NCBI RefSeq assembly: GCF_007747215.1
Contig: NZ_CP036273.1
Coordinates: 186,001 to 250,000 of the forward strand
Length of the DNA: 64,000 bases
Source: Urbifossiella limnaea
Lineage (GTDB): Bacteria; Planctomycetota; Planctomycetia; Gemmatales; Gemmataceae
Direction of reading: 5' to 3'
Shown: positions 1 to 64,000 of the stretch, piece after piece
Layout: the number at the start of each line of letters is the position of its first letter
How positions within the stretch are numbered: position 1 is the first letter of the stretch
Position numbers and translations under genes: made by a program
Notes under the pieces: model-generated
The model's input: only the letters and a program-made list of their open reading frames with translations
What the model was told of the DNA's origin: nothing
The model's database searches: none

Positions 1-1326
1 GCGGTCCAGCAGGTGCGCCACGCCCGTCGCGGCGGCGTCCAGCAGGTCGTCGTGCGCCCCGAACGGGAACGTCACCAGCTCGTCGTACAGCCCCTGCTGG
101 CCCGCATCGACGCCGCCGCGGCCGTCGCCCTTCAGGCGGAACGCGCCGTTCTCCACCGCCACGCTGAAGCCCGCCACCCGCGCCGCCTTGTCCGCCGACT
201 GCGTCACCCCCTTCACCCGCGGGCCGAACCGGGCGTGGCACACCAACAAGTCCTTGATCCCCTGGAACGCCGCGTTCTGCTCGAACAGGATCACCCCCGG
301 GTTCCAGCGGCGGTCGGCGGCGTCGATCAGGTTCACCAGCTCCGGGGCCGCGACGCGGCGGGCGGTCGCCTCCAGGACGTGGATCTCGGTGCGACTCGCG
401 CCCAGGAAGCCGGCCGCCGCCTCGCCGGTGCGCCCCAGCACCACCAGCGCCGACGCGTCCGCCTTCTCCCGGGTCGATACCGCGGGATCGACCGACAGCA
501 CGGTCGCGTCATAATCCGCCGGGTCGGTCCAGGTGCGAACCCACTCCGCCCGCACGGCCGTCTCGCCGTCGGCCACCGGCAGCAGGCGGTAGCCGCGGGC
601 GAAGCTGGCGGTGCCGATCTCGGCGCGGCGCTCGGCCAGCTTCGCCCGCGGCCACTTCGCCGGCCACACCGGTTGCAAGTCCTCGCCCACGGCCCGGCGG
701 AACAGCGCGAACGCCGGGTTGCGCTTCAGCCGGGCGTTCAGGTCGTCCGGGTGCCACGGCGTACACAGCCCCCAGAATCGGCCGTCGGGCTCCAGCAGGT
801 TGAGCAGGTTGTCGTGGAAGAACGCCGCCGCCCGGTCGCGCTCCGCCCGGCTCGTCAGCGCCTTCACGTCCACCACGTCGTCGCACACGAGTAGGTCGGC
901 GCGGGTGCCGGTGCTGCCGGCCCCGACGCCGAACGCCGCCACGCTCGGGCCGATCACGTCGGCCGGGCGCGCCACCGTGAACGCCTCCGCGGCCCACGGC
1001 TGGCCCGGCTTCAGCCCCGGGAACACCTTCTCCACCCAGGGGTTGCCCGCGATGGCGTCGCGCAGGAACCGGCTCCGCTCGGCGGCGACGCCCTCCGTGG
1101 CGCACACCACCTTCACCCGCAGGCCGGGGTTGCGGCCGAGCTCCCACACGATGCGGGCGCACACCTGGAACGTCTTGCCGTGGTCGCGCGGCAGCTCCAC
1201 CAGCGCCCGCCGGTTCGCGCTCAGGAAGGCGTGCAGGTCGCGGTGAACGTCGCCTTGTTCGACCGGCCGGCCGCTCGAATCGGCGAAGCAGACGGCGACG
1301 AAAACCGAGGCGTCAATCCGCGCCAT
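1..1326 (-). CDS. Phage-type terminase large subunit (partial, runs off left edge)
   Basis: The ATPase-nuclease motor that packages phage DNA. The visible 442 residues hold both domains. The ATPase has a Walker A-like ELPRDHGKT (about 44-52), a Walker B-like LLVCDDVVD (145-153) and CTPWHPDD (188-195) as the likely coupling motif. The RNase H-like nuclease has SVDPAVS (Asp280), LFEQNAA (Glu349) and GAHDDLLDAAA (Asp425/426), a full acidic triad. The reading frame is open to base 1, so the C-terminus lies outside the window. The chosen ATG overlaps the small-subunit stop by 14 nt, as in translationally coupled packaging genes. No portal, capsid or tail gene is seen on the visible side, so this may be a prophage remnant, a domesticated packaging gene, or the edge of an element extending left. 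Function rests on motif reading only. Confidence 0.8.
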   Translation of the reverse strand, partial: MARIDASVFVAVCFADSSGRPVEQGDVHRDLHAFLSANRRALVELPRDHGKTFQVCARIVWELGRNPGLRVKVVCATEGVAAERSRFLRDAIAGNPWVEKVFPGLKPGQPWAAEAFTVARPADVIGPSVAAFGVGAGSTGTRADLLVCDDVVDVKALTSRAERDRAAAFFHDNLLNLLEPDGRFWGLCTPWHPDDLNARLKRNPAFALFRRAVGEDLQPVWPAKWPRAKLAERRAEIGTASFARGYRLLPVADGETAVRAEWVRTWTDPADYDATVLSVDPAVSTREKADASALVVLGRTGEAAAGFLGASRTEIHVLEATARRVAAPELVNLIDAADRRWNPGVILFEQNAAFQGIKDLLVCHARFGPRVKGVTQSADKAARVAGFSVAVENGAFRLKGDGRGGVDAGQQGLYDELVTFPFGAHDDLLDAAATGVAHLLDR

Positions 1327-1786
1327 CCGGATGGCGTTGAAGCTCTGCCACAGGTGGGGCAGGGGTTGCGGCGGTGTGCACCGTGGCCGCGAGCCGCGCG
1401 AGGTCGTCATCGGAGTGGCTCTCCAGAAAGGCGACCAGCCGGCGGGCGTCGGCCGATCGGGGGGTCGGGAGGGGGTCGGACGTGTCGGGCGGGGCGACGA
1501 GCTTGAACCGCAGCTCCAGCAGGAACCGGGCGGCGTCGCGGCGGACCTTCTCGTCTTCGGCCCGGAGCAGCTGCCGGAGGATGAGCACCGCCTCGGCCCC
1601 GGCCTCGACGGCGACGCGCTTCTCGGCGTCGGCGAGAAGCGGCGGCCAGCGGTCGGCGTACTTCTCGGGCCATTTCAAGACCGTCTCGACGGCCTTGCCG
1701 AGCTGCGCGGCGACGGACTCCCACGAACACCCGGCGGCGCGGAGCTGTGCGGCGCGGGCCAGCGTGGCGTCGATCGTGGTGGGCAT
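1313..1786 (-). CDS. Terminase small-subunit-like DNA-binding protein
   Basis: A 157-residue protein directly upstream of, and overlapping, the large terminase gene. The N-terminus (about residues 5-45) reads as a helix-turn-helix of the kind in small terminases and resolvase-type repressors: RAAQLRAAGCSWESVAAQLG followed by a second helix with EKYADRW. The rest is helical and charged (EAVLILRQLLRAEDEKVRRDA), compatible with an oligomerisation domain. In packaging systems the small subunit recognises the pac/cos site and loads the motor. Identity is inferred from position plus the HTH; the sequence alone would only support a generic DNA-binding protein. The codon usage is as GC-rich as the neighbours, so there is no compositional sign of recent arrival. 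Confidence 0.6.
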   Translation of the reverse strand: MPTTIDATLARAAQLRAAGCSWESVAAQLGKAVETVLKWPEKYADRWPPLLADAEKRVAVEAGAEAVLILRQLLRAEDEKVRRDAARFLLELRFKLVAPPDTSDPLPTPRSADARRLVAFLESHSDDDLARLAATVHTAATPAPPVAELQRHPDGAD

Positions 1787-2132
1787 GGGGAACCTCGGGG
1801 TGGGGGGTGTGAATGAGAGGGAATCGTTTACCCGGTTTTCAGGCCAACGGCCTGACAGCCCTCAGCCCAGGGCAAGCGACGAAGTCGCGCCGCCCTGGGT
1901 AGGGGTGCGAAGGCCGTGCAGGCTGAAGGCCTGCGAGTTTGCGCCGCGAACCCAGGGCGGCGGTGCTACGCACCTTGCCCTGGGCTGAGGGCTGTCAGGC
2001 CGTTGGCCTGAAAACCGGGTGAATTCGGGGAATCGCGGCGGACGTGAACCGGCCGACGTGCCCGGTCAGACGCCGGGGTGTGACAACCCTAAGATATGGT
2101 GTACGTTTGTCAAGTATCTCGCAGCCGGATTC
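1787..2132. other. 346-bp intergenic stretch holding family-1 repeat copy A
   Basis: No convincing coding frame. Most of the space (1830-2020) is the modular palindrome listed separately. The remainder, 2021-2132, contains a slightly AT-richer patch around 2085-2120 but I see no strong promoter or terminator there. It separates the terminase small-subunit start from the lipase stop codon, so it is both 5' of the terminase pair and 3' of the lipase. Confidence 0.6.
1830..2020. repeat. Family-1 modular palindromic element, copy A
   Basis: A 191-bp inverted repeat. The outer arms (1830-1876 and 1974-2020) are perfect reverse complements over 47 bp. Inside them a second pair, GCCGCCCTGGGT (1889-1900) and ACCCAGGGCGGC (1950-1961), also matches. 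Small self-contained hairpins sit at fixed slots: GGCCAACGGCC and its partner near the ends, GCGACGAAGTCGC (1876-1888) on the left, GGTGCTACGCACC (1962-1974) on the right, and GCAGGCTGAAGGCCTGC (1918-1934) in the centre. Constant blocks recur in copies at 5439 and 55054. There is no ORF and no obvious target-site duplication. This copy is the only one in the family that does not abut a stop codon; it lies 112 nt past the lipase stop. Confidence 0.9.
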
Positions 2133-2921
2133 CTAGAACCCGGCCGCGGCCAGCCGGCGGACGATGCGGCCGTAGTCCGGCGCCCGCTGGGCCCACTCGC
2201 CGCGGCGGCGGGCGACGCGGTTCGGCCAGTTGATCAGGTTCAGGTGGTCGCCCGGCCACACGTCCTCGTGCTCGCCCCACGCCGCCGACTTCACCGACAC
2301 GACCCCGTCGTTCGGCCCCTCGGCGCGGTTCACGATGCCCCACGTCAGGCTCCACTCCGGCCCGCGCCACGGCTTCTCGCTCACCCCGGCCACCGAGTAG
2401 TAGCGCACGCCGGGCACGTCCGGCGTCTCCTCGTTGAAGCGGGCGCAGCTGTCCGTCCGCAGGTCGATGAACGCCTGGTGGCTGAGGCCGACCCAGTCGA
2501 GCGCGGGGACGACCCAGCGGCGGAGGTTCCGCCAGCCCCAGTCGGCGAACGGGGTGCCGCGGTGCGGCGTGGCGACCGTCGTGACCGACAGCACCCGCGA
2601 CTCCATGCCGAGGCGCGACACGAGGTAGCGGGCGTCGAGCCCGCCGAGGCTGTGGCCGACGAGGTGGACGGGCTCGTTCGGCAGCTCGCGGAGCAGGTAC
2701 TCGCGCAGGTCGGCGGCGCGCTCGGCGACGCCGCCGGTCGGGCTCACCTCGGCGGCGTACACCCGGTTCCCGGTGGCGGCGAGTTGCCCGGGGATGCCGC
2801 GGAAGTACTCGGACAGGACGGCCCGGCCGACGGCCAGTTCGCGGAACCCGCACAGCCCGTGGACGAGCACGATCGGGGCGGTCAGCCGGGGGAGCGCGAC
2901 CCCGCACTCTGCACTCTGCAC
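2133..2921 (-). CDS. Alpha/beta-hydrolase, triacylglycerol lipase/esterase type
   Basis: 262 residues with the full serine-hydrolase signature. The oxyanion-hole segment is VLVHGLCG (18-25), the nucleophile elbow VGHSLGG (Ser91), the acid probably Asp205 in NDGVVSV, and the base His226 in GDHLNLINW. The layout (HG near the N-terminus, GHSLGG near 90, late D and H) fits lipase class 2/LipA-like enzymes that hydrolyse acylglycerol or other carboxyl esters. No signal peptide is visible, so it is probably cytoplasmic. The start used is a GTG at 2921 inside a short AGAGTGC-type repeat (2903-2930), so the first ten residues are uncertain; the conserved fold begins at about residue 15. It is transcribed divergently from the dehydrogenase at 3002. 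Substrate is unknown. Confidence 0.8.
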   Translation of the reverse strand: MQSAECGVALPRLTAPIVLVHGLCGFRELAVGRAVLSEYFRGIPGQLAATGNRVYAAEVSPTGGVAERAADLREYLLRELPNEPVHLVGHSLGGLDARYLVSRLGMESRVLSVTTVATPHRGTPFADWGWRNLRRWVVPALDWVGLSHQAFIDLRTDSCARFNEETPDVPGVRYYSVAGVSEKPWRGPEWSLTWGIVNRAEGPNDGVVSVKSAAWGEHEDVWPGDHLNLINWPNRVARRRGEWAQRAPDYGRIVRRLAAAGF

Positions 2922-3001
2922 GCCGCACTCCTAACATGAAGCCGGCCGGCCGCGCCGGCGTGTGAAGCCTTCCAACATACGTCCCTCACGGAACCGACGC
3001 A

Positions 3002-3910
3002 ATGGCCATTCCCGTCGCGCAGCCCGGCACCACGCGGATCGGTTGGATCGGCACCGGCGTCATGGGCCGGTGGATGTGCCAGCACGCGATGAGCAAGGGC
3101 TTCTCCGCAACAGTCTACAACCGCTCGAAGGACAAGCTGCAGCCGCTCGTCGACCTCGGGGCGAAGCCCGCCGCCACGCCGAAGCAGGTGGCCGAGAACT
3201 CGGACGTGGTGTTCGCCATCGTCGGCTTCCCGAAGGACGTGCGCGAGGTGTTCCTCGGCGCCGACGGGGCGCTGGCCGGGAGCAAGCCCGGCACCGTGCT
3301 CGTGGACATGACGACGAGCGACCCGAGTCTCGCCCAGGAGATTCACGCCGCGGCGAAGGCGAAGGGCGTGCACGCGCTGGACGCCCCGGTGAGCGGCGGC
3401 GACGTGGGGGCGAAGAACGCGGCGCTCTCCATCATGATCGGCGGCGAGCCGGACGTGGTGGCGGCGGTGCAGCCGATCTTCGAGGCGATGGGGAAGACGA
3501 TCGTTCACCAGGGCGCGCCGGGTGCCGGCCAGCACACGAAGATGGTGAACCAGATCCTCATCTCGTCGAACATGATCGCGGTGTGCGAGGGCCTGCTGTA
3601 CGGCCACAAGGCGGGCCTGGACCTGGAGACGGTGTTCAAGAGCGTGTCGGTCGGCGCCGCCGGGAGCAAGGCGCTGGAGGTGCTGGGGCCGCGGATGCTG
3701 GCGCGGAACTTCGAGCCCGGCTTCTACGTCGAGCACTTCATCAAGGACATGGGGATCGCGCTGGCCGAGGCGGAGAAGATGAACCTGAGCCTGCCGGGCC
3801 TGGCGCTGGCGAAGCAGCTGTACGAGGCGGTGCGGGCGCAGGGCTACGGCCGCAAGGGCACTCACGCGCTGCTGCTGGCGCTGGAGCACCTGAACGGCAT
3901 CAAGCGGTGA
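3002..3910 (+). CDS. NAD(P)-dependent beta-hydroxyacid dehydrogenase (3-hydroxyisobutyrate dehydrogenase family)
   Basis: 302 residues, the usual length for this family. The N-terminal Rossmann fold has [10 protein letters not shown] (GxGxxG, about 13-22). The substrate-binding signature is [11 protein letters not shown] and the catalytic lysine is in [11 protein letters not shown]. The all-alpha C-terminal domain ends with [10 protein letters not shown], a stretch typical of the GARD/HIBADH group. Such enzymes reduce or oxidise small beta-hydroxyacids such as 3-hydroxyisobutyrate, tartronate semialdehyde or glyoxylate/succinic semialdehyde; the sequence does not settle which. An aldehyde dehydrogenase follows in the same orientation at 4008, so the pair could work in tandem on a semialdehyde. 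A family-3 palindrome fills most of the gap between them and may limit read-through. Confidence 0.85.
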
Positions 3911-3917
3911 GCGAGCC

Positions 3918-3997
3918 GGCGAGCGGCCCGCGTGAGCGGGCTGTTCGTTCGCGTATCGAGTCGCGCAGGAACAGCCCGCTCACGCGGGCCGCTCGCC
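3918..3997. repeat. Family-3 inverted repeat, copy 1
   Basis: The arms at 3918-3946 and 3969-3997 are perfect reverse complements over 29 bp, with a 22-nt spacer. Each arm is itself a small hairpin, GCCCGC-gtga-GCGGGC, so the DNA or RNA could fold either as one long stem or as two short ones. It starts 7 nt after the dehydrogenase stop and ends 10 nt before the aldehyde dehydrogenase ATG. A second copy with compensating changes lies at 39287-39372. Confidence 0.9.
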
Positions 3998-4007
3998 CGG
4001 GTATCAC

Positions 4008-5435
4008 ATGCCCCCACCCCCGTTCGCCGCCGAGGCTGCCGCGTGCCGGGCGGCGCAGGTCGCCTGGGCCGCGCTCCCCGTCCGCGAGCGCCTGCACGCC
4101 GTCGCCGCGCTGCGGAAGCTCGTCGTGGCCCGCGTCGATGCCCTCGTCGCCGCCGCGAAGGAAGATGTCGGCCGCACCCGCGTTGATGTCATCGGCACCG
4201 AGTTGCTGCCGACCGGCGCGGCGCTGAAGTTCCTGGAGCGGTCGGCCGTTCGCACCCTCGCCCCGCGGCGCGTCGGGCGCCGGCCGCTGTGGCTGTTCGG
4301 CTGCCGCGACACGGTCCACCGCCGGCCGTGGGGCGTCGTCGGCGTCATCGGCACGTGGAACTACCCGATCTACCTCAACGTCGGCCCGATCGCGCAGGCG
4401 CTCGTCGCCGGCAACGGCGTGCTGTGGAAGCCGTCCGAACTCGCGCCGCGGACCGCCGACGTGACCGCGCGGCTGTTCGCCGACGCTGGCTTCCCCGCGG
4501 GGCTGCTCACGACGCTCCCCGCGACGCGCGAGGCGGGGCCGCAGCTGGCCGACGCGGACGTCGATTACGTGCTGTTCACCGGCTCCGACGGCGTCGGCCG
4601 GAAGCTGGCGGCGCGGCTCGGCGAGCGGCTGATTCCGAGCACGCTGGAGCTGTCCGGCGTGGACGCGATGTTCGTGCTGGCCGATGCCGACGTGAAACTC
4701 GCGGCGCGGGCGGCGTGGTTCGGGCTGACGCTCAACCGCGGGCAGACGTGCCTCGCCGTGCGGCGCGTGTTCGTGCACCGGTCGCGGCTCGCGGAGTTCC
4801 TCGCGGTGCTGGAACCGCTGCTGAGGGCGGCCGGGCCGGCGGCGCTGGTCACGCCCGGGCAGGCGGCGCTGCACGCGCGGCTCGTCGCGGACGGCGTGGA
4901 ACGCGGGGCCACGGCGCTCGGCGGCGACGGCGCGTCCCCGACGCTGCTGCTGAACGCCGCGCCGGACGCCGCCGTGTGCCGCGAGGCGGCGTTCTCGCCG
5001 GTGGGCGCCGTCCTCCCGTTCGACGACGTTGACACCGCGGTGTCACAGGCCGCGGCGTCGCCGTTCGGGCTCGGCGCGAGCGTGTTCAGCGCCGACACCC
5101 GCGCCGCGGAAGAACTCGCCGCGCGCATCCCCGCCGGCAGCGTGACGGTGAACGACGTCATCGCCCCGACGGCGCACCCGGAGACGCCGTTCGGCGGCCG
5201 CGGGGCCAGCGGGTGGGGCGTCACGCAGGGGCCGGAGGGGCTGCTCGCGCTGACCGTGCCGCAGGTGGTGACGGTCCGCCGCGGCACCTTCCGCCCGCAC
5301 GCCGACGAGGCGGTGGCGCCCGACCCGGAGGCGACCGCGGACGTGCTGCACGGGCTGCTGCGGGCGACCTACGGCGGCGAGTGGTGGGGCGGGCTGCGGC
5401 AACTCCTGCGCGGTGTGCGGCGGAAGCGGAAGTGA
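4008..5435 (+). CDS. Aldehyde dehydrogenase family protein
   Basis: 475 residues covering a whole ALDH fold. Seen motifs: the cofactor-binding region VGVIGTWNYP and GNGVLWKPSE, a Rossmann turn FTGSDGVGRK, the general-base glutamate in LELSGVD, and the catalytic cysteine in NRGQTCLAVRR. The C-terminal FGGRGASGWG is the usual PFGGxxxSG equivalent. It oxidises an aldehyde to the acid with NAD(P)+. The WNYP segment and overall length are closest to the class-3/coniferyl-aldehyde dehydrogenase-like branch, but specificity cannot be read from sequence. The preceding gene is a beta-hydroxyacid dehydrogenase on the same strand. The stop codon is followed three bases later by family-1 repeat copy B. 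Confidence 0.85.
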   Translation: MPPPPFAAEAAACRAAQVAWAALPVRERLHAVAALRKLVVARVDALVAAAKEDVGRTRVDVIGTELLPTGAALKFLERSAVRTLAPRRVGRRPLWLFGCRDTVHRRPWGVVGVIGTWNYPIYLNVGPIAQALVAGNGVLWKPSELAPRTADVTARLFADAGFPAGLLTTLPATREAGPQLADADVDYVLFTGSDGVGRKLAARLGERLIPSTLELSGVDAMFVLADADVKLAARAAWFGLTLNRGQTCLAVRRVFVHRSRLAEFLAVLEPLLRAAGPAALVTPGQAALHARLVADGVERGATALGGDGASPTLLLNAAPDAAVCREAAFSPVGAVLPFDDVDTAVSQAAASPFGLGASVFSADTRAAEELAARIPAGSVTVNDVIAPTAHPETPFGGRGASGWGVTQGPEGLLALTVPQVVTVRRGTFRPHADEAVAPDPEATADVLHGLLRATYGGEWWGGLRQLLRGVRRKRK

Positions 5436-5438
5436 CAC

Positions 5439-5655
5439 CGGTTTTCACCCCGAAGGGGTGACAGCCCTCAGCCCAGGGCAAGGTGCGCAGCACCGCCGCC
5501 CTGGGTACGGCGTGGAATGGGTTTGCAGGCTGAAGGCCTGCGAGCCGGCTCGCAGGCCTTCAGCCTGCACGGCCCCTCGCTCCCCCGACCCAGGGCGGCG
5601 GCCCTTCGGGCCTTGCCCTGGGCTGAGGGCTGTCACCCCTTCGGGGTGAAAACCG
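5439..5655. repeat. Family-1 modular palindromic element, copy B
   Basis: 217 bp. The outer arms 5439-5483 and 5611-5655 are perfect complements over 45 bp. The inner pair GCCGCCCTGGGT (5494-5505) and ACCCAGGGCGGC (5588-5599) is identical to copy A. The centre, 5525-5568, is a perfect 44-bp palindrome that contains and extends the GCAGGCTGAAGGCCTGC hairpin of copy A. The slot hairpins differ from copy A: CCCCGAAGGGG at the ends, GGTGCGCAGCACC on the left, GGCCCTTCGGGCC on the right. It fills the gap between the convergent aldehyde dehydrogenase stop (5435) and mutY stop (5665), so it could serve both transcripts as a 3' structure. Confidence 0.92.
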
Positions 5656-5664
5656 TGGGCCGCG

Positions 5665-6735
5665 TCAGAACAATCGCGGCTCGGTCAGCCGCGTCAGCAG
5701 CTTCCGCTGCGGCGAGCTCACCGGGAAGCCCGCCAGCTCGGCCGGCGTCACCCACTTCGCCTCGGCGTAGAAGCCCGCCCGGAACCGCCCCGCCGCCCGC
5801 GTCGCGCCCAGCACCGACAGCGTGATGGCGAAGCGCGTCACGCCGTGCTTCACGACCGTCAGCACCTCCCCGACCTTCACCCGCAGCCCCGTCAGCTCGC
5901 GCACGACCCGCACCGCCGCAGCCTCGTCCGACTCCCCTTCCCCGGCCTCGGCGTGGGGGACTTCCCACAGGTTCTGCCAGCGATCGGCGTCGGCGGGGCG
6001 GCGGCACAACAGCAGCGTCGGGCCGTCCCACACCACCACGCCCACCTCGCGCACCGCCACCACCTCCTTCGCCTTCTTCGGCGGGGGAATCTGATCCTGC
6101 AGCCCGTCGCGGTTGGCGACGCAGACCGCGGCCAGCGGGCACTCGCCGCAGCGCGGCTTGCTCGGCGAGCACACCAGCGCCCCGAGCTCCATCAGCGCCT
6201 GGTTGAAGTCGCCGACGCGCTCGTCGGGCAGCACCTCCTCCGCGGCCTGCCACACCCACGCCTTGCCGGCGCCCTCGCGGGGGTCGCCGCGGTAGCCGAA
6301 CACGCGGGCCAGCACCCGCAGGCTGTTCGCCTCCACGATCGGCAGCTTCCGCCCGAACGCCTGGGAGAGTACCGCCCCCAGGATGTAGCGGCCGACGCCG
6401 GGCAGGTCCGCCCACACGGCCGGGTCGTCGGGCAGTGCGTCGGGGTGGCTCGCGGCGAGCGCCTTTGCGGCGGCGTGGAGGTGGCGGGCGCGGCGGTAGT
6501 AGCCGAGCCCCTCCCACAGCTTCAGGACGTGCTGCTCGTCCGCGGCGGCGAGGGCGTGGACGGTGGGGAAGGCGGCGAGGAAGCGCGAGAAGTACGGCAC
6601 CACCGCGGCGACGGTGGTCTGCTGCAGCATCACCTCGCTGACCCACACGCGGTACGGGTCGCGGCTGGTGCGCCAGGGGAGGGGGCGGTGGTGGGCGTCG
6701 AACCAGGGGAGGAGGAGCGGCGCGAGCGGGGCCAT
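5665..6735 (-). CDS. mutY: A/G-specific adenine DNA glycosylase MutY
   Basis: Base-excision repair enzyme that removes adenine mispaired with 8-oxoguanine. The 356-residue model has the HhH-GPD core: catalytic Glu34 in VSEVMLQQT, the helix-hairpin-helix LPGVGRYILGA (111-121), and a [4Fe-4S] loop with Cys189, 196, 199 and 205 in the exact C-x6-C-x2-C-x5-C spacing. The C-terminal NUDIX-like 8-oxoG recognition domain follows (about 230-350). The second catalytic residue, an Asp in LDGNVKR of the E. coli enzyme, is Glu135 here (IVEANSLR). An in-frame start 33 nt upstream (6768) would add a non-conserved extension; ATG 6735 fits the family better. A TATCAT box only a few bases before this ATG leaves open a leaderless message. 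Confidence 0.9.
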   Translation of the reverse strand: MAPLAPLLLPWFDAHHRPLPWRTSRDPYRVWVSEVMLQQTTVAAVVPYFSRFLAAFPTVHALAAADEQHVLKLWEGLGYYRRARHLHAAAKALAASHPDALPDDPAVWADLPGVGRYILGAVLSQAFGRKLPIVEANSLRVLARVFGYRGDPREGAGKAWVWQAAEEVLPDERVGDFNQALMELGALVCSPSKPRCGECPLAAVCVANRDGLQDQIPPPKKAKEVVAVREVGVVVWDGPTLLLCRRPADADRWQNLWEVPHAEAGEGESDEAAAVRVVRELTGLRVKVGEVLTVVKHGVTRFAITLSVLGATRAAGRFRAGFYAEAKWVTPAELAGFPVSSPQRKLLTRLTEPRLF

Positions 6736-6756
6736 GCCAAAATGATAGGCGACCGC

Positions 6757-6793
6757 GTCATTCGTCATTCGGGCTCCACGAATGACGAATGAC
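6757..6793. repeat. ATTCGTC/GAATGAC short inverted repeat
   Basis: GTCATTCGTCATTCG (6757-6771) and CGAATGACGAATGAC (6779-6793) are perfect 15-bp complements around a 7-nt loop, and the right arm continues with a third GAATGAC unit. It lies 12 nt beyond the FHA gene stop and 20 nt upstream of the mutY start, on the same transcript strand, so it could end the FHA-distal message or separate the two genes. Confidence 0.75.
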
Positions 6794-6805
6794 GAATGAC
6801 GAATT

Positions 6806-7555
6806 CTACTTCGGCCGCCGCATGTAGCGCCGCAGCAGGTCGCTGGCGGCGTCGGCGGTGTCCACCTTGGCCACGTCGGGCTTCTTCTCGGCGGCCTTGG
6901 CGGCGGCCGGGTCGCCGGTCAGGGCCGTCGCCGGCATGTCCACCACCGTGCTGCCGCCGGGCACCTCCGCCGGGCCGTCGTCCATGCCCAGCAGCATCGC
7001 CGCCAGGCGGTCGTGTTCGTCCAGCTCGGCGGCCGCGGCCGACAGCGCCTTCTGCTCCTTCGAGCCGGTCAGGGCGGGGGCGGCGCCGGTGCCGGCCTTC
7101 CTCGCGGGGTTGGGCGTGGCGTTCCGCGCCGCCGGGCCTGGCGAGGCGGCGGCGGCGGCGGTCGCGGCCTGCACGGCGGCCATCGCCGCGGCCGTCTCGG
7201 GGCTCCGCTCCGGCAGCGGGGTGCCGTCCTCCCTCGCCACCGTCGGCTCGATCCGCACGGTGAAGTCGAGCGGGCCGACCCTCAGGTTGTCGTTCGGCCG
7301 GACCTCGCGCTCCTCGCCCTTGAGCGTGGCGTCGTTCAGCTGGGTGCCGTTGGTGCTCCCCATGTCGCGGACGAACACCTTGCCGTCGCGGACCAGCACC
7401 GCACAGTGCTGCTTGCTGACGGCCTGGCTGGCCGGGCGGAGCTGGCAGGCGGGGTCGCGGCCGATGACGAACTGCGCGCCCACGATGGGGATGGCCTTGC
7501 CCTGGTGAACGCCCGACGCCACGACCAGGCTGACCTTCATGGGGAGTTCCGCCAT
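6806..7555 (-). CDS. FHA-domain phosphothreonine-binding protein
   Basis: 249 residues. An N-terminal forkhead-associated domain (about 5-100) carries all signature elements: FVIGRDP, the SKQHC serine-histidine motif, and DMGSTNGT. FHA domains bind phosphothreonine on partner proteins, usually in Ser/Thr-kinase signalling. The remainder is alanine- and proline-rich, without a recognisable fold, ending in a basic LLRRYMRRPK. No signal peptide or membrane segment. The likely translational start may be the ATG at 7540 (MKVSLVV), five codons in. The kinase it serves is not evident; a Ser/Thr kinase gene occurs at 33485 in this window but far away. The 237-bp gap to the divergent gene at 7793 presumably holds both promoters. 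Confidence 0.8.
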   Translation of the reverse strand: MAELPMKVSLVVASGVHQGKAIPIVGAQFVIGRDPACQLRPASQAVSKQHCAVLVRDGKVFVRDMGSTNGTQLNDATLKGEEREVRPNDNLRVGPLDFTVRIEPTVAREDGTPLPERSPETAAAMAAVQAATAAAAASPGPAARNATPNPARKAGTGAAPALTGSKEQKALSAAAAELDEHDRLAAMLLGMDDGPAEVPGGSTVVDMPATALTGDPAAAKAAEKKPDVAKVDTADAASDLLRRYMRRPK

Positions 7556-7792
7556 CGTCGTTCCTCGCGCCCGGGTGACGGGGCCGGGCGGGCGGGCCGG
7601 TCGGCCCAGGTGAGTGATCCTACCAGTCAGACGGGTGAAACTTACCGGGAGTTGGGCACCAATCGACCGCCCCCGGCGTACAGAGCCAGGGAGGGCGACG
7701 CACTCGGTTCCCGGTATTCTACCGGCTCAGTCGGTCGCATGCGAGTCGTCCGCCGACACTAACCCGCGATTCTACGCACGGGGCCGCACCGG

Positions 7793-9268
7793 ATGCAACA
7801 CAGCAGTTCCGAAAAATCCGGACGCGGCGGCCGGCCGGCGGCCATTCTGCTCCTGGCCGCAACCCTCGTCGCAGCCGGGTGTAACCCGCCGGAACCGGTC
7901 GCCGGCCCGGCCGGGAAGCCGCGCGGCGGCGTGACCCTCCGCGTGAGCTGCCCGGACGCCCGGCTCGCGGGCATCCTCCGCCCGATGGCCCGCTCCTGGG
8001 CCGCCCGCACCGGCGCGACGGTCGAGCTCGTCGAGGGCCCGATGTCGGACGCGGCGGACGTCGGCGTGCTGCCCGCTGCGGACCTCGGCGGCTGGGCCGA
8101 CCGCGGCGAGCTCGCCGCGGTGCCGTCGGCCTTCAAGGACGCCGGCCACCCGTACCAGTGGAACGGCGTGCTCGCGGTGTACCGGGGCGAGCCGTACGCC
8201 GGGTGGGGCGCCCAGCTGTACGGGCTGCCGATCGCCGCCGACGGATTTGCCGTGGTGTATCGCGCCGACCGGTTCGCCGACAAGGGTGCGAGTGACGATT
8301 TCCGCGCGAAGCACGGCCGGCCGCTGAGCCCGCCGGCGACGTGGGAAGACCTGGCAGACGTGGCGGCGTTCTTCGCGGCCCGCGACAAGGCCCCGAGCCT
8401 GCCGCCGCTCCCCGCCGACGCCGGCAAGCTGGCCGACCTGTTCTTCCGCGTCGCCGCCGGGTTCGACCGCCCGGCGCAGCGCGAGGGCGGCAAACCCGGC
8501 GAGCAGCCGACGGGCGACGCGCTGGCGTTCGCGTTCCGCACCGACAACGGCGCGCCCCGGCTGACCGAGCCCGGGTTCGTCGCCGCGGGGAAGTGGCTCG
8601 GCGAGCTCAAGGCGCGCGGCGCGGTGCCGCCGCCCGCCGCCGCCGACCCGGTGCCGCTGCTGAAGGACGGCAAGGCGGTGCTGGCGGTGCTGTCGTTCGC
8701 GGACGTGGCCCGGCTGCGGCCGGCCGGCGGCGCCGTGGACGCGCGGTTCGGCGTGGCCCCGCTGCCGGGCACCCGCGGCTACGCCACGCCCGGCGGCGTG
8801 GTGCCGCTGCCGCTGAACTACGTGCCGCTGGTCGCCGGCGGCTGGCTCGGGGCGGTGCGGGCGAAGTCGGCGAACGTGGCGGCGGGGTTCGAGCTGCTGG
8901 CGGAACTCGGCGGGCCGGCGCGGAGCGCGGAGGTGGTGGCGGCCGGCGGCTACGGCCCGACGCGGGCGGCGCACCTCGACCGCGAGCGGCTGGTGGCGTG
9001 GCTCGGCTACGGGTTCGACGCCGACCGGACGCGGGCGCTTCAGGACGCGGCCGACGCCTTCGTGGCCACGACGGTGCGAAACCCGGCGTTCGGCCTGCGG
9101 ACGCCGGACCACGCGGCGCTGACGGCGGCGCTGGCGGCGGAGCTGCGGCGGGTGGCGGACGGGGCGCCGCCGGCGGAGGCGCTGGGCCGGGCGGCGGCGG
9201 CGTGGGAGGCGGCGGCGCCGGCGGCGCGGGAGCGCGAGCGGCGGCGGCGGGCGGTGGGTCTTCCTTGA
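7793..9268 (+). CDS. Lipoprotein, extracellular solute-binding protein family 1-like
   Basis: 491 residues with a lipoprotein signal: a hydrophobic stretch ending LAATLVAAGC, so acylated Cys30. The mature part follows the ABC sugar-binding fold: ARLAGILRPMARSW early, a LYGLPIAADG ligand-cleft segment, and repeated Gly/Ala-rich loops, with FGVAPLPGTRG typical of the second lobe. Such proteins capture sugars or oligosaccharides at the cell surface for an ABC permease, but no permease or ATPase gene is adjacent, so it may serve a distant transporter or act as a sensor. The C-terminal ~80 residues are alanine/arginine-rich helix. The stop codon overlaps the first base pairs of the inverted repeat at 9267. 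Confidence 0.7.
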   Translation: MQHSSSEKSGRGGRPAAILLLAATLVAAGCNPPEPVAGPAGKPRGGVTLRVSCPDARLAGILRPMARSWAARTGATVELVEGPMSDAADVGVLPAADLGGWADRGELAAVPSAFKDAGHPYQWNGVLAVYRGEPYAGWGAQLYGLPIAADGFAVVYRADRFADKGASDDFRAKHGRPLSPPATWEDLADVAAFFAARDKAPSLPPLPADAGKLADLFFRVAAGFDRPAQREGGKPGEQPTGDALAFAFRTDNGAPRLTEPGFVAAGKWLGELKARGAVPPPAAADPVPLLKDGKAVLAVLSFADVARLRPAGGAVDARFGVAPLPGTRGYATPGGVVPLPLNYVPLVAGGWLGAVRAKSANVAAGFELLAELGGPARSAEVVAAGGYGPTRAAHLDRERLVAWLGYGFDADRTRALQDAADAFVATTVRNPAFGLRTPDHAALTAALAAELRRVADGAPPAEALGRAAAAWEAAAPAARERERRRRAVGLP

Positions 9269-9370
9269 GCAGTCGTTGGGAGTCGTTGGGAGTCTGCGGG
9301 AGTGGAGGAGTCCAGCCGGGTTCTTACTCCCCCACTCCCGCAGACTCCCGCAGACTCCCAACGACTACTC
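9267..9370. repeat. Convergent-end inverted repeat of AGTCGTTGGG/AGTCTGCGGG units
   Basis: The arms 9267-9305 and 9332-9370 (39 nt each) are near-perfect complements, built of 10-bp units AGTCGTTGGG and AGTCTGCGGG in tandem; the two arms differ only in which unit is in the middle and in one outer base. The left arm overlaps the stop codon of the solute-binding gene, the right arm the stop codon of yidD on the other strand. Position suggests a bidirectional transcript end. Confidence 0.85.
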
Positions 9371-9608
9371 AGGGCGGGTCGTACCCCCCCGCCGACCACG
9401 GGTTGCACCGGCAGATGCGCCACGTCCCGCGGGCGGCGCCGCACACCGGGCCGTACTTCCGCACGGCGCCGATGAAGTACTCGCTGCACCCCGGCTGGAA
9501 CCGGCACACCGGCGGCAGCAGCGGCCGGATCAGCCACTGGTAGCCGCGCACCCCGCCGACGAGGACCGCCGAGAGGAGCCACGCCGGGCCGCGCCAGAGC
9601 CAGCTCAT
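9369..9608 (-). CDS. yidD: Membrane protein insertion efficiency factor YidD
   Basis: 79 residues with the compact YidD signature: GYQWLIRPLLPPVCRFQPGC, CSEY, and the closing RICRCNPWSAGGYDPP. The N-terminus is an amphipathic/hydrophobic helix (LWRGPAWLLSAVLVGG). YidD aids YidC in inserting inner-membrane proteins. Its ATG overlaps the rnpA stop in a TGATG arrangement, so the two are translationally coupled, the common bacterial order rnpA-yidD. yidC itself does not follow; the next thing downstream is a convergent solute-binding gene. Confidence 0.92.
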   Translation of the reverse strand: MSWLWRGPAWLLSAVLVGGVRGYQWLIRPLLPPVCRFQPGCSEYFIGAVRKYGPVCGAARGTWRICRCNPWSAGGYDPP

Positions 9609-9970
9609 CAGACAGCACCCTTCGGGGGGCCGAGCTTCCGCGCCGCCTGCCGGGCCAGCGCGACCAGCGACGCCCGCACCGCGGCCAGCGTCGGCGGGCC
9701 GCCCGCCCGCGGGATCAGCACCAAATCCACGCCCGCCGGCAGCTGCCCCTGCTCCAGCCGGAACGCCTCGCGGTACAGCCGCTTCACCCGGTTGCGCACG
9801 ACCGCCCCGCCCGCCTTGCGCGACACCGAGCAGCCGAGCCGCGGGTGCGGCAGGCCGTTCTCGACGGCGTACACGACGAGCACGCCGTCGGCCGCCGACT
9901 TGCGGCGGGCGTAGGCGCGGTCGAACGCCGCCGGCGCCTTCATGCGGTGGGTCTGCGGGAACGTCGGCAC
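9608..9970 (-). CDS. rnpA: Ribonuclease P protein component
   Basis: 120 residues. The protein subunit that assists the RNase P RNA in maturing tRNA 5' ends. The family hallmark RNRVKRLYREAFR (about 59-71) and the preceding GCSVSRKAGGAVV are clear; the N-terminal RAYARRKSAADG occupies the usual aromatic/substrate groove. The first possible start is used; Met10 (MKAPAAF) is also plausible. Normally rpmH (ribosomal protein L34) lies immediately upstream; here the neighbour is the DnaJ gene 55 nt away and no L34-like small basic ORF is seen in that gap. Confidence 0.93.
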   Translation of the reverse strand: MPTFPQTHRMKAPAAFDRAYARRKSAADGVLVVYAVENGLPHPRLGCSVSRKAGGAVVRNRVKRLYREAFRLEQGQLPAGVDLVLIPRAGGPPTLAAVRASLVALARQAARKLGPPKGAV

Positions 9971-10025
9971 GGGACACCTGGGGACGGACCGGCGCAGGGA
10001 CGCGGCACGCCGGGGCGCGGTTCGG

Positions 10026-10946
10026 CTACAACGCCCAGCCCACCCCCGCCCGCGGGGTCTGCGGGTTCCGCCCCGCGAACTCCGTGATCAGCTCCCGGCT
10101 CCGCTCGTCCACCGGGCCGGCCGGCACCGTCACCTTGAACACGAGGTACTGGTCGCCGCCGGCCACGCCCTTGCCGCGCAGCCGCAGCTTCGCCCCGCCC
10201 GACGTGCCCGGCGGCACCTTCACCACCAGCCGCTCGCCGGCCGCCGTCGGCACCTCGACGCTCGCCCCCAGCACCGCCTCCGCCAGGCTCAGCGGCACGT
10301 CGAGGAACACGTCCGCCCCCTCGCGGCGGAAGTACGGGTGCGGCGCCACCTTCACCCGGAGGATCACGTCGGCGGAACCGGTGGCGCTCGCCGGCACGCG
10401 CAGCTTCTTGCCGTCGGCGATGCCGGCGGGCACCTTCACGTCGATGTGCCGGCCGCCGACGTCGATGGACACGCTGCCGCCGGCCGCGGCCACCTCGAAC
10501 GGGACGGTGACCTCGGACTCGATCGCCTCGGCCGGCCGCGGGCGCGACTTCGGCCGCCCGCCGCGGCGGCCGCCGAACAGGTCGTTCACGTCCGGGCTGC
10601 CGCCGCCGCCGAAGAAGGTGCGGAACAGCTCGTCGGCCGCGCGCGGGTCCACGTTCGTCCCGCCGCCGGGGAAGCCGCCGCCGGGGAAGCCGCCGCCCGG
10701 GAAGCCGCCCGCGCCGCCGGGGAAGCCGGGGCCGGCGTGGCCGAACTGGTCGTAGTTGGCCTTCTTGGCGGGGTCCGAGAGCACCTCGTAGGCGGTCTGC
10801 ACCTCCTTGTAGGTGGCGTCGGCCTGCTTGTCGCCGGGGTTGCGGTCCGGGTGGTGCTTCTTCGAGAGCTTGCGGTACGCCTTCTGGATCTCGTCCGCGG
10901 TCGCGGTCTTGGAGACGCCGAGGACTTCGTACGGGTCGCGGGGCAT
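10026..10946 (-). CDS. DnaJ/CbpA-type J-domain co-chaperone
   Basis: 306 residues. An N-terminal J domain (PYEVLGVSKTATADEIQKAY, with HPDRNPGD giving the HPD motif that stimulates DnaK ATPase). Then a glycine/phenylalanine linker built from tandem FPGGG repeats (about 75-105), and two C-terminal beta-sandwich domains (SVSIDVGGRHIDVKVPAGIA ... LRGKGVAGGDQYLVF). There is no CxxCxGxG zinc finger, so it is of the CbpA/type II class rather than classical DnaJ. The linker DNA is a direct repeat of GGGAAGCCGCCGCC-like units on the plus strand and may vary in length between strains. It lies upstream of rnpA on the same strand and may share its transcript. Confidence 0.9.
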   Translation of the reverse strand: MPRDPYEVLGVSKTATADEIQKAYRKLSKKHHPDRNPGDKQADATYKEVQTAYEVLSDPAKKANYDQFGHAGPGFPGGAGGFPGGGFPGGGFPGGGTNVDPRAADELFRTFFGGGGSPDVNDLFGGRRGGRPKSRPRPAEAIESEVTVPFEVAAAGGSVSIDVGGRHIDVKVPAGIADGKKLRVPASATGSADVILRVKVAPHPYFRREGADVFLDVPLSLAEAVLGASVEVPTAAGERLVVKVPPGTSGGAKLRLRGKGVAGGDQYLVFKVTVPAGPVDERSRELITEFAGRNPQTPRAGVGWAL

Positions 10947-11082
10947 GTCGGGTTCCGGCGTGGCCGGGGCGGGTGAGGGTAGTTTAGCAGTTGGATGCCC
11001 CCCGACACCCGCGGGGTGCGGCGTTCCGCGCCGCCGTGTCGTAAAATGCCGGCACCCCCATCCGCCGGCCCCGGATACCGCC

Positions 11083-14000
11083 GTGTCGATTGCCGCCGAG
11101 TGTCCGCACTGCGAGACGCGCTTCCACCTCCAGCCGGAGCTCGCCGGCCGGACGATGCGCTGCCCGAACCCCGACTGCCGGCAGGTGTTCGAGGTCGCCG
11201 CGGCCCTGCCGCCGCTGCCGACCATGCCGCGCGACGACTCCACGCCCCCGTTCCGCCGCCCCGAGCCCGAGGTCGTCGAGGCGCAGCTCGCACCCGCGCC
11301 GCCGAAGGCCAAGCCGAAGCCGCCGAAGCCCGCGAGGCCGCCGAAGGTGGTGGAGGCCGAGGTCGTTTCCCCCGCGAAGGCCAGGCCCGCCGCCGGCCCG
11401 AAGGAGGTGGTGTGGACGCCTGGTGCCGACCTGCCGCCGTCGGCCCCGCCCCCGGCCGCGCCGCCCCCGCCGAAGCCGCGCGCCGTCGCCGACTACGAGG
11501 AGCCCTTCGAGGAGCCGGTCCGCCGCCGCCGCAAGCGCGGCCGCAACCTCGGGCCGGCGATCCTGCTCGGCCTCGTGGTGCTGCTCGTGCTCGTGGGCGG
11601 CGCCGCCGGCGTGTACATCCTCCAGTACAAGGGGAAGGTCCACGAGCAGGCCGTCGAGAAGGCCAAGGAGCTCTACAAGGCGGGCGACTACACCAAGGCC
11701 AAGAAGGCCTACGACGAGCTGGCCGCCGAGTACGCCGACCGCGCCGACGTGGACGACTACAAGTTCTTCTCCGACCTGGCGCAGATGCAGCAGGTCACCC
11801 GCGGGCTCACCACGCGCGAGAACCCCCGCCCCGCGATCCAGGCGCTGAAGGACTTCGTTGCCGCCCGCAAGGACGCGCCGCTGGCGAAGCCCGACAAGTT
11901 CGGGTACGACGTGTTCGACGCCGGCAAGAAGGTCGCCGAGGACGCCGCCACCTACGTGCAGGAGCGCGTGAAGGGGTTCGGCGGCGACCGCGGCAGGCTC
12001 GACGAGCTGACCAAGGCCGAGGAGCTGATCGCCGCCGGCCGCGAGCTGCCGCCGCTGGTCGAGCCGTTCCGCCCGAAAGACCTGCCCGGGCTGGACGACT
12101 CGCTGGCCAAGCTCGCCGCCGCCGAGGCCGACATCGGCAAGGCCCGCTTCACGCTCGCGCGGCTCGACCAGGCCAAGGCCCAGCTCGCCGAGCCGACCGA
12201 GCAGGCGATGGTGGAGACGAAGGCGTTCCTCGCCGCGCACGGGCTGACGGACCACCCCGAGGCGCGCGACCTGATGACGAAGTCGGAGGCCGAGTTCCTC
12301 CGCCGCGTGGCCTACACCGCCGACCCCGCCGGCCCGGCCCCGCCCGCCGCCGAGGGGCGCGGCTCGTTCCTGTTCGTGGCCCCCGTCGGCGCCGCCAAGG
12401 CCGTGCCGCGCGGCCAGCTCGACGACCCGCCGACGGTGTTCCTGGCCGTCGCCCGCGGCGTGCTCTACGCCCTCGACGAGGACAGCGGCGACCTGCTGTG
12501 GGCGGCCCGCGTCGGCGCCGACACCTTCGACCCGCCGGCCGTGGTGACGCTGGAGACGGCCGACGGCCCGACGAGTCTGGCGCTGGTGCTTGGCAACGTG
12601 GCCGGGCAGGCGGAGGCGAGCGGCCGGGTGCTGAAGACCGGCGAGGTGAAGTGGCGCCAGCTGCTCCCCGCACCCGCCGCCGGCCCCGCCGCGGTGGTCG
12701 GCGGCCGCGCCTTCGTGCCGGTGCGCGACGGCGTCGGCACCGTGGTCGTCATCAACCTGACGACCGGCGCCCGCGAGGGGCGCATCGTGCTGGGCCAGCC
12801 GGTGGCGCAGGTGGTGGCGCGGACGGGCACGCAGGAGCTGTTCGTCGCCGCCGACGCCCGCCGCGTGTTCGTGTTCGACTGCACCGCCGGCGCGAACCCC
12901 CGCTGCGTCCGCGTGATGGCGACGAACCACCCCGCCGGCTCGCTGCGGACCACGCCCGTGATGCTGGGGCCGCGCTACCTGATGTTCTGCCAGGCCGACG
13001 GCCCCGCGGCGATGGCGCTGCGCGTCTTCCCCGTGCCGGACACGCCGGCGCTCGCCGCCGACGCGCCGCCGGTCACCGACCCCGTCGCGCCCGCGGTGCA
13101 GCTGCAAGTGCCCGGCTGGGTGTGGTTCCCGCCCGTGTCCGACGGCGAGCGCCTCGCCGCCGTCACCGACGCGGGCCAGTTCCGCCTGTTCGGCGTGAAC
13201 CTGCCGGGCAACAGCGACGCGGCGCTGTTCGCGCTGCCGTCGCCGACGCTGCCGACGCCGCCGGACGGCGCCCCCGTTCCCGGCCTCGCCCTGCCCGCGG
13301 AGGACGGCGCGTTCTGGGTGCTCGCCGGCGGGTCGTTGCAGAAGTACCGCCTGCGGCTCCACCCGGTCCGCGGGCTGGAGCTGGTCGCCGACGGCAAGGC
13401 CGAGCCGGTCGGCTCGCCGACGCAGCCGGTGCAGCTGAACCCGCGGCGCGACACGGCGTGCTTCGTGGTGCGCTCGGGGAACTCGTCCGGCTGTCGGGCC
13501 GTGGCGGTGCGGCTGCGCGACGGCGAGCCGCGCTGGCGGCGGCAGCTCGGGCTCGTGCCCGGCGGCGCCCCGGTGGCGGCCGGTGACGGCGTGCTGCTGG
13601 CCGACGAGGACGGCGGCGTGGTGATCATCCCCGGCGCGGCGGTGGCCACGCAGGCGACCAACCCGGCGACGGTGGTGGCGACCGGCCTCGGCGGCACGGT
13701 GGCGAGCAGCCCCGGCGCCGCGGCCGGGCCGACGGCGGTGGCGACGGGGCCGAACGGCCAGGTGTTCACGCTGACGCCGACGGCCGGCGAGAAGGGGCCG
13801 CAGTGGTCGCTGCGGGTGTTCACGAACGGCACGCTGACGACGAGCAGCACGTTCCCCGCCCCCGGCGCCGTGGCCGGCGTGCCGCTGGTGCTGAGCGGCA
13901 ACCTGCTGATCCCCGCGAGCGACGGCTCGCTGTACCGCTACAAGCCGGGCGACGCCTCGGGCCGCTCCGAGCCGCTGGGCCGCGGCCCGACGTGGCTGAC

Positions 14001-14691
14001 CGACCGCCGCGGCGGCGACCCCGTGTGTTACCTGGTGGCGCTGGACGGCGACCACTTCGCGGCGTCGGACGGCGGCCGCGCCTTGAACCGCTGGACGTGG
14101 CCGGGGAGCGGCATGTGGTCGTCGGGGGATTTGCGGTGGGAGCTGCGCGACCGGGTGGCGTCGGTGCCGGCGTACTTCGCGCCGAAGGACGGCCGGCCGT
14201 CGCGGCTGCTGATCGCGGAGGCGACGGGCGGGGTGTGGCAGTTCGCGGCCGACCGCGGCGGCCCGGCGCTGCGAAGCTGGCTGCCGGGCCGCACGGTGTC
14301 GCTGCCGGGCGGCAGGGTGGGTCCGTTCGGCGTGTCGTCGGCAGGCCGGGTGTGCTACGCGGTGGAGGGGAAAGCCGACGAGCGGAGTGCGGCACGGTGG
14401 GTGGTGAGCCTCGACCCGGAACGCGCCGACCCGGCGTGGGTGGCGGAGGTGGCGGAGCCGGCGGTGGGTGCCCCGGTGGCGCTGCCGGACGGCCGCTGGC
14501 TGGTGACCGACCGCGCCGGCGGCGTGACGGCGCGGGCGTCGGACACCGGCCGCCCGGCGGGCGAGGCGTCGGTGGGGCTGCCGGGCGCGGTGCCGGCGGG
14601 CGCCGGGGTGCCGGTGGGGAACGCGGTGCTGGTGCCGCTGACGGACGGCAGCGCCGCGGTGGTGCCGCTGCCGGCGCCGGCGAAGGAGTGA
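11083..14691 (+). CDS. Zinc-ribbon, membrane-anchored PQQ-like beta-propeller protein
   Basis: 1202 residues from GTG 11083, preceded by a TAAAAT box at 11042-11047. Order: an MJ0042-type zinc ribbon with CPHC (7-10) and CPNPDC (27-32); a proline/lysine-rich linker; one membrane helix (about 156-180, LLGLVVLLVLVGGAAGVYIL); a helical TPR-like stalk beginning KELYKAGDYTKAKKAYDELA; then a large propeller of PQQ/WD-like blades to the end, with typical strands such as GVLYALDEDSGDLLWAARVG. The ribbon is likely cytoplasmic and the propeller outside it. Planctomycetes carry many such giants; roles in envelope scaffolding or sensing are guesses. The enzyme activity of true PQQ dehydrogenases is not indicated. 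Long open frames on the opposite strand are GC-rich shadows. Confidence 0.8.
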   Translation: MSIAAECPHCETRFHLQPELAGRTMRCPNPDCRQVFEVAAALPPLPTMPRDDSTPPFRRPEPEVVEAQLAPAPPKAKPKPPKPARPPKVVEAEVVSPAKARPAAGPKEVVWTPGADLPPSAPPPAAPPPPKPRAVADYEEPFEEPVRRRRKRGRNLGPAILLGLVVLLVLVGGAAGVYILQYKGKVHEQAVEKAKELYKAGDYTKAKKAYDELAAEYADRADVDDYKFFSDLAQMQQVTRGLTTRENPRPAIQALKDFVAARKDAPLAKPDKFGYDVFDAGKKVAEDAATYVQERVKGFGGDRGRLDELTKAEELIAAGRELPPLVEPFRPKDLPGLDDSLAKLAAAEADIGKARFTLARLDQAKAQLAEPTEQAMVETKAFLAAHGLTDHPEARDLMTKSEAEFLRRVAYTADPAGPAPPAAEGRGSFLFVAPVGAAKAVPRGQLDDPPTVFLAVARGVLYALDEDSGDLLWAARVGADTFDPPAVVTLETADGPTSLALVLGNVAGQAEASGRVLKTGEVKWRQLLPAPAAGPAAVVGGRAFVPVRDGVGTVVVINLTTGAREGRIVLGQPVAQVVARTGTQELFVAADARRVFVFDCTAGANPRCVRVMATNHPAGSLRTTPVMLGPRYLMFCQADGPAAMALRVFPVPDTPALAADAPPVTDPVAPAVQLQVPGWVWFPPVSDGERLAAVTDAGQFRLFGVNLPGNSDAALFALPSPTLPTPPDGAPVPGLALPAEDGAFWVLAGGSLQKYRLRLHPVRGLELVADGKAEPVGSPTQPVQLNPRRDTACFVVRSGNSSGCRAVAVRLRDGEPRWRRQLGLVPGGAPVAAGDGVLLADEDGGVVIIPGAAVATQATNPATVVATGLGGTVASSPGAAAGPTAVATGPNGQVFTLTPTAGEKGPQWSLRVFTNGTLTTSSTFPAPGAVAGVPLVLSGNLLIPASDGSLYRYKPGDASGRSEPLGRGPTWLTDRRGGDPVCYLVALDGDHFAASDGGRALNRWTWPGSGMWSSGDLRWELRDRVASVPAYFAPKDGRPSRLLIAEATGGVWQFAADRGGPALRSWLPGRTVSLPGGRVGPFGVSSAGRVCYAVEGKADERSAARWVVSLDPERADPAWVAEVAEPAVGAPVALPDGRWLVTDRAGGVTARASDTGRPAGEASVGLPGAVPAGAGVPVGNAVLVPLTDGSAAVVPLPAPAKE

Positions 14692-14799
14692 GGCGCGGCG
14701 AGCGCCGCGGGCTCAAAGCCCCGACGCGCGGACGCTCCGCGTCAACCGCGTCCGTGTCCGGCGCCACGCCTGGCGCTTTCGGCGGCCGCGGCGCGGGTG

Positions 14800-14805
14800 T
14801 AGAAT
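14800..14805 (+). promoter_or_regulatory. TAGAAT -10-like box upstream of candidate TA operon
   Basis: TAGAAT sits 18 nt before the ATG at 14824, with GAGGAGG as ribosome-binding site between. The same TAGAATC string precedes the genes at 41624 and 42118, and a mirrored copy precedes the HEPN gene at 21406. The 100 bp before the box (14692-14790) are a chain of GC hairpins after the PQQ-protein stop. Confidence 0.45.
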
Positions 14806-14823
14806 CGGGACGAGGAGGCACCC

Positions 14824-15075
14824 ATGTCCAACAAAGACGCGATTCTCAAGGCGATCGCCGGCCTGCCGGATTCGGTCGACTTGACCGCGGTTACGAAAGC
14901 TCTTTATCAAGCCGTCGCCCGGGACGGTACGCCGGAGGACGTGGCGCGCTTCCAGTCGGCCATCATCCCGCCGGAGGCGATGGCCGAGTTCGAGAACCCG
15001 CCGGTCGGCGGGATGCAACTCCGCGATCTGCTCGCCGAACTCGAAGCACGCGGCCCGAACCGGGCGGCCGGATGA
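14824..15075 (+). CDS. Small acidic protein, candidate antitoxin
   Basis: 83 residues, unrecognised. Helical in look, with SVDLTAVTKALYQAVARDGT in the middle and an acidic C-terminus (LRDLLAELEAR). A strong GAGGAGG ribosome-binding site and a TAGAAT box precede it. Its stop overlaps the next ATG as ATGA, so the two products are coupled. The arrangement (short acidic first gene, overlapping second gene with RelE-like features) suggests an antitoxin, but no DNA-binding motif is obvious. Confidence 0.5.
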   Translation: MSNKDAILKAIAGLPDSVDLTAVTKALYQAVARDGTPEDVARFQSAIIPPEAMAEFENPPVGGMQLRDLLAELEARGPNRAAG

Positions 15076-15377
15076 CACCCGACACGCCGTTCGATGTCCC
15101 AATCTCAGGCGCGATTTCGGACCTCGTTCGTCGGCTCTACGACCAGGCCGTGTCGGACGGCCGGCGGCGCGACTTCCTCGACGCCTACCGCACGATCACG
15201 GCGCGTCTTGAGTCCTCGGCCGACACGTTCGGCGAGGAACTCTTCGCGCTGCCGAGGCTCGGGGTGGTGGTCCGGGTGGCGCTCGTCGCACCACTGTCGG
15301 TCCTGTACTCCCTTCACCCCGTGTCGCGCCTCGTTACGATCGGTGACGTCACGTACACCCGCCCCCGATCTCGTTGA
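15072..15377 (+). CDS. Candidate RelE/ParE-like toxin
   Basis: 101 residues starting at the ATGA overlap. The C-terminal half reads like the last strands of a RelE/ParE toxin: LFALPRLGVVVRVALVAPLS then VLYSLHPVSRLVTIGDVTY, where the pattern 'V.Y.....R.V.I..V' is typical of these ribosome-dependent RNases or gyrase poisons. The N-terminal half (AISDLVRRLYDQAVSDGRRR) is helical. The diagnostic catalytic residues are not clear, so this is a structural hint plus operon shape only. Confidence 0.45.
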   Translation: MTPDTPFDVPISGAISDLVRRLYDQAVSDGRRRDFLDAYRTITARLESSADTFGEELFALPRLGVVVRVALVAPLSVLYSLHPVSRLVTIGDVTYTRPRSR

Positions 15378-15439
15378 CCATCCGTCGTCAACTACCTCCG
15401 TACAATCGCCCCGTCCGCCCTACCCCACCGGAGCCGCCC

Positions 15440-16168
15440 ATGCGCGCCCTCTCCTGCCTCGTCGTCGTCGCGGCCACAGCCGCGGCCGTCGCCCAGCCCG
15501 CCGACCCGTGGACGCTCGACGCCAAGTTCAAGGCCGCCAAGGCCGACGACCTCAAGGACGCCCCCGGCACCCCGCCGCCGAGCGGCGCCGTCGTCCTGTT
15601 CGACGGCAAGGACACCTCGAAGTGGCAGAAGCGCGACGGCAGCGAGGTGAAGTGGGTGCTGCGGCCGAACGGCGCCATGGAAGGTGTGAAGGGCCACGGC
15701 GACATCGTCACCAAGGAGAAGTTCGGCGGCTCGTTCAAGCTGCACCTCGAGTTCCGCGTGCCGTACGAGCCGGGCGGCGCCGGCCAGGGCCGCGGCAACA
15801 GCGGCGTCTACGTCCAGGGCCGCTACGAGGTGCAGGTGCTCGACAGCTACGGCCTCAAGAGCAAGAACAACGACTGCGCCGCGATCTACGAGGTGGCGGC
15901 GCCGAGCGTCAACGCCTGCAAGGCGCCGACGGTGTGGCAGAGCTACGACATCGAGTTCACGGCGCCGGTGTTCGCGGGCGGCAAGAAGACCGAACCCGCC
16001 CGCATGTCGGTGTATCATAACGGGGTGAAGGTCCACGACGGCGTGCGCATCCCGGTGGACAACACCCGGGCCGGCGCCGGCGGCGACCCCGCCACCCCCG
16101 GCCCGATCCTGCTGCAGGACCACGGCCACCCGGTGCAGTACCGGAACGTGTGGCTGCTGAAGCAGTAG
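15440..16168 (+). CDS. Exported DUF1080 protein (3-keto-disaccharide hydrolase-like)
   Basis: 242 residues. A signal peptide (MRALSCLVVVAATAAAVAQ) is followed by the DUF1080 jelly-roll: VVLFDGKDTSKWQKRDG, GDIVTKEKFGGSFKLHLEFR, GNSGVYVQGRYEVQVLDS and the closing LLQDHGHPVQYRNVWLL. The GNSGVY and QDHGHPVQYRN blocks are strong family marks. Members are periplasmic or surface glycan hydrolases/binders, some acting on 3-keto-disaccharides, and are expanded in planctomycetes. A TACAAT box (15401-15406) with a TTGACC 21 nt upstream may be its promoter; the spacing is loose. Start chosen at the signal-peptide ATG with GGAG ahead. Confidence 0.85.
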   Translation: MRALSCLVVVAATAAAVAQPADPWTLDAKFKAAKADDLKDAPGTPPPSGAVVLFDGKDTSKWQKRDGSEVKWVLRPNGAMEGVKGHGDIVTKEKFGGSFKLHLEFRVPYEPGGAGQGRGNSGVYVQGRYEVQVLDSYGLKSKNNDCAAIYEVAAPSVNACKAPTVWQSYDIEFTAPVFAGGKKTEPARMSVYHNGVKVHDGVRIPVDNTRAGAGGDPATPGPILLQDHGHPVQYRNVWLLKQ

Positions 16169-16206
16169 CGGGCGGGGGCAGCCCCGACCACGACCGTGAG
16201 GGCGGA

Positions 16207-17712
16207 ATGACGGAGCAGACCGCGACCGGACTGGATGCCATCGAACCCGCCCCCCCGACCGACACCCCCGACGAGCCCGCCCCGCCGCCCCCGCCCGCGA
16301 ACGCCGGCGGCAGCGCCGAGCTCCTGAAGCTCGCGCTGCCGCTGGTCATCAGCCAGAGCTTCATGACGGTGCAGGTGCTCGCCGACACGTACCTGCTCGC
16401 CCGCCACAACACCGACGAGATGACCGCCTCGTTCCCGGCGGTCATGTGGTACTGGCTCGGGTTCGGCTTCCTCAGCGTCACCGCCGGGTACACGTCCACG
16501 TTCGTGGCCCAGTACACCGGCGCCGGCCGGCCGCACCGCGTCGGGCCGGCGGTGTGGCAGGGGATTTACTTCGCCGCCGTCGCCGGCCTCGGCTTCCTCA
16601 CGGTGGTGCCGCTCGCCGGGTGGCTCACGTCGCTGGCCGGGCACCCGGCGCACATCCAGGAACTCGAAGCGGTGTACCTCCGCTGCTTCGCCTTCGCCGC
16701 GCTGCCGATGCTGGTGATGCAGGCGATCAACGGCTTCTTCTCCGGCCGCGGCGACACCTGGACGGTGCTGCTGATCGAGGCGTTCGGCACGGCCGTGAAC
16801 GTGGCGCTGGCGCTGCTGCTGATCTTCGGCAGATGGGGCTTCCCGGAGATGGGCATCGCCGGCGCCGGCATCGCCACCGTCGTCGGCAGCTGGGCCGCGG
16901 CGCTCCTGGCGCTGGCGCTGTTCCTGCGGCCGAAGTTCCGCGACGGCTTCGCCACCGCCGCCGGCTGGCGGTTCGACCGCGACCTGTTCCGCCGCCTGAT
17001 GAAGTACGGCGGCCCGGCCGGGATGCAGGTGTTCCTCGACGTGCTGGTGTTCCACCTGTTCACGCAGTTCGTCGGCCAGCTCGGCGACGCGGCGCTCGGG
17101 GCCACGACGCTGACGATCCGGTTCAACATGGTGGCGTTCCTGCCGATGATGGGGATCGGCCAGGCGGTGTGCATCCTGGTCGGCCAGCGGCTCGGCGGCG
17201 ACCGGCCCGACATCGCCGAGAAGACGGTCTACACCGGCACCGCGTGGTCGTTCGGCTACATGTGCATCGTCGCCACGGTGTACCTGACGCTGCCGCAACT
17301 GCTGGTGTCGGCGTTCGAGCCGGAGCAGGACGTGGCGAAGTTCGCCGCCATCGCCGCCATCGTGCCGAGCCTGCTGGTGTGCGTGGCGGTGTACTCGCTG
17401 GCCGACGCGGTGAACCTGACGTTCGCGTTCGCCCTCCGCGGCGCCGGCGACACCCGGTTCGTGACGTGGCTGACGTTCGCGCTGGCGTGGCCGGTGATGG
17501 TGCTGCCGACGGCGGCGCTGGTGACGTGGCGGGCCGAGTTCGCGGCGGCGTTCCCGGGGGCCGGCGACCCGCTCTACTGGGCGTGGGGCTTCGCCACGGC
17601 GTTCATCTGCTGCATGGCCGTGTGCTTCGTGTGGCGGTTCCGCACCGGGAAGTGGAAGACGATGCGCGTCATCGAGCCGGGCGTCGCGGAGGAAGCAGAA
17701 GGCAATTTTTGA
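16207..17712 (+). CDS. MATE-family multidrug/cation efflux transporter
   Basis: 501 residues with about 12 hydrophobic segments. A cytoplasmic proline-rich N-terminus (PPPPPANAGG) leads into the first helix, LKLALPLVISQSFMTVQVLA. Matching internal halves carry the MATE marks: a first-half QAINGFFSGRGDTWTVLL and a second-half FALRGAGDTRFVTWLTFALA, the RGxGDT repeats typical of the NorM-like branch. It exports cationic compounds in exchange for Na+ or H+. It follows the DUF1080 gene by 38 nt and may share its transcript. The stop codon lies inside the left arm of the 48-bp-arm inverted repeat. Confidence 0.88.
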   Translation: MTEQTATGLDAIEPAPPTDTPDEPAPPPPPANAGGSAELLKLALPLVISQSFMTVQVLADTYLLARHNTDEMTASFPAVMWYWLGFGFLSVTAGYTSTFVAQYTGAGRPHRVGPAVWQGIYFAAVAGLGFLTVVPLAGWLTSLAGHPAHIQELEAVYLRCFAFAALPMLVMQAINGFFSGRGDTWTVLLIEAFGTAVNVALALLLIFGRWGFPEMGIAGAGIATVVGSWAAALLALALFLRPKFRDGFATAAGWRFDRDLFRRLMKYGGPAGMQVFLDVLVFHLFTQFVGQLGDAALGATTLTIRFNMVAFLPMMGIGQAVCILVGQRLGGDRPDIAEKTVYTGTAWSFGYMCIVATVYLTLPQLLVSAFEPEQDVAKFAAIAAIVPSLLVCVAVYSLADAVNLTFAFALRGAGDTRFVTWLTFALAWPVMVLPTAALVTWRAEFAAAFPGAGDPLYWAWGFATAFICCMAVCFVWRFRTGKWKTMRVIEPGVAEEAEGNF

Positions 17713-17813
17713 CGGGATGAACAGGACAAGACAGGATGGAAGACAAAGACAGAAATCAATTTAAATTCTGTCTTTGTCTTCCATCCTGTCTTGTCCTGTT
17801 CATCCCGTCAAAA
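17707..17813. repeat. Perfect 48-bp-arm inverted repeat (GACAGGATGGAAGAC type)
   Basis: 17707-17754 and 17766-17813 are perfect complements over 48 bp around an 11-nt AT-rich loop (ATCAATTTAAA). The element starts with TTTT and ends with AAAA, so either strand gives a long stem followed by a T-run. It spans the convergent ends of the MATE gene (stop at 17710-17712, inside the arm) and the exported protein at 17826. Unlike the other repeats here it is only ~40% GC in composition. It contains ACAGGAYRRAA-like tandem units (ACAGGACAAGACAGGATGG), a repeat theme known to recur in many planctomycete intergenic regions. Confidence 0.92.
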
Positions 17814-17825
17814 GCGGCTTTCGGT

Positions 17826-18179
17826 TCACCGCCGGCGGAAGATGCCGCCGCCGAAGCCGGCGCCGCTGTACCCGCCCACGCTGACGCCGCCGCCGACCCA
17901 CCCGCCGGTGCGGCCGGTGCGGGCCGGCGCCTGGTCGTACGGGCTCGGGCTGTACGGGGCGCCGAACCGACGGCCGTCGCGGCCGAAGCCGTCCGGGCGG
18001 TTGTTCCACTCGGGGCCGATGCCGGTGCCGTACGCGGCCTCGCGGCCGAAGCCGTAGTAGCTGGTCGTGCCGGACCACGCCCCGCCGCCGCCGGGGAAGA
18101 ACCCGGCGGGCACGACGCCCGCGTCCGGTTCCGGCCCCGCGGCCGCCGCGAGCGCGACCGCCACCACGATGCTCGTCAT
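17826..18179 (-). CDS. Small exported glycine/tyrosine-rich protein
   Basis: 117 residues from the ATG at 18179. A short signal peptide (MTSIVVAVALAAAAG) is followed by a low-complexity Gly/Phe/Tyr-rich chain (GFFPGGGGAWSGTTSYYGFG) and a Gly-rich basic tail ending GGGIFRRR. No known domain; composition suggests an extracellular matrix or surface-adhesion polypeptide. It is monocistronic, convergent with the MATE gene. Confidence 0.6.
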   Translation of the reverse strand: MTSIVVAVALAAAAGPEPDAGVVPAGFFPGGGGAWSGTTSYYGFGREAAYGTGIGPEWNNRPDGFGRDGRRFGAPYSPSPYDQAPARTGRTGGWVGGGVSVGGYSGAGFGGGIFRRR

Positions 18180-18315
18180 GTGAGTCCCTCCTGGCGGGCC
18201 GGCGACTCCGGCCCACACGGAAGGCTACCCCGGCGGCGCGGGGCACTTCGACGCGCGGCCGCGGATGGCAGGGGATACGGGCGCCCGGCCGCGCCGCGGG
18301 CGCCGGTTGTGCCGG

Positions 18316-20511
18316 TTACCCCCGGGCACGCTCGGCGACCAGCGCCGCCGCGGCCCGCACCCGCTCGCGCACCGCGTCCGGCACCGGCCCGGCCGCCGCC
18401 AGCGCTTCGAGCAGCTGCGCCGCCGCGACCCAGAGATCAGGTGTCGGGGGACGGGAGACCGGAGACGCCGGACTCGGCGCCGGTGTGGCCGGTTCCGGCT
18501 CGGCCGTCTCCTGCCTCCCGTCGCCCGTCTCTTCCCCCGTCAGCTTCCGCAGCGCGCCGAGGAACCCCGGCCCCGCGGCGAACGCCAGCTCGTCGGCGTC
18601 GCCCTCGAACAGGCCGTCGAACAGGCTCTGCTTCGCCTCCAGCGTCCGCAGCACCCGCTCCTCGATGGTGCCCCGCGTCACGAAGTTCACCACCCGCACC
18701 GGCCGCTCCTGCCCCATGCGGTGGACCCGCGCGATGCGCTGCTCCAGCACCGCCGGGTTCCACGGCAACTCCAGGTTCACCACCGTGTCGGCGGCCTGGA
18801 GGTTCAGCCCGGTGCCGCCGGCGTCGGTGCTCAGGAACGCGGCGCACGCCGGGTCCGTCAGGAACTTCTCGAGCGCCGCCTTGCGGTCCTTGCCGCTCAG
18901 GCCGCCGTGCAGCACCGCGTAGCCGACGCCGAGCCGGTCCAGCACCCGCGCCGCCTCGAAGATCATCGTCTCCCACTGCGAGAACACCACCACCTTGTGC
19001 GCGTCCGCCCCGCCGACCAGCTCCGGCAGCAGCTCCGCGAACTCGTCCAGCTTCGGCGAAATGTGCGTGGCGCGGTCGTGCAGGAACGTGCTGTCGCAGA
19101 TGGTGCGGAGGTTCACCACGCACGCCAGGATGCGCTTGCGGTCCAGGTCGGTGAGGTAGTTCTTCGCCAGCAGCCGGGCCAGCGCCGCGCGCTGCTCCTC
19201 GTAGGGGCCGCGCTGCTCGTCCGCCAGCTCGACGAAGACGGTGTTGTCGGTCCGCTCGGGGAGCTGCGTCAGCACCTCGGCGCGGGTGCGGCGCAGGAAG
19301 ATCGGCGCCAGCTTGTCGCGGATCGCGTCCAGGTTGCGGTAGCCGGTCAGGTTGCCGTCGGCGTCCACCACGCGGTGCTCGTGCAGGAACGCGAACGCCG
19401 GCCCGAACCGCCTCTCGTCCACGAACTGCACGATGCTGTACAGCTCCTCCAGCTTGTTCTCCAGCGGCGTGCCGGTCAGCACGAAGGCGTACCGGCTGTG
19501 CAGCTTCTTCACCTCGCGCGTCGTCTTCGCCTCCCAGTTCTTGATCCGCTGCGCCTCGTCCAGCACCACCACGTCGGGCTTCCAGCCGTTGAGCGCCTCG
19601 CGGTCGCGCACCACCTGCTCGTAGTTCACGAGCCGGTAGAACGTGGGCTGCTCGTACTGCTCCTTCCGCACGTCGGGCAGCCCGTCGATCACCTGGACGG
19701 GGCGCCTCGTGAAGCGGCGGATTTCCGTCTCCCACTGGTACTTCACCGACGCCGGCGCGACGACGAGCACGCGGCGGATGCCGCGCTCCTGGGCGAGCAG
19801 TTCGACGGCGGCGAGCGTCTGCACGGTCTTGCCGAGGCCCATGTCGTCGCCGAGGATGCTGCGGCCGCGGCAGGCCAGGAACAGCGCCCCGCGCAGCTGG
19901 TAGTCGTACAGCGGCACCGGCAGCAGGTTCAGGTCCAGCGTGCCGGCGTCGAGCCGCGCCAGCCACTCCGCCTCGCGCGCCAGCAGGTCGGCGCGCTCGA
20001 CCTCGCGGTCCACGAAGTCGAGCGCGTCGGACAGCACCGTCACCTCTTCCGGCACGGCCTCGATGTCGCGGATCAGGTCGGGGAACTTGCCGCGGCCGGA
20101 CCACAGGAACTTGTCGTCGAAGTACGCCTGCGCCAGCCGGGCGAGCTTGTCGGAGTGCCGCGGCGGCAGGTGCAGCCCGAGCCGCAGCTGCTCGCCGTAG
20201 TGGAGGTAGACTTCGGGCCGCTGCACGGCGGCCTTCTTCTTCTGGAGGTGGGGCGGCAACTCGTCGCGCAGGTCGTCGAGCACCGCCTCGATGTGCTTGC
20301 AGGTGCCGAGGGTGTTGGCCTTGTAGTCGGGGCAGGTGCAGGTGTTGTCGCCGGTCTCGAACCCGCGCACGGTGACTTCGTAGCGGCCGCCGGAGTCGGG
20401 GTTGGTGACGCGGAAGTCGGAGAAGACGCGGTTCTTCCCCAGGTTCTCGATGGCGAACTTGGTGGCCCGGGCGCGCTGCCGGCGGAGGTCGATCTGTTCC
20501 TCGCGGAGCAT
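18316..20511 (-). CDS. SWIM-finger SNF2-family helicase/ATPase
   Basis: 731 residues. An N-terminal SWIM zinc finger (CTCPDYKANTLGTCKHIEA, about 60-80) then the Snf2/Rad54 two-lobe motor: Walker A in GDDMGLGKTVQTLAA, motif II VVLDEAQRIKN (DEAQ), motif III LTGTPLENK, and in lobe two VVFSQWET, STDAGGTGLNLQAA and QRIARVHRMGQ. A DNA translocase of the HepA/RapA-like bacterial Snf2 group, used to remodel DNA- or RNA polymerase-bound complexes. The C-terminal 90 residues are a variable linker plus an alanine-rich helix. A TATCAT box (minus strand, 20546-20541) lies ~30 nt upstream. It is transcribed alone, 59 nt downstream of the HEPN pair on the same strand. Confidence 0.92.
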   Translation of the reverse strand: MLREEQIDLRRQRARATKFAIENLGKNRVFSDFRVTNPDSGGRYEVTVRGFETGDNTCTCPDYKANTLGTCKHIEAVLDDLRDELPPHLQKKKAAVQRPEVYLHYGEQLRLGLHLPPRHSDKLARLAQAYFDDKFLWSGRGKFPDLIRDIEAVPEEVTVLSDALDFVDREVERADLLAREAEWLARLDAGTLDLNLLPVPLYDYQLRGALFLACRGRSILGDDMGLGKTVQTLAAVELLAQERGIRRVLVVAPASVKYQWETEIRRFTRRPVQVIDGLPDVRKEQYEQPTFYRLVNYEQVVRDREALNGWKPDVVVLDEAQRIKNWEAKTTREVKKLHSRYAFVLTGTPLENKLEELYSIVQFVDERRFGPAFAFLHEHRVVDADGNLTGYRNLDAIRDKLAPIFLRRTRAEVLTQLPERTDNTVFVELADEQRGPYEEQRAALARLLAKNYLTDLDRKRILACVVNLRTICDSTFLHDRATHISPKLDEFAELLPELVGGADAHKVVVFSQWETMIFEAARVLDRLGVGYAVLHGGLSGKDRKAALEKFLTDPACAAFLSTDAGGTGLNLQAADTVVNLELPWNPAVLEQRIARVHRMGQERPVRVVNFVTRGTIEERVLRTLEAKQSLFDGLFEGDADELAFAAGPGFLGALRKLTGEETGDGRQETAEPEPATPAPSPASPVSRPPTPDLWVAAAQLLEALAAAGPVPDAVRERVRAAAALVAERARG

Positions 20512-20570
20512 CGGCGGGCCTCGGCGGCGGGCGTGCGCCCATGATACCGCCGGCGGCCGCGGCGCGGAGG

Positions 20571-21011
20571 TCAGCCGGCGGCCGCGGGTGCAGGTTGCGT
20601 GAACCATGATTGTGGATAGATCAGCGCGGCACCCTCCAAGGGGACGATCCCGCCAAGCAGGTCTGTTTGCAGCGCAGGTGATGGCGAATGCCGATGCGAG
20701 TACTCGACTTCGAGTGCCTTTGCGATCGAGTCCGTCGGAGCCACCAGCATGACATCGAAGGGGTCGAGCTTTTCCTGCCAGTGACCCCACTGGGATTCGA
20801 GCTCATCGAATGCGGCCTGAACCATTCGGTACGACGGCCGGGCATCAACGCCCTGGACCTTCCCCGTGACGAGGTAGAGGTAGGGCTTCGAGTAGCGAGG
20901 CGTTTTCGCCCAGCACCCGCCCACCAACGGGAAGCCCTGCGAAACCAGCGCGCGGATCAGCCGTTCGCCGCCGTCTACCTGTCGATCGCTTACCACAGGC
21001 GCTTGATCCAT
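20571..21011 (-). CDS. Hypothetical partner of the HEPN protein
   Basis: 146 residues, not recognised with certainty. GGERLIRALVSQGFPLVGGC at the start and KPYLYLVTGKVQGVDARPSY in the middle have an alpha/beta look, followed by FDVMLVAPTDSIAKALEVEY. The positions of strands and helices are compatible with a minimal nucleotidyltransferase-like or SMF/SAVED-like partner, but no catalytic GS(x)9DxD is present, so a MNT assignment would be wrong. Its start overlaps the 3' end of the HEPN gene by 22 nt, so the two are expressed together. GC content is visibly lower than that of neighbours. Confidence 0.55.
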   Translation of the reverse strand: MDQAPVVSDRQVDGGERLIRALVSQGFPLVGGCWAKTPRYSKPYLYLVTGKVQGVDARPSYRMVQAAFDELESQWGHWQEKLDPFDVMLVAPTDSIAKALEVEYSHRHSPSPALQTDLLGGIVPLEGAALIYPQSWFTQPAPAAAG

Positions 21012-21406
21012 GGGAGCACTCCGTGGGCGGGGTCGGTGACCGCACTGAGAATGGCACGAGCTTGCAGGTCGGTCCAGCGGGCGTACCGGCTGTCCTCTGC
21101 CCACCCTTTCACCAAGTTCCAGTTGTCGCGGAACTCGGGGTCTGCCTTCGCGTCGTCGTCACGCACATCTTTCAGCTGGGCAAGCTTCACCAGTTGTTCG
21201 ATGTCGTGCGTGAACGCCTTGTACGCCCGCTCCTTGTCCGGGAACTCTTCCGCGACGGTCATCTTGGCGATGCACGCCTTCAGGGCGCACTCGACGGCGT
21301 ACCCGGCCAAGTAGTACGCCCCGTCCCACAACCCCGCGGCGATCAGCGCGGCGGCCTCGGCGGCGCGCACGTCGGCCAGCTGCTGGAAGTCTGCGCGGGT
21401 CGGCAC
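20990..21406 (-). CDS. HEPN-domain protein
   Basis: 138 residues. The HEPN fold is indicated by AAALIAAGLWDGAYYLAGYA, ECALKACIAK (the E-x2-LKA helix) and RAYKAFTH (Arg and His separated by six residues), matching the Rx4-6H RNase motif. HEPN proteins are RNA-cleaving toxins or scaffolds in defence and TA modules, usually next to a cognate neutraliser such as MNT. Here the downstream gene overlaps it by 22 nt. A minus-strand TAGAAT box (21434-21429) is 22 nt ahead of the ATG, overlapping the end of the LRR gene. Confidence 0.7.
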   Translation of the reverse strand: MPTRADFQQLADVRAAEAAALIAAGLWDGAYYLAGYAVECALKACIAKMTVAEEFPDKERAYKAFTHDIEQLVKLAQLKDVRDDDAKADPEFRDNWNLVKGWAEDSRYARWTDLQARAILSAVTDPAHGVLPWIKRLW

Positions 21407-21431
21407 GGGCGATCCTCCCGACCCGGGTATT

Positions 21432-22664
21432 CTATCCCGACCCGTATTTCTGGTGGAGCGCCCGCCGCAGCGCCGGCGACAGGCCGATCGCCGGCACCAC
21501 CAGCCGCCGCAGCCGCGGCGGGCGGGCGCCGTCCAGGAACGGCTCGAACGCCGCGTCGGCCGCCGGGTTGTTCCCCAAATCCAGCGACCGCAGCCCCGCC
21601 AGGTGCGGCGACGACGCGAGCACCGTCACCGCCGCGTCCGTCAGCCCGCACCCGGACACCTTCAGCCCGCGCAGCCCCGCCAGCGCCGGCGCCGCGGCCA
21701 GCACCGCCGCCCCCGCCTCGCCCAGGTCGTTGCGGCTCAGGTCGAGCTCCCGCAGCGCCGCCGGCCCGTCCGCGGTCAGCAGCGGCTTCAGCGCCGCCGG
21801 GCCGAGCGCGTTCCCCGACAGGTCGAGCACCGCCACCCGCACGAGCGCCCCCGGCCGCGGCACGGCGTGGCCCCGCGGCGCCCCCAGCCCGCAGCCGGAC
21901 AGGTTCAGCCACTCCAGCCGCGGCAGCCGGTCCGACGCCGCGACCGCCTCCGCGCCCGCGGGGCCGACCGGGTTGTGCCGCAGGTCGAGGCCGCGCAGCG
22001 CCGCCAGGTGCGGCGACGCCGCCAGCGCCCGCGCCCCGCTCTCGGTCAGCTCGTTCTCCGACAGAATCAACTCCTCCAGCCCCGCCAGGTGCGGCGACCC
22101 GGCGAGCGCGCTCGCGCCGGCGTCGGTGAGGCGGTTCTTGCGCAGGTCGAGGCGCCGCAGCCCGGACAGGTGCGCGCACCGGGCCACGGCGCGGGCCAGC
22201 GGGTCGCGCAGGTGTTGCGCCTCGATCGTCAGCCCCGCCAGCCGGCCGAGGTACGGCGACGCCGTGAGCGCCCCCAGGTGCGGGCCGGCGTCCATCAGGT
22301 GGAGGTGCCGCACCGGCGCCGCGGCGAACAGCTCGTGGGCGTGGCGGAGGAACGGCACCGCGCCGATGCGGACCTCGTCCACGAACCCGCGGCGGAAGTC
22401 GATGAGCGAGCACAGGCCGCGGAACGGCGCCTCCCAGGCGTCCTTGTTGGCGTCGCGCAGCACCTGCTCGGCGCGGAGCAGGTCGGCCCGCGCGGGGTCG
22501 GTTTCGGGCAGCGTGGCCAGCGCGATCTGCACGCGGATGAACGCGGCGCGGGCCAGGGCCGCGCCGCCCTGCTCGTCGAGCCAGTCGGCGAACACGAGGC
22601 GCGGCCCGTCGTCGTCCGGGTAGGCCCGGATGCGCTGGAGGAACGGCTCGGCGTCGGTCTGCAT
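21432..22664 (-). CDS. TIGR02996 repeat-companion / leucine-rich-repeat protein
   Basis: 410 residues. The N-terminus is the Gemmata/Myxococcus TIGR02996 domain: EPFLQRIRAYPDDDGPRLVF then ADWLDEQGG. A leucine-rich-repeat solenoid follows from ~residue 120, with units of about 24-28 residues such as LRRLDLRKNRLTDAGASAL and LRELDLSRNDLGEAGAAVL, the ribonuclease-inhibitor-like type. A cytoplasmic protein-interaction scaffold; the partner is unknown. The ATG at 22664 is chosen because the domain begins right after it; an upstream in-frame ATG (22757) would translate the palindrome at 22684-22727. The repeated units make frame-neutral length changes likely between strains. Confidence 0.88.
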   Translation of the reverse strand: MQTDAEPFLQRIRAYPDDDGPRLVFADWLDEQGGAALARAAFIRVQIALATLPETDPARADLLRAEQVLRDANKDAWEAPFRGLCSLIDFRRGFVDEVRIGAVPFLRHAHELFAAAPVRHLHLMDAGPHLGALTASPYLGRLAGLTIEAQHLRDPLARAVARCAHLSGLRRLDLRKNRLTDAGASALAGSPHLAGLEELILSENELTESGARALAASPHLAALRGLDLRHNPVGPAGAEAVAASDRLPRLEWLNLSGCGLGAPRGHAVPRPGALVRVAVLDLSGNALGPAALKPLLTADGPAALRELDLSRNDLGEAGAAVLAAAPALAGLRGLKVSGCGLTDAAVTVLASSPHLAGLRSLDLGNNPAADAAFEPFLDGARPPRLRRLVVPAIGLSPALRRALHQKYGSG

Positions 22665-22683
22665 GGGGCGGGCCGTCCGATCG

Positions 22684-22727
22684 CCGCTTGCGGCGGAGCG
22701 GCGTGGATACCGCTCCGCCGCAAGCGG
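22684..22727. repeat. Family-2 palindrome (17-bp arms)
   Basis: CCGCTTGCGGCGGAGCG (22684-22700) and its exact complement (22711-22727) around a 10-nt loop. Same GCTTGCGGC core as the copies at 37202, 40638 and 49104. This is the only family-2 copy that lies 5' of a gene, 20 nt upstream of the LRR-protein ATG; it could be in that message's leader. Confidence 0.88.
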
Positions 22728-22777
22728 AGGACGAATCCTAGCACGCGCGAATTTCATCTCTCGACTAAGCCATAAGA

Positions 22778-22791
22778 TTAGTCTAGACTAA
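22778..22791. promoter_or_regulatory. TTAGTCTAGACTAA operator-like palindrome
   Basis: A perfect 14-bp dyad in an AT-rich patch (about 22750-22800), 47 nt upstream of the DUF1559 start. The size and position suit a repressor or activator dimer site; the protein is unknown. Confidence 0.4.
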
Positions 22792-22838
22792 CAACCTGGT
22801 TCGTTCGGGCTTTCAAACTCATTCGGGGAGGCTACGTC

Positions 22839-23789
22839 GTGTTCGCCACACGCCCGCGGCGCGGGTTCACGCTGATCGAGTTGCTCGTCGTCATCGCCAT
22901 CATCGGCGTGCTCATCGGCATGCTCCTGCCGGCCGTGCAGAAGGTGCGCGAGTCGGCGGCGCGGGTGAAGTGCAAGAACAACCTGAAGCAGATCGGCCTG
23001 GCCCTGCACAACTACCACGACCGCACCGGCAGCTTCCCGCCGGGCTACACCGCGAACGCCGCGGCCGCCGACGGGACCGGCCCCGGGTGGGGCTGGGCCG
23101 CGTTCCTGCTCCCCGACCTGGAGCAGGAGAACGTCTACCGCCTCATCGACTTCGCGCAGCCCATGACGGCCGCGCGGCACGACGCCGTACGGCAGGTGAC
23201 CGTGTCGTTCCTGCGCTGCCCGTCGGACCCGCGGCAGGACCCGATCCCGCTGTCGGAGTTCGAGAACCCGGCGTCGCTGACCACGCCGCTGGGGCGCTCC
23301 AACTACGTGGCCTGCTACGGGAACACGCCGTACCTCGGCGAGTCGCCGGCGGTGCTGACCACGCACCTGACCGTCGACGGCGTCCTCGGCCGGGGCATGT
23401 TCTACCGCAACAGCCGGACGCGCATCGCCGACATCCTCGACGGCCTCAGCAACACGTTCGCCGTCGGCGAGAAGAACGCGCAGGCCACGATGGCGAGCTG
23501 GGCCGGGGTCGTGCCGGGGGCGACGTGGCGGAGCGCCAACGACACCGCGAACTACGGCGGCATCCCGAGCAACCTGCCGGCCGCGCTGGTGCTGGGGCAC
23601 GCGTGCCGCCAGCACCCGCCGAGCGCCGCCGCGGGCGTGGCCGAGGACTTCTCGTCGCCGCACGTCAACGGGGTGAACGCGCTGTTCGCCGACGGCTCGG
23701 TCCACGCCGTCCGGCAGAGCGTGAGCATGAGCGTGTACCCGTTCACCGCGACGATCGCCGACGGGAAGGCGCTGCAGGTGGATTTCTGA
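22839..23789 (+). CDS. DUF1559 prepilin-type-signal protein
   Basis: 316 residues starting at GTG with a strong GGGGAGG site 7 nt upstream. The leader is a type IV prepilin signal, [20 protein letters not shown], cleaved after Gly9 with Phe10 methylated and Glu at +5. It runs straight into the DUF1559 core: [31 protein letters not shown] and, near the end, the H-x-G-DG motif as [13 protein letters not shown]. These pseudopilin-like envelope proteins occur in dozens of copies per planctomycete genome and are probably extracellular fibre or transport components. No pilus assembly genes are adjacent. Confidence 0.93.
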
Positions 23790-23953
23790 CCGAATCCGGC
23801 CAAGATTCGCCGCCGCCCGGCGAATTCCCTCCCGGCCGACTCGCCGCCTCGTTCACGTCCCACGGACGAACCGCCGTTGCATCCGCGGCCGGAACGGGGC
23901 TTAATAGCTGGGCGGCCCGCCGGGCAGGCGCCCGCTTCTCCCCGGAGTTCGTC

Positions 23954-25255
23954 GTGCCAGTCGTTACGTGTCCGAAGTGCTCGGCCGGGCTGAAGGTGCC
24001 CGACGGGCCGGCCGCCGCCGTCCGCTGCCCCAAGTGCACCACCGTCTTCCAGCCGCGGCCCAAACCCACTGCCGACGCCGGGTTCGAGGTCGTGGACGAC
24101 TCGAAGCCGGCCCCGAAGGCGGCCCCGCGGCCCGCGTCGCCCCCGCCGCCCCCCGCGGGGCCGAAGAAGGCTTTCTCGCTCGACGAGGCCGTCCGCTCCG
24201 CCGACAAGTCGCCGCGCCGCGACACCCGCGACACCCGCGACGACGACGACCGCCCGCGCGGCCGTTCCCGCCGCGACGACGAGGACGACCGCCCGCGCGG
24301 CCGCTCCCGCCGTGACGACGACGACGACCGCCGCGACCGCCGCCGCGACGCCGACGACGACTACGACGACGACCGCCCGCGGAAGGCGTCGAAGTTCGGG
24401 GTGGCGCGGCCGGGCGTGCTGCTCCTCCTGATCTCGCTCGGGCTGTACGTGGGGAGCCTGGCCCTGCACGCGCTGCTGGTGCTCGTGAGCTGGATGGGGG
24501 CCGACATCCCCAGCGGGATGAACGGGCTGAACGGCGTGGTCGGGCTCGCCGGGTGGGTCGTGGGGCTGGTCGGGTTCGGGCTGGTGACGGCCGGCCCGCC
24601 GAAGTCGCGCGGCCTGGCCATCGCCGCCGGGTCGGTCAGCCTGGTCCACCTCGTGCTGGCGTGCGTGGTGGCGTTCAACGAGCGGCCCGAGCGGCTCGGC
24701 GGCGGCGTGGCGATTAACTGGGGGGCGCTGGTCACCGACCTCCCCTCGCTCGACGCCGTCCTCACCGCCCTGGTGTACAGCGACCGGATGAACGCACGCG
24801 GGTTCGGCACCCTGGTGCTGCCGCTCCTCGCGGGGCTGGCCGAGCTGGCGCGCCTCGTCCTGCTCGGGCTGCTGCTCGGGTCGCTGGCGCGGGCCACGAA
24901 GGAGCACCGGGCCGAGGGGATGGCGAAGTTCGGGTGGATCGCCGCCCCGTCGGCCGTCGGCGTGTGCATGCTGGTGGTGCTGCTGGCGACGATCCTGGCC
25001 GAGAGCACGGCCAAGAGCGTGCTGCGGCCCGAGCCGCCGCCGCCGCTCGGCCCCGGGACCAACTTCCAGGACGTGGTCCGGCAGCAGCAGGAGTACGGCC
25101 AGCGGATGCAGGACCGCTTCAAGACGCTGGAGCGGACGCTGCGGCTGTGGCGCAACGGCAGCGAGCTGCTCGTGTACACGCTCCACATCGGCACCCTGGT
25201 GCTGCCGGGCGTGGCGGCGTTCGGCGTGTGGGGCGGCATGGGCCGGCGCCGCTAA
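23954..25255 (+). CDS. Zinc-ribbon multi-pass membrane protein with Arg/Asp-rich linker
   Basis: 433 residues from GTG 23954. The start is an MJ0042-like ribbon, CPKCSAGLKVPDG and CPKCTTVF. A proline linker and a strongly charged Arg/Asp low-complexity tract (about 85-145, repeated DDDRPRGRSRRD units) follow. The C-terminal half has about six membrane helices, beginning VLLLLISLGLYVGSLALHAL. Function unknown; the ribbon probably faces the cytoplasm, and the linker may bind nucleic acid or partners. The next gene, 6 nt away, is a paralogue with the same domain order, so this is a tandem duplication. Confidence 0.75.
   Translation: MPVVTCPKCSAGLKVPDGPAAAVRCPKCTTVFQPRPKPTADAGFEVVDDSKPAPKAAPRPASPPPPPAGPKKAFSLDEAVRSADKSPRRDTRDTRDDDDRPRGRSRRDDEDDRPRGRSRRDDDDDRRDRRRDADDDYDDDRPRKASKFGVARPGVLLLLISLGLYVGSLALHALLVLVSWMGADIPSGMNGLNGVVGLAGWVVGLVGFGLVTAGPPKSRGLAIAAGSVSLVHLVLACVVAFNERPERLGGGVAINWGALVTDLPSLDAVLTALVYSDRMNARGFGTLVLPLLAGLAELARLVLLGLLLGSLARATKEHRAEGMAKFGWIAAPSAVGVCMLVVLLATILAESTAKSVLRPEPPPPLGPGTNFQDVVRQQQEYGQRMQDRFKTLERTLRLWRNGSELLVYTLHIGTLVLPGVAAFGVWGGMGRRR
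24220..24380. repeat. Intragenic Arg/Asp-encoding low-complexity repeat
   Basis: Direct repeats of GACGACGACCGCCCGCGCGG-type units, in frame, encoding the DDDRPRGRSRRD tract of the membrane protein. Slippage-prone, so length may vary between relatives. Confidence 0.75.
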
Positions 25256-25261
25256 CGGGGG

Positions 25262-26362
25262 GTGCCGGTGCTGCTGACCTGTCCGACGTGCGGGAGCGGA
25301 CTCCAGGTGCCCGACGGCACCACCGCCCACGTCCGCTGCCCGGCGTGCAAGCTCGTCTTCCCCGCCGCCGCCGGCCTCGCCGCCGCCGAGCCCGCCCCGC
25401 CCCCGCCGCCCCCGCCCCGCCCGAAGCCGGCGCCGCCGAAGGCGCCGGAGCCGCCCGCCAACCGCGACTTCAACCCCGACCCGCCGCGCGACCCGGCGAC
25501 GGCGCCGAGGCGGAAGCGGCCCGACGACGGCAAGTTCACCCCCGAGGAGCGGCGGACGCTCAAGACCCAGTTCGTCCGCGGCATGTGGGGCTGCCGGCTC
25601 ATCGCCGCGGGCTACGGCCTCCAGGGCGTCGGCCTGCTGCTGGTGGTGCTGGTGTTCGCGCTGAACACCATCAACGCTGGCTCCCCCGCCCTGATCGCCC
25701 TCGCCGGCGTGTGCGGGCTGGCGAACCTCGTGCTGGTGCCGATCGGATTGGGGCTCGTGCTCGCGGGCCGGCCGGCGCCGGGGCTGTACCGCTTCGGCAT
25801 CGCCGCCGCCGTGGCGATCGTCGTCCACGCGCTCCTCGTGCTGGTCGTGCTGGCGAAGAACGACCCGACGGTGGTGATCGAGGGCGAGCGCGAGACCGGC
25901 CTGCTGAACACCCTCGGCCACCTCGTGACGAAGCTCGACAGCCTGACGCTGTACCTGACGTGGGCGGTCTACCCGGACGAGCCGTTCATCCGCCGCGGGC
26001 TGGTGCTCGACGTGCTGTGTGGGCTGGCCGAGATGGTGCGGCTGATCCTGCTGATGGTGACGCTGGCGGGCGTGGCGCGGGGGGCCGGCGACAAGGAGCT
26101 GGCGCACCGGTGCGTGCGCGCCGGCGGCGTCGGCGCGCTCGGGCCGGCGGTGCTGGCGGCGGGGATGGCGCTGTTCCTGGCGGCGATGATCGAGACCGGC
26201 GGCCGCGACTCGAAGTTCGGCCTGGTGCTGCTGTTCGCCGCGTCGATGGGCGTGTACGCGATCCTGGCCGGCACGCTGGTGCCGGCCGCGGCCGCGGCGC
26301 GCGACGCCGCCGAGGCGTGCGAGTTCCCGTACCAGTCGCAGAACTTCGAGATCGGCGACTGA
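25262..26362 (+). CDS. Zinc-ribbon multi-pass membrane protein (paralogue)
   Basis: 366 residues from GTG 25262. An MJ0042-type ribbon (CPTCGSGLQVPDG, CPACKLVF), a proline-rich linker, then about seven hydrophobic segments (for example GLLLVVLVFALNTINAG, AAVAIVVHALLVLVVLA, and the closing VLLFAASMGVYAILAGTLVP). It shares domain order with the preceding gene but lacks the Arg/Asp tract. Only 6 nt separate the two, so they are one operon. Function unknown. Its stop is followed after one base by the GGGGTGAR array. Confidence 0.72.
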   Translation: MPVLLTCPTCGSGLQVPDGTTAHVRCPACKLVFPAAAGLAAAEPAPPPPPPPRPKPAPPKAPEPPANRDFNPDPPRDPATAPRRKRPDDGKFTPEERRTLKTQFVRGMWGCRLIAAGYGLQGVGLLLVVLVFALNTINAGSPALIALAGVCGLANLVLVPIGLGLVLAGRPAPGLYRFGIAAAVAIVVHALLVLVVLAKNDPTVVIEGERETGLLNTLGHLVTKLDSLTLYLTWAVYPDEPFIRRGLVLDVLCGLAEMVRLILLMVTLAGVARGAGDKELAHRCVRAGGVGALGPAVLAAGMALFLAAMIETGGRDSKFGLVLLFAASMGVYAILAGTLVPAAAAARDAAEACEFPYQSQNFEIGD

Positions 26363-26363
26363 C

Positions 26364-26410
26364 GGGGTGAGGGGGTGAAGGGGTGAAGGGGTGAGGGGGT
26401 GAAGGGGTGA
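26364..26410 (+). repeat. GGGGTGAR tandem array (left)
   Basis: Six 8-bp units (GGGGTGAG/GGGGTGAA) fill the gap between the membrane-protein stop at 26362 and the four-helix-bundle gene stop at 26412. Runs of four or more Gs at regular spacing could form a G-quadruplex on the plus strand. The inverted counterpart lies at 26832-26869. Confidence 0.85.
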
Positions 26411-26411
26411 C

Positions 26412-26819
26412 TCAGGTGGCATCGGAAGTCGGCTTACCGGGTAGCACCCACTTGTCGGCATGGTTGATCATCCCGACCAGCGTGCGGATCACCTCGTCGT
26501 AGGCCAGGTATAAGGGCTTCGCCTCGTCGCGGTGGAGGTACCCCGCGTCCACCGCGAACTCCAACCACACCTGCGTCTCGGCCGCTTCGCCCTCGGCATC
26601 CGACAACTTGGCAATGAACGCCCCCTCGTACCGCCGCTTCCTCCACGCCTCCGCCAGGTTCGCGCACACGGAACGAGACGAGCGACGGACCTGATCGGTC
26701 AGCGAATAGGTTTCCTCTTTCGGAAACGACTTCGACAACCGGAACAGCCTTTTGGCCGCGTCAAGCGCCTTCTGGTACACCTCGAGTTCCGTGTGGGACG
26801 TGATCTTCGCCACGGTCAC
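26412..26819 (-). CDS. Four-helix-bundle protein (23S rRNA intervening-sequence/S23 type)
   Basis: 135 residues. Matches the four-helix-bundle S23/IVP family (TIGR02436): ELEVYQKALDAAKRLFRLSK, QVRRSSRSVCANLAEAWRKR, then a helix with FIAKLSDAEGEAAETQVWLE. The SVCANLAEAW block is the hallmark. Members were first found encoded in insertions of 23S rRNA helices but are also scattered in genomes, sometimes in mobile diversity-generating or accessory contexts; their function is uncertain. Here it is a stand-alone gene bracketed by inverted GGGGTGAR arrays, a possible mobile cassette. Confidence 0.9.
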   Translation of the reverse strand: MTVAKITSHTELEVYQKALDAAKRLFRLSKSFPKEETYSLTDQVRRSSRSVCANLAEAWRKRRYEGAFIAKLSDAEGEAAETQVWLEFAVDAGYLHRDEAKPLYLAYDEVIRTLVGMINHADKWVLPGKPTSDAT

Positions 26820-26831
26820 CCCCTAATCCGA

Positions 26832-26869
26832 ATCACCCCTTCACCCCTTCACCCCTTCACCCCTTCATC
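26832..26869 (-). repeat. GGGGTGAR tandem array (right, inverted)
   Basis: Four-plus YTCACCCC units on the plus strand, i.e. GGGGTGAA on the minus strand. It begins 12 nt upstream of the four-helix-bundle ATG, and its last units supply the final codons and stop of the NYN-nuclease gene (Met-Lys-Gly-stop read from GATGAAGGGGTGA). With the left array it forms an imperfect ~40-bp inverted pair around the 408-bp gene. Confidence 0.85.
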
Positions 26870-27363
26870 CGAAAAGCCGCTTCCCACGCCGCCAGCTCCG
26901 CCGCCGTGGGCTCCGGCACCGGCTTGTCGTCGGGCGGCGGCGGCGCCCCGGGGTCGCGGGGCGGGGCGATCAGCCAGTCCACGAACGCCTGACACGTGAA
27001 CACGCCGCACCCGCGCCGCCGCGCCGCCTCCTGCACCTGCCCGTCGTTCGACACCACGGCCGCCGCCTTCGGCACGTTCACGGCGCGCACCAGCTCCTCG
27101 ATCTGCTCGTCGGCGGTTTGCGCGAAGGCGAAGCGGACGCGCAGCCCGCGGTGGCCGTGCTCGGCGCTCGGGGCCGGGCCGTGGACGGCGTCGAACACCA
27201 CGCGCAGGGTGTCCGGCCGGCCGCGGGCGGCGTCGGCGAGCCAGTCGAGGAACCGGGCGCGGGCCGGGGCGAACTGCTTCTTCGGCAGCCCGACGCGGAG
27301 CATGCCGACGGCGTGCATCAGGTTGTAGCCGTCGATGAGGAATACCACCGGCTCCCCGCGCAT
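26857..27363 (-). CDS. NYN-domain (YacP-like) ribonuclease
   Basis: 168 residues. PIN/NYN fold: VVFLIDGYNLMHA at the N-terminus, the acidic FDAVHGPAP, and VVSNDGQVQEAARRRGC, giving the usual three or four aspartates for a divalent metal. YacP/Rae1-like proteins cleave mRNA or rRNA, some at the ribosome. The ATG at 27363 is chosen because the domain begins within six residues; an upstream start at 27438 would add non-conserved residues. The very C-terminus is encoded by the GGGGTGAR repeat. It is divergent from the membrane protein at 27471. Confidence 0.85.
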   Translation of the reverse strand: MRGEPVVFLIDGYNLMHAVGMLRVGLPKKQFAPARARFLDWLADAARGRPDTLRVVFDAVHGPAPSAEHGHRGLRVRFAFAQTADEQIEELVRAVNVPKAAAVVSNDGQVQEAARRRGCGVFTCQAFVDWLIAPPRDPGAPPPPDDKPVPEPTAAELAAWEAAFRMKG

Positions 27364-27470
27364 CAGGTAGGGACGAGTGGATTGTAGACCGCGCCGCCCG
27401 CCGGTTGCCGTAGACACCCCGGCGGCGACACCGCACAATCTTCCCTTCCGCGACCCCGCAAGGAGCAGGC

Positions 27471-28562
27471 GTGACGACCCGCACCCGACACTTCCTGATC
27501 GGCTTCGCCAAGTACGGCCTCGGGTTCGGCGTCCTCGGCTACATGCTGGCCACGAACTGGGAGGGCAAGAACGGCGCCCCCGGCATCCGCGACCTGCTCG
27601 GCAAGACGCCGGACTACGCCGTCGCGGCCACGGTGATGGCCCTGTGCGTGGCGGTGCTGGCGATTCAGTACCTGCGCTGGTTCATCCTGGTGCGGGCGCT
27701 CGACCTGCCGTTCACGGTGGGCGGGGCGGTCCGGCTCGGGCTGGTCGGCACGTACTACAACCTGTTCCTGCCGGGCTCGGTGGGCGGCGACCTGGTGAAG
27801 GCGTACTTCATCGCCCGCGGCCAGCCCGGCCGGCGGGCCGCGGCCGTGGCCACCGTGGTGCTCGACCGGCTGATCGGGCTGTTCGGCCTGCTGTGGTTCT
27901 CGGCCGTGATCGGCGGCGCCCTGTGGGCGGCCGGCGACGACCGCATCGCCGGCAACGACCACCTCCGGCGGATGATTACGGTGTGCGGCGTGCTGGTGGG
28001 GCTGGCCGTGTGCGGCTGGGGGCTGATGGGCGTCCTGCCGGCGCACCGGGCCGACCGGTTCGCGGGCCGGCTGGCGACCGTGCCGAGGCTCGGCAAGGCG
28101 CTGGCGGAGGTGTGGTACGCGGTGTGGACGTACCGCCAGCGGCCGGGGGCCGTGTACCTGTCGGTGGCGATGACGGCGGTGTGTCACGTGGCGATGGTGC
28201 TGATGTACCACCTGGCGGTGCGGGTGTTCCCGGCGGACGGGTCGGAGCCGGGGACGCTGGGCGAGCACTTCGTGATCGCGCCGGTGGGGTTCATCATGCA
28301 GGCGTTCTTCCCGGCGCCGGGCGGGGTGGGCGGCGCCGAGTTCATCTTCAAGTGGCTGTACGGCCTGTTGGGCCGCGACGGCGCGGTGGGCCTGCTGGGC
28401 CGGGTCACGCTGCGGGTGGCGGAGTGCACGTGCGGCCTGGTGGGGCTGGTGGTGTTCCTGCGGATGCGGGGCGAGCTGCCGGCGGTGGTACACGAGGCCG
28501 AGGAGGAAGGCCTCGGCGGCCACGAGGACCCGCCGCACCTGGAAGAGGCGAAGGCGGGGTGA
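27471..28562 (+). CDS. Lysylphosphatidylglycerol synthase TM-region/UPF0104 family membrane protein
   Basis: 363 residues with about eight membrane helices. UPF0104/AglD marks: GLVGTYYNLFLPGSVGGDLV (the conserved FLPGSxGGD loop), RRAAAVATVVLDRLIGL, and the late FPAPGGVGGAE loop. Homologues are flippase-like domains of MprF or act in isoprenoid-sugar transfer; planctomycete members are usually stand-alone with unknown cargo. A good AAGGAG site lies 5 nt before the GTG start. The C-terminal 30 residues are cytoplasmic and acidic. Its stop is 4 nt from the convergent HNH gene stop. Confidence 0.82.
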   Translation: MTTRTRHFLIGFAKYGLGFGVLGYMLATNWEGKNGAPGIRDLLGKTPDYAVAATVMALCVAVLAIQYLRWFILVRALDLPFTVGGAVRLGLVGTYYNLFLPGSVGGDLVKAYFIARGQPGRRAAAVATVVLDRLIGLFGLLWFSAVIGGALWAAGDDRIAGNDHLRRMITVCGVLVGLAVCGWGLMGVLPAHRADRFAGRLATVPRLGKALAEVWYAVWTYRQRPGAVYLSVAMTAVCHVAMVLMYHLAVRVFPADGSEPGTLGEHFVIAPVGFIMQAFFPAPGGVGGAEFIFKWLYGLLGRDGAVGLLGRVTLRVAECTCGLVGLVVFLRMRGELPAVVHEAEEEGLGGHEDPPHLEEAKAG

Positions 28563-28566
28563 CGGT

Positions 28567-29343
28567 TCAGAACACAGTCACCCGCGCCATCGCCGCAAAC
28601 TCCGCGTCGTCGGCTACCGCCGTGGCGATCACACGGTCGAGTCGGGCGAGGGCGGCGAGCAGGTGCGGGCTGGATTGTTGGGCGAGTTGGCGCCGGATGT
28701 CGGACCGTGCTTCGCACAGATCGACGAGCCACACGCGGCGGCGAATCCGCTCTTCCTTGATGAAAGGTCGGTTCAGCCCCACCACGTCGATCGTCACAGT
28801 CCCCCGCACGCTCTGATTCACGGCGACGGCGACCGCGCCGTTGAACGTGAGGTGCTTCGCCGGGTCGTCCTGGCACGGGTGGAGCAACAGCGGCTGTTCG
28901 GCGCCGACCGACTTAAAGTGTGACCGCGCCCGGACCCCCTTCGCGTCGATCGGGAACAGGTTCCGCTTGAACGCCCGGTTGCAGAGCTGGCAGCAGAGGA
29001 ACAGGTTGTCCCAATCGTAGGCGAGCCAGTAGTAGCCGGGCCGGGTTAGCGGGTCGCCGCGCCGCTGCTTGAACCCCGACTTTGGCCGGTAGTGCTCCAC
29101 GTCGCTGTAGGTGTTCCCGGGGCTGATCCGCCACTCACAGAACGCGCACTTCTCGTGCTGGGCCGCCCGGAGTGCGGTCCGCACGGTCGGGTGCGCGAAG
29201 ATGTCCCGGTCGAACTGGAACCGCTTCGTTCCGGCCCGGTATGCCGCCCGGTCCGTCTTGTACTTCGCCTTGTTCGCGCGGGTAGCGGCCGCCCCACGCG
29301 TGGTGAGAACCGCGGGAGGCGCGGGCTTGGTCAGGCGGATCAT
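28567..29343 (-). CDS. HNH endonuclease, PtuB/TIGR02646-like
   Basis: 258 residues. An HNH zinc nuclease: KCAFCEWRI gives the first Cys pair (66, 69), DVEHYRPK the catalytic His84, WDNLFLCCQLCNR the Asn113 and second Cys pair (118, 121). The spacing and HYRPK block match the HNH partners of AAA ATPases in Septu and some retron systems. It is translated from an ATGA overlap with the ATPase gene upstream. The C-terminal half is helical (RRRVWLVDLCEARSDIRRQL). In Septu the complex degrades DNA on phage infection; that role here is inferred from gene pairing and motifs. There is no reverse transcriptase nearby, so a retron is not supported. Confidence 0.85.
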   Translation of the reverse strand: MIRLTKPAPPAVLTTRGAAATRANKAKYKTDRAAYRAGTKRFQFDRDIFAHPTVRTALRAAQHEKCAFCEWRISPGNTYSDVEHYRPKSGFKQRRGDPLTRPGYYWLAYDWDNLFLCCQLCNRAFKRNLFPIDAKGVRARSHFKSVGAEQPLLLHPCQDDPAKHLTFNGAVAVAVNQSVRGTVTIDVVGLNRPFIKEERIRRRVWLVDLCEARSDIRRQLAQQSSPHLLAALARLDRVIATAVADDAEFAAMARVTVF

Positions 29344-30722
29344 TTGGGCGATGTCGCGCGGAGTGCGTCCAGAGCCTGGCGGATGGCGGCAAGTTCCTCG
29401 TTCTCGGCCGCGCTCCGGCCGACCGGGAGGCGGTCGATCTGATCCTGGAGTTCTTTCAACTCCTTCTTCTCGGCGAGCGTCAACCGAGCTTTGCCGGCCA
29501 GTTGCTCCTGCCGCTTGAGCTTCTTCTCGACCTCCGGCGACCGGGCCGACTCCAGGCCGAACAGGTCGCTCGTGAGGATCTGATCGACGCGCCAGTTGCG
29601 GATGTCGTCCACGTCGTTGTGGATGACGACGTGGTCGCCCTCGCGCTTCAGGACGGCGATGTTGGCGTTCTCCGCGGCCTGTACGACGAGCGGGCTGTGC
29701 GCCGTGGCGATGAACTGCGTGTTCGGGAACCGCTCCGACAGGAACCCAATCAGCTTCCGCTGCCACGCCGGGTGCAGGTGCAGGTCGATCTCGTCCACGA
29801 CGCAGATGGCCGGCTCCTTGAGCGGGTCGGGGCTGTCCGGGTAGCGCTCCACCATGCGGCTGACGAAGTCGAGCATCCAGGCGATGAGCGTCTGGTAGCC
29901 GTACCCGAGTTGGCGGAGCGGGACCCACCCGAAAGGAGTCAGGAATTCAACCCGAGGTTTAGGTCGCACGTCACCACCTGTTGTGGCAAATCGCAACTCA
30001 GAAACATCGGGGAGAATGCCTGATGTGAGTAGCCCGGTAACTTGGATGAGGCGCTTATGGACGGATGTCTTATTCCCAGGAGCCTTACTGCTAGCGTAGT
30101 CCAACTGTAGTAGCCATTCCTCTGCGTTTCGCAAGACTGCATTCTCATTGGCGAGTGTTGTCTCGTACTCGTCTTGTGTGGCGTTTGAGAGAGCCGCAGA
30201 TACAAGGCGCCTGTTGACGCCATACGCCATTACAACTGGTAAGTATCCTTCAACGCGATACTCCAATCCAGCGATGTCGTTCTGAATCGAGACGCTTGCC
30301 CTGCATGGGATCGATCGATTTGTCCCTAGCGGAATTGAAGTAAATACCGTCTCGATAGTTACTTTGTCGTTCCGGTCTGAACTATTGCGAATCCAGGATA
30401 TCGTTTCATCTGTGATCAGCGACCAGCCTCCAACGCCAAGCATCTTCTCTGGGCTCGGCACGTCGTCAAAATCTTCCCGAGCGTCAACCAGTCCCAGGCC
30501 CGGTTCGTGGCCTGTAAGTAGTCGCAGCAGCGTCGTCTTCCCGGTGCCGTTCTCGCCGAGGATGATCGTCCACTGCTTCGGGCGGCCGTGGCCGTCGGAC
30601 AGGTCGAGGGTCTGCTTCGGGCCGAAGCAGCGGACGTTCTCCACGCTCAGCGACAGCACGTAGCACGCCTTCGGCTTCTCGCCGGCGGCTGCCGCGGGAC
30701 GCTTCTTGCCGTTCTTCGCCAT
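29340..30722 (-). CDS. AAA/RecF-like ATPase, PtuA-like
   Basis: 460 residues of the SMC/RecF-type ATPase class (AAA_21/AAA_15). Walker A is GENGTGKTT (56-64); a signature-like LGYGYQTLIAW lies at 272-282; Walker B plus catalytic acid is ICVVDEIDLHLHP (306-318); the switch histidine is in ATAHSPLV (339-346). A charged coiled C-terminus (400-440, KKLKRQEQLAGKARL) probably binds the HNH partner. With the overlapping HNH gene it forms a Septu-like defence pair. The segment encoding about residues 80-265 (29930-30480) is only ~50-53% GC in two lines I counted, against ~67% on the flank, suggesting recombination of the sensor half. Start chosen at MAKNGKK, since upstream codons are not conserved-looking. 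Confidence 0.85.
   Translation of the reverse strand: MAKNGKKRPAAAAGEKPKACYVLSLSVENVRCFGPKQTLDLSDGHGRPKQWTIILGENGTGKTTLLRLLTGHEPGLGLVDAREDFDDVPSPEKMLGVGGWSLITDETISWIRNSSDRNDKVTIETVFTSIPLGTNRSIPCRASVSIQNDIAGLEYRVEGYLPVVMAYGVNRRLVSAALSNATQDEYETTLANENAVLRNAEEWLLQLDYASSKAPGNKTSVHKRLIQVTGLLTSGILPDVSELRFATTGGDVRPKPRVEFLTPFGWVPLRQLGYGYQTLIAWMLDFVSRMVERYPDSPDPLKEPAICVVDEIDLHLHPAWQRKLIGFLSERFPNTQFIATAHSPLVVQAAENANIAVLKREGDHVVIHNDVDDIRNWRVDQILTSDLFGLESARSPEVEKKLKRQEQLAGKARLTLAEKKELKELQDQIDRLPVGRSAAENEELAAIRQALDALRATSPK
29930..30480. other. Low-GC patch inside the PtuA-like ATPase gene
   Basis: By hand count 30001-30060 is 53% GC and 30121-30180 is 50%, against 67% at 29521-29580 and more in the neighbours. 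The patch is in frame, with sensible protein, and covers the region between Walker A and the signature motif. Confidence 0.6.
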
Positions 30723-30979
30723 ACCCGGCAGCGTAGCGGGTCCGGCGACGCCGCACAACTCTCCCCCGCGCCGCGGCCGCAACCCGTTGCCGGGCCACGA
30801 CCTGCCCCGATTGCCGGGGCCGGGGCTGGATCGAACCAACTTTTTTATGAGTCGGTGACATGGTTCCGGGGATCGACCCCCCTCGGCCGGAAGAAAGAAT
30901 CCCGGCCCGAATGTCGCCCCGGGTCCGGCCGCCGGCCGGCCGCTATAACAGCGGCACCACCCCACCGGAGCCGTGCGCG

Positions 30980-32179
30980 ATGAAGGTCCACGAGTACCAG
31001 GCCAAGGAACTCCTCGCCGCCGCCGGCGCCAACGTGCCCGGACACGTCGTGTGCAAGACGCCCGACGAGGCCGCCGCCGCGTTCGACAAGCTGAGCAACG
31101 GCGGCGGCGTCATGGTGAAGGCGCAGATCCACGCCGGCGGCCGCGGCGCCGGGCAGCTCAAGGGCTACGCCGAGAAGCTCGGCGGCGTCAAGTTCGCCCC
31201 CACCCGCGAGAAGGCCAGGGCGCTCGCCGAGACGATGCTGAAGCACTCGCTCGTCACGCTGCAGACCGGCCCCGAGGGGCAGCCGATCCGCACGCTCATC
31301 GTCCAGGCCGACGCCGAGCCGGCGAAGGAGTACTACGTCGCCATCGTGTTCGACCGGGCGATCGGGCAGCCGGTGCTGATGGCGTCCGCGGCCGGCGGCA
31401 TGGACATCGAGAAGGTCGCCCACGACACGCCGGAGCTGATCCTGAAGGTCCCGTTCAGCCCCGAGACGGGGTTGCAGCCGTTCCAGGCCCGCCGCATGGC
31501 CTACGAACTCGGCTTCACCGGCGATCAGGTCGGCAAGGCCGAGAAGATCATGCTGGCGCTGTCGAAGGTGTACCTGGAGAAGGACGCCACGCTGGCCGAG
31601 GTGAACCCGCTGGCCGTCACCAAGAAGGGCGACGTGGTCGTCCTCGACGCCAAGATCGACTTCGACGACAACGCGCTCTTTCGGCACAAGGACGTGGAGG
31701 CGCTGCGCGACCTGGGCGAGGAGAACCCGGTCGAGGTGCGGGCCGGCAAGGCGAGCCTGAACTTCATCCAGCTGGACGGGAACATCGGGTGCCTGGTGAA
31801 CGGCGCCGGGCTGGCGATGGCGACGATGGACATCGTGCAGCACCACGGCGGCAAGCCGGCGAACTTCCTCGACGTGGGCGGCGGCGTGACGGCCGAGAAC
31901 GCGGTGGAGGCGTTCCGCATCATCCTGAGCGACCCGAAGGTGAAGGCGATCTTCGTGAACGTGTTCGGCGGCATCGCCAGCTGCGCCCGCATCGCCGACG
32001 CGCTGGTGAAGGCCGGCCGCGAGGTCGGCTTCCAGGTGCCGGTGGTGGTGCGGCTGGAGGGGAACGAGGTGGACAAGGCGCGCGAGATCCTGAACGGCGT
32101 GACGACCGAGCTGCCGGCGATCCGCGTGGCCCCCGGGCTGACCGAGGGCGCGAAGATGGTGGTGGAACTGGCGAAGTGA
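30980..32179 (+). CDS. sucC: Succinyl-CoA synthetase beta subunit (ADP/GDP-forming)
   Basis: 399 residues, normal length. MKVHEYQAKELLAAAGANVP is the family N-terminus; the ATP-grasp fold carries KAQIHAGGRGAGQLKG, the Mg-binding AEVNPLAVT, and the CoA-interface loop GNIGCLVNGAGLAMATMDI; the C-terminal GGVTAENAVEAFRIIL and NVFGGIASCARIADALVKA are classic. It makes ATP or GTP from succinyl-CoA in the TCA cycle together with the alpha subunit SucD. sucD does not follow; the next gene is an unrelated lipoprotein. A TATAAC box is at 30944-30949 and a GGAG site before the ATG. Its stop is followed six bases later by a GC palindrome. Confidence 0.96.
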   Translation: MKVHEYQAKELLAAAGANVPGHVVCKTPDEAAAAFDKLSNGGGVMVKAQIHAGGRGAGQLKGYAEKLGGVKFAPTREKARALAETMLKHSLVTLQTGPEGQPIRTLIVQADAEPAKEYYVAIVFDRAIGQPVLMASAAGGMDIEKVAHDTPELILKVPFSPETGLQPFQARRMAYELGFTGDQVGKAEKIMLALSKVYLEKDATLAEVNPLAVTKKGDVVVLDAKIDFDDNALFRHKDVEALRDLGEENPVEVRAGKASLNFIQLDGNIGCLVNGAGLAMATMDIVQHHGGKPANFLDVGGGVTAENAVEAFRIILSDPKVKAIFVNVFGGIASCARIADALVKAGREVGFQVPVVVRLEGNEVDKAREILNGVTTELPAIRVAPGLTEGAKMVVELAK

Positions 32180-32185
32180 CCCGGC

Positions 32186-32233
32186 TCGCCGCTCGCGGCC
32201 TGGCGCGGCCCGGCGCCAGGCCGCGAGCGGCGA
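32186..32233. repeat. Family-2-like palindrome (21-bp arms) after sucC
   Basis: Arms 32186-32206 and 32213-32233 are perfect complements over 21 bp around a 6-nt loop (GGCCCG). The core CGCCGCTCGCGGC is a variant of the family-2 core. It starts 6 nt after the sucC stop. A strong RNA stem, but there is no T-run after it, so not a standard intrinsic terminator. Confidence 0.88.
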
Positions 32234-32290
32234 AGACCCGAGCCGAAGACCCAACTCCCTGACCCCCTCTCCCGGACAAGGACGACGCCG

Positions 32291-33157
32291 ATGACGACCA
32301 CCTGCCGGACCGCCACGCTGGCGGCCGCGTTGGCCCTCGCCGGGTGCGGCCGGCCGGCCGCGCCTACCACCAAGGACGACAAGGGCGGCCCCGGCCCCGC
32401 CCCGCCGGCGAACATCCCGTCCGGCCCCGTCGCCCCCACCGACGCCAGCTCGGTCGCGGCCCAAAAGGTTGTCGGCGACCTGCTCACCGGCACCGCCGAC
32501 ACCACCAAGCTGACCACGTCGTTCCTCAAGGCCGTCGGCCTGCCGGCGACCTCGCCCGAGGACAAGGCGAAGGGGTACAGCCCGGCCGCGGCGCACACCT
32601 GGCTCGCCCGGGCCGGCGCGGCGCTGACGCAGATCGGGCCGCCGGACGGGTTCACCGCGTCCACCAGTGCCGTCTTCACCGGCCCGAACGGCACCGGCCG
32701 CTACCTCGTCCGTATGGTCCAGGCCGACGGGGCGTGGAAGGCCGACTACTTCGGCCTCGGCACCGCCAAGGCCAACGAAATGGCCAAGCCGAAGACGTCC
32801 GACGAGGCGTTCCAGGACTTCGCCGTGCTGGGGCTGCTGGACGCGCTGACGAGCACGGCGCTGCCGACCGACGACCGGGTGCCGCTGGCCGCCGCGCTGA
32901 TGTCGGCGAAGGCGCGGGGCGCGTTGGCGGGGCCGTTCCCGGCGGACCAGGAGCAGGGCTACGACTACAACCGCGGCAAGCTCGGCGTCGTGGCCGACGG
33001 CCTCGGCAAGGGCGCGACCGCGGTCAGCCGCACCCGCACCGGGGCGGACGCGTTCCGGGCGGAGATCACGAAGGACGGGGCGACCCGGGCGTTCGCGGTG
33101 AAGCTGGTCCGCGACGCGGCCGGCGGCTGGGTGGTGGACGATTTCAAGCCCGAGTGA
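32291..33157 (+). CDS. Hypothetical lipoprotein
   Basis: 288 residues. A lipobox ALALAGC gives acylated Cys19. A Pro/Gly linker is followed by a folded-looking mature domain with GRYLVRMVQADGAWKADYFG and, near the end, the similar FAVKLVRDAAGGWVVDDFKP; the two are probably repeated NTF2-like or lipoprotein-domain strands. No family recognised. It follows sucC by 111 nt. Its role is unknown; location is the outer face of a membrane. Confidence 0.65.
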   Translation: MTTTCRTATLAAALALAGCGRPAAPTTKDDKGGPGPAPPANIPSGPVAPTDASSVAAQKVVGDLLTGTADTTKLTTSFLKAVGLPATSPEDKAKGYSPAAAHTWLARAGAALTQIGPPDGFTASTSAVFTGPNGTGRYLVRMVQADGAWKADYFGLGTAKANEMAKPKTSDEAFQDFAVLGLLDALTSTALPTDDRVPLAAALMSAKARGALAGPFPADQEQGYDYNRGKLGVVADGLGKGATAVSRTRTGADAFRAEITKDGATRAFAVKLVRDAAGGWVVDDFKPE

Positions 33158-33211
33158 CCGGCCCGCGGCGCGGCGGTAGGATGGGGGTGTCACCCGACAG
33201 GAGACCGAGCC

Positions 33212-33475
33212 GTGCGCCTCGAAGACATTCGCCAACGAACCCGGAAGGTGCCGTTCGAGCCGTTCCGGGTGTTTCTCTCGAACGGCCAGACGTTCGACAT
33301 CTATCACCCGGACCAGTGCGTCGGCAGCACGGGGGCCGCGCACATCTCCGTCCCATCGGAGAACGGCCCGCCCCACATCCGGGATCAGGTTACGATCGTG
33401 TCCCTCTACCACATCCAGAAGATCGAGCCGCTGCCGACGCCGGCCGCGGCGGCGGGATCGAACGGGGCCGGCTGA
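33212..33475 (+). CDS. Small conserved hypothetical protein
   Basis: 87 residues from a GTG with AGGAG upstream and TAGGAT at 33176-33181. RKVPFEPFRVFLSNGQTFDI is a motif often seen in short planctomycete and cyanobacterial orphan proteins (PFxPFRxxLxDGxxxxI), a small beta-barrel-like fold of unknown role. The C-terminus is a low-complexity Pro/Ala tail. Convergent with the kinase gene, with only 9 nt between. Confidence 0.65.
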   Translation: MRLEDIRQRTRKVPFEPFRVFLSNGQTFDIYHPDQCVGSTGAAHISVPSENGPPHIRDQVTIVSLYHIQKIEPLPTPAAAAGSNGAG

Positions 33476-33484
33476 GCGGCGGCG

Positions 33485-35521
33485 TCAGAACGGCCGCGGC
33501 TCGGCGAGTTGCAACCTCATCTGATTCACCGGGGCTGGGCCGGACGGCGCGGCACACGCGGCCTCGAACGCCAGCGCCGCGCCGAACCCGCGCCGGAACC
33601 GCTCCCGCAGCGTCGGGTCGTTGCGGAACGCCGCCGCCGGCTTGCCCGCCGCCACGCCGGCCCGCACCTGCGCCAGCGCCTCCGCCCGCAGGGCGGGGTC
33701 CACGTCCGACCCGGCGGCGAACACGCGGGCCGCGTAGAACCGCAGCTCGGCGGTGTCGTACCCGAGCGCGAACACCGCCCGCAGGTCGGCGACGGCCCGC
33801 GGGTCGAGCCCGCCGTGAGCCCCGGTCGCCCGCCAGAGGCCGAACAGGCACACGGCCCGGTTGTACCGCGCCGCCGGCAGAGCCGGGTCGCCGGCGACCG
33901 CCCGGTCCAGCGCGTCGCCGGCCTCGGCCGACTTCCCCGTCTTCATCAGCGACAGCGCCCGGTTGCTCAGCACGTCCGGCGGGGCGTCGCGCCGGGTGTC
34001 CACCCAGCCGCCGAACTCGGCCCCTTCCTGATGCTTCGCGCCCACCGTGTAACAGTACGCCATCATCGCCACAGTCCGCCGGTCCTGGCGGAGCGCGTTC
34101 GACTTGGTGAAGTCGTCCACACCGCCCGACCAGTCGTCGGCCCGGACCCTCGCCAGGCCGCGGGTGTAGAACTCGTCCGCGGTCGTCGGCGGCGGGGGCG
34201 GCGCGGGGAGCGCCCACTTCGGCGACTTGTCCGGCGGCCCCATCGTGGCGCCGCTCCCCGCCGTCAGCACGGCCACGAGCACCAGCGCCGTCGCGGTGAC
34301 GCGCCGGGCGGCCCGCCGGGGCGGCGGGGCGGGCGGGGTGCGGGCCGCGGTCACGAACCCGCTCAGGGCCGCGGCCAGGCCGGCGGCCGACTCCGGCCGC
34401 GCCCCCGGGTCGGGGTTCAGGCACGCCGTCAGCTCGCGCCGGACCGCCCGCGACAGGCCCGCGGGGAGCGGCGGCAGCGGCGCGCGGGCCGCGGCGGCGC
34501 AGGCGGCGAACGACTTCGGGTCGGCCGCCGGGAACGGCCGCCGGCCGGTCAGCAGCTCGAACGTCATCACGCCGAGCGAGAACAGGTCGCCCCGCGCCAG
34601 CGCGGCGCCGGTCGCCATCGCGCCGGCGGCCTCCAGCAGTTCGGGGGCCATGTAGCCGGGCGTGCCGCGGACCGCCGCCGGGCCGGCGTCGCGGGTGGAC
34701 AGGTTGAAGTCGATGAGGCACGGCGACCCGCCGCGGCCGACGACCACGTTCGCCGGCTTGATGTCGCCGTGCGTCACGCCGGTGTCGTGGAGGTAGGCCA
34801 CCGCGTCGGCCAGGCACCCGGCCACCGCCGCGGCCCCCACCAGGTACGGCTCGCCGGCTCGCACCACCGGTTCGGCCGCGCGGTCGGCGTCGGTCAGGAA
34901 GGCGTCGGCCGAATTCGGCGGCGGCGCGTCCGGGGGGAACGCGGAGGCGACGACTTCCGCCAGCGTGGTGACGCCGGCCAGCGGCATGCACACCGCCGTC
35001 CGCCCGTCCACCGGCCGCGCCCAGAAAACTTCCGTCACGTGCGGGTGCTTCAGCCGGGCGATCACCTTCGCCTCGGCCGACGCCCCGGCCGTCAGCTTCA
35101 GCACGCACGGCCGGTCGAGCTCGGGGTCGTGGGCCAGGTACGCCCGGCCGAACCCGCCGGCCCCGAGCAGCGCCACCAGTTCCACCCCCGCGACCGTCGC
35201 GCCGACGTCGGGCCAGTCGCCGCCGCCGGCCGCCTCCGGGTGGTCGAGGAAGTGGTGGTGAGCGGCGATCACACTGCGGACGGCGGACGCGAACCCGGGG
35301 AACCGCGCGGCAAACGCCGCGGCCGGCGGTGCGGCGCCGGCCTTCTCGCGGAGCAGGTACTCCTCGTAGGCCAGGTCCAGCACGACCGACGGCTGGCGGG
35401 ACAACTCGGGGTGCGCGGCCAGGGCCGCGGCGGCGTCGGCGGGCGCGCCCTTGCGCCACCCGCGCTTGATCTGCGCGGCCAGCTTGCGGGCGGCCGCCGG
35501 GCCGAGTGTCGGGTCGCTCAC
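33485..35521 (-). CDS. Membrane-anchored Ser/Thr protein kinase with C-terminal repeat domain
   Basis: 678 residues. A ~110-residue N-terminal helical domain of the kind attached to planctomycete STKs leads into a Hanks-type kinase: glycine loop LLGAGGFGRAYL (118-129), Lys142 in VLKLTAG, Glu150, catalytic loop THGDIKPANVVV (HGD rather than HRD), metal loop IDFNLS (DFN rather than DFG), and GYMAPEL. One membrane helix (RRVTATALVLVAVLTAGSG) follows, then an outer TPR-like part. The start GTG overlaps the sigma-factor stop (GTGA), so the kinase is the second gene of an ECF-sigma/kinase operon, a planctomycete arrangement thought to link surface signals to the sigma factor. Confidence 0.88.
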   Translation of the reverse strand: MSDPTLGPAAARKLAAQIKRGWRKGAPADAAAALAAHPELSRQPSVVLDLAYEEYLLREKAGAAPPAAAFAARFPGFASAVRSVIAAHHHFLDHPEAAGGGDWPDVGATVAGVELVALLGAGGFGRAYLAHDPELDRPCVLKLTAGASAEAKVIARLKHPHVTEVFWARPVDGRTAVCMPLAGVTTLAEVVASAFPPDAPPPNSADAFLTDADRAAEPVVRAGEPYLVGAAAVAGCLADAVAYLHDTGVTHGDIKPANVVVGRGGSPCLIDFNLSTRDAGPAAVRGTPGYMAPELLEAAGAMATGAALARGDLFSLGVMTFELLTGRRPFPAADPKSFAACAAAARAPLPPLPAGLSRAVRRELTACLNPDPGARPESAAGLAAALSGFVTAARTPPAPPPRRAARRVTATALVLVAVLTAGSGATMGPPDKSPKWALPAPPPPPTTADEFYTRGLARVRADDWSGGVDDFTKSNALRQDRRTVAMMAYCYTVGAKHQEGAEFGGWVDTRRDAPPDVLSNRALSLMKTGKSAEAGDALDRAVAGDPALPAARYNRAVCLFGLWRATGAHGGLDPRAVADLRAVFALGYDTAELRFYAARVFAAGSDVDPALRAEALAQVRAGVAAGKPAAAFRNDPTLRERFRRGFGAALAFEAACAAPSGPAPVNQMRLQLAEPRPF

Positions 35522-36108
35522 TGGGCGTCCTCGCACAGCTCGCGGACGCGGTCGACGATCCGCCGGACGTGCCGGTCCGTCACGCCGATCCGCCGCGCGA
35601 TCTCCTCCTGCGTGTGCCCGGCCCGGAGCAGGTCGAGCACCGGCCGGTGGGCCGGCGGCAACTCGGCGGCCAGCGCCGCCAGCCGCTCGCCGGCGATGGC
35701 GCACTGGCTCGGGGTGGCCTCGCGGCCGGGGAGCGACACGTCGGCCCCGTCGGCGGTGCGGAACAGCCCCTGCTCGCGGGTCACGTCGTAGGCGGCGGTG
35801 CCGTAGCGGCGGCGGCACACCTCGACGACCTTGTTCCGGGCCACCGCCGCGAGGAAGTTCCCGAGCGCCTCGGGGCTGTCGAACCCGACCGCGTCGGCGG
35901 GGAGGTTGCAGAACGACACCCACACGTCCTGGGCGAAGTCGACGGAGTCGTATTCCTTCCGCAGGCGGTCGGGCAGGCGGCGGCGGACCGCCGCGCGGAC
36001 GAGGCCGCCGTACCGGTCGTACAGCCGGCGCATCGCCTCGGAGTCGCCGGCCCGGGACCGCTCCACGAGCCGGCGGAAGTCGCTGTCGGTGGCGCCCACG
36101 ACGGTCAC
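35518..36108 (-). CDS. ECF-type RNA polymerase sigma factor
   Basis: 196 residues from GTG 36108. Region 2 reads RLYDRYGGLVRAAVRRRLPD and YDSVDFAQDVWVSFCNLP; region 4 ends with a clear HTH, HTQEEIARRIGVTDRHVRRI. Sigma factors of this make are common beside Ser/Thr kinases in planctomycetes, and no anti-sigma gene is adjacent; phosphorylation by the overlapping kinase is the likely control. The target promoters are unknown. The 145-bp gap before the next gene (36109-36252) has no clear autoregulatory motif. Confidence 0.9.
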   Translation of the reverse strand: MTVVGATDSDFRRLVERSRAGDSEAMRRLYDRYGGLVRAAVRRRLPDRLRKEYDSVDFAQDVWVSFCNLPADAVGFDSPEALGNFLAAVARNKVVEVCRRRYGTAAYDVTREQGLFRTADGADVSLPGREATPSQCAIAGERLAALAAELPPAHRPVLDLLRAGHTQEEIARRIGVTDRHVRRIVDRVRELCEDAQ

Positions 36109-36252
36109 CGGTGGGGTGCGTTGGTCGGGCGTTCGGGGGTAGTGAACATGATCGGCGAAATGTCCGCGGGTGGCAAGCGCAGAATAAGCAGGCCGGCCGC
36201 GCGAACGCGGCAGACCGGCAAAGATGTGACCACACGCTGTCGGCCGCGGCGC

Positions 36253-36465
36253 CTAGCCGATGATCGCCGTCGGTTCCACGTCGTCGTCGCCGGCGGAGGC
36301 ACGGACCTGGTCGGCGATCACCGCGCACTGCACCTTCAGGTAGCCGAGGTGGACGAGTAGGTCGGTGAGGCAGCCGTGCAGTTCGGTGTCGCGGGCGGCG
36401 GCTGCGGAGCCGACCGCCCGCTGGGCCAGCGTGTGGGCCACGGACGCAATCCTGAAGGCTGACAT
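36253..36465 (-). CDS. Small hypothetical protein
   Basis: 70 residues, entirely helical in look: SVAHTLAQRAVGSAAAARDT, then CLTDLLVHLGYLKVQCAVIA. An acidic C-terminus (GDDDVEP). No family recognised; a good ATG and codon pattern favour a real gene. It lies between the sigma factor and tspO, all on the same strand. The 137 bp upstream (36466-36602) shows only a GGGGCCG/CGGCCCC short dyad. Confidence 0.5.
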   Translation of the reverse strand: MSAFRIASVAHTLAQRAVGSAAAARDTELHGCLTDLLVHLGYLKVQCAVIADQVRASAGDDDVEPTAIIG

Positions 36466-36602
36466 GGGTGTCCCTCCGCAGCGAACGGGGCCGAGGCGAC
36501 GGCCCCTATCGGGCGGGGAATCGAGATTCCGGCAGGAATCCGGACATGGAATTTGAAGATTTCCTCAAGTTGTGCCGCGGACGGGTTTTCGAGACGCCCC
36601 AC

Positions 36603-37139
36603 CTACATCACGCGGCCCAGGAACAGGATGCCGCCGTTGAGCGTGAGCGCGAACGACACCCACAGCCAGTACGGCACCATCAACCAGCCGGCCGGGCGCG
36701 ACACCTCGAAGAATTGCAGCATCGTGAGGCCCGCCAGCACCCACAGGGCCAGCAGGTCGAGGAAGGCCACGAACGGGGCGTGCAGGCCGAAGAAGAACAC
36801 GGACCACGCCAGGTTCGCCGCCAGTTGCAGGCCGAACGCGGCGAGCGGGCAGCACACGTCCTCGCGGTCGCGGCTCAGCCACACCAGCGACGCGGCGGCC
36901 GCGGACATCAGGTACAGCACCGACCACACCGGGCCGAACACGGCGTCGGGCGGCGTCCACGACGGCTTCGGCAGGCTGGCGTACCAGTCGCCCTGCAGCG
37001 AAGCGGCGGTCACGGCCCCGGACACGACCTGCACCCCGAGCACGGCGGCGGCGACGGCCGCGGCGCCGGCCCACGACCGGTTGCGGTGCTCGTCGGCCGT
37101 CTCGGGCCGGGGGCGGGTGAAGACGCAGGCCGTGACCAT
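36603..37139 (-). CDS. tspO: TspO/MBR-family tryptophan-rich sensory protein
   Basis: 178 residues with five membrane helices. All family marks are present: WYASLPKPSWTPPDAVFGPV (loop 1), NLAWSVFFFG, and VPYWLWVSFALTLNG. TspO binds tetrapyrroles and cholesterol-like lipids and modulates porphyrin or stress responses. The N-terminus has a 20-residue charged extension, so the start could be later. Alone on its strand; a perfect 42-bp palindrome lies 62 nt upstream of the start. Confidence 0.92.
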   Translation of the reverse strand: MVTACVFTRPRPETADEHRNRSWAGAAAVAAAVLGVQVVSGAVTAASLQGDWYASLPKPSWTPPDAVFGPVWSVLYLMSAAAASLVWLSRDREDVCCPLAAFGLQLAANLAWSVFFFGLHAPFVAFLDLLALWVLAGLTMLQFFEVSRPAGWLMVPYWLWVSFALTLNGGILFLGRVM

Positions 37140-37201
37140 GACTTACTCCGTGTCACGCGGCGGGCGGACCGGAGAGGGGATGCAACCGGCGCGCCGGAGT
37201 C

Positions 37202-37243
37202 GCCGCTTGCGGCGTAGCGCCCGGGCGCTACGCCGCAAGCGGC
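37202..37243. repeat. Family-2 perfect 42-bp palindrome
   Basis: 21 bp (GCCGCTTGCGGCGTAGCGCCC) runs directly into its exact complement with no loop, GC-rich throughout. It lies 6 nt from the stop of the Ldh2-type dehydrogenase (37250). No T-run on either side. The copy at 40638 has the same design with GTTGCAGC in the centre. Confidence 0.92.
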
Positions 37244-37249
37244 TGCAAA

Positions 37250-38284
37250 CTAACCGATCACCGTCACCCCTAGCCGCTCTGCGTGCGGGGCCAGCGCCTC
37301 CAGGATGCCCGCGTACAGTTCCACTCCATTTGCCAGCGCCGCGCGCTTCCGCGCCAGCCCACGCTCGCCGGGGAGGCGCACCGCGCCCACGCCCGGCGCC
37401 GGCGCCGCGGCTCGACACGCTTCCGCCAGCCAACCCGTCTCGCGGCGGAACTCGGCCGCGCCGCCGAACGCCGCCGGGTCGGTCGCCTGCACGAACACCG
37501 ACGCGCCCCAGCGCGCCGGCTTCTCCGCGCGGCCGAAGCCGCCGAGCCCCTGCGTCAGCGCCTCGACCAGCAGCGCCAGCCCGTAGCCCTTGTGACCGTG
37601 GTCCAGCCCGCCGACCGGCAGCAGCGTGCCGCCCGCGGCCAGCACCGCGGGGTCGTCGGTCGCATTCCCCGCGGCGTCGAGCGCCCACCGGCCGGGGAAG
37701 CGGCCGCCCTCCTTCGCCAGCCGGTTCGCCATGCCGTTGGTCGTGATCGACGCGCTGATGTCGATGAGGATTGGGTCGCCGTCGGTCGGGATGCCGACGG
37801 CCAGCGGGTCGGGCGTGAACACCGGGGTGCGGCCGCCGAACGGCGCGACCGACGCCACGGCCGGGTCGGAACTGGCGATCTGGACCAGGAAGCCGCGGTC
37901 GGTGGCGCGCTGGAGGAACGCCGCGAGGCAGCCGATGTGGTGGCTGTCCCGCACGATCACGGTGCCGACGCCGAACGCCGCCGCGCGGTCGCAGGCGGCA
38001 TCAACCGCCTTCGCGGCGAGCCACACGCCGGGGAGGCGACGGCCGCCCCACGTCAGGCACGCGCCGCGGTCGGCGATCACAGTCGGCTCGCCTGTCGCGG
38101 TCATGGTGCCGTCGCGCAGCTCGGCGAGGTACGCGGGGGCGAGCTGGAGGCCGTGCGTGGTGTGGCCGAGCAGGTCGGCTTCGACGAGGCCGGCGGCGAC
38201 GACGGCGGGCTTGTCGCCGTCGCACCCGGCGGCGGCGAACAGGGCGGCGGCGTAGTCGATGAGCGCGGCGGCGGCATGCGTCAT
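37250..38284 (-). CDS. Ldh2/malate-L-lactate dehydrogenase family oxidoreductase
   Basis: 344 residues from ATG 38284. The family is a non-Rossmann NAD(P) fold; seen are the signature DLLGHTTHGLQLAPAYLAEL, catalytic RDSHHIGCLAAF, NAD-binding VFTPDPLAVGIPTDGD and DISASITTNGMA, and GHKGYGLALLVEALTQGL. Members oxidise (S)-malate, (S)-lactate, sulfolactate or ureidoglycolate; the GH-x-GY and PDPLA motifs do not decide among them. Transcribed alone, divergent from rarD. Confidence 0.88.
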   Translation of the reverse strand: MTHAAAALIDYAAALFAAAGCDGDKPAVVAAGLVEADLLGHTTHGLQLAPAYLAELRDGTMTATGEPTVIADRGACLTWGGRRLPGVWLAAKAVDAACDRAAAFGVGTVIVRDSHHIGCLAAFLQRATDRGFLVQIASSDPAVASVAPFGGRTPVFTPDPLAVGIPTDGDPILIDISASITTNGMANRLAKEGGRFPGRWALDAAGNATDDPAVLAAGGTLLPVGGLDHGHKGYGLALLVEALTQGLGGFGRAEKPARWGASVFVQATDPAAFGGAAEFRRETGWLAEACRAAAPAPGVGAVRLPGERGLARKRAALANGVELYAGILEALAPHAERLGVTVIG

Positions 38285-38393
38285 GGGTGATTGTGCATCG
38301 TTGGTGTGAACCTGATCCGGCCCGGGGCCGTCCAGAAAGGTCCGCCCGCTGGCGCGGTACAACTAACTTCGGCCGGCGAAACGAGGGGCTGCT

Positions 38394-39383
38394 GTGGACG
38401 ACGCGAACGGGGCGAGATTCCGGGCCGGGCTAGGATACGGCCTGGCGGCGTACACGCTGTGGGGGCTGGTCCCACTTTACTTCTCGGCCCTGAAGCACGC
38501 CGGCGTCCCGGCCCTCGAAATCCTCGCCCACCGCATCGCCTGGTCGCTCCCCGTCCTGATGCTGCTCACCGCCTGCGCCGGCGGCTTCGCCGACCTCGGC
38601 CGCGTCTTCCGCTCCCGCAAGCTCGTCCTCACGCTGCTGGCGTCGTCGCTGTTCCTCGCGGTCAACTGGCTGCTCTACATCTATGCCACCGTCACCGGCC
38701 GCGTTACGGAGGCGAGCCTCGGCTACTACATGATGCCGCTGGTGAACGCCGCCCTCGCCACCACCGTGCTCGGCGAGCGGCTGCGGCCGCTGCACTACCC
38801 GGCGCTCGCGCTCGTCGCGCTGGGCGTGGCCATCCCGTTCGTCGCGGCGGGCACGTTCACCTGGCTGGCCGTGCTGCTGCCGGTGTCGTTCGGCGTCTAC
38901 GGCCTGATCCGCAAGCGCGTGGCGGTCGAGAGCGTCACCGGGCTGACGGTCGAGTCGCTGCTGATGCTGCCGCTGTCGCTCGGCTACCTGGTCTACCTGT
39001 CGGCGGCGGGCGAGAACCACTTCGCGGGCGTCGGCACGACGAACGCGCTGCTGGCGGTCAGCGGCGTGGTGACGGTGACGCCGCTGCTGCTGTTCACGCT
39101 GTCGATCCGCCGGCTGCCGCTGCTGGCGGTGAGCTTCATCCAGTTCGTGTCGCCGACAGTGCAGATGCTGCTGGCGGTGACGGTGCTGGGCGAGACGCTG
39201 ACGCCGGACCGGGTGGCGGCGTTCGTGTGCGTGTGGGTGGCGGTGGCGGTCTTCGTGGGGGACGCGGTGTGGCAGGCTCGAGAGAGCCGGCGAGCGGCCC
39301 GCGTGAGCGGGCTGTTGGGGACCGTGGTGAGTCGCGCGAAGAAACAGCCGGCTCACGCCGGCCGCTCGCCGGTCACACGATGA
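38394..39383 (+). CDS. rarD: RarD-type permease (DMT/EamA superfamily) with repeat-encoded tail
   Basis: 329 residues, ten membrane helices. GYGLAAYTLWGLVPLYFSAL and LEILAHRIAWSLPVLML are the RarD hallmarks; AVNWLLYIYAT and NYYMMPLVN-like GYYMMPLVNAAL follow. A metabolite/chloramphenicol-type exporter. Ordinary RarD proteins end at about 295-300 residues; here the last 32 residues (298-329), RRAARVSGLLGTVVSRAKKQ and on, are translated from the family-3 inverted repeat (39287-39372), and the stop falls just past it, overlapping the convergent M24 gene by 11 bp. The GTG start has no strong Shine-Dalgarno. Confidence 0.88.
   Translation: MDDANGARFRAGLGYGLAAYTLWGLVPLYFSALKHAGVPALEILAHRIAWSLPVLMLLTACAGGFADLGRVFRSRKLVLTLLASSLFLAVNWLLYIYATVTGRVTEASLGYYMMPLVNAALATTVLGERLRPLHYPALALVALGVAIPFVAAGTFTWLAVLLPVSFGVYGLIRKRVAVESVTGLTVESLLMLPLSLGYLVYLSAAGENHFAGVGTTNALLAVSGVVTVTPLLLFTLSIRRLPLLAVSFIQFVSPTVQMLLAVTVLGETLTPDRVAAFVCVWVAVAVFVGDAVWQARESRRAARVSGLLGTVVSRAKKQPAHAGRSPVTR
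39287..39372. repeat. Family-3 inverted repeat, copy 2, translated within rarD
   Basis: Arms 39287-39316 and 39343-39372, 30 bp each, complementary except at two positions. The left arm keeps CCCGC-GTGA-GCGGG, the right arm has CCGGC-TCAC-GCCGG, so each arm has kept its own internal hairpin by a paired change. The element is wholly within the rarD reading frame and abuts the M24 gene stop. Confidence 0.88.
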
Positions 39384-40557
39384 TGCGATGCACTTCCGTC
39401 TGCGGCTCGCCGCCGGTGACGTGGACCGCCCCGGCGGCGTCGACGTACACGTCGACTTCGCTGCGGGCGCCGAACTCGGGCAGGTAAATCCCCGGCTCGA
39501 TGCTGAAGCACGTCCGCGGGATGATCCGCCGGTCCTCGCGCGTCTCCAGCCCGTCGATGTGCGCCCCGTTGCCGTGGACCTCCTGGCCGATGTTGTGCCC
39601 GGTCCGGTGCGTGAACTGGTCGCCGTACCCGGCCTTCTCGATCACCCCGCGCGTCGCCGCGTCGATCTCCCAGCCGAGCAGCGGCTCGCCGGCCGCGAAC
39701 GCCGCCTTCACCTTCGCGATCCCCGCGTCGCGGCCCGCGGCCACGACGTTGAAGATGTTCACGTACTTCTCCGGCACCTCGGCCCCGACGTAGGCCACGC
39801 GGGTGTAGTCGGCGTAGACGGCGCGCGGGCGGTTCATCTTCGCCCACAGGTCGATCAGCACCCAGCTGCCGGGCACGACCGGGGCGTTGGACGCGGCCGT
39901 CGTCTCGTAGTGCGGGTCGCCGCTGTGCGGGCCGACGCCGACGATCGGCGGGCTGTACGTCACCATGCCGCGCTCCGCGAAGTGCGCCATGATGCGCGCC
40001 TGCACCGCCGCCTCGGTCACGCTCCCCTTCGCGCGGATTTCCGACGCGATGAACTCGAACGCCACGTCGTAGGCGTCGCGGCAGTGGCCGGCGGCCTCGA
40101 AGTGGCTCTTCTCCTGGTCGGCGTCCCACGTCGCCTCGAACTGCTGGATCAGGTCGCCGCTCGGCACCACCTCGACGCGGTACGACTTCACCAGCTCCAC
40201 CGTGCCGGCGTCCACGCGGCCGATGTACGGGTTGGCGTTCCGCGGCGAGTACTCCATCGCCACCCGCTTGGCGCCGATCACGAGCTCGCCGACGCCCGTC
40301 TCCAGGTCTTGCCAGCGGCGGTAGACGGTTTTCGTGGTGCCGGGGAGGTGGTCGAGCGCGGCGGGCTCGATGGCGTGGACGAGTTTGAGCGGCGCCCCCT
40401 CGGCGGGGACGTAGTAGAACCAGCGGCGCGACAGCTTCTTGGCGTCCAGGTCGCAGACGCGCTGGGCGAGCACGTTGGACCCGCGGAAGTCGTACAGCAG
40501 CCAGCCGTCGAGGCCGGCGTCGCGGACGGCAGTCTGAACCGCACCCAGGTCGAACAC
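39373..40557 (-). CDS. M24-family metallopeptidase (Xaa-Pro aminopeptidase-like)
   Basis: 394 residues from a GTG with AGGAGG six bases ahead. A creatinase-like N-terminal domain, then the pita-bread M24 fold: GVGPHSGDPHYET, metal ligands in LIDLWAKM (Asp) and YADYTRVAYV (Asp), HRTGHNIGQEVHGNGAHID (His), and FSIEPGIYLPEFGARSEVD (two Glu). All five dinuclear metal ligands are present, so it should be active. It removes N-terminal residues before proline or hydrolyses related amides. Its stop abuts the family-3 repeat in rarD. Confidence 0.9.
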   Translation of the reverse strand: MFDLGAVQTAVRDAGLDGWLLYDFRGSNVLAQRVCDLDAKKLSRRWFYYVPAEGAPLKLVHAIEPAALDHLPGTTKTVYRRWQDLETGVGELVIGAKRVAMEYSPRNANPYIGRVDAGTVELVKSYRVEVVPSGDLIQQFEATWDADQEKSHFEAAGHCRDAYDVAFEFIASEIRAKGSVTEAAVQARIMAHFAERGMVTYSPPIVGVGPHSGDPHYETTAASNAPVVPGSWVLIDLWAKMNRPRAVYADYTRVAYVGAEVPEKYVNIFNVVAAGRDAGIAKVKAAFAAGEPLLGWEIDAATRGVIEKAGYGDQFTHRTGHNIGQEVHGNGAHIDGLETREDRRIIPRTCFSIEPGIYLPEFGARSEVDVYVDAAGAVHVTGGEPQTEVHRIIV

Positions 40558-40637
40558 GCGAACCCTCCTAGGCCGTGAGAGGCGGGTTTGATTTACCAGG
40601 CGCGCGCCGCCGCGGGAACGGGGAATCTCAGTGGTTT

Positions 40638-40679
40638 CGCCGCTTGCGGCGTTGCAGCGCTGCAACGCCGCAAGCGGCG
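40638..40679. repeat. Family-2 perfect 42-bp palindrome
   Basis: 21 bp (CGCCGCTTGCGGCGTTGCAGC in two 21-base halves, no loop). 14 nt past the SGNH-hydrolase stop (40694) and 81 nt upstream of the M24-peptidase start. Same arms as 37202 with a different centre (GTTGCAGCGCTGCAAC). Confidence 0.92.
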
Positions 40680-40693
40680 GAACCCAACAACCA

Positions 40694-41512
40694 TTACTTC
40701 CGCGCCAGCACCCGCCGCACCACGTCGGCGTACACGCGCAGCGTCAGCACGTTCCGCAGCTGGTAGCCGTTGCGGTCCAGCGCCGCCTCCGAGTAGTCGG
40801 CGTGCTTCGCGGGGTTGCTCGGGTGGACGCCGTCGCCGCAGATCAGCGTCGGCACCTGGTACACGTCCGCGGCGTCGGCCTTGAACTGCGGCAGGCTGCC
40901 GTCCCAGTCCGTCGGCCGGCGGCGCAGCACCTCCGCCTGGTAGTCGATGACCGGCAGCCCGTGGACGGCGGCGATGCGGCGCTGGACGTCGGCGAACGCC
41001 CGCGACTTCTCCAGCATGCCGCTCCGCGGCGGGATCGTGGTGAGGATCACCACCGTGCCGTTCTTCAGGCACCGCTCCACGACGGCACGCGTCTTCGCCT
41101 CGTACGCCTTGGCGTCGAGGCGGGTGAGGTCGTTGGTGCCGAACATGAGCACCGCGGCCTCGGGGTTCAGCTTCTTCAGCCACGCGGCGACGTTCTCGTC
41201 GGCCCACTGGCTAGTCTGCCCGCTCTGGCTGCCGTACTCGGGGCCGCGCCACTTCCGCCAGCAGTCGGCCTGGAGGTGACCGCGGACGGTGGCCAGTGCC
41301 GTGCCGTCGTCGCCGGCCAGTTTGGCGTTCTGAAGTGGCGACCAGAACGCGGCGGTGGCGGTGATGGAGTCGCCGAACAGCGCCAGCGTGCCGGGGGTGC
41401 CCGTGAACTTGGAATGCACGTCGCGCATCGGCGCGACCCAGGCGGGCTCGGCGGCCGGCTGCGCGGCGAGCGCGGCGGCGAGGAGCGGGACGCAGAGCGC
41501 GGCGCGGAGCAT
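40694..41512 (-). CDS. Exported SGNH/GDSL-family hydrolase
   Basis: 272 residues. A signal peptide (MLRAALCVPLLAAALAAQPA) precedes the SGNH core: LALFGDSITA (catalytic Ser, block I), block III VLMFGTNDLTR (Gly-Asn), and block V CGDGVHPSN with Asp and His. It is a periplasmic/surface esterase or glycan deacetylase-like enzyme; the substrate is unknown. The family-2 palindrome follows its stop. It is divergent from the small membrane protein at 41624. Confidence 0.85.
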   Translation of the reverse strand: MLRAALCVPLLAAALAAQPAAEPAWVAPMRDVHSKFTGTPGTLALFGDSITATAAFWSPLQNAKLAGDDGTALATVRGHLQADCWRKWRGPEYGSQSGQTSQWADENVAAWLKKLNPEAAVLMFGTNDLTRLDAKAYEAKTRAVVERCLKNGTVVILTTIPPRSGMLEKSRAFADVQRRIAAVHGLPVIDYQAEVLRRRPTDWDGSLPQFKADAADVYQVPTLICGDGVHPSNPAKHADYSEAALDRNGYQLRNVLTLRVYADVVRRVLARK

Positions 41513-41570
41513 GGCGGACCTCGGGGACGGACCGGGCGGCGATATTCTGCCACCCGCGACCGCCGGCGGG

Positions 41571-41576
41571 TAGAAT
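41571..41576 (+). promoter_or_regulatory. TAGAAT -10-like box
   Basis: TAGAATC 47 nt upstream of the GTG at 41624, with GAGGAG as ribosome-binding site. The same string precedes the genes at 14824 and 42118. No good -35 is visible. Confidence 0.4.
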
Positions 41577-41623
41577 CTTCCCGCGACGGCGGCGAACCCC
41601 CCTACACCCCCGAGGAGCCACCC

Positions 41624-42064
41624 GTGAGCCCGAACCCGCTGCCCGAGTTCCGCTCGAACCAGTACGAATTCAACGACGAGCAGAACCGCACCATCGGCGC
41701 CCTGTCCGACGGCATGCGCACCGCCGCCACGCTGGTGCAACTGCTCGGCGTGGCGCTGCTCGTGTTCGCCGGCCTGGCCGCCTACCAGGCCATCAAGGTG
41801 GATGGGACCAACTGGGGGCCGGCGGCCGGGCTCGCGGCGGCGACGCTGTTCGTGCTGACGGTCGGCTTCTGGACCGGCTCCGCGGCCCACTCGTTCCGCC
41901 GCATCACCGAGACGAAGAACGAGGACATCTGGCACCTGATGAACGCCCTGGAGAGCCTCCGCGGCATGTACGGCCTCCTCCGCGGCGTCGTCATGCTGTG
42001 CCTGTTCCTCACCGTGGTCGGCATCGGGCTGGCGGCGTTCGCCGCGTTCAGCCGAGGCGGCTGA
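41624..42064 (+). CDS. Small two-helix membrane protein
   Basis: 146 residues from GTG. Two hydrophobic segments (LVQLLGVALLVFAGLAAYQA and GVVMLCLFLTVVGIGLAAFA) flank a soluble segment with FWTGSAAHSFRRITETKNED. A polar N-terminus with EFRSNQYEFNDEQNRTIGAL. No family recognised. The gene at 42118 follows on the same strand with its own TAGAAT box. Confidence 0.55.
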   Translation: MSPNPLPEFRSNQYEFNDEQNRTIGALSDGMRTAATLVQLLGVALLVFAGLAAYQAIKVDGTNWGPAAGLAAATLFVLTVGFWTGSAAHSFRRITETKNEDIWHLMNALESLRGMYGLLRGVVMLCLFLTVVGIGLAAFAAFSRGG

Positions 42065-42080
42065 ACGGCCCGCGTGTGGA

Positions 42081-42086
42081 TAGAAT
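42081..42086 (+). promoter_or_regulatory. TAGAAT -10-like box
   Basis: TAGAATC 31 nt upstream of the ATG at 42118, in the 53-bp gap after the small membrane protein. Third exact TAGAATC in the window. Confidence 0.4.
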
Positions 42087-42117
42087 CCCTCCGGTCCACC
42101 TCCCGGAGCTCCTCCTC

Positions 42118-43563
42118 ATGACCCGACTCGTCTCGGCCGCGCTCGTGCTGGTCGGCGCCGCGGCGGCGGCCGCCCAGCCGCCGGCCGGCCCCTTCGACCG
42201 CTTCCTGCCGTACGTCCCGCCCGACGCCAACGTCCTCGTCCTCGTGGACGTGAAGGCCGCCTACGACAGCCCCATCGGCAAGACGGAGAAGTGGGCCGAC
42301 GAGTACAAGAGCCGGTACCAGTCCGGCGTCGGGTTCGTCGCCCCGTACTCGACCGCGGTCGTCATCGGGTCGCAGGTCAACCTCACCACCATGACCCGCG
42401 ACCACCAGGTCGGCATCGTCGGCGTGCCGACCCAGCTGCCGATCAAGACGCTGGCCGAGCGCGACGGCGGCACCGCCACCGAGATCGCCGGCCGGCCGTT
42501 CGCCCTGTCGCCGCGCGACGTGTACACCACCTCGCTGTCGGTGCCCGCCACCGTGGCACTGTACCCGGCCGACCGCCAGGCCGCGGCCCGCTGGTCGCGC
42601 CACGCCGCCGGCGCGCAGAAGGGCGCGAACCTGTCGCCGTACCTCACCGCCGCCGCGGCCGCCGCCCCGGGCAAGGCCGTCACCGTCGCGGTCGATCTGA
42701 CCGAGTCGCAGGACCCGACGCTGCTGCGGCTCGGCCTCGCGGTGAGCCCGGCGGTCGTGAACGCGAAGCTGAGCCCCGACGAGGTGGCCGGCCTCGCGCG
42801 GTTCCTCGCCACCGCGAAGGGGCTGACGTTCACCGCCACGGCCGGCGACGCCATCACCGGCAGCGTGCGGATCGACTTCGCCGCGGTCGCCGTGTCCTAC
42901 CCGTCGGTGATGAAGCCGCTGTTCGTGGAGCTACTCGACCAGTTCGGGGTCGCCATCCCCGGCGTCAGCAGTTGGGACGTGAAGGTCGAGCAGCGGTCGG
43001 TGACGTTCACGGGGCCGCTCACGCCGGCCGACCTGAGCCGCGTGCTGTCGCTGTTCGCGTTCCCCGGCACCGCGTCCGAGGACGACACGCTGAAGGCGGG
43101 CGAGCTGTCGCCGGGCGCGACGCAGCGCTACTTCGCGGCGACGAACACGATCCTGGGCGACCTGCGGAGGCAGAAGAACAGCAAGGACTACAACAAGATG
43201 GCGACGTGGCACGACAAGGCGGCCGAGCAGCTGTACCACCTCAACCGCACGGGCGTGGACCCGCTGGCGCTGAAGGTGGCGGACGACGCCGGCCGGCGGC
43301 TGAAGGCGCTGAGCCTGAGCCTCCGCGGGGTGCCGATCGACACCAAGGCGCTGGACGCGTCGTCCTACTACACGTACTCGACGAACGGCTGGGGCTGGTG
43401 GCGGTCGACGTCGTACAACACGAACATCCCGCAGGTGCAGGGCCAGATCGCGCGGGTGGTGGCGAACGACGAGAAGACGCGGCTGTCCACGTGGGCGCAG
43501 ATCGACCAGATGATGGCGGACGTCGGCCGCCAGCTGGGGGACAAGTACAAGCTGCAATTCTGA
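42118..43563 (+). CDS. Exported hypothetical protein
   Basis: 481 residues with a signal peptide (TRLVSAALVLVGAAAAAAQP). The mature part has two alpha/beta-looking halves: PYVPPDANVLVLVDVKAAYD with SQVNLTTMTRDHQVGIVGV, and later KAVTVAVDLTESQDPTLLRL. The C-terminal 100 residues are tyrosine- and asparagine-rich (YYTYSTNGWGWWRSTSYNTN). No family recognised; similar secreted proteins of 450-500 residues are numerous in Gemmata-like genomes. Confidence 0.6.
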   Translation: MTRLVSAALVLVGAAAAAAQPPAGPFDRFLPYVPPDANVLVLVDVKAAYDSPIGKTEKWADEYKSRYQSGVGFVAPYSTAVVIGSQVNLTTMTRDHQVGIVGVPTQLPIKTLAERDGGTATEIAGRPFALSPRDVYTTSLSVPATVALYPADRQAAARWSRHAAGAQKGANLSPYLTAAAAAAPGKAVTVAVDLTESQDPTLLRLGLAVSPAVVNAKLSPDEVAGLARFLATAKGLTFTATAGDAITGSVRIDFAAVAVSYPSVMKPLFVELLDQFGVAIPGVSSWDVKVEQRSVTFTGPLTPADLSRVLSLFAFPGTASEDDTLKAGELSPGATQRYFAATNTILGDLRRQKNSKDYNKMATWHDKAAEQLYHLNRTGVDPLALKVADDAGRRLKALSLSLRGVPIDTKALDASSYYTYSTNGWGWWRSTSYNTNIPQVQGQIARVVANDEKTRLSTWAQIDQMMADVGRQLGDKYKLQF

Positions 43564-43571
43564 GTGTTCTT

Positions 43572-43618
43572 CGCCGCGGCGGCGTTGCGGCGTCCGCGCT
43601 GCATCGCCGCTCGCGGCG
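43572..43618. repeat. Imperfect CGCCGCKCGCGGCG palindrome between convergent stops
   Basis: Left CGCCGCGGCGGCG (43572-43584) and right CGCCGCTCGCGGCG (43605-43618) pair with one bulged base. Eight bases after the exported-protein stop and directly against the metallo-beta-lactamase-fold gene stop (43619). A degenerate family-2 element. Confidence 0.5.
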
Positions 43619-44398
43619 TCACTTCTTCTTGGGCGCCGCCTCGGCCTTCTTCCACCCGAGCAGCACCACCGTCGGCGCCTCGGGCGCCTTCGCGTCCACC
43701 GGGATCACCAGCTCGTTCGTGTCCGTCGTGCGGCGGACCGTCTTGAACTCGCCGAGGAACTCCTCCGGCCCCGCCAGGTCGTCGAACCCGGGCACGCCGT
43801 AGTGCATCGGCACCACGAACCGCTTCGGCCGGAGCTGGTCCACCACCTTCTTCGCCTGCTCGCCGTTGATCGTGTAGATGCCGCCGACCGGGACCATCAG
43901 CACGTCCACCGGCCCGATCGCCTTCGCCTGGTCGGGGGACAGCTCGTGCCCCAGGTCGCCGAGGTGGCAGAACACCAGCCCGTCGGCCTCCACGACCCAC
44001 GCGGCGTTCTTGCCGCGGGTCATGCCCGTCGTCGTGTCGTGGTACGTGGCCACGGTGCGGACGCGGGTGCCCTTCACCTTCTCGTCCACGCGCGCCCAGT
44101 CGGTCTTCTTGCCGTCGGGGCTGGTGGTGACGCCGAGGAAGACGCGGCCCTTCTCGCCGAGGACTTCGGGCTGGGCGTGGTCGTTGTGCGGGTGGCTGAC
44201 GAGGCAGACGTCGGCGTTGACGCGCGGCGTGCCGAACGCGGGGATGGCGTGCGGGTCGAACACGACCAGCTGCTTGCCGCTGGTCTCGAGCTGGAAGAAG
44301 GACTGCCCGTACCAGCGGAGGGTGACCGCGGCCGGCTCCTGGGCCGCGGCCGCCGGGAGGAGCGCGAGCAGCGCGAGGAGCGCGACGGGGCGGGGCAT
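43619..44398 (-). CDS. Exported metallo-beta-lactamase-fold hydrolase (UPF0173-like)
   Basis: 259 residues. A signal peptide (MPRPVALLALLALLPAAAAQ) then the MBL fold: VSHPHNDHAQ (HxHxDH, His69/71/74), CHLGDLGHELS and PMHYGV. It is the short UPF0173-type with no obvious second metal cluster change. A periplasmic hydrolase of unknown substrate, perhaps a nucleotide or lactone. The lysine-rich tail KKAEAAPKKK is unusual for the family. It lies 29 nt downstream of the HD-GYP gene and is probably co-transcribed with it. Confidence 0.8.
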   Translation of the reverse strand: MPRPVALLALLALLPAAAAQEPAAVTLRWYGQSFFQLETSGKQLVVFDPHAIPAFGTPRVNADVCLVSHPHNDHAQPEVLGEKGRVFLGVTTSPDGKKTDWARVDEKVKGTRVRTVATYHDTTTGMTRGKNAAWVVEADGLVFCHLGDLGHELSPDQAKAIGPVDVLMVPVGGIYTINGEQAKKVVDQLRPKRFVVPMHYGVPGFDDLAGPEEFLGEFKTVRRTTDTNELVIPVDAKAPEAPTVVLLGWKKAEAAPKKK

Positions 44399-44427
44399 GC
44401 GGCGGTCTCCGGGGGGCCGGAGGTATC

Positions 44428-46029
44428 CTACGAGCTCGCCCGCACCGGGAACGGCGTCTGGCTGGCGGCGTCGGCCGCGCCGGCCCGTAGCGTGGGGACG
44501 AACTCGGAGCCCGCGTCCGACGTCGGCAGCTCCTCCTTCATCACCTGGACGACCGCCTCGCGGATCGCCAGGAACGCCTCGGCGCACGCCGGGTCGAACT
44601 GCCGGCCGGCCTGCTTCTCCACCTCCGCGAACGCCGCCTTCGCCGGCTTCCCCTTCCGCCCCTCGTGGTACGGCCGGTCCGAGGTCATGGCGTCGAACGC
44701 GTCGGCCACCGCCACGATCCGCGCGAGCAGCGGGATTTCCTCGCCGGTCATGCGGTCCGGGTAGCCGGTGCCGTCCCACCGCTCGTGGTGGTTCCGCACG
44801 ATCGGCAGGATCGACTTCAGCTCGGGGATCGTCGACAGGATCTCGGCGCCCTTCGTGGTGTGCGTCTGCATCGCGGCGAACTCGACCGCGGTCAGCCGGC
44901 CGGGCTTGCGCAGGATGGCGTCGTCGATGCCGATCTTGCCGATGTCGTGCAGCGGCGTGCCGAGCTTCACCAGCTGCAGTTGGTCGTCGGGCAACTCCAG
45001 CTGCCGCGCCAGCAGCGTGGCGTACCGGGTGACGCGGCGGGTGTGGCCGCCGGTGTAGTCGTCGCGCAGCTCGACGGCCTGCGCCAGGATCGTGATCGTC
45101 TTGAGGAAGAACTCCTGCTGCTTGCGGAACAGCTGGGCACTCTCGATGGCCGCGCTCACGTGCGCCGCCAGGGCGTCGGCCAGGAACAGGTCGTCCTCGG
45201 TGAACGGGTTCTGCATCAACCCGCGGTCGAGGTGGAGGACGCCGAGCCGGCGGCGCGGCGTTCGCAGCAGCACGCACAGCACGCTGGTCATGGCCCCGGC
45301 GTACATGCTCTCGGTGACCGGGCTGTCGTCGCCCTGGCTGAGCGCCCCGTACAGCAGCGACTCGCCCTTGGAGAACACGCGGGCGGTGAGCTTCTTCGAG
45401 TAGTGGAACCGGCCGTGCGGCTCGCCGTGGCCGACGGCCAGCGCCCGCAGCTTGAACGCCGGCTCGGGCCCCTCGCCCTCGGCGAGCACGATCGCCCCGC
45501 GCTGCGCGTCCAGCACGCTGACGGCGTCGTTGAGGATGTTGTCGAGGAGCTGGTCCTCGTTCTGCGTGTGGGCGGCGTGGTGCCCGGCGCGGAGCAGCGC
45601 CCGCAACTGGTCGCCGGCGCGCGGCAGCGAGTCGCGGGTGAAGGCGATGCGGTCCAGCCCGACGTCGTAGTCGCTCGGCACGGCGGCGACGACGTGCTGG
45701 TTCGACGGCGGCCCGTCGGCGGTGGCCTCGTCCGGCTCGACCATCACGGCGACCTTGCCGAACTGGACGATGTCGCGCGGCCGCAGCGGCTGCTCCCCGG
45801 GGCCGACGCGGACGCCGTTGACGTAGGTACCGTTAGTGCTTTCGAGGTCGCGGACGTGCCAGGCGCCGTCGACGAGGCGGACTTCGGCGTGCCGGCGGCT
45901 GACGGAGCTGTCGTCGAGGACGATTTCGAGCGAGGCGAGCCGACCGGCGCGGAGGATGGTGGGGGACTCCCAGAGCCGGCCCTTCACTTCGCCGCTAATG
46001 CCACGCAGCCGGATTGTGGTCCGCTTCAC
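44428..46029 (-). CDS. FHA-GAF-HD-GYP signalling protein
   Basis: 533 residues. An N-terminal FHA domain (SSVSRRHAEVR, DLESTNGTYVNG) for phosphothreonine binding; a GAF sensor (about 150-310, LVLLRTPRRRLGVLHLDRGL); then an HD-GYP c-di-GMP phosphodiesterase with TPLHDIGKIGIDD (HD) and HHERWDGTGYPD (GYP). It would link a Ser/Thr kinase signal to c-di-GMP turnover or, in its absence, act as an HD hydrolase. The catalytic metal ligands look intact. It is divergent from the small RNA candidate at 46368. Confidence 0.92.
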   Translation of the reverse strand: MKRTTIRLRGISGEVKGRLWESPTILRAGRLASLEIVLDDSSVSRRHAEVRLVDGAWHVRDLESTNGTYVNGVRVGPGEQPLRPRDIVQFGKVAVMVEPDEATADGPPSNQHVVAAVPSDYDVGLDRIAFTRDSLPRAGDQLRALLRAGHHAAHTQNEDQLLDNILNDAVSVLDAQRGAIVLAEGEGPEPAFKLRALAVGHGEPHGRFHYSKKLTARVFSKGESLLYGALSQGDDSPVTESMYAGAMTSVLCVLLRTPRRRLGVLHLDRGLMQNPFTEDDLFLADALAAHVSAAIESAQLFRKQQEFFLKTITILAQAVELRDDYTGGHTRRVTRYATLLARQLELPDDQLQLVKLGTPLHDIGKIGIDDAILRKPGRLTAVEFAAMQTHTTKGAEILSTIPELKSILPIVRNHHERWDGTGYPDRMTGEEIPLLARIVAVADAFDAMTSDRPYHEGRKGKPAKAAFAEVEKQAGRQFDPACAEAFLAIREAVVQVMKEELPTSDAGSEFVPTLRAGAADAASQTPFPVRASS

Positions 46030-46331
46030 ATCCGCCTCCGTCGTCCGGCGAGTCTACCAGACGTGACGACCCGATCCAGGGAGTGCGGGTCGGATCAAAT
46101 CTATCACGAATACCGACGGAGTGAGCGGGTCGGAGTTCTGTTTCTGAGAGTTTTTCTGCGGCGCGAGGGGGATTGTGACCAGAACCGATCCGGTGCACGA
46201 AGGTTCGCCCGAATCCGACCGCGACTGTGCTGCACAAAACTGCGCGGTCGCAGGTGCTGCCGCAAAAAGGGTTTAGCAGGTGCAACGACTCACCGACGGC
46301 GGTGGCACCGACGAAAAGCGTGGGATGGTGG

Positions 46332-46361
46332 TTGACAACGGGGGTGGCTGTCGAGTACAGT
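46332..46361 (+). promoter_or_regulatory. Sigma-70-like promoter of the small-RNA candidate
   Basis: TTGACA at 46332-46337 and TACAGT at 46356-46361, spacing 18 nt. The -35 is a perfect consensus, rare in this window. The expected start is near 46368. No start codon with a Shine-Dalgarno follows. Confidence 0.55.
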
Positions 46362-46367
46362 TCTAAT

Positions 46368-46434
46368 GTCCCGCCGGTGTGGCGGTCGGTGAATGGGCGA
46401 CACCGACCGAAACCCGGCGGGATTTTTCGTTTTT
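46368..46434 (+). ncRNA. Candidate small structured RNA (~65 nt)
   Basis: Immediately after the promoter lie nested stems: an outer CCCGCCGG (46370-46377) with CCGGCGGG (46414-46421) and a perfect inner hairpin CGGTCGGTG (46383-46391) with CACCGACCG (46401-46409) around a 9-nt loop. A T-tract, ATTTTTCGTTTTT (46422-46434), follows directly. Promoter, double hairpin and T-run with no ORF suggest a free-standing small RNA, or a terminator-attenuator with nothing on the plus strand to attenuate. On the minus strand the hairpin is not followed by Ts, so it does not serve the gene at 46467. Confidence 0.5.
46370..46434 (+). terminator. Rho-independent terminator of the small-RNA unit
   Basis: GC-rich nested stem (46370-46421) plus the T-run 46422-46434, the only clear standard intrinsic terminator I found in the window. 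Confidence 0.6.
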
Positions 46435-46466
46435 ACGGCCGATCGGCCGTGTGACCCAGCAACAAC

Positions 46467-46859
46467 TTACGATTTGGCGTGCCGACACCAGCACCACGTT
46501 GACGCCTGCGCACCAGCGGCGAGATAGCCGACTGCCGCCACCAATCCCCACGGACCAATTCGCGCCAGCCAGCACGCGCCACCCACCGCGTGAGCTGCTG
46601 CGACGACAACTGCCACCCACCCGGCGAACGGGCGGCGCCACGTCACGACGACGGCCGACAGCACCGCGAACCAGCCGACGGCGCTCGCGACGAACAGCCA
46701 GGGGCCGCGTGCGAGGAGCGGGTAGGCGACGGGGTTCGCTTCTAAGGCTGAACCGTACTCGCCGCCCCAATACTGCGCCGGTTGCCCGGCGAGGGTGAGG
46801 GCGACATCGCCGGCGTAGAGTGCCGCGGCCGGTGCGAGGAGCCACAGCCGCGACCTCAT
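46467..46859 (-). CDS. Small four-helix integral membrane protein
   Basis: 130 residues with four hydrophobic segments (ALYAGDVALTLAGQPAQ region, FVASAVGWFAVLSAVVVTW, VAVVVAAAHAVGGACWL, LVAAVGYLAAGAQAS). Similar in look to DUF5658-type proteins, which share the early 'D.LTL' and 'NP.A' (EANPVAYPLL) elements. No function known. It lies upstream of nothing else on its strand; its start is 51 nt from the cytochrome-WD40 stop. Confidence 0.6.
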   Translation of the reverse strand: MRSRLWLLAPAAALYAGDVALTLAGQPAQYWGGEYGSALEANPVAYPLLARGPWLFVASAVGWFAVLSAVVVTWRRPFAGWVAVVVAAAHAVGGACWLARIGPWGLVAAVGYLAAGAQASTWCWCRHAKS

Positions 46860-46910
46860 CGGCGGTCCTCCACGATTCCAGGGGACGCGGCAACGGCTCG
46901 CAGGACCGCG

Positions 46911-49067
46911 TCATTTCTTCGGCGGCGGCGGGGGCGGCGGCGCGGGCGGCGGCGCGGCGGCGGCGCGGAGTTGCTCCAGCGACGCCCGCGCGGCGGTCAG
47001 CTCCGCAGTCGCCGTGTCGAGCGCCGCCTTCGCCGGGGCCACCGCGGCGGCGGCCGCGTCGGCGGCGGCCTTCAGCGGCGGCACGGCGTCGGCCGCGGGC
47101 TTCACCGTCGGCGTCACCGCGGCCACCGTCTTCTGCGCCGTCGCCAGCGCCGTCGAGGTGTCGGTGAACGTCTTCGTCGCGGCGGCGTGCTTGTCCGTCG
47201 CGGCCTTCAGTAGCGCCGCGGCGGTCACGGCGGCGCCCTTCGCCCCCTCCAACTCCTTCTGCCGCGCCGTCACGCCCTCGGCCCCCTTCTTCGCGGCCAC
47301 GGCCAGCTCGGGGTTCGTCGGCGCCTTCGCGGCGGCGTCGGCCAGCATCTTCGCCGCGGTCGTGTCCGCCGCGAGCATCGCCTCCAGAGCCCCCACCTTG
47401 TTCGTCGCCGTCGTCGCGGGCGGCGCGAGCTTGTCGGCCTCGGCCTTCGCGGCGTCGGCGGCGGTCTTCTGCGCGGTCACCGCCGGCGTCAGGTCGGTCA
47501 CCTGCTTCTGCGCCGCAGCCAGGTCGGCGGCCAGCTTCGCGGCGTTGGCGACAGCGGCGGCGTGGGCGTCCGCAGCCGTCTTGTTCTTCGCGGTAGCGGC
47601 GTCGAACGCGGCCTGCGCGCCCTTCACCTTGGCGTCGGCGGCGGTCAGCGCGGCCTCGGCGAGCTTCGCCCGCTCCGCGGCCGGCGGCGGGTTCGCGTCC
47701 AGCTGCGCCAGCACTTTGGTGTCGGCGACGTTCCACACCTTGATGGCCCCGGACCAGTCGCCGCCGATGACCTTGGCGTTCTCGTGCGTCACGACCACCT
47801 GCAAGCCCAGGTCGGGCAGCGCCTCGAACTGCTTCTGCACGGCGCCGTTCTGGTCCCACAGTTTCGTGACGCGGTCGCGGCCGGTGCTGGCGAGCTTGCC
47901 GTCGTGGGTGAACCGCACCGCCGCGGCCCCGCCGCCGTGCGCCGCCCAGTTCTTGATGTTGCCGCCGTTCTCCATCTCCCACAGCTTCACCGTGCCGTCC
48001 TCGCTCGCCGACGCCACCACGTTCGAGTCGTCGCGCCACGACAGGCCGGTGATCATCGCCGTGTGCCCGCGCAGGTTGAAGTACTCGCGGCCGGTGAACG
48101 CCTCCCACACGAACAGGCCGCCGTTGCGGTCGCCGGTGGCCAGCAGCACGCCGTCCGGGCTGTACTCCACCTGCGTTACCCAGTCGGTGTGCTTCTTGAT
48201 CTCGCGGAGCACGGAGCCGTCCGCGGTCGAGTAGATGCGGACCATCTTGTTCGAGCTGCCGGCGGCGATCTGCGTCTGGTCGGCCGAAATGTCCGCGGAC
48301 AGGATGGCGTCGTTCTCGATGCCCACCTCCGTCACCTTCTCGCCGGTCTCGACGCGGTAGAGAACCGCCTTGCCGGTCTGCCCGCCGCGGCCGCCGGCGG
48401 CGAGGAGGAACTGCGCGTTGCGCGAGAACTTGACGCTGTTCACCTGCCCGTGCGGGAACGGCAGGACGCCGGCGAGCTGGCCGCTGTCGGAGTTGTACAG
48501 CAGCACCTGCTTCTGCCCGCCGACGGCGACGAGCGGCGCCCACGGGCTCGCGGCCAGCGCCGTGACGGCGCCCGGCCGGCGGGCCTTCACGAACGGGTCG
48601 AGCGCCAGCTTGCCGGCCGCGGGCATCGGCGGCGGGCCGGGCGGGCGGCCCTTTACGACCGACTTCAGGCCGATGTCCACGGCCTTCGGCGCGAGCTTGA
48701 CCATGCTGCCGCTGTTCTCGCGGCCGCCCTGCTCGACCCACAGCTTGAGGAGGGCGAGTTGCGGGTCGGGCATCTTGTTGCCGCTCGGCGGCATCTTGGG
48801 CTCTTCGAGGTGCGCCGACAGCGAGTAGAGGCGCGACTTGCCGGCGTCGCCCGGAACGACGACGGCGCCGCCGGCGCCGCCCTTCTGCATGGCGGCGTAG
48901 GTAGCGAGGTTGAGGTCGCCCTTCTGCTTGTCGTTGCCGTGGCAGTTGGTGCAGTGCTGGCGCAGCACGGGGGCCACGTCGTCGTCGAACGTGGGCCGCG
49001 CCGGGTCGGCGCTGGCACGCGGGGCGAGGGCGAGGACGGCGGCAACGACAAGAATCGACCGGGACAT
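46911..49067 (-). CDS. Exported cytochrome c - WD40 - coiled-coil fusion protein
   Basis: 718 residues. A signal peptide (MSRSILVVAAVLALAPRASA) precedes a planctomycete-type cytochrome c domain with heme site CTNCHG (39-44) and a distal MPPSGNKMPD loop carrying the likely Met ligand. A WD40 propeller (about 185-455) follows, with blades such as WEAFTGREYFNLRGHTAMIT, and then ~230 residues of Ala/Lys/Thr-rich coiled coil ending in polyproline-KK. It probably accepts electrons in the periplasm. It is the last gene of the DUF1501/DUF1549 block. Confidence 0.88.
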   Translation of the reverse strand: MSRSILVVAAVLALAPRASADPARPTFDDDVAPVLRQHCTNCHGNDKQKGDLNLATYAAMQKGGAGGAVVVPGDAGKSRLYSLSAHLEEPKMPPSGNKMPDPQLALLKLWVEQGGRENSGSMVKLAPKAVDIGLKSVVKGRPPGPPPMPAAGKLALDPFVKARRPGAVTALAASPWAPLVAVGGQKQVLLYNSDSGQLAGVLPFPHGQVNSVKFSRNAQFLLAAGGRGGQTGKAVLYRVETGEKVTEVGIENDAILSADISADQTQIAAGSSNKMVRIYSTADGSVLREIKKHTDWVTQVEYSPDGVLLATGDRNGGLFVWEAFTGREYFNLRGHTAMITGLSWRDDSNVVASASEDGTVKLWEMENGGNIKNWAAHGGGAAAVRFTHDGKLASTGRDRVTKLWDQNGAVQKQFEALPDLGLQVVVTHENAKVIGGDWSGAIKVWNVADTKVLAQLDANPPPAAERAKLAEAALTAADAKVKGAQAAFDAATAKNKTAADAHAAAVANAAKLAADLAAAQKQVTDLTPAVTAQKTAADAAKAEADKLAPPATTATNKVGALEAMLAADTTAAKMLADAAAKAPTNPELAVAAKKGAEGVTARQKELEGAKGAAVTAAALLKAATDKHAAATKTFTDTSTALATAQKTVAAVTPTVKPAADAVPPLKAAADAAAAAVAPAKAALDTATAELTAARASLEQLRAAAAPPPAPPPPPPPKK

Positions 49068-49103
49068 ATCGGGGAGTCTCGGGTGGTAGCGACTGGTTAC
49101 GTT

Positions 49104-49147
49104 GCCGCTTGCGGCTTCGCGTTGGGCGACGCGAAGCCGCAAGCGGC
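49104..49147. repeat. Family-2 palindrome (19-bp arms)
   Basis: GCCGCTTGCGGCTTCGCGT (49104-49122) and its exact complement (49129-49147), loop TGGGCG. It ends 9 nt before the stop (49157) of the DUF1549 gene and starts 37 nt before the cytochrome gene ATG on the same strand, so it lies between two genes of one operon. Confidence 0.9.
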
Positions 49148-49156
49148 GGAGGCGGG

Positions 49157-51601
49157 TTAGTGGTTGAACATGAACTCGCGGGAGTTCAGCACCGCCCAGA
49201 ACACGTCCTCGAGCGCCTGCTGCGGGTTCTGGCTCGCCGACACGGCGGCCGTCAGCTTCGCCATCTCCGCCGGGCTCGGCGGGCGGCTCACGCAGCGGAT
49301 GTAGATCTGCTCGATCACGAACGCCGGCGGCCGCTTCTCCGCGATCATCTTCGTCACGATGCCGCCGCGGCTGATGTTCGACGCCACCGTGTCGCCGTTC
49401 AGCAGGTGGAGGCTCTGGCTCAGCGTCGGCTCCAGCCGCACCTCGCACGAACACACCGTGTCGCGCGTCGGCCGGCCGAACGTCGTCAGGAAGTAGTTCG
49501 ACACCTGCCCGTCGGCGATCTGCACCGCCCGCGAACCCACCGGCAGGCCGGGGAACTTGTTCTTCACCTCCGTCACCTGGCCGAGGATGTCGAGCATCGT
49601 CTCGGCGCGGATGCGGCGGATCGGGCCGCGGGCGAAGTTGCGGGTGTCGCCCTCGTTCGTCGGCGTCGGCCGGGTGTCGCGCTGGTAGGCGCGGGACATG
49701 CAGATGTCCTTGACGAGCCGCTTGAAGTCGTAGCGGTACTCGGTGAACTTCTTCGCCAGCTCGTCGAGCAGCTCGGGGTTCGACGGCGGGTTCGAGATGC
49801 GCACGTCGTCCGGCTCGTCGATGATGCCGCGGCCGAAGAAGTGGGTCCACACGAGGTTCGACAGGTTGCGGGCGAAGTACGGGTTCTCCGGGCTCGCCAG
49901 CCAGTTCGCCAGCACGACGCGGCGGTCCTTCCCGGCCACGTCCGCGACCGCGCCGCCGAGGAACTTGGGCGGCATCGGCCGGCGGTGCAGCGGGTGGTTG
50001 ATCTCGCCGCCGCCGCCGTTGAACACCACCAGCTCGCGCGGGTCGTCGCCGGGCTTGCGGCCGATCTGGCTGAAGAAGCTGGCGAAGCCGTAGTAGTCGT
50101 CCATCGTCCAGCGGTCGAACGGGTGGTTGTGGCACTGCGCACACTGCACCCGCATCCCCATGAACACCTGGGCGACGTTCTCCGTCACCTTCACGATGTC
50201 GGTTTCGATCTGGTAGTAGTTCGTCGCCGGGTTGCGGAACGTGCCGCCGTTGGCCGCGAGGAGTTCGCGCACCCACTCGTCGGTCGGCACGTTGCGGGCG
50301 ATCTTGTCCTGCAACCACGTGTAATACAGCAGCATCGCCTTGTAGCTGACCTGGTTGCTGCTGCGGATCTGCAGCAGCTCGGCCCACTTCAGCACCCACA
50401 GTTCGGAGAACTCCTTGCGGCTCAGGAGCTCGTCGATGAGCAGCTCGCGCTTGTTCGGCAGCGTGCTGACCATGAACCGGGCGAACTCGTCGGCCGTCGG
50501 CAGCAGGCCGGTGATGTCGAGGAACACGCGGCGGACGAACACCTCGTCGGAGCAGGTGCCCGACGGCTCGACCCGCAGCTTCTTCAGCTTGTTGTGGACG
50601 TGCGTGTCGACGTAGTTGTTTTCGGGGGCGTTGTTCCAGGTGAACGCCAGCCCCTTCGGCAGCGTGATGAACGGCACGCCGATGGTGAACGTGTGGAACC
50701 GCGCCATCACGAACGCCTCGCCGCGGTCGCCGGCCACGACCGACCCGTCGCCGTCGGCGGCGATCTTGGCGGCGGTGTCGTTGCTCGACATGAACAGCGC
50801 GAGCGAGGTCACGTCGCGGTCGGTGCCGTCGGCGTACTTGGCCCGCGCCACGATCCGCTGCTTCTCGCCCTTGCCGTCGAGGACGGCGCCGGGCGGGTAC
50901 ACCTCCAGGCTCGTCGGCAGGGCCACGGTCGCGGGGTCGTTGGGCGCATCCGCCTCCAGCCAGCGGAGGATCGTGGTCGTGTACTGGTCGCCGTCCTTGA
51001 GCTTGCCGCCGCCGGTGTGCGGGACGCGGCCGCACGCCTTGTCGACCAGCAGCGACTCGTTCGGGAGGGCGAGGTTGATGCGGCGGCCGTTCAGCTCGCG
51101 GGTGAGGCGGAAGTGGTCGCCGTCGGGGTCGAAGCCGAACAGCGACAGGCGGAAGCCGTCCTTGCCGCGGGCGGCGCCGTGGCAGCCGCCCTGGTTGCAC
51201 CCGGCCCGCATGAAGATCGGCATCACGTCCTTCTTGAAGGACACCGGCGGATCGACCGTGGCTTGCGCCACCTTGACCGGCACCTTGAGCGCCTGCCCGG
51301 CGACGGTCACGGTCATCTCGGTGGCGCCGTCGGCGACGGGAAACACGACGCCCTTGTCGGCGCGGGCCAGCGAGGGGTTGGCGAAGGCGATTTGCGCCTG
51401 GTCCGTCACGTCGCGGGTGATGCCGTCCGGCTGCGTGAGCTGGACGACGAACGCCTGGCTGTCGCGCTTGGTTTCGAGGTTGATGTCCGCCGGGTAGACG
51501 GCGACCTTCGGCCCGGCCGCGGCCGGCGCGGCGGGCGCTTGCGCGCGGGCGGCGGGGGCGGTCGCGGCGAGCAGGGCGAGGGTCAGGAGCGTCGGACGCA
51601 T
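49157..51601 (-). CDS. Exported DUF1549/DUF1553 planctomycete protein
   Basis: 814 residues. Signal peptide (MRPTLLTLALLAATAPAARA), an Ig-like/BIG domain (about 30-120), a CNQGGCHGAARG motif, the DUF1549 domain (VFVRRVFLDITGLLPTADEF) with VQCAQCHNHPFDRWT, whose CAQCH could bind heme, and DUF1553 (LANWLASPENPYFARNLSNL, VWTHFFGRGIIDEPDD). These occur with DUF1501 proteins throughout planctomycetes and are thought to act in an extracytoplasmic redox or sulfatase-like pathway; the reaction is not established. It is upstream of the cytochrome-WD40 gene in the same operon. Confidence 0.92.
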   Translation of the reverse strand: MRPTLLTLALLAATAPAARAQAPAAPAAAGPKVAVYPADINLETKRDSQAFVVQLTQPDGITRDVTDQAQIAFANPSLARADKGVVFPVADGATEMTVTVAGQALKVPVKVAQATVDPPVSFKKDVMPIFMRAGCNQGGCHGAARGKDGFRLSLFGFDPDGDHFRLTRELNGRRINLALPNESLLVDKACGRVPHTGGGKLKDGDQYTTTILRWLEADAPNDPATVALPTSLEVYPPGAVLDGKGEKQRIVARAKYADGTDRDVTSLALFMSSNDTAAKIAADGDGSVVAGDRGEAFVMARFHTFTIGVPFITLPKGLAFTWNNAPENNYVDTHVHNKLKKLRVEPSGTCSDEVFVRRVFLDITGLLPTADEFARFMVSTLPNKRELLIDELLSRKEFSELWVLKWAELLQIRSSNQVSYKAMLLYYTWLQDKIARNVPTDEWVRELLAANGGTFRNPATNYYQIETDIVKVTENVAQVFMGMRVQCAQCHNHPFDRWTMDDYYGFASFFSQIGRKPGDDPRELVVFNGGGGEINHPLHRRPMPPKFLGGAVADVAGKDRRVVLANWLASPENPYFARNLSNLVWTHFFGRGIIDEPDDVRISNPPSNPELLDELAKKFTEYRYDFKRLVKDICMSRAYQRDTRPTPTNEGDTRNFARGPIRRIRAETMLDILGQVTEVKNKFPGLPVGSRAVQIADGQVSNYFLTTFGRPTRDTVCSCEVRLEPTLSQSLHLLNGDTVASNISRGGIVTKMIAEKRPPAFVIEQIYIRCVSRPPSPAEMAKLTAAVSASQNPQQALEDVFWAVLNSREFMFNH

Positions 51602-51650
51602 GGCGGGAACCTCTGCGGTATGTCGTCGGCCGCGGGGCCGAGCTGTTCGG

Positions 51651-51932
51651 TTAGAGCCGCTTCTTCCAGTACCCGGGTCGGCGGCTGTGGTGGGCGACGG
51701 CGACGACCTCGATTGCGGCGTCGGTCTCCCGATAGACGACGTTGATCGGGACACCGGGAAGGATGCACTCGCGGCAACCGGTCCGGCCGGCCTGCGGGTG
51801 TTGCATCAGCCCGCTGGCGATGTCCTGGAGGGCGGTGCCCGGGATGCCCCGGAACCGGTCCGGGTCGGGCGAGTGCGCCAGGGCGTTGTCTAACTCCGCT
51901 TCCGCGTCGGCCGTGTACGCGACGGGTTTCAT
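51651..51932 (-). CDS. ParE/RelE-family toxin
   Basis: 93 residues. The start MKPVAYTADAEAELDNALAH and the strand run GCRECILPGVPINVVYRETD then IEVVAVAHHSRRPGYWKKRL are typical of the ParE/RelE fold, including the closing HxxRxPxYW. It is expected to poison gyrase or cleave mRNA. It starts in an ATGA overlap with the antitoxin gene and both lie inside the DUF1501-DUF1549 gene block. Confidence 0.88.
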   Translation of the reverse strand: MKPVAYTADAEAELDNALAHSPDPDRFRGIPGTALQDIASGLMQHPQAGRTGCRECILPGVPINVVYRETDAAIEVVAVAHHSRRPGYWKKRL

Positions 51933-52174
51933 CCGTACTTCGCCTTGAGCCGGGCCATGACCTCCTCGGCCGGGATCAGCTTGGTCCGGCCGGCGTCGAT
52001 GTCGGCCACCCTCCGGTTGATCTCCTCGGCCCAGGCCGCCTCCCACTCCTCGCGGGTCAGGTTCTCGTCGTTCGGGTCGCCGAACCGGGCGTCGCCGGCC
52101 TCGGCGATGTCGGCCCACGTCGCCGTATCGGGCAGCGCGCGGATCATCTCGATCACCGCGTCCTTCACGCTCAT
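51929..52174 (-). CDS. Addiction-module antitoxin (Unstab_antitox type)
   Basis: 81 residues, acidic. The C-terminal half EINRRVADIDAGRTKLIPAE then EVMARLK is a close match to the putative addiction-module component family, whose consensus has 'EI.RR...D.G....IP..EV...L'. It neutralises the downstream toxin and probably represses the pair. ATGA overlap with the toxin gene. An additional in-frame start further upstream is not needed. Confidence 0.85.
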   Translation of the reverse strand: MSVKDAVIEMIRALPDTATWADIAEAGDARFGDPNDENLTREEWEAAWAEEINRRVADIDAGRTKLIPAEEVMARLKAKYG

Positions 52175-52185
52175 CGCGGCCTCCC

Positions 52186-52536
52186 TCACCACACCGGGCA
52201 CGCGGCCAGGGCGTACAGCATCAGCCCCAGGGCCGCGGCGCCGCCGACGCATTGTAACGCGCCGATGACCACCGCCTTCGTGCCGCTGAACTCGCGGTCG
52301 TCGTCGGCCAGGGACACCGCCCGCCGCGTCGCCGCGCCGTGGCCGCCGATGAAGATCATCAGCGCCCCGATCAGCCCGACCGCCACGAACCCGTACCACG
52401 GCGTCGCCGTCTGCTTCCCCTCCTTCGGCAGCCCGTCGGGGCCGAGCACGGCCAGCAGGCACGCCGCCACGCCGACCGCCAGCAGGAGGCTCATCCCCCA
52501 CCACGTCAGCCGCGGCTTCAGGGCGGGTGCGCTCAC
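52186..52536 (-). CDS. Three-helix membrane protein
   Basis: 116 residues from GTG 52536. Helices around SLLLAVGVAACLLAVLGPDG, FVAVGLIGALMIFIGGHGAA and ALQCVGGAAALGLMLYALAA. No family recognised. It is coupled to the preceding gene by a GTGA overlap, so its product probably works with the pre-peptidase-domain protein. Confidence 0.6.
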   Translation of the reverse strand: MSAPALKPRLTWWGMSLLLAVGVAACLLAVLGPDGLPKEGKQTATPWYGFVAVGLIGALMIFIGGHGAATRRAVSLADDDREFSGTKAVVIGALQCVGGAAALGLMLYALAACPVW

Positions 52537-55022
52537 GGCTTCTTCGCCGGCGGCGCGGCGGGGGGCGGGGTCGCGGGGGTGCCGGCCTTCTCGCGGGCCT
52601 CCTGCTCCAGCCGCAGCTGCTCCAGCCGCGTCAGCCGGCGCATCGGCTGGCCCATCGGCATCGGCATCGGCTGCGCCATCGGCGTGGGCGTCGGCACCGC
52701 GGCGGTCTTCGGCGCGATCGGCACGTCGATCCGCAGCTCGGTGCCGCCGGTCGCCAGCGTGATGAGGTCGCCGTTCTGTTCGAGCACGATCTGGCAGAAC
52801 ACGCCGCCGTGCTTCCCGGCCGGGCTCGTCTTGTCGGCGGTGATCGGGAACGCCAGCTCCTTCGTGTCCTTCGTCAGCTCCAGGTCGGCGACGGTCACCT
52901 TCGCGGGGAGGCCGAGCACCTTCACCTTCGCCTTCCCCTCGAACGGCGCCGCCACGGCCACCTTGCAGAACAGCTGCGTGCTCGCGCCCTGCTCCACCGC
53001 CGGCCGCTCGGCCGTCAGCGTCACCGGCGGCGGGGCGACCTCCAGCGTGAACAGCTGGCTGCTCACCCACACCGGCCCCTTGCCCGCGTCGGAGACGGCC
53101 GTGACCGCCGTCTTCCACTTGCGGGGGCCGGCGTTCGGGGCTGAGTTCACCGCCAGGATCGTCTCCGTCGCCTCGGCCGGGATCGTCGCCGAGCCCTGGA
53201 TGCCCATCCCCGGCGGGGTGAACAGCGGGAACACGGTGATGGCGCCCTTGAAGCCCTCGGCCCGGGTCGCCTTCACCTTCAGGGCGTAGGAGCCGTTCTG
53301 CACCACCGGCACCTTCGGCTCCACCACGTCGATCTTGAACGGCGCCGCGTCGGTGACGGCCACGGCCGTGCGGTCGAAGTAGTGGCGCGTGTACGGGGTG
53401 TTGTTCTGCCCCACGCTGAACACGGCGTCGAACGTGGTGCGGCGCGCGATCACGGTCTTGCCGTCGGCGTGGGTCGCGGTGATCGGCGTCAGGAAGCCGC
53501 CGAGCGCGGCGTCGGCCTTGGCCTCGAACACGACCGGCACCACGCCCTGGCCCGCGTCCATCGGCTCGGCCGCGGCGGTGACGCCCGGCGGCAACTTCTC
53601 CAGCCCCATCACCAGCGGGCCGCCGAAGTCGGCGCGGTTGGCCTGGAGCAGCACCGCGGTGCGGTTCCCCTTCGGCACGCTGATCGTCTGCCGCTCCTGG
53701 TTGGCCGGGTTGTTGCCGTCCACGCGGGGGATCAGCGTCGCCACGCTCGCCTGCACCGGCGTCACCTCGACGCGGTAGAAGTGGTCCGGGCCGCCCTTCT
53801 GGAGGTGGTCGCCGACGGCGACGGCGATCTCCTTGTCGTCCGGGGCGGTGATGCGGAGGTAGCTGTCGGGGCCGCCGCTGTCGTCGTTGCCGCCGATGGC
53901 GGGGCCGCCGACCACGCTCACGTTCAGCACCGGGTCGAGCGGCGAGCCGAGCTGCCGGGCGAACACCCGCACGTCGAAGACCTGCCCCTTCTTGGCGGGG
54001 AACTTGAAGTAGTCCGTCTCGCCGGCCTTCGCCACGACGCCGTGGAAGGCGCCGGGCGCGACGCCGGCCGTGGCCGTGGCGGGGGTGTTGTTCGCGCCGC
54101 TCTCGACGACGCCCGGCAGGTCGATGACCCGGAAGCCGAGGCCGGACGGGTGCACGCCCTCCGCCGTCTGGCAGTGGATGCGGAAGTTCGGGTCCGCGAC
54201 GGCCGGCAGCTTCACCTTCTGCTTGATGGGGCCGGACGGGTCGCCGAGGAACGTCAGTTCCACTTCCTCGCCGGGCTTGCCGCCCGCGGGGACGACGCCG
54301 GTCGGCCGCGGGAACGTGCCGACGTGGAGGCGGTACTGGCAGGAGCCGTTGCCGCCGAACGCGCTCTCGCGGATCTGGACGACGTACTTGCCGTCGGCGG
54401 GGATCACGACCGAGCCGCCGCTGTCCTGCCGGGTCGAGGGCGAGTCGTCGCCGATCGCCATCTCGAACCGCTTGCTGTCGATGATGGCCACGTACGGGTC
54501 GAAGAACGTGACGCCGAGCCGCATCCCCTCCACTTCCACGGACAGCCGCTGGCCCTTCTTGCAGTCCACGGCGAAGTAGTCCACGTCCTCGTTGTCCACG
54601 ACGCCGATCACGGTGCTGTTCAGCGGGATCGGCTGGGCCTTGTCGAACTCGGTGTTCGGCTCGACCTCCTGGACGGTGGGGAGCGCGCCGACCCAGAACG
54701 TGCGCAGGTCCGAGATGCCGGAGGCGGTGCGAACGCGGAAGGCGTGGTCGCCGAGGCGGGCGTCCGGGGCGATGTCCACGGTCACCTTCAGCGTGGTGTC
54801 GTTGACGACCTCCAGCTTCTTGACGGTGATACCGGGGTAGTAGACGAGGACTTCCTGGGCGTCGGCGAGGCGGGCGCCGCTGAACGTGAGCACCACGTCG
54901 GTGGCGCCGCGGGTGCCGCCGCGCGGCTGGATGCCGCCGAGGCTCGGGGACGCGGCGAAGGCGGTGGCGCAGGCGAAGCCGAGAAGCCCGGCCAGGAGCA
55001 GCAGTAGAACGCGGACCTTCAT
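52533..55022 (-). CDS. Exported multi-domain protein with TIG/IPT and pre-peptidase C-terminal domains
   Basis: 829 residues. A signal peptide (VRVLLLLLAGLLGFACATAF) and an IPT/TIG domain (SLGGIQPRGGTRGATDVVLT) are followed by PPC-type beta-sandwiches: EPNTEFDKAQPIPLNSTVIG then DVDYFAVDCKKGQRLSVEVE, and a second one with GETDYFKFPAKKGQVFDVRV. The rest is further Ig-like strands, and the C-terminus is a Met/Pro-rich and charged helix tail. A periplasmic or surface scaffold; common beside DUF1501/DUF1549 genes in planctomycetes. The start is the ATG, with family-1 repeat copy C just upstream. Confidence 0.85.
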   Translation of the reverse strand: MKVRVLLLLLAGLLGFACATAFAASPSLGGIQPRGGTRGATDVVLTFSGARLADAQEVLVYYPGITVKKLEVVNDTTLKVTVDIAPDARLGDHAFRVRTASGISDLRTFWVGALPTVQEVEPNTEFDKAQPIPLNSTVIGVVDNEDVDYFAVDCKKGQRLSVEVEGMRLGVTFFDPYVAIIDSKRFEMAIGDDSPSTRQDSGGSVVIPADGKYVVQIRESAFGGNGSCQYRLHVGTFPRPTGVVPAGGKPGEEVELTFLGDPSGPIKQKVKLPAVADPNFRIHCQTAEGVHPSGLGFRVIDLPGVVESGANNTPATATAGVAPGAFHGVVAKAGETDYFKFPAKKGQVFDVRVFARQLGSPLDPVLNVSVVGGPAIGGNDDSGGPDSYLRITAPDDKEIAVAVGDHLQKGGPDHFYRVEVTPVQASVATLIPRVDGNNPANQERQTISVPKGNRTAVLLQANRADFGGPLVMGLEKLPPGVTAAAEPMDAGQGVVPVVFEAKADAALGGFLTPITATHADGKTVIARRTTFDAVFSVGQNNTPYTRHYFDRTAVAVTDAAPFKIDVVEPKVPVVQNGSYALKVKATRAEGFKGAITVFPLFTPPGMGIQGSATIPAEATETILAVNSAPNAGPRKWKTAVTAVSDAGKGPVWVSSQLFTLEVAPPPVTLTAERPAVEQGASTQLFCKVAVAAPFEGKAKVKVLGLPAKVTVADLELTKDTKELAFPITADKTSPAGKHGGVFCQIVLEQNGDLITLATGGTELRIDVPIAPKTAAVPTPTPMAQPMPMPMGQPMRRLTRLEQLRLEQEAREKAGTPATPPPAAPPAKKP

Positions 55023-55053
55023 GTCGGTGGCTCCTGGTGCGTCGTCAGGCTTT

Positions 55054-55257
55054 GGTTTTCAGCCCGAAGGGCTGGGAGCGCTCAGCCCAGGGCAACGCCC
55101 TGGGTCCGCGGCACGAATCCGCCCCCAGCCTGAAGGGCTGGGAGCCGGCTCGCAGGCCTTCAGCCTGCGGGGTGGTGGGAATCGCCTACCCAGGGCGGCG
55201 GTCGCTGACGCTCCCTTGCCCTGGGCTGAGGGCTGTCAGGCCTTCGGCCTGAAAACC
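55054..55257. repeat. Family-1 modular palindromic element, copy C (diverged)
   Basis: Outer arms around 55054-55095 and 55216-55257 are clearly homologous to copies A and B: GGTTTTCAGCCC...GGGCTG with CTCAGCCCAGGGCAA on the left, and TTGCCCTGGGCTGAGGGCTG then TCAGGCCTTCGGCCTGAAAA on the right. The left arm has diverged (GGGAGCGCTCAG for GACAGCCCTCAG) and the left inner pair is partly lost, so the stem is imperfect. The slot hairpins are again different (GCCCGAAGGGC, GGCCTTCGGCC). It ends 5 nt before the DUF1501 stop and starts 31 nt upstream of the next gene, so it interrupts the operon. Confidence 0.88.
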
Positions 55258-55262
55258 GGGAC

Positions 55263-56582
55263 TTACGCCAGCAGCTCGCGCCGCGTGTGCCCTTCGCGCA
55301 CGATGTCGATCGGCCGGTCGCCGGGGCTCATCAGCCGCTTGTCGGCGTCGACGCCCAGGCAGGTGTACACCGTGTGCGCCAGGTCCTCGACCGTCAGCCC
55401 GTCCTCGTCCGGCTCGCTCGCCGTCGCGTCCGACTTGCCGTACACGAAGCCCTTCTTCACCCCGCCGCCGGCCAGCACCACGCTGAACACCTTCGGCCAG
55501 TGGTCGCGGCCGGCGGTGCCGTTGATCTTCGGCGTGCGGCCGAACTCGCTCGAAATCATCACCAGCGTGCTGTCGAGCATCCCCTTCGACTTCAGGTCCG
55601 AGATCAGCGCCGCGTACGCCTGGTCGAACGCCGGCAGCTGGCTCCGCGTGCCGCCGACGATGCCGTTGTGCAGGTCCCAGCCGCCGTAGGTCAGCGTCAC
55701 GAACCGCACGCCGCTCTCCACGAGGCGCCGGGCCATCAGCAGCCGCTGCCCGGCGGCGTTGCGGCCGTAGGCGTCGCGGACCTTCGGGTCCTCGGCGTTG
55801 ATGTCGAACGCGGCCCGCGCCCGCTCGCTGCTGATGAGGCCGTAGGCCCGCTGGTAGAAGGTGTCCATCGCGTCGAGGTTGTCCGACTTCTCGCGGCTGC
55901 GGAAGTGCTCGTTCACCGTGTCCATCATGTTGCGGCGGACGGTGAACCGCTCCTGCGACACGCCGCCGGGCAGCGCCAGGTCCTGGACGCGGAAGCCGGC
56001 GTTGGCCGGGTCGCTGCCGAGGCTGAACGGGGCGTACGCGCTGCTGAGGTAGCCGCTGCCGGCGTAGTTCGTCGGCATGCTCGGGATGGCGACGTACGGC
56101 GGCAGGTTGTTCCGCACGCCGAGCTCGTGGCTGACCACGCTCCCCATGCTCGGGAAGGTGATGGCCGGGCTCGGCCGGTAGCCGGTGAACATGTTGTGGG
56201 TGCCGCGCTCGTGCGCCGCCTCGCCGTGCGTCATGGCGCGGGCGATGGTCAGCTGGTCGGCCACCTGGGCGGTCTTCGTCAGGCACTCGTTGAACACCAC
56301 GCCTTCGAGCTTAGTCTGGGTGGTGCCCATCTCGCCGCGGTATTCCACCGGCGCGAACGGCTTCGGGTCCCAGCTCTCCTGGTGGGCCATGCCGCCGGGC
56401 ATGAAGATGTGGATGACCGCCTGCGCCTTCGCCTGCCGGGCCGGGGCGGCCGCGGGCTGCTGGGCCTGCGCCTCGGCGCGGAGGAACTGGTCGAGCGTGA
56501 GGCCGAGGCCGCCGAGGTAACCGACGTGGAGGAAGTTCCGACGGTTGAGCGGCGACCCGGGACACAGGCGCGACAGGTTCAT
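55263..56582 (-). CDS. Tat-exported DUF1501 protein
   Basis: 439 residues from ATG 56582. [21 protein letters not shown] is cut as a Tat signal: the twin arginine (RR) then a hydrophobic stretch ending before AEAQAQ. The DUF1501 core (sulfatase/alkaline-phosphatase superfamily fold) shows IHIFMPGGMAHQESWDPK, NMFTGYRPSPAITFPSMGS, STLVMISSEFGRTPKINGT and GRDHWPKVFSVVLAGGGVK. It is the first gene of the DUF1501-PPC-TM-TA-DUF1549-cytochrome block, all leftward. The Tat route implies folding with a cofactor in the cytoplasm. Confidence 0.92.
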   Translation of the reverse strand: MNLSRLCPGSPLNRRNFLHVGYLGGLGLTLDQFLRAEAQAQQPAAAPARQAKAQAVIHIFMPGGMAHQESWDPKPFAPVEYRGEMGTTQTKLEGVVFNECLTKTAQVADQLTIARAMTHGEAAHERGTHNMFTGYRPSPAITFPSMGSVVSHELGVRNNLPPYVAIPSMPTNYAGSGYLSSAYAPFSLGSDPANAGFRVQDLALPGGVSQERFTVRRNMMDTVNEHFRSREKSDNLDAMDTFYQRAYGLISSERARAAFDINAEDPKVRDAYGRNAAGQRLLMARRLVESGVRFVTLTYGGWDLHNGIVGGTRSQLPAFDQAYAALISDLKSKGMLDSTLVMISSEFGRTPKINGTAGRDHWPKVFSVVLAGGGVKKGFVYGKSDATASEPDEDGLTVEDLAHTVYTCLGVDADKRLMSPGDRPIDIVREGHTRRELLA

Positions 56583-56872
56583 CGGGGACTCCGTTCGATT
56601 ACTGGTTAGTGGGCGACCCCACTCGGGGGCTGTCAGGCACGGGTCGGGCGGCCGACCGGTCGGCGGGGAGGGCGGGCACACCGCGGGCCGTGACCCGCTT
56701 CTGTGCAAGGTGGATGATAGTCGGTCAGGAAAGGCGCGTCAATTCAGCAAGAGGGAGATTCTGGCCCGTTTTGGAGGGTCGTCCGGGGTGCGCCGGGCGT
56801 GCCGATTTTCTGGACCGATGCCCAAATGTAGGTTACATTTGTCCACGTGTCAAGCCGGCAGCCGCCCCCGCG
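56583..56872. promoter_or_regulatory. Control region of the DUF1501 operon with AAATGTA/TACATTT dyad
   Basis: 290 bp with no ORF of merit. AAATGTAGGTTACATTT (56824-56840) is a perfect 7-bp-arm dyad with a 3-nt spacer in an AT-rich patch, like a dimeric repressor site. It lies 242 nt upstream of the DUF1501 start and 33 nt after the NuoM-like gene stop. No clear -10/-35 pair was found. Confidence 0.45.
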
Positions 56873-58201
56873 TCAGCGCGGGTTCCGTTCGCGGAGCAGC
56901 GTCTCGGCCGCGTGAAACCGCGACGCCACCAGCGCCTGCGGCACCAGCCCGCCGCCCAACAACAGCGCCGCCAGCACCAGCACGGCGAACCGCTCCTTGG
57001 GGGTGATCCCGACCGCCACTGGCGACGCCGACTTCGCCCCCGTGAACAGCAGCAGGTACGCCCGCACCACGGCGATGCCGTTCACCGCCGCCGCCAGCAC
57101 CAGCACCACGCCCACGAACAGGTTCGCGTCCACCGCCCCGTCCATCAACAGTTCGGCCGCCACGAACCCCAGCGTGCCGGGGAAGCCGACGCTGCCGAGG
57201 CCGGTCAGCAGGAAGCACACGGCCAGCGCCGGCGACCGGGCGTACAGCCCCTGGTGCCCGGCCAGCGACAGCCGGCCGTAGCGGGCCTCCACCGCCCGCA
57301 GCGTCAGCCCCAGCCCGCCGAGCGACAGCACCACCGACACCCACAGGCACAGCGCTCCGGTCAGGCTGATGACGGTGTGCAGCTCCAGCCCGACGAGCAC
57401 GAGCGAGGCGTGGCTGAGGAACAGGTACGCGAAGAACCGCCGGGCGTCGCGCTGCACCACCGCCATGCCGGCGGCGTACACGGCCGTGACCAGCGAGAAC
57501 GCGCCGATGCCGGTGAGCACCCAGTCCGGGGCCACCGGCAGCACCAGCCGCAGCGCCGCGTACACGCCGGCGATCGGGGCCACGAACAGCAGCGCCGTGC
57601 CGAACGACCCGTGCTCGAACAGGTCGGCTACCCACAGGTGGACGGGCACGGTGCCGCTCCGCACCAGGATGGCCGCCATCAGCGCCACCGCGCCCCACTC
57701 GGCGCCGGCCTCCACGCCCGCCCACCCGGCCGTCAGCAGGCCGACGAACAGCGCCATGTGCAGGACGTACACCCGCGTCGGCTTGCCGCGCTTCACCAGC
57801 TCGATGAACGGCAGCACCGTCGCCGCCGACAGCAGGGCGATCAGCGGCCACGGGTCGATGGTGGCGAACGTGGCCAGCCGCACGGCCTCGCCGGCGAGGT
57901 GGCCGGTGAACGACACGCGGTTCATCTTCGTCCGGGCGGTCGCCAGCACGGTCAGGACGTGGAGCAGCGCCACCAGCGGGAGGAGCGGGGCGCTGAGCTC
58001 GTCGACGCGAAACAGCCCCGGGCCCGTCGCCCCGGCGGCGAACGCCAGCCCGGCGAGTACGGCGCAGCCCAGCGTGGCGAGGCTGAAGCCGAGGCACCAG
58101 CGCCCGGCCGTGGGGATGTCGCGGACACGGCCAACGACCGCCGCGCCGAGCAGCGGCACGGCGACGGTCAGGTCGGCCCACGGGAGCGACAGCCAGGTCA
58201 T
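56873..58201 (-). CDS. NuoM/NuoN-like proton-conducting membrane subunit
   Basis: 442 residues, about 12 membrane helices. Antiporter-type core: the helix-with-lysine region [20 protein letters not shown] and [20 protein letters not shown], where the HLW and conserved Lys/Glu residues resemble NuoM/L half-channels. It starts in an ATGA overlap with the NuoL-like gene. In a DAB transporter only one such subunit is normal, so this is an extra one. It is probably the second proton-translocating subunit of the complex; a stand-alone antiporter is the alternative. Confidence 0.8.
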
Positions 58202-59607
58202 GCGGACTCCGACAAGGAACGGTCACCCGGCTCGCCGGGGGCGCGCGTCCCCGCCAGCGCGGCGGTGGCCCGGCGTTCCAGCGCGTCGAACCAGCCGAAC
58301 AGCGCCGCGAACGGGCGGGCCACGTAGTCCGTCAGCACCGCGTCGAGGTAGCCGCGCTCCAGCGCGAACCGGTACAGCCCCGGCCGGCCGAACACCCCGG
58401 GCGGCGGCAGCCGCGCCCCGATCGCGTTCTCCAGCGCCCGCTGGTCCTGAAGGAACGTCGGGGCGCGCACGAACTGCAGCGTCCGCAGGCAGGCGTGGCC
58501 CAGCAGGTGGACCAGCGGCACGTACCGGAACCACTCGCCTAGCCAGTACCCGGCGCCGACCTCCGCCACGATCAGCCCCACCTGCGTCAGCGACGCGAAC
58601 GACAGCGCCGACTTGATGTCCGTCTGCACCCGCCCGGCCAGCGCGGCGTACGCCGCCGTCGCGAGCCCGAGCGCCAGCACCGCCGCCGACAGCCCCGCCG
58701 ACGTGTCCAGCAGCGGGCTGACGCGCAGCAGCAGGAACGCCCCCAGGTGGACCGACAGCGCCCCGTAGAACACGGCGCTGGACGGCGTCGGCCCCTCCAT
58801 CGCCCGCGGCAGCCAGCCGGAGAACGGCACCAGCGCCGACTTCCCCGCCGCCGCCACCAGCAGCAGCCCGCTGACGGCCAGCACCTGGGCGCCGCTCAGG
58901 TGGACCTCGCCGTGCGGCCACGGGCCGGGGCCGAGGACGCGGTCCAAGTTCCCCTCGCCGCTCAGGTGGTGGAGGATGACCGCCGCCAGCAGCAGGGCCG
59001 CGTCGGACACGCGGTACACGGTCCACACGCGCAGCCCGTTCCGGCTCGGCGCCGGCCGCTCCTGGAAGAACGCCACCAGCAGCGCGCTGGACAGGCCGAC
59101 CAGCTCCCACCCGGCGAACAGCGTCTCAATGGTGCCGGCCAGCGAGGTGATGACCATGCCGGCCATGAACACGGCGTACAGGACGAAGAACCGGTTGTAC
59201 CCCGGCTCGCGGTGCATGTACCGCACGGCGAACGCCCCGATCGTCCCGCACAGCACCAGCGACAGCGCCGCGAACGGCACCGACAGCCGGTCGAAGACGA
59301 ACGTCACGGCGAAGTGGTAGTGCGGGGCGGAGTCGTGGTGGCCGACGTGGACCCAGTCGCCGAGGCCGACGACGACGTGCCGGGTGTCCCCGGTCAACAT
59401 GAGTACGAAGACGGCGACGACCGCCGCGAGGCCGACGCCGGTCGTGACGGCCACGGCCCGCGCTGCGGCCCGCTCCGACAGCGGCCGGTCGAGCAGCGAG
59501 GGGATGCCGAGTACGGCCACGAGCGCCGCCGGGGCGGCGACGACGAGCGTGCCCAGGAGCGTCAGCGGCGACGCCTGGAGTAGGGCGGCCGGGTCGAAAA
59601 GCGGCAT
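58198..59607 (-). CDS. dabB: DabB: NuoL-like subunit of inorganic-carbon transporter
   Basis: 469 residues with about 13 membrane helices. The NuoL-type core is clear: [58 protein letters not shown] (the conserved Lys, PFSxWLPxAMxxPTPxS motif) and [20 protein letters not shown]. DabB forms a complex with DabA and drives CO2 hydration/bicarbonate accumulation from a cation gradient. It lies 118 nt downstream of dabA on the same strand; the gap has short GTGCGTSGT repeats. It lacks the C-terminal NuoL amphipathic helix, as DabB does. Confidence 0.88.
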
Positions 59608-59725
59608 CGGGCGGGCGTCCTCCGGGGTGCAGGTCGGGGTCGAGGTGGTCCGTCACCACCCGTGCGTCGTCTGTGGTGCGTGCGTGGTGTCGTGTTCCGT
59701 CGTGCGTGGTTCGCCCCCTCACCCC

Positions 59726-62700
59726 TCAACCGACCGCCGGCCCGATCTCCGCGAACTCCAGGTGGTCGCGCCAGCCGCGGTACCAGTCGGCCGAGGTCGC
59801 CGCCCGCGGCAGGTGGTCCGCCTGCGGCTCGTACGGCACCCACGCCCCGGCCTTGTACACCCGCAGCTCGTTCGTGTCCGGCGCCTGCACCGCCACCCGC
59901 ACCCAGCCGTTCGCCGTCAGCGCCCGGCCGAGCGGGTTGTTCGCCAGGATGTGGTCCATCACCGCCGGCGTCGTCTCGCACACGATCAGCAGCCGCACCG
60001 GCTCGTGGATCTCCGTCATCTGCCACGGCAGGCCGGTCCGCAGGTCGCTCTGCGCGCCGTCCATCACGCCCAGCAGCGCGGTCACGTTGTGCGGCAGCTT
60101 CGTGCCGCACCCGTAGCCCGCCGGGTCCACGTGCGAGAAGTAGTACTCCAGGTTGATCCCGCCGCACACCGGGAAGATGGCCCCCATCGTGCGGGCCAGG
60201 ACGTCGCCGGTCGCGTTGTCCTGCGTCGGGTCGTAGGAGGTCAGGAACGCGCGCCGGTCGAAGTACAGGCCGCGCGTCCGCTCCCGCCGGCCGACGTGCA
60301 CGATGGCGTTCGTCGCGTGCCCCAACTCCGGCCGCGTCTGGGCCAGGTCCTCGCTCCGCCCCTCGACGTGCCGGCGGGCCTCCTCGAACGTCAGGTCCAG
60401 CCGGGCCGACATGAACCGCCGGCACCGCTCGTGGGCGTTCCGGTCGCACGCCTGATCGATCTCGTCCCGGACGCGGTTCAGCTCGCCGCGGTGGCCGTCC
60501 GGCACGCGGTCCAGGTCGAACAGCGTGACGCGGTCGTTGCACGTGTTGTGGACCCCGCCGACGAACCACGTCTCTTCGGGGACGTGAATGCCCCGCGCGG
60601 CCAGGCCGCGGCGGACGCGCGGGTCGTTGAGCACGGTGGCCACGCCGCGGCCGTTCGGCGCCCCGGGGCTGCCGCCGCACGCCCCGCAGTCGTAGGCCGA
60701 CCGGTGCGGGTTGTTCATGCTCGACGAGCCGTGCCCGACCGTGAACACCAGCCGGGCGAAGCCGGAAATCAGCCCCACGTCGCGGAGCAGCCGCTCGCCG
60801 ATGTCCACCATCTCGTCGAGGGTAAAGCCCAGGTTGCCGTTCTCCGGGCCGGGCGTGGCGGCCGGGTTCCGCTCGAGCCGCAGCCGCGTCTTGGGGGCAC
60901 GTTGAACGTACCCCGCCACCCGGTCGCGGAACCGCGCCGTCAGCCGCGGGAACAGCGTCCGCGCCACCAGCGGGATGCCGGCGAGCACGCCGAAGCTGCC
61001 GGTCAGGACCGCGCCGAGCGCCATGCTGCGGGTGCCGACGTGGGCCTGGTGCGCCGCGGCGCCGAGCACCTGCTGCGTCCGCCGCAGCCGGCGGTGGGCC
61101 CCTTCGAGCTGCTCCTCGGCCTGCTCCTCCACCCAGTGCGCCGGCGTCAGCACGATCGGGCACAGCGGCACGAAGTGCGCCTCGGTCGCGCCGCGGTAGT
61201 ACATCGCCAGCGCGAAGAAGCCGGCGGCGCCGAACGTCTGCGCGTCCGGCGCCACCTCCTCGACGTGCCGGCGGAACGACTCCTCGCGCTCGTCCAGGCA
61301 GGTGATGAGCTGGAACCGCGGGGTGGTGGTCCGGGCCTGCCGCGGGTGCAGGGCCAGGGCGTCGAGCGTCTGGATGGTGAAGCGCCGCTCGTAGGCCAGG
61401 TGGAACACCCGCCGCCGCTCGATCTCGCCGAAGGCTTCCACCTCGGCGGCGAGTTCGGCCCACGCGGCGGGCGTCAGCCGGTTCAGCTCGTCCGGCGACC
61501 AGCCGAGCACCTGCGCGAGCTGGAACACCGGCATGGCCCGCTGCCCGGCCGTCGGCGGTGCCGCCGCGGGCACCCGCGCCTTCAGCGCGTCCCGCAGCGC
61601 GGCCAACTCGCCGGCGTAGCCCAGCTCGGCCTTCGCCACGTGGGCCAGCGCCAGCCGGTCGAGCAGCAGCCGGACCGCGAGGAACTCGACGAGGCTCCCC
61701 TTCGGGATGGGCACGGCGACGCGGTCGGCGCGGATCTCGACCTCGCGCACCATGCCGCCCCAGCCGCGCAGCGCCAGCAGCGTGGCGGAAAGAAAATCGT
61801 CCCACTCGTCCTCGGCGACGCCGAGCGCGGCCAGCGACTGCCGCACCGATTCGAGCGGGCCGACGTTCGCGTCACGCACGCGGGCCGCCTCGGCGGCGAG
61901 GGCCTTCAGCCAGAGGTCCGGCGGGCCGCCGGGCCGGCCGTACAGCGCGAGGAAGGCGTGGTACAGGCCGCGCTCGCGGTCCGGCAGCGGCCAGTGCGAC
62001 ACGCCCTGATCCAGGAACGCGGCGCAGAACCGCGTCAGCACGTCGTGCACGAGCGAGTCGGTGTCGGCGCCGGTGGCGCCCAGCAGCAGGTCGCGGTGGC
62101 GCCGCGGGCCGGCCGGCGGCACCGGCGCGGCGGGGACGCCACGGAGGCCGGCGCCGCAGACGCGCCACAGGGCGGTGAGCGCGAACGCCTCCCACGCGGC
62201 CTCGTCCCACGTCTCGATCCCGCCGACGCGGAACCCCTCGAACAGCCCGGCGCCTTCCGCCCGGCCGCGCAGGTCGCGCATCACCCACCGCCGCGTCTCG
62301 GACACGAGCCGGCCGCGGTCGGCGGCGGACACGTCGGGCCGGCAGCGGCGCAGGGCGTCGGTCTCGGCGAGGAACCAGTCGAGCTCGGCGGCGGGGCCGG
62401 TCCACACGGTGAACCGCAGCATCGCCAGCCGCAGCTCGAGCCGCGAGGCGAGGCCGACGACCGACTCGTCGGCGCGGCCGCCGAGGTCGTCGCGGAGGAC
62501 GGCGCGGAGGCCGTCGAACCGGATGCGGCCGCGGCGGAGCTCGGCCCGGTAGCGCTCCTCACTCAGGTACGGCTGACAGCCGAACACGCGGGCGGCCTGC
62601 GCCACCGCCTCGTCGAACGTGAGGTGCTCGAAGGCGTGCAGCGTGTTGTGGTGGATGAAGACGGTGATCGGCCCCTGCGCCGGCAGGAGGTGGGCGGCGT

Positions 62701-62752
62701 GGTCGACGGCGCGGGCGAGACGGTCGTCCGGGGCATCACTGCGCTCGCCCAT
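59726..62752 (-). CDS. dabA: DabA: DUF2309 subunit of inorganic-carbon transporter
   Basis: 1008 residues, the normal DabA length, from ATG 62752 with GAGG five bases ahead; a TTG 33 nt upstream would add 11 residues. Zinc-site motifs of the carbonic-anhydrase-like active centre: ITCLDEREES (Cys and Asp, about 485-487) and TVGHGSSSMNNPHRSAYDCG (His674, Cys689), plus the N-terminal FIHHNTLHAFEHLTFDEAV. DabA binds CO2 and hydrates it vectorially to bicarbonate with DabB. In a heterotroph this supports carboxylation reactions at ambient CO2. Upstream neighbour is a divergent histidine kinase. Confidence 0.93.
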   Translation of the reverse strand: MGERSDAPDDRLARAVDHAAHLLPAQGPITVFIHHNTLHAFEHLTFDEAVAQAARVFGCQPYLSEERYRAELRRGRIRFDGLRAVLRDDLGGRADESVVGLASRLELRLAMLRFTVWTGPAAELDWFLAETDALRRCRPDVSAADRGRLVSETRRWVMRDLRGRAEGAGLFEGFRVGGIETWDEAAWEAFALTALWRVCGAGLRGVPAAPVPPAGPRRHRDLLLGATGADTDSLVHDVLTRFCAAFLDQGVSHWPLPDRERGLYHAFLALYGRPGGPPDLWLKALAAEAARVRDANVGPLESVRQSLAALGVAEDEWDDFLSATLLALRGWGGMVREVEIRADRVAVPIPKGSLVEFLAVRLLLDRLALAHVAKAELGYAGELAALRDALKARVPAAAPPTAGQRAMPVFQLAQVLGWSPDELNRLTPAAWAELAAEVEAFGEIERRRVFHLAYERRFTIQTLDALALHPRQARTTTPRFQLITCLDEREESFRRHVEEVAPDAQTFGAAGFFALAMYYRGATEAHFVPLCPIVLTPAHWVEEQAEEQLEGAHRRLRRTQQVLGAAAHQAHVGTRSMALGAVLTGSFGVLAGIPLVARTLFPRLTARFRDRVAGYVQRAPKTRLRLERNPAATPGPENGNLGFTLDEMVDIGERLLRDVGLISGFARLVFTVGHGSSSMNNPHRSAYDCGACGGSPGAPNGRGVATVLNDPRVRRGLAARGIHVPEETWFVGGVHNTCNDRVTLFDLDRVPDGHRGELNRVRDEIDQACDRNAHERCRRFMSARLDLTFEEARRHVEGRSEDLAQTRPELGHATNAIVHVGRRERTRGLYFDRRAFLTSYDPTQDNATGDVLARTMGAIFPVCGGINLEYYFSHVDPAGYGCGTKLPHNVTALLGVMDGAQSDLRTGLPWQMTEIHEPVRLLIVCETTPAVMDHILANNPLGRALTANGWVRVAVQAPDTNELRVYKAGAWVPYEPQADHLPRAATSADWYRGWRDHLEFAEIGPAVG

Positions 62753-62951
62753 CGCGCCCTCGTGGTGTTCGAAAGCGAACCACAACGCATTCCCGGTGCC
62801 GCAGCCGGGCGTGGCCGATTTCGTGGCGAAACCGCTCGCCCGGCCGCCCGGCGGGTGGTGCCGCGGCGGTCACCGTGGTCGCGCGGCGGCCACCCTGGCG
62901 ACGCCCGGCTCGCCGCCGGTACAACACCCCCGTCCCCGCGCGGAGGTCGTC

Positions 62952-64000
62952 ATGCCCGGGTTCCGCCTCCGCTACCTCGGGCCGGTCGTCCTCACCACCC
63001 TGTGCCTCGTCTCGCTCTGCGGCATCACCGCCGTGTCGTTGTTCTACCAACAGGCCGCCGTCACCCGGGTCCTCCGCGAGGAGTTCACCAGTCGCAAGGC
63101 CGCGTCCGACCTGCGCGGCACCCTCAACGTGCTCATCGCCCTGGAGACGAACCACGTCGAGACCGTGTCCGACCTGCACGCCCGCGCCCAGGCCCAGATC
63201 GCCCAGACCCGCCGGCACGCCGACACCCCGTCCGAGCAGAGCCTGACCGACCGGATGGGCGACGGCTTCGGCCAGTACCTCCATCTGTGGCAGACCCTGC
63301 CGCCGCCCGCCGCCGCCGACCACGAGGCCCGCGTCGCCGACGCCACCCGCTTCCTCGAAGCCCACGTCCTGCTGCCGTGCCGCGAGCTGGAGGAGTACAA
63401 CGACAGCCGCGTCGAGGAGGCCGTGCGCGAGCACGAACAAACGCTCCGCAACATGGTCTGGGGGCTGGCCACCGTCGCCGGCCTCGGCGGGTTCGCCGGC
63501 GTCGTGCTCGGGTTCGGCGTCGCCCGCGGGCTGAGCCGGTCGATCCGCCGGCTGGAGGTGCAGATCCGCGACGCCGCCGGCAAGCTCGGCCCCGACCCGG
63601 CCGAGATCGTCGTCACCGGCGACGGCGACTTCCACGGCCTGCACGCCCAACTCGACCAGCTCGCGGGGCGGATCGAGGAGGCGGTGCAGACCATCCAGCA
63701 GCGCGACCGCGAGGTGCTCCGGGCCGAGCAGCTGGCGGCCGTCGGCCAGCTCGCCGCCGGCGTGGCCCACGAGATCCGCAACCCGCTCACGTCGATCAAG
63801 ATGCTCGTCCAGGCCGGGCTCGAGGACGGCGGCGGCCTCACCGCCGCCGACATGCGCGTCATCGAGGGCGAGGTCCGCCGCACCGAGCGGTCGCTGCAAA
63901 CGTTCCTCGACTTCGCCCGCCCGCCGAAGCCGCGGCGGGAGCGGTTCGACCTCACCGCCCTGGTCGGCGGCGTCGTCGAGCTGATCCGCGGCCGGGCCGT
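62952..64000 (+). CDS. Sensor histidine kinase (partial, runs off right edge)
   Basis: 349 codons visible from ATG 62952, with GGAGG 5 nt upstream. Two membrane helices (VVLTTLCLVSLCGITAVSLF and GLATVAGLGGFAGVVLGFGV) enclose a ~120-residue extracytoplasmic sensor, helical by look. A HAMP-like linker then leads to the dimerisation helix QLAAGVAHEIRNPLTSIKML with phospho-acceptor His in HEIRNP. The HATPase domain lies outside the window. It belongs to the NtrB/ZraS-like HisKA family, whose partners are often sigma-54 activators. It is divergent from dabA by about 200 bp and could regulate it. Confidence 0.92.
   Translation, partial: MPGFRLRYLGPVVLTTLCLVSLCGITAVSLFYQQAAVTRVLREEFTSRKAASDLRGTLNVLIALETNHVETVSDLHARAQAQIAQTRRHADTPSEQSLTDRMGDGFGQYLHLWQTLPPPAAADHEARVADATRFLEAHVLLPCRELEEYNDSRVEEAVREHEQTLRNMVWGLATVAGLGGFAGVVLGFGVARGLSRSIRRLEVQIRDAAGKLGPDPAEIVVTGDGDFHGLHAQLDQLAGRIEEAVQTIQQRDREVLRAEQLAAVGQLAAGVAHEIRNPLTSIKMLVQAGLEDGGGLTAADMRVIEGEVRRTERSLQTFLDFARPPKPRRERFDLTALVGGVVELIRGRA

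Follow-up and report, generated by a model that had tools for sequence, protein, structure and literature searches.

A REP-dimer element of a planctomycete repeat family, read in frame in the C-terminal tail of RarD in Urbifossiella limnaea

Rickettsia palindromic elements (RPE) are palindromic repeats of tens of bases that are inserted in frame in unrelated proteins. A second group of comparable sequences, the GTAG/CGTC-tagged REPs and their dimers, consists of short palindromes and inverted pairs that lie less than 20 bp from the 3' ends of ORFs, where REP ends can supply stop codons (PMC3733652). Some REPs are intragenic and translated, including in uvrA, with slightly more than 10% of the intragenic ones at the ends of coding regions, and recB of two Xanthomonas species carries REPs at about the same place, a small precedent for shared sites (PMC3733652). 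A REP that lies no more than 15 nt from a stop is reported to be able to stall ribosomes (PMC12306157). REPs at or inside genes are thus already known and the kind of association described here is not new; what appear to be new are a family devoid of the GTAG/CGTC tag, the association of that family with a divergent group of RAYTs, and the sharing of occupied sites between species.

The window analysed here is a stretch of 64,000 nucleotides corresponding to positions 186001-250000 of the U. limnaea genome (7.8 Mb, single contig). Within it, rarD (38394-39383, plus strand) encodes a 329-residue EamA family transporter RarD (TIGR00688, E 9e-54), and its 3' portion contains an 82-nt REP-dimer element (GGCGAGC...GCTCGCC; 39289-39370, no strand assigned). 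The left arm, of the CCCGC-GTGA-GCGGG type, occupies 39289-39316 on the plus strand and the right arm, of the CCGGC-GTGA-GCCGG type, 39343-39370 on the minus strand; the inverted repeat as a whole has 30-nt arms (39287-39316 and 39343-39372) that are 93% complementary, it folds with a z of -6.8, and the arm pattern gave no chance matches in 100 shuffles. Only 2 nt separate the element from the stop codon (39373-39375) of a convergent M24 metallopeptidase gene (39373-40557, minus strand), and the rarD stop (39381-39383), outside the element, falls inside the 3' end of that gene. The original prediction derived the last 32 residues of RarD from the inverted repeat; the repeat is real, and lies wholly in frame within the 329-aa protein, but it supplies 28 residues (299-326), with residues 327-329 (VTR) and the stop encoded beyond it. 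Because the element is 82 nt long, which is not a multiple of 3, rarD reads only the right arm in the frame usual for this family and passes through the left arm in the second frame that is open. In the AlphaFold model of RarD the membrane bundle is confident, the last helix runs up to residue 316 and residues 317-329 are disordered.

The element belongs to a large dispersed family. A second copy in the window (3918-3997, no strand assigned) lies 7 nt past the stop of the gene at 3002-3910 and 10 nt ahead of the next start, and is purely intergenic, as had been proposed. Across the genome, searches with a model of 81 positions and with a pattern recovered at least 67 full copies of a REP dimer of ~81 nt, with the consensus GGCGAGCGGCCCGCGTSAGCGGGCTGTTCC, then a variable centre and then the mirror image. 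Each dimer is built of two mirror-image palindromic arms (GGCGAG-stem-GTNA-stem), each of which alone is a hairpin with a GTNA loop; the arms combine the GGCGAGC edge with a GCGTGAGC core. Element edges are sharp across the family, and no flanking direct repeat indicative of a target-site duplication accompanies 65 of the 67 copies. Many dispersed short palindromes, often in inverted dimers, are what is expected of REPs, but this family differs from the tagged ones: an unpaired GTAG or CGTC tag at the palindrome end is absent from all 67 elements, every one of which has the edge GGCGAG, the arms start GGCGAGC and carry a GCGTNAGC core, and the element is nearly always a full dimer of constant length.

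Subfamily B (GGCGAACGGCCGGCGTSAGCCGGCTGGTC) is present both here and in the sister species G001. Two, at most three, copies occupy positions shared with G001, whose assembly is 84% complete so that the comparison covers part of its copies; such scarce sharing is consistent with lineage-specific insertion. Among 199 genomes of the phylum the pattern GAGCG....GCGTNAGC is strongly enriched in U. limnaea, modestly in a few others (G158, G159, G080) and mostly at background elsewhere. The arm pattern was also seen well over its control in G158, G080, G124 and G245 (family f30) and in G159. A search of a plasmid collection with the family consensus gave no match, and a literature search found nothing on this repeat family in Gemmata. 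The REP superfamily may extend to other classes of the phylum.

Other inverted repeats occur in the window. Those at 1830-2020 and 5439-5655 (arms of 47 and 45 nt) contain CAGCCCTCAGCCCAGGGCAAG, with a third part-copy at 55081-55230, and the same palindrome type flanks a canonical Y1_Tnp gene at genome positions 118501-118836. The inverted repeat at 17707-17813, nearly perfect and with arms of 48 nt, is low in G+C (TTTTGACGGGATGAACAGGACAAGACAGGATGG...) and unlike the other repeats of the window. Compact hairpins with arms of 18-19 nt at 22684-22727, 37202-37243, 40638-40679 and 49104-49147 have CCGCTTGCGGCG in common and are possibly a further repeat family.

The distribution of copies was determined with genes called by a home-made codon model on 80 genome stretches and the window. 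A stop codon lies within -18 to +15 nt of 55 of the 67 copies, compared with 2% of random positions, and nine copies lie inside genes where chance would place 82%, so that the family, like described REPs, is mostly extragenic and downstream of coding regions. In 13 genes the stop is a TGA inside an arm, and 12 of these encode proteins that end in ERPA (11 in GERPA, one in SERPA), with the thirteenth ending in GERPS. Among the genes called, only rarD has a C-terminal tail that runs across an entire element. The remaining eight intragenic copies are internal and all are read in one frame, as xASG(P/R)R(E/Q)RAV...GRSP or nearly so; by Pfam their hosts are a DcuC carrier, two PMT-type glycosyltransferases, a double UvrA, an FAD/Fe-S oxidase, a histidine kinase, a planctomycete cytochrome (PSCyt/PSD1) protein and RNase R. 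Several lie within a single Pfam domain, for example RNB or DcuC, and in seven of the eight the length is divisible by 3, the exception being the 83-nt copy in UvrA. With in-frame copies in rarD and eight other genes the family resembles RPE, which are likewise described as palindromes of tens of bases translated in frame in unrelated proteins (PMC3733652); it differs from them in phylum and probably in sequence, in having most copies past stop codons and in the existence of a candidate transposase.

This placement also bears on the view that the host keeps these elements for their function, as transcription terminators or as hairpins at mRNA 3' ends, and that the rarD copy terminates transcription of the peptidase gene and is translated only incidentally. 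Copies are tightly placed 0-15 nt past stops and occur in both orientations between convergent genes, the stems are very stable, and some hairpin is found at the rarD-peptidase junction in several species. The genes, however, are shared with G001 while the element positions mostly are not; most relatives have no strong hairpin at this junction, eight copies are internal to genes, and the conservation of the arm sequence exceeds what a terminator needs. As a full explanation we regard it as unlikely, although a terminator role and a mobile origin are not exclusive of one another.

The two arms of the rarD element differ as had been noted, CCCGC..GCGGG against CCGGC..GCCGG, and this difference had been read as compensatory change and as a sign that RNA structure is selected within the reading frame. 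Neither reading holds. Of 62 distinct arms, 33 have C-G at positions 12/21 and 25 have G-C; the rarD element merely combines one of each, and compensation arising in place in rarD is ruled out because the two types are standing subfamily variants genome-wide. Comparison of the 62 distinct arms gave no sign of selection for RNA structure inside rarD, and since arm-to-arm identity across elements is as well preserved as local pairing, the data do not tell local hairpins from one long hairpin.

The genome also contains a candidate for the mobilizing enzyme. This protein (6913948-6914484), the one strong member of a RAYT-like group here, matches both NF047646 (REP_Tyr_transpos; E 4e-12, 46 bits, below the NCBIfam cutoff of 80) and PF01797 (Y1_Tnp; E 1.2e-5, barely above cutoff), and its gene has GGCGAGCCGGGAGCGTGAGCGACCGG palindromes on both sides, with the same edge and core as the family arms. 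It departs from described RAYTs in its score, in a longer N-terminal block (WLLT..YGTWLPGD.RG) and in flanking palindromes that have no GTAG tag. The flanks represent a related subfamily and not the exact rarD-type arm, so the association of a RAYT gene with its own repeats is found here at the level of the superfamily. Palindromes with GA(A/G)C..GCGTNAGC arms occur at 11 of 17 strong RAYT-like loci, eight of them on both sides, and at none of 18 other Y1_Tnp (IS200-type) loci, most of which have palindromes of different kinds. In G001 arms of subfamily B border the RAYT-like gene, whose reading frame ends GERPA, and in G002 the arms bordering this gene are of the same type as the palindromes in the RNase R and UvrA loops of that genome. 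Since related arms flank the RAYT-like gene both here and in relatives, movement of the repeat family by RAYT is likely. The canonical Y1_Tnp gene at 118501-118836, 1 kb from the DcuC copy, is ruled out as the mover, as its flanking palindrome is different and such loci lack the tagged arms. At locus L343 in G015, which holds another gene of this transposase group, the flanking palindromes differ in stem (CCCCACTGCGTGAGCGGTGGGG) but have the same GCGTNAGC core, a hint that stem and core may have co-evolved with each transposase.

At the eight internal sites congeners often hold other palindromes, also in frame. The RNase R loop contains related arms in G002 and G004, unrelated ones in G005 and G001 and none in G003 and G021, and the rarD tail bears different palindromes in three other species. 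Arms of at least 12 were found in 12 of 30 site segments, compared with 4.75% of control segments. These shared loops and the tail may be permissive landing sites, as their different occupants suggest, and repeated insertion into tolerant segments is the simplest reading. The broader proposal, that loops and tails in the Gemmataceae are recurrent landing sites into which species-specific and sometimes unrelated palindromes insert in frame, repeatedly rewriting segments of core enzymes such as RNase R, UvrA and the Fe-S oxidase as well as the RarD tail, we put forward tentatively, at slightly less than even chances. Alternatively, each site would have received one ancestral insertion that was later altered in each species through gene conversion with its own repeat family. 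The GAGC..GCGTNAGC scheme common to the RNase R loop (G000, G002, G004) and the rarD tail (G000, G005, L288) fits conversion, which could account for the cases with related arms only; the unrelated occupants of the RNase R loop (G005, G001) and of the Fe-S oxidase loop (G001, G002, G004) are beyond its reach, and the loops of G003 and G021 are short and palindrome-free. We consider it unlikely.

The history of the rarD tail can be followed in relatives. A tree of the RarD core pairs the window with L291, a G001 record (support 90/79), and RarD of G001 (81% identical, 319 aa) and of G004 (317 aa) is repeat-free and ends ...(V/L)TR at the same stop, which in both species also overlaps the convergent M24-peptidase gene; RarD of L284 and L289 ends VTR as well. 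Past WQ(A/V)R the tail has 33 residues here and 21-23 in G001, G004 and L289. That a lost stop near residue 297 allowed read-through into an adjacent intergenic repeat, as the original prediction held, agrees with a generic RarD model of 296 positions and a repeat that starts at residue 299, but is very improbable and, as capture at that residue, ruled out, since repeat-free relatives of the same genus and family extend 20-40 residues past ~297, several to the same site in the peptidase gene, and 20 family orthologues have a median length of about 322 aa. Since repeat-free relatives share the stop, the tail and its stop predate the element. What survives of the proposed capture is that a dispersed, mobile-type repeat, absent from the sister species, encodes most of the tail; the tail was already coding and the stop is not repeat-derived. 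No orthologue was seen to share the tail sequence in a genome that lacks the repeat elsewhere. Among 22 folded tails, strong hairpins (z < -6) are confined to the window, G005/L276, L286 and L288 and all differ in sequence, and the G005 arm belongs to a family of its own that is multicopy in that genome (14 hits on one strand and 15 on the other).

No exact empty site for the rarD element was recovered, the tail of the sister species having diverged, and because of this divergence and a length that is not a multiple of 3 the event would have involved further change. Judged from these relatives, it is best described as a probable in-frame insertion or replacement in an existing tail and not as capture of intergenic DNA, with the element apparently adding about 10 residues to a tail already translated and already variable. 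In G001 a large nested palindrome lies directly past the rarD stop, between two sequences that nearly repeat the 3' end of the peptidase gene (TCACACGATGACGGTGTGAACCGCC, TCACACGACGATGGTGTGAACCGCC); the junction in that species is also occupied, but outside the reading frame.

The account that we favour with good confidence is that a REP dimer of a planctomycete superfamily, most likely moved by a RAYT-like transposase of the single-strand (HUH) type whose gene lies at another locus, landed in the rarD tail, where the ancestral stop was retained. Copies would persist almost only where they are harmless: just past stop codons, with a possible role as 3'-end hairpins for both directions, or in loops and tails that tolerate an in-frame insert. 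In rarD the insertion would have hit a short tail that evolves fast, 2 nt beyond the stop of the convergent peptidase gene; the element, being open in the frame concerned, would have lengthened the translated tail, with translation still ending at the ancestral stop. These observations carry the biology of REPs within genes into a planctomycete family that has its own transposase group and a tag that appears not to have been described, and comparisons of the same site occupied by different repeats would test directly how well proteins tolerate peptides derived from repeats and how RAYTs choose their targets.
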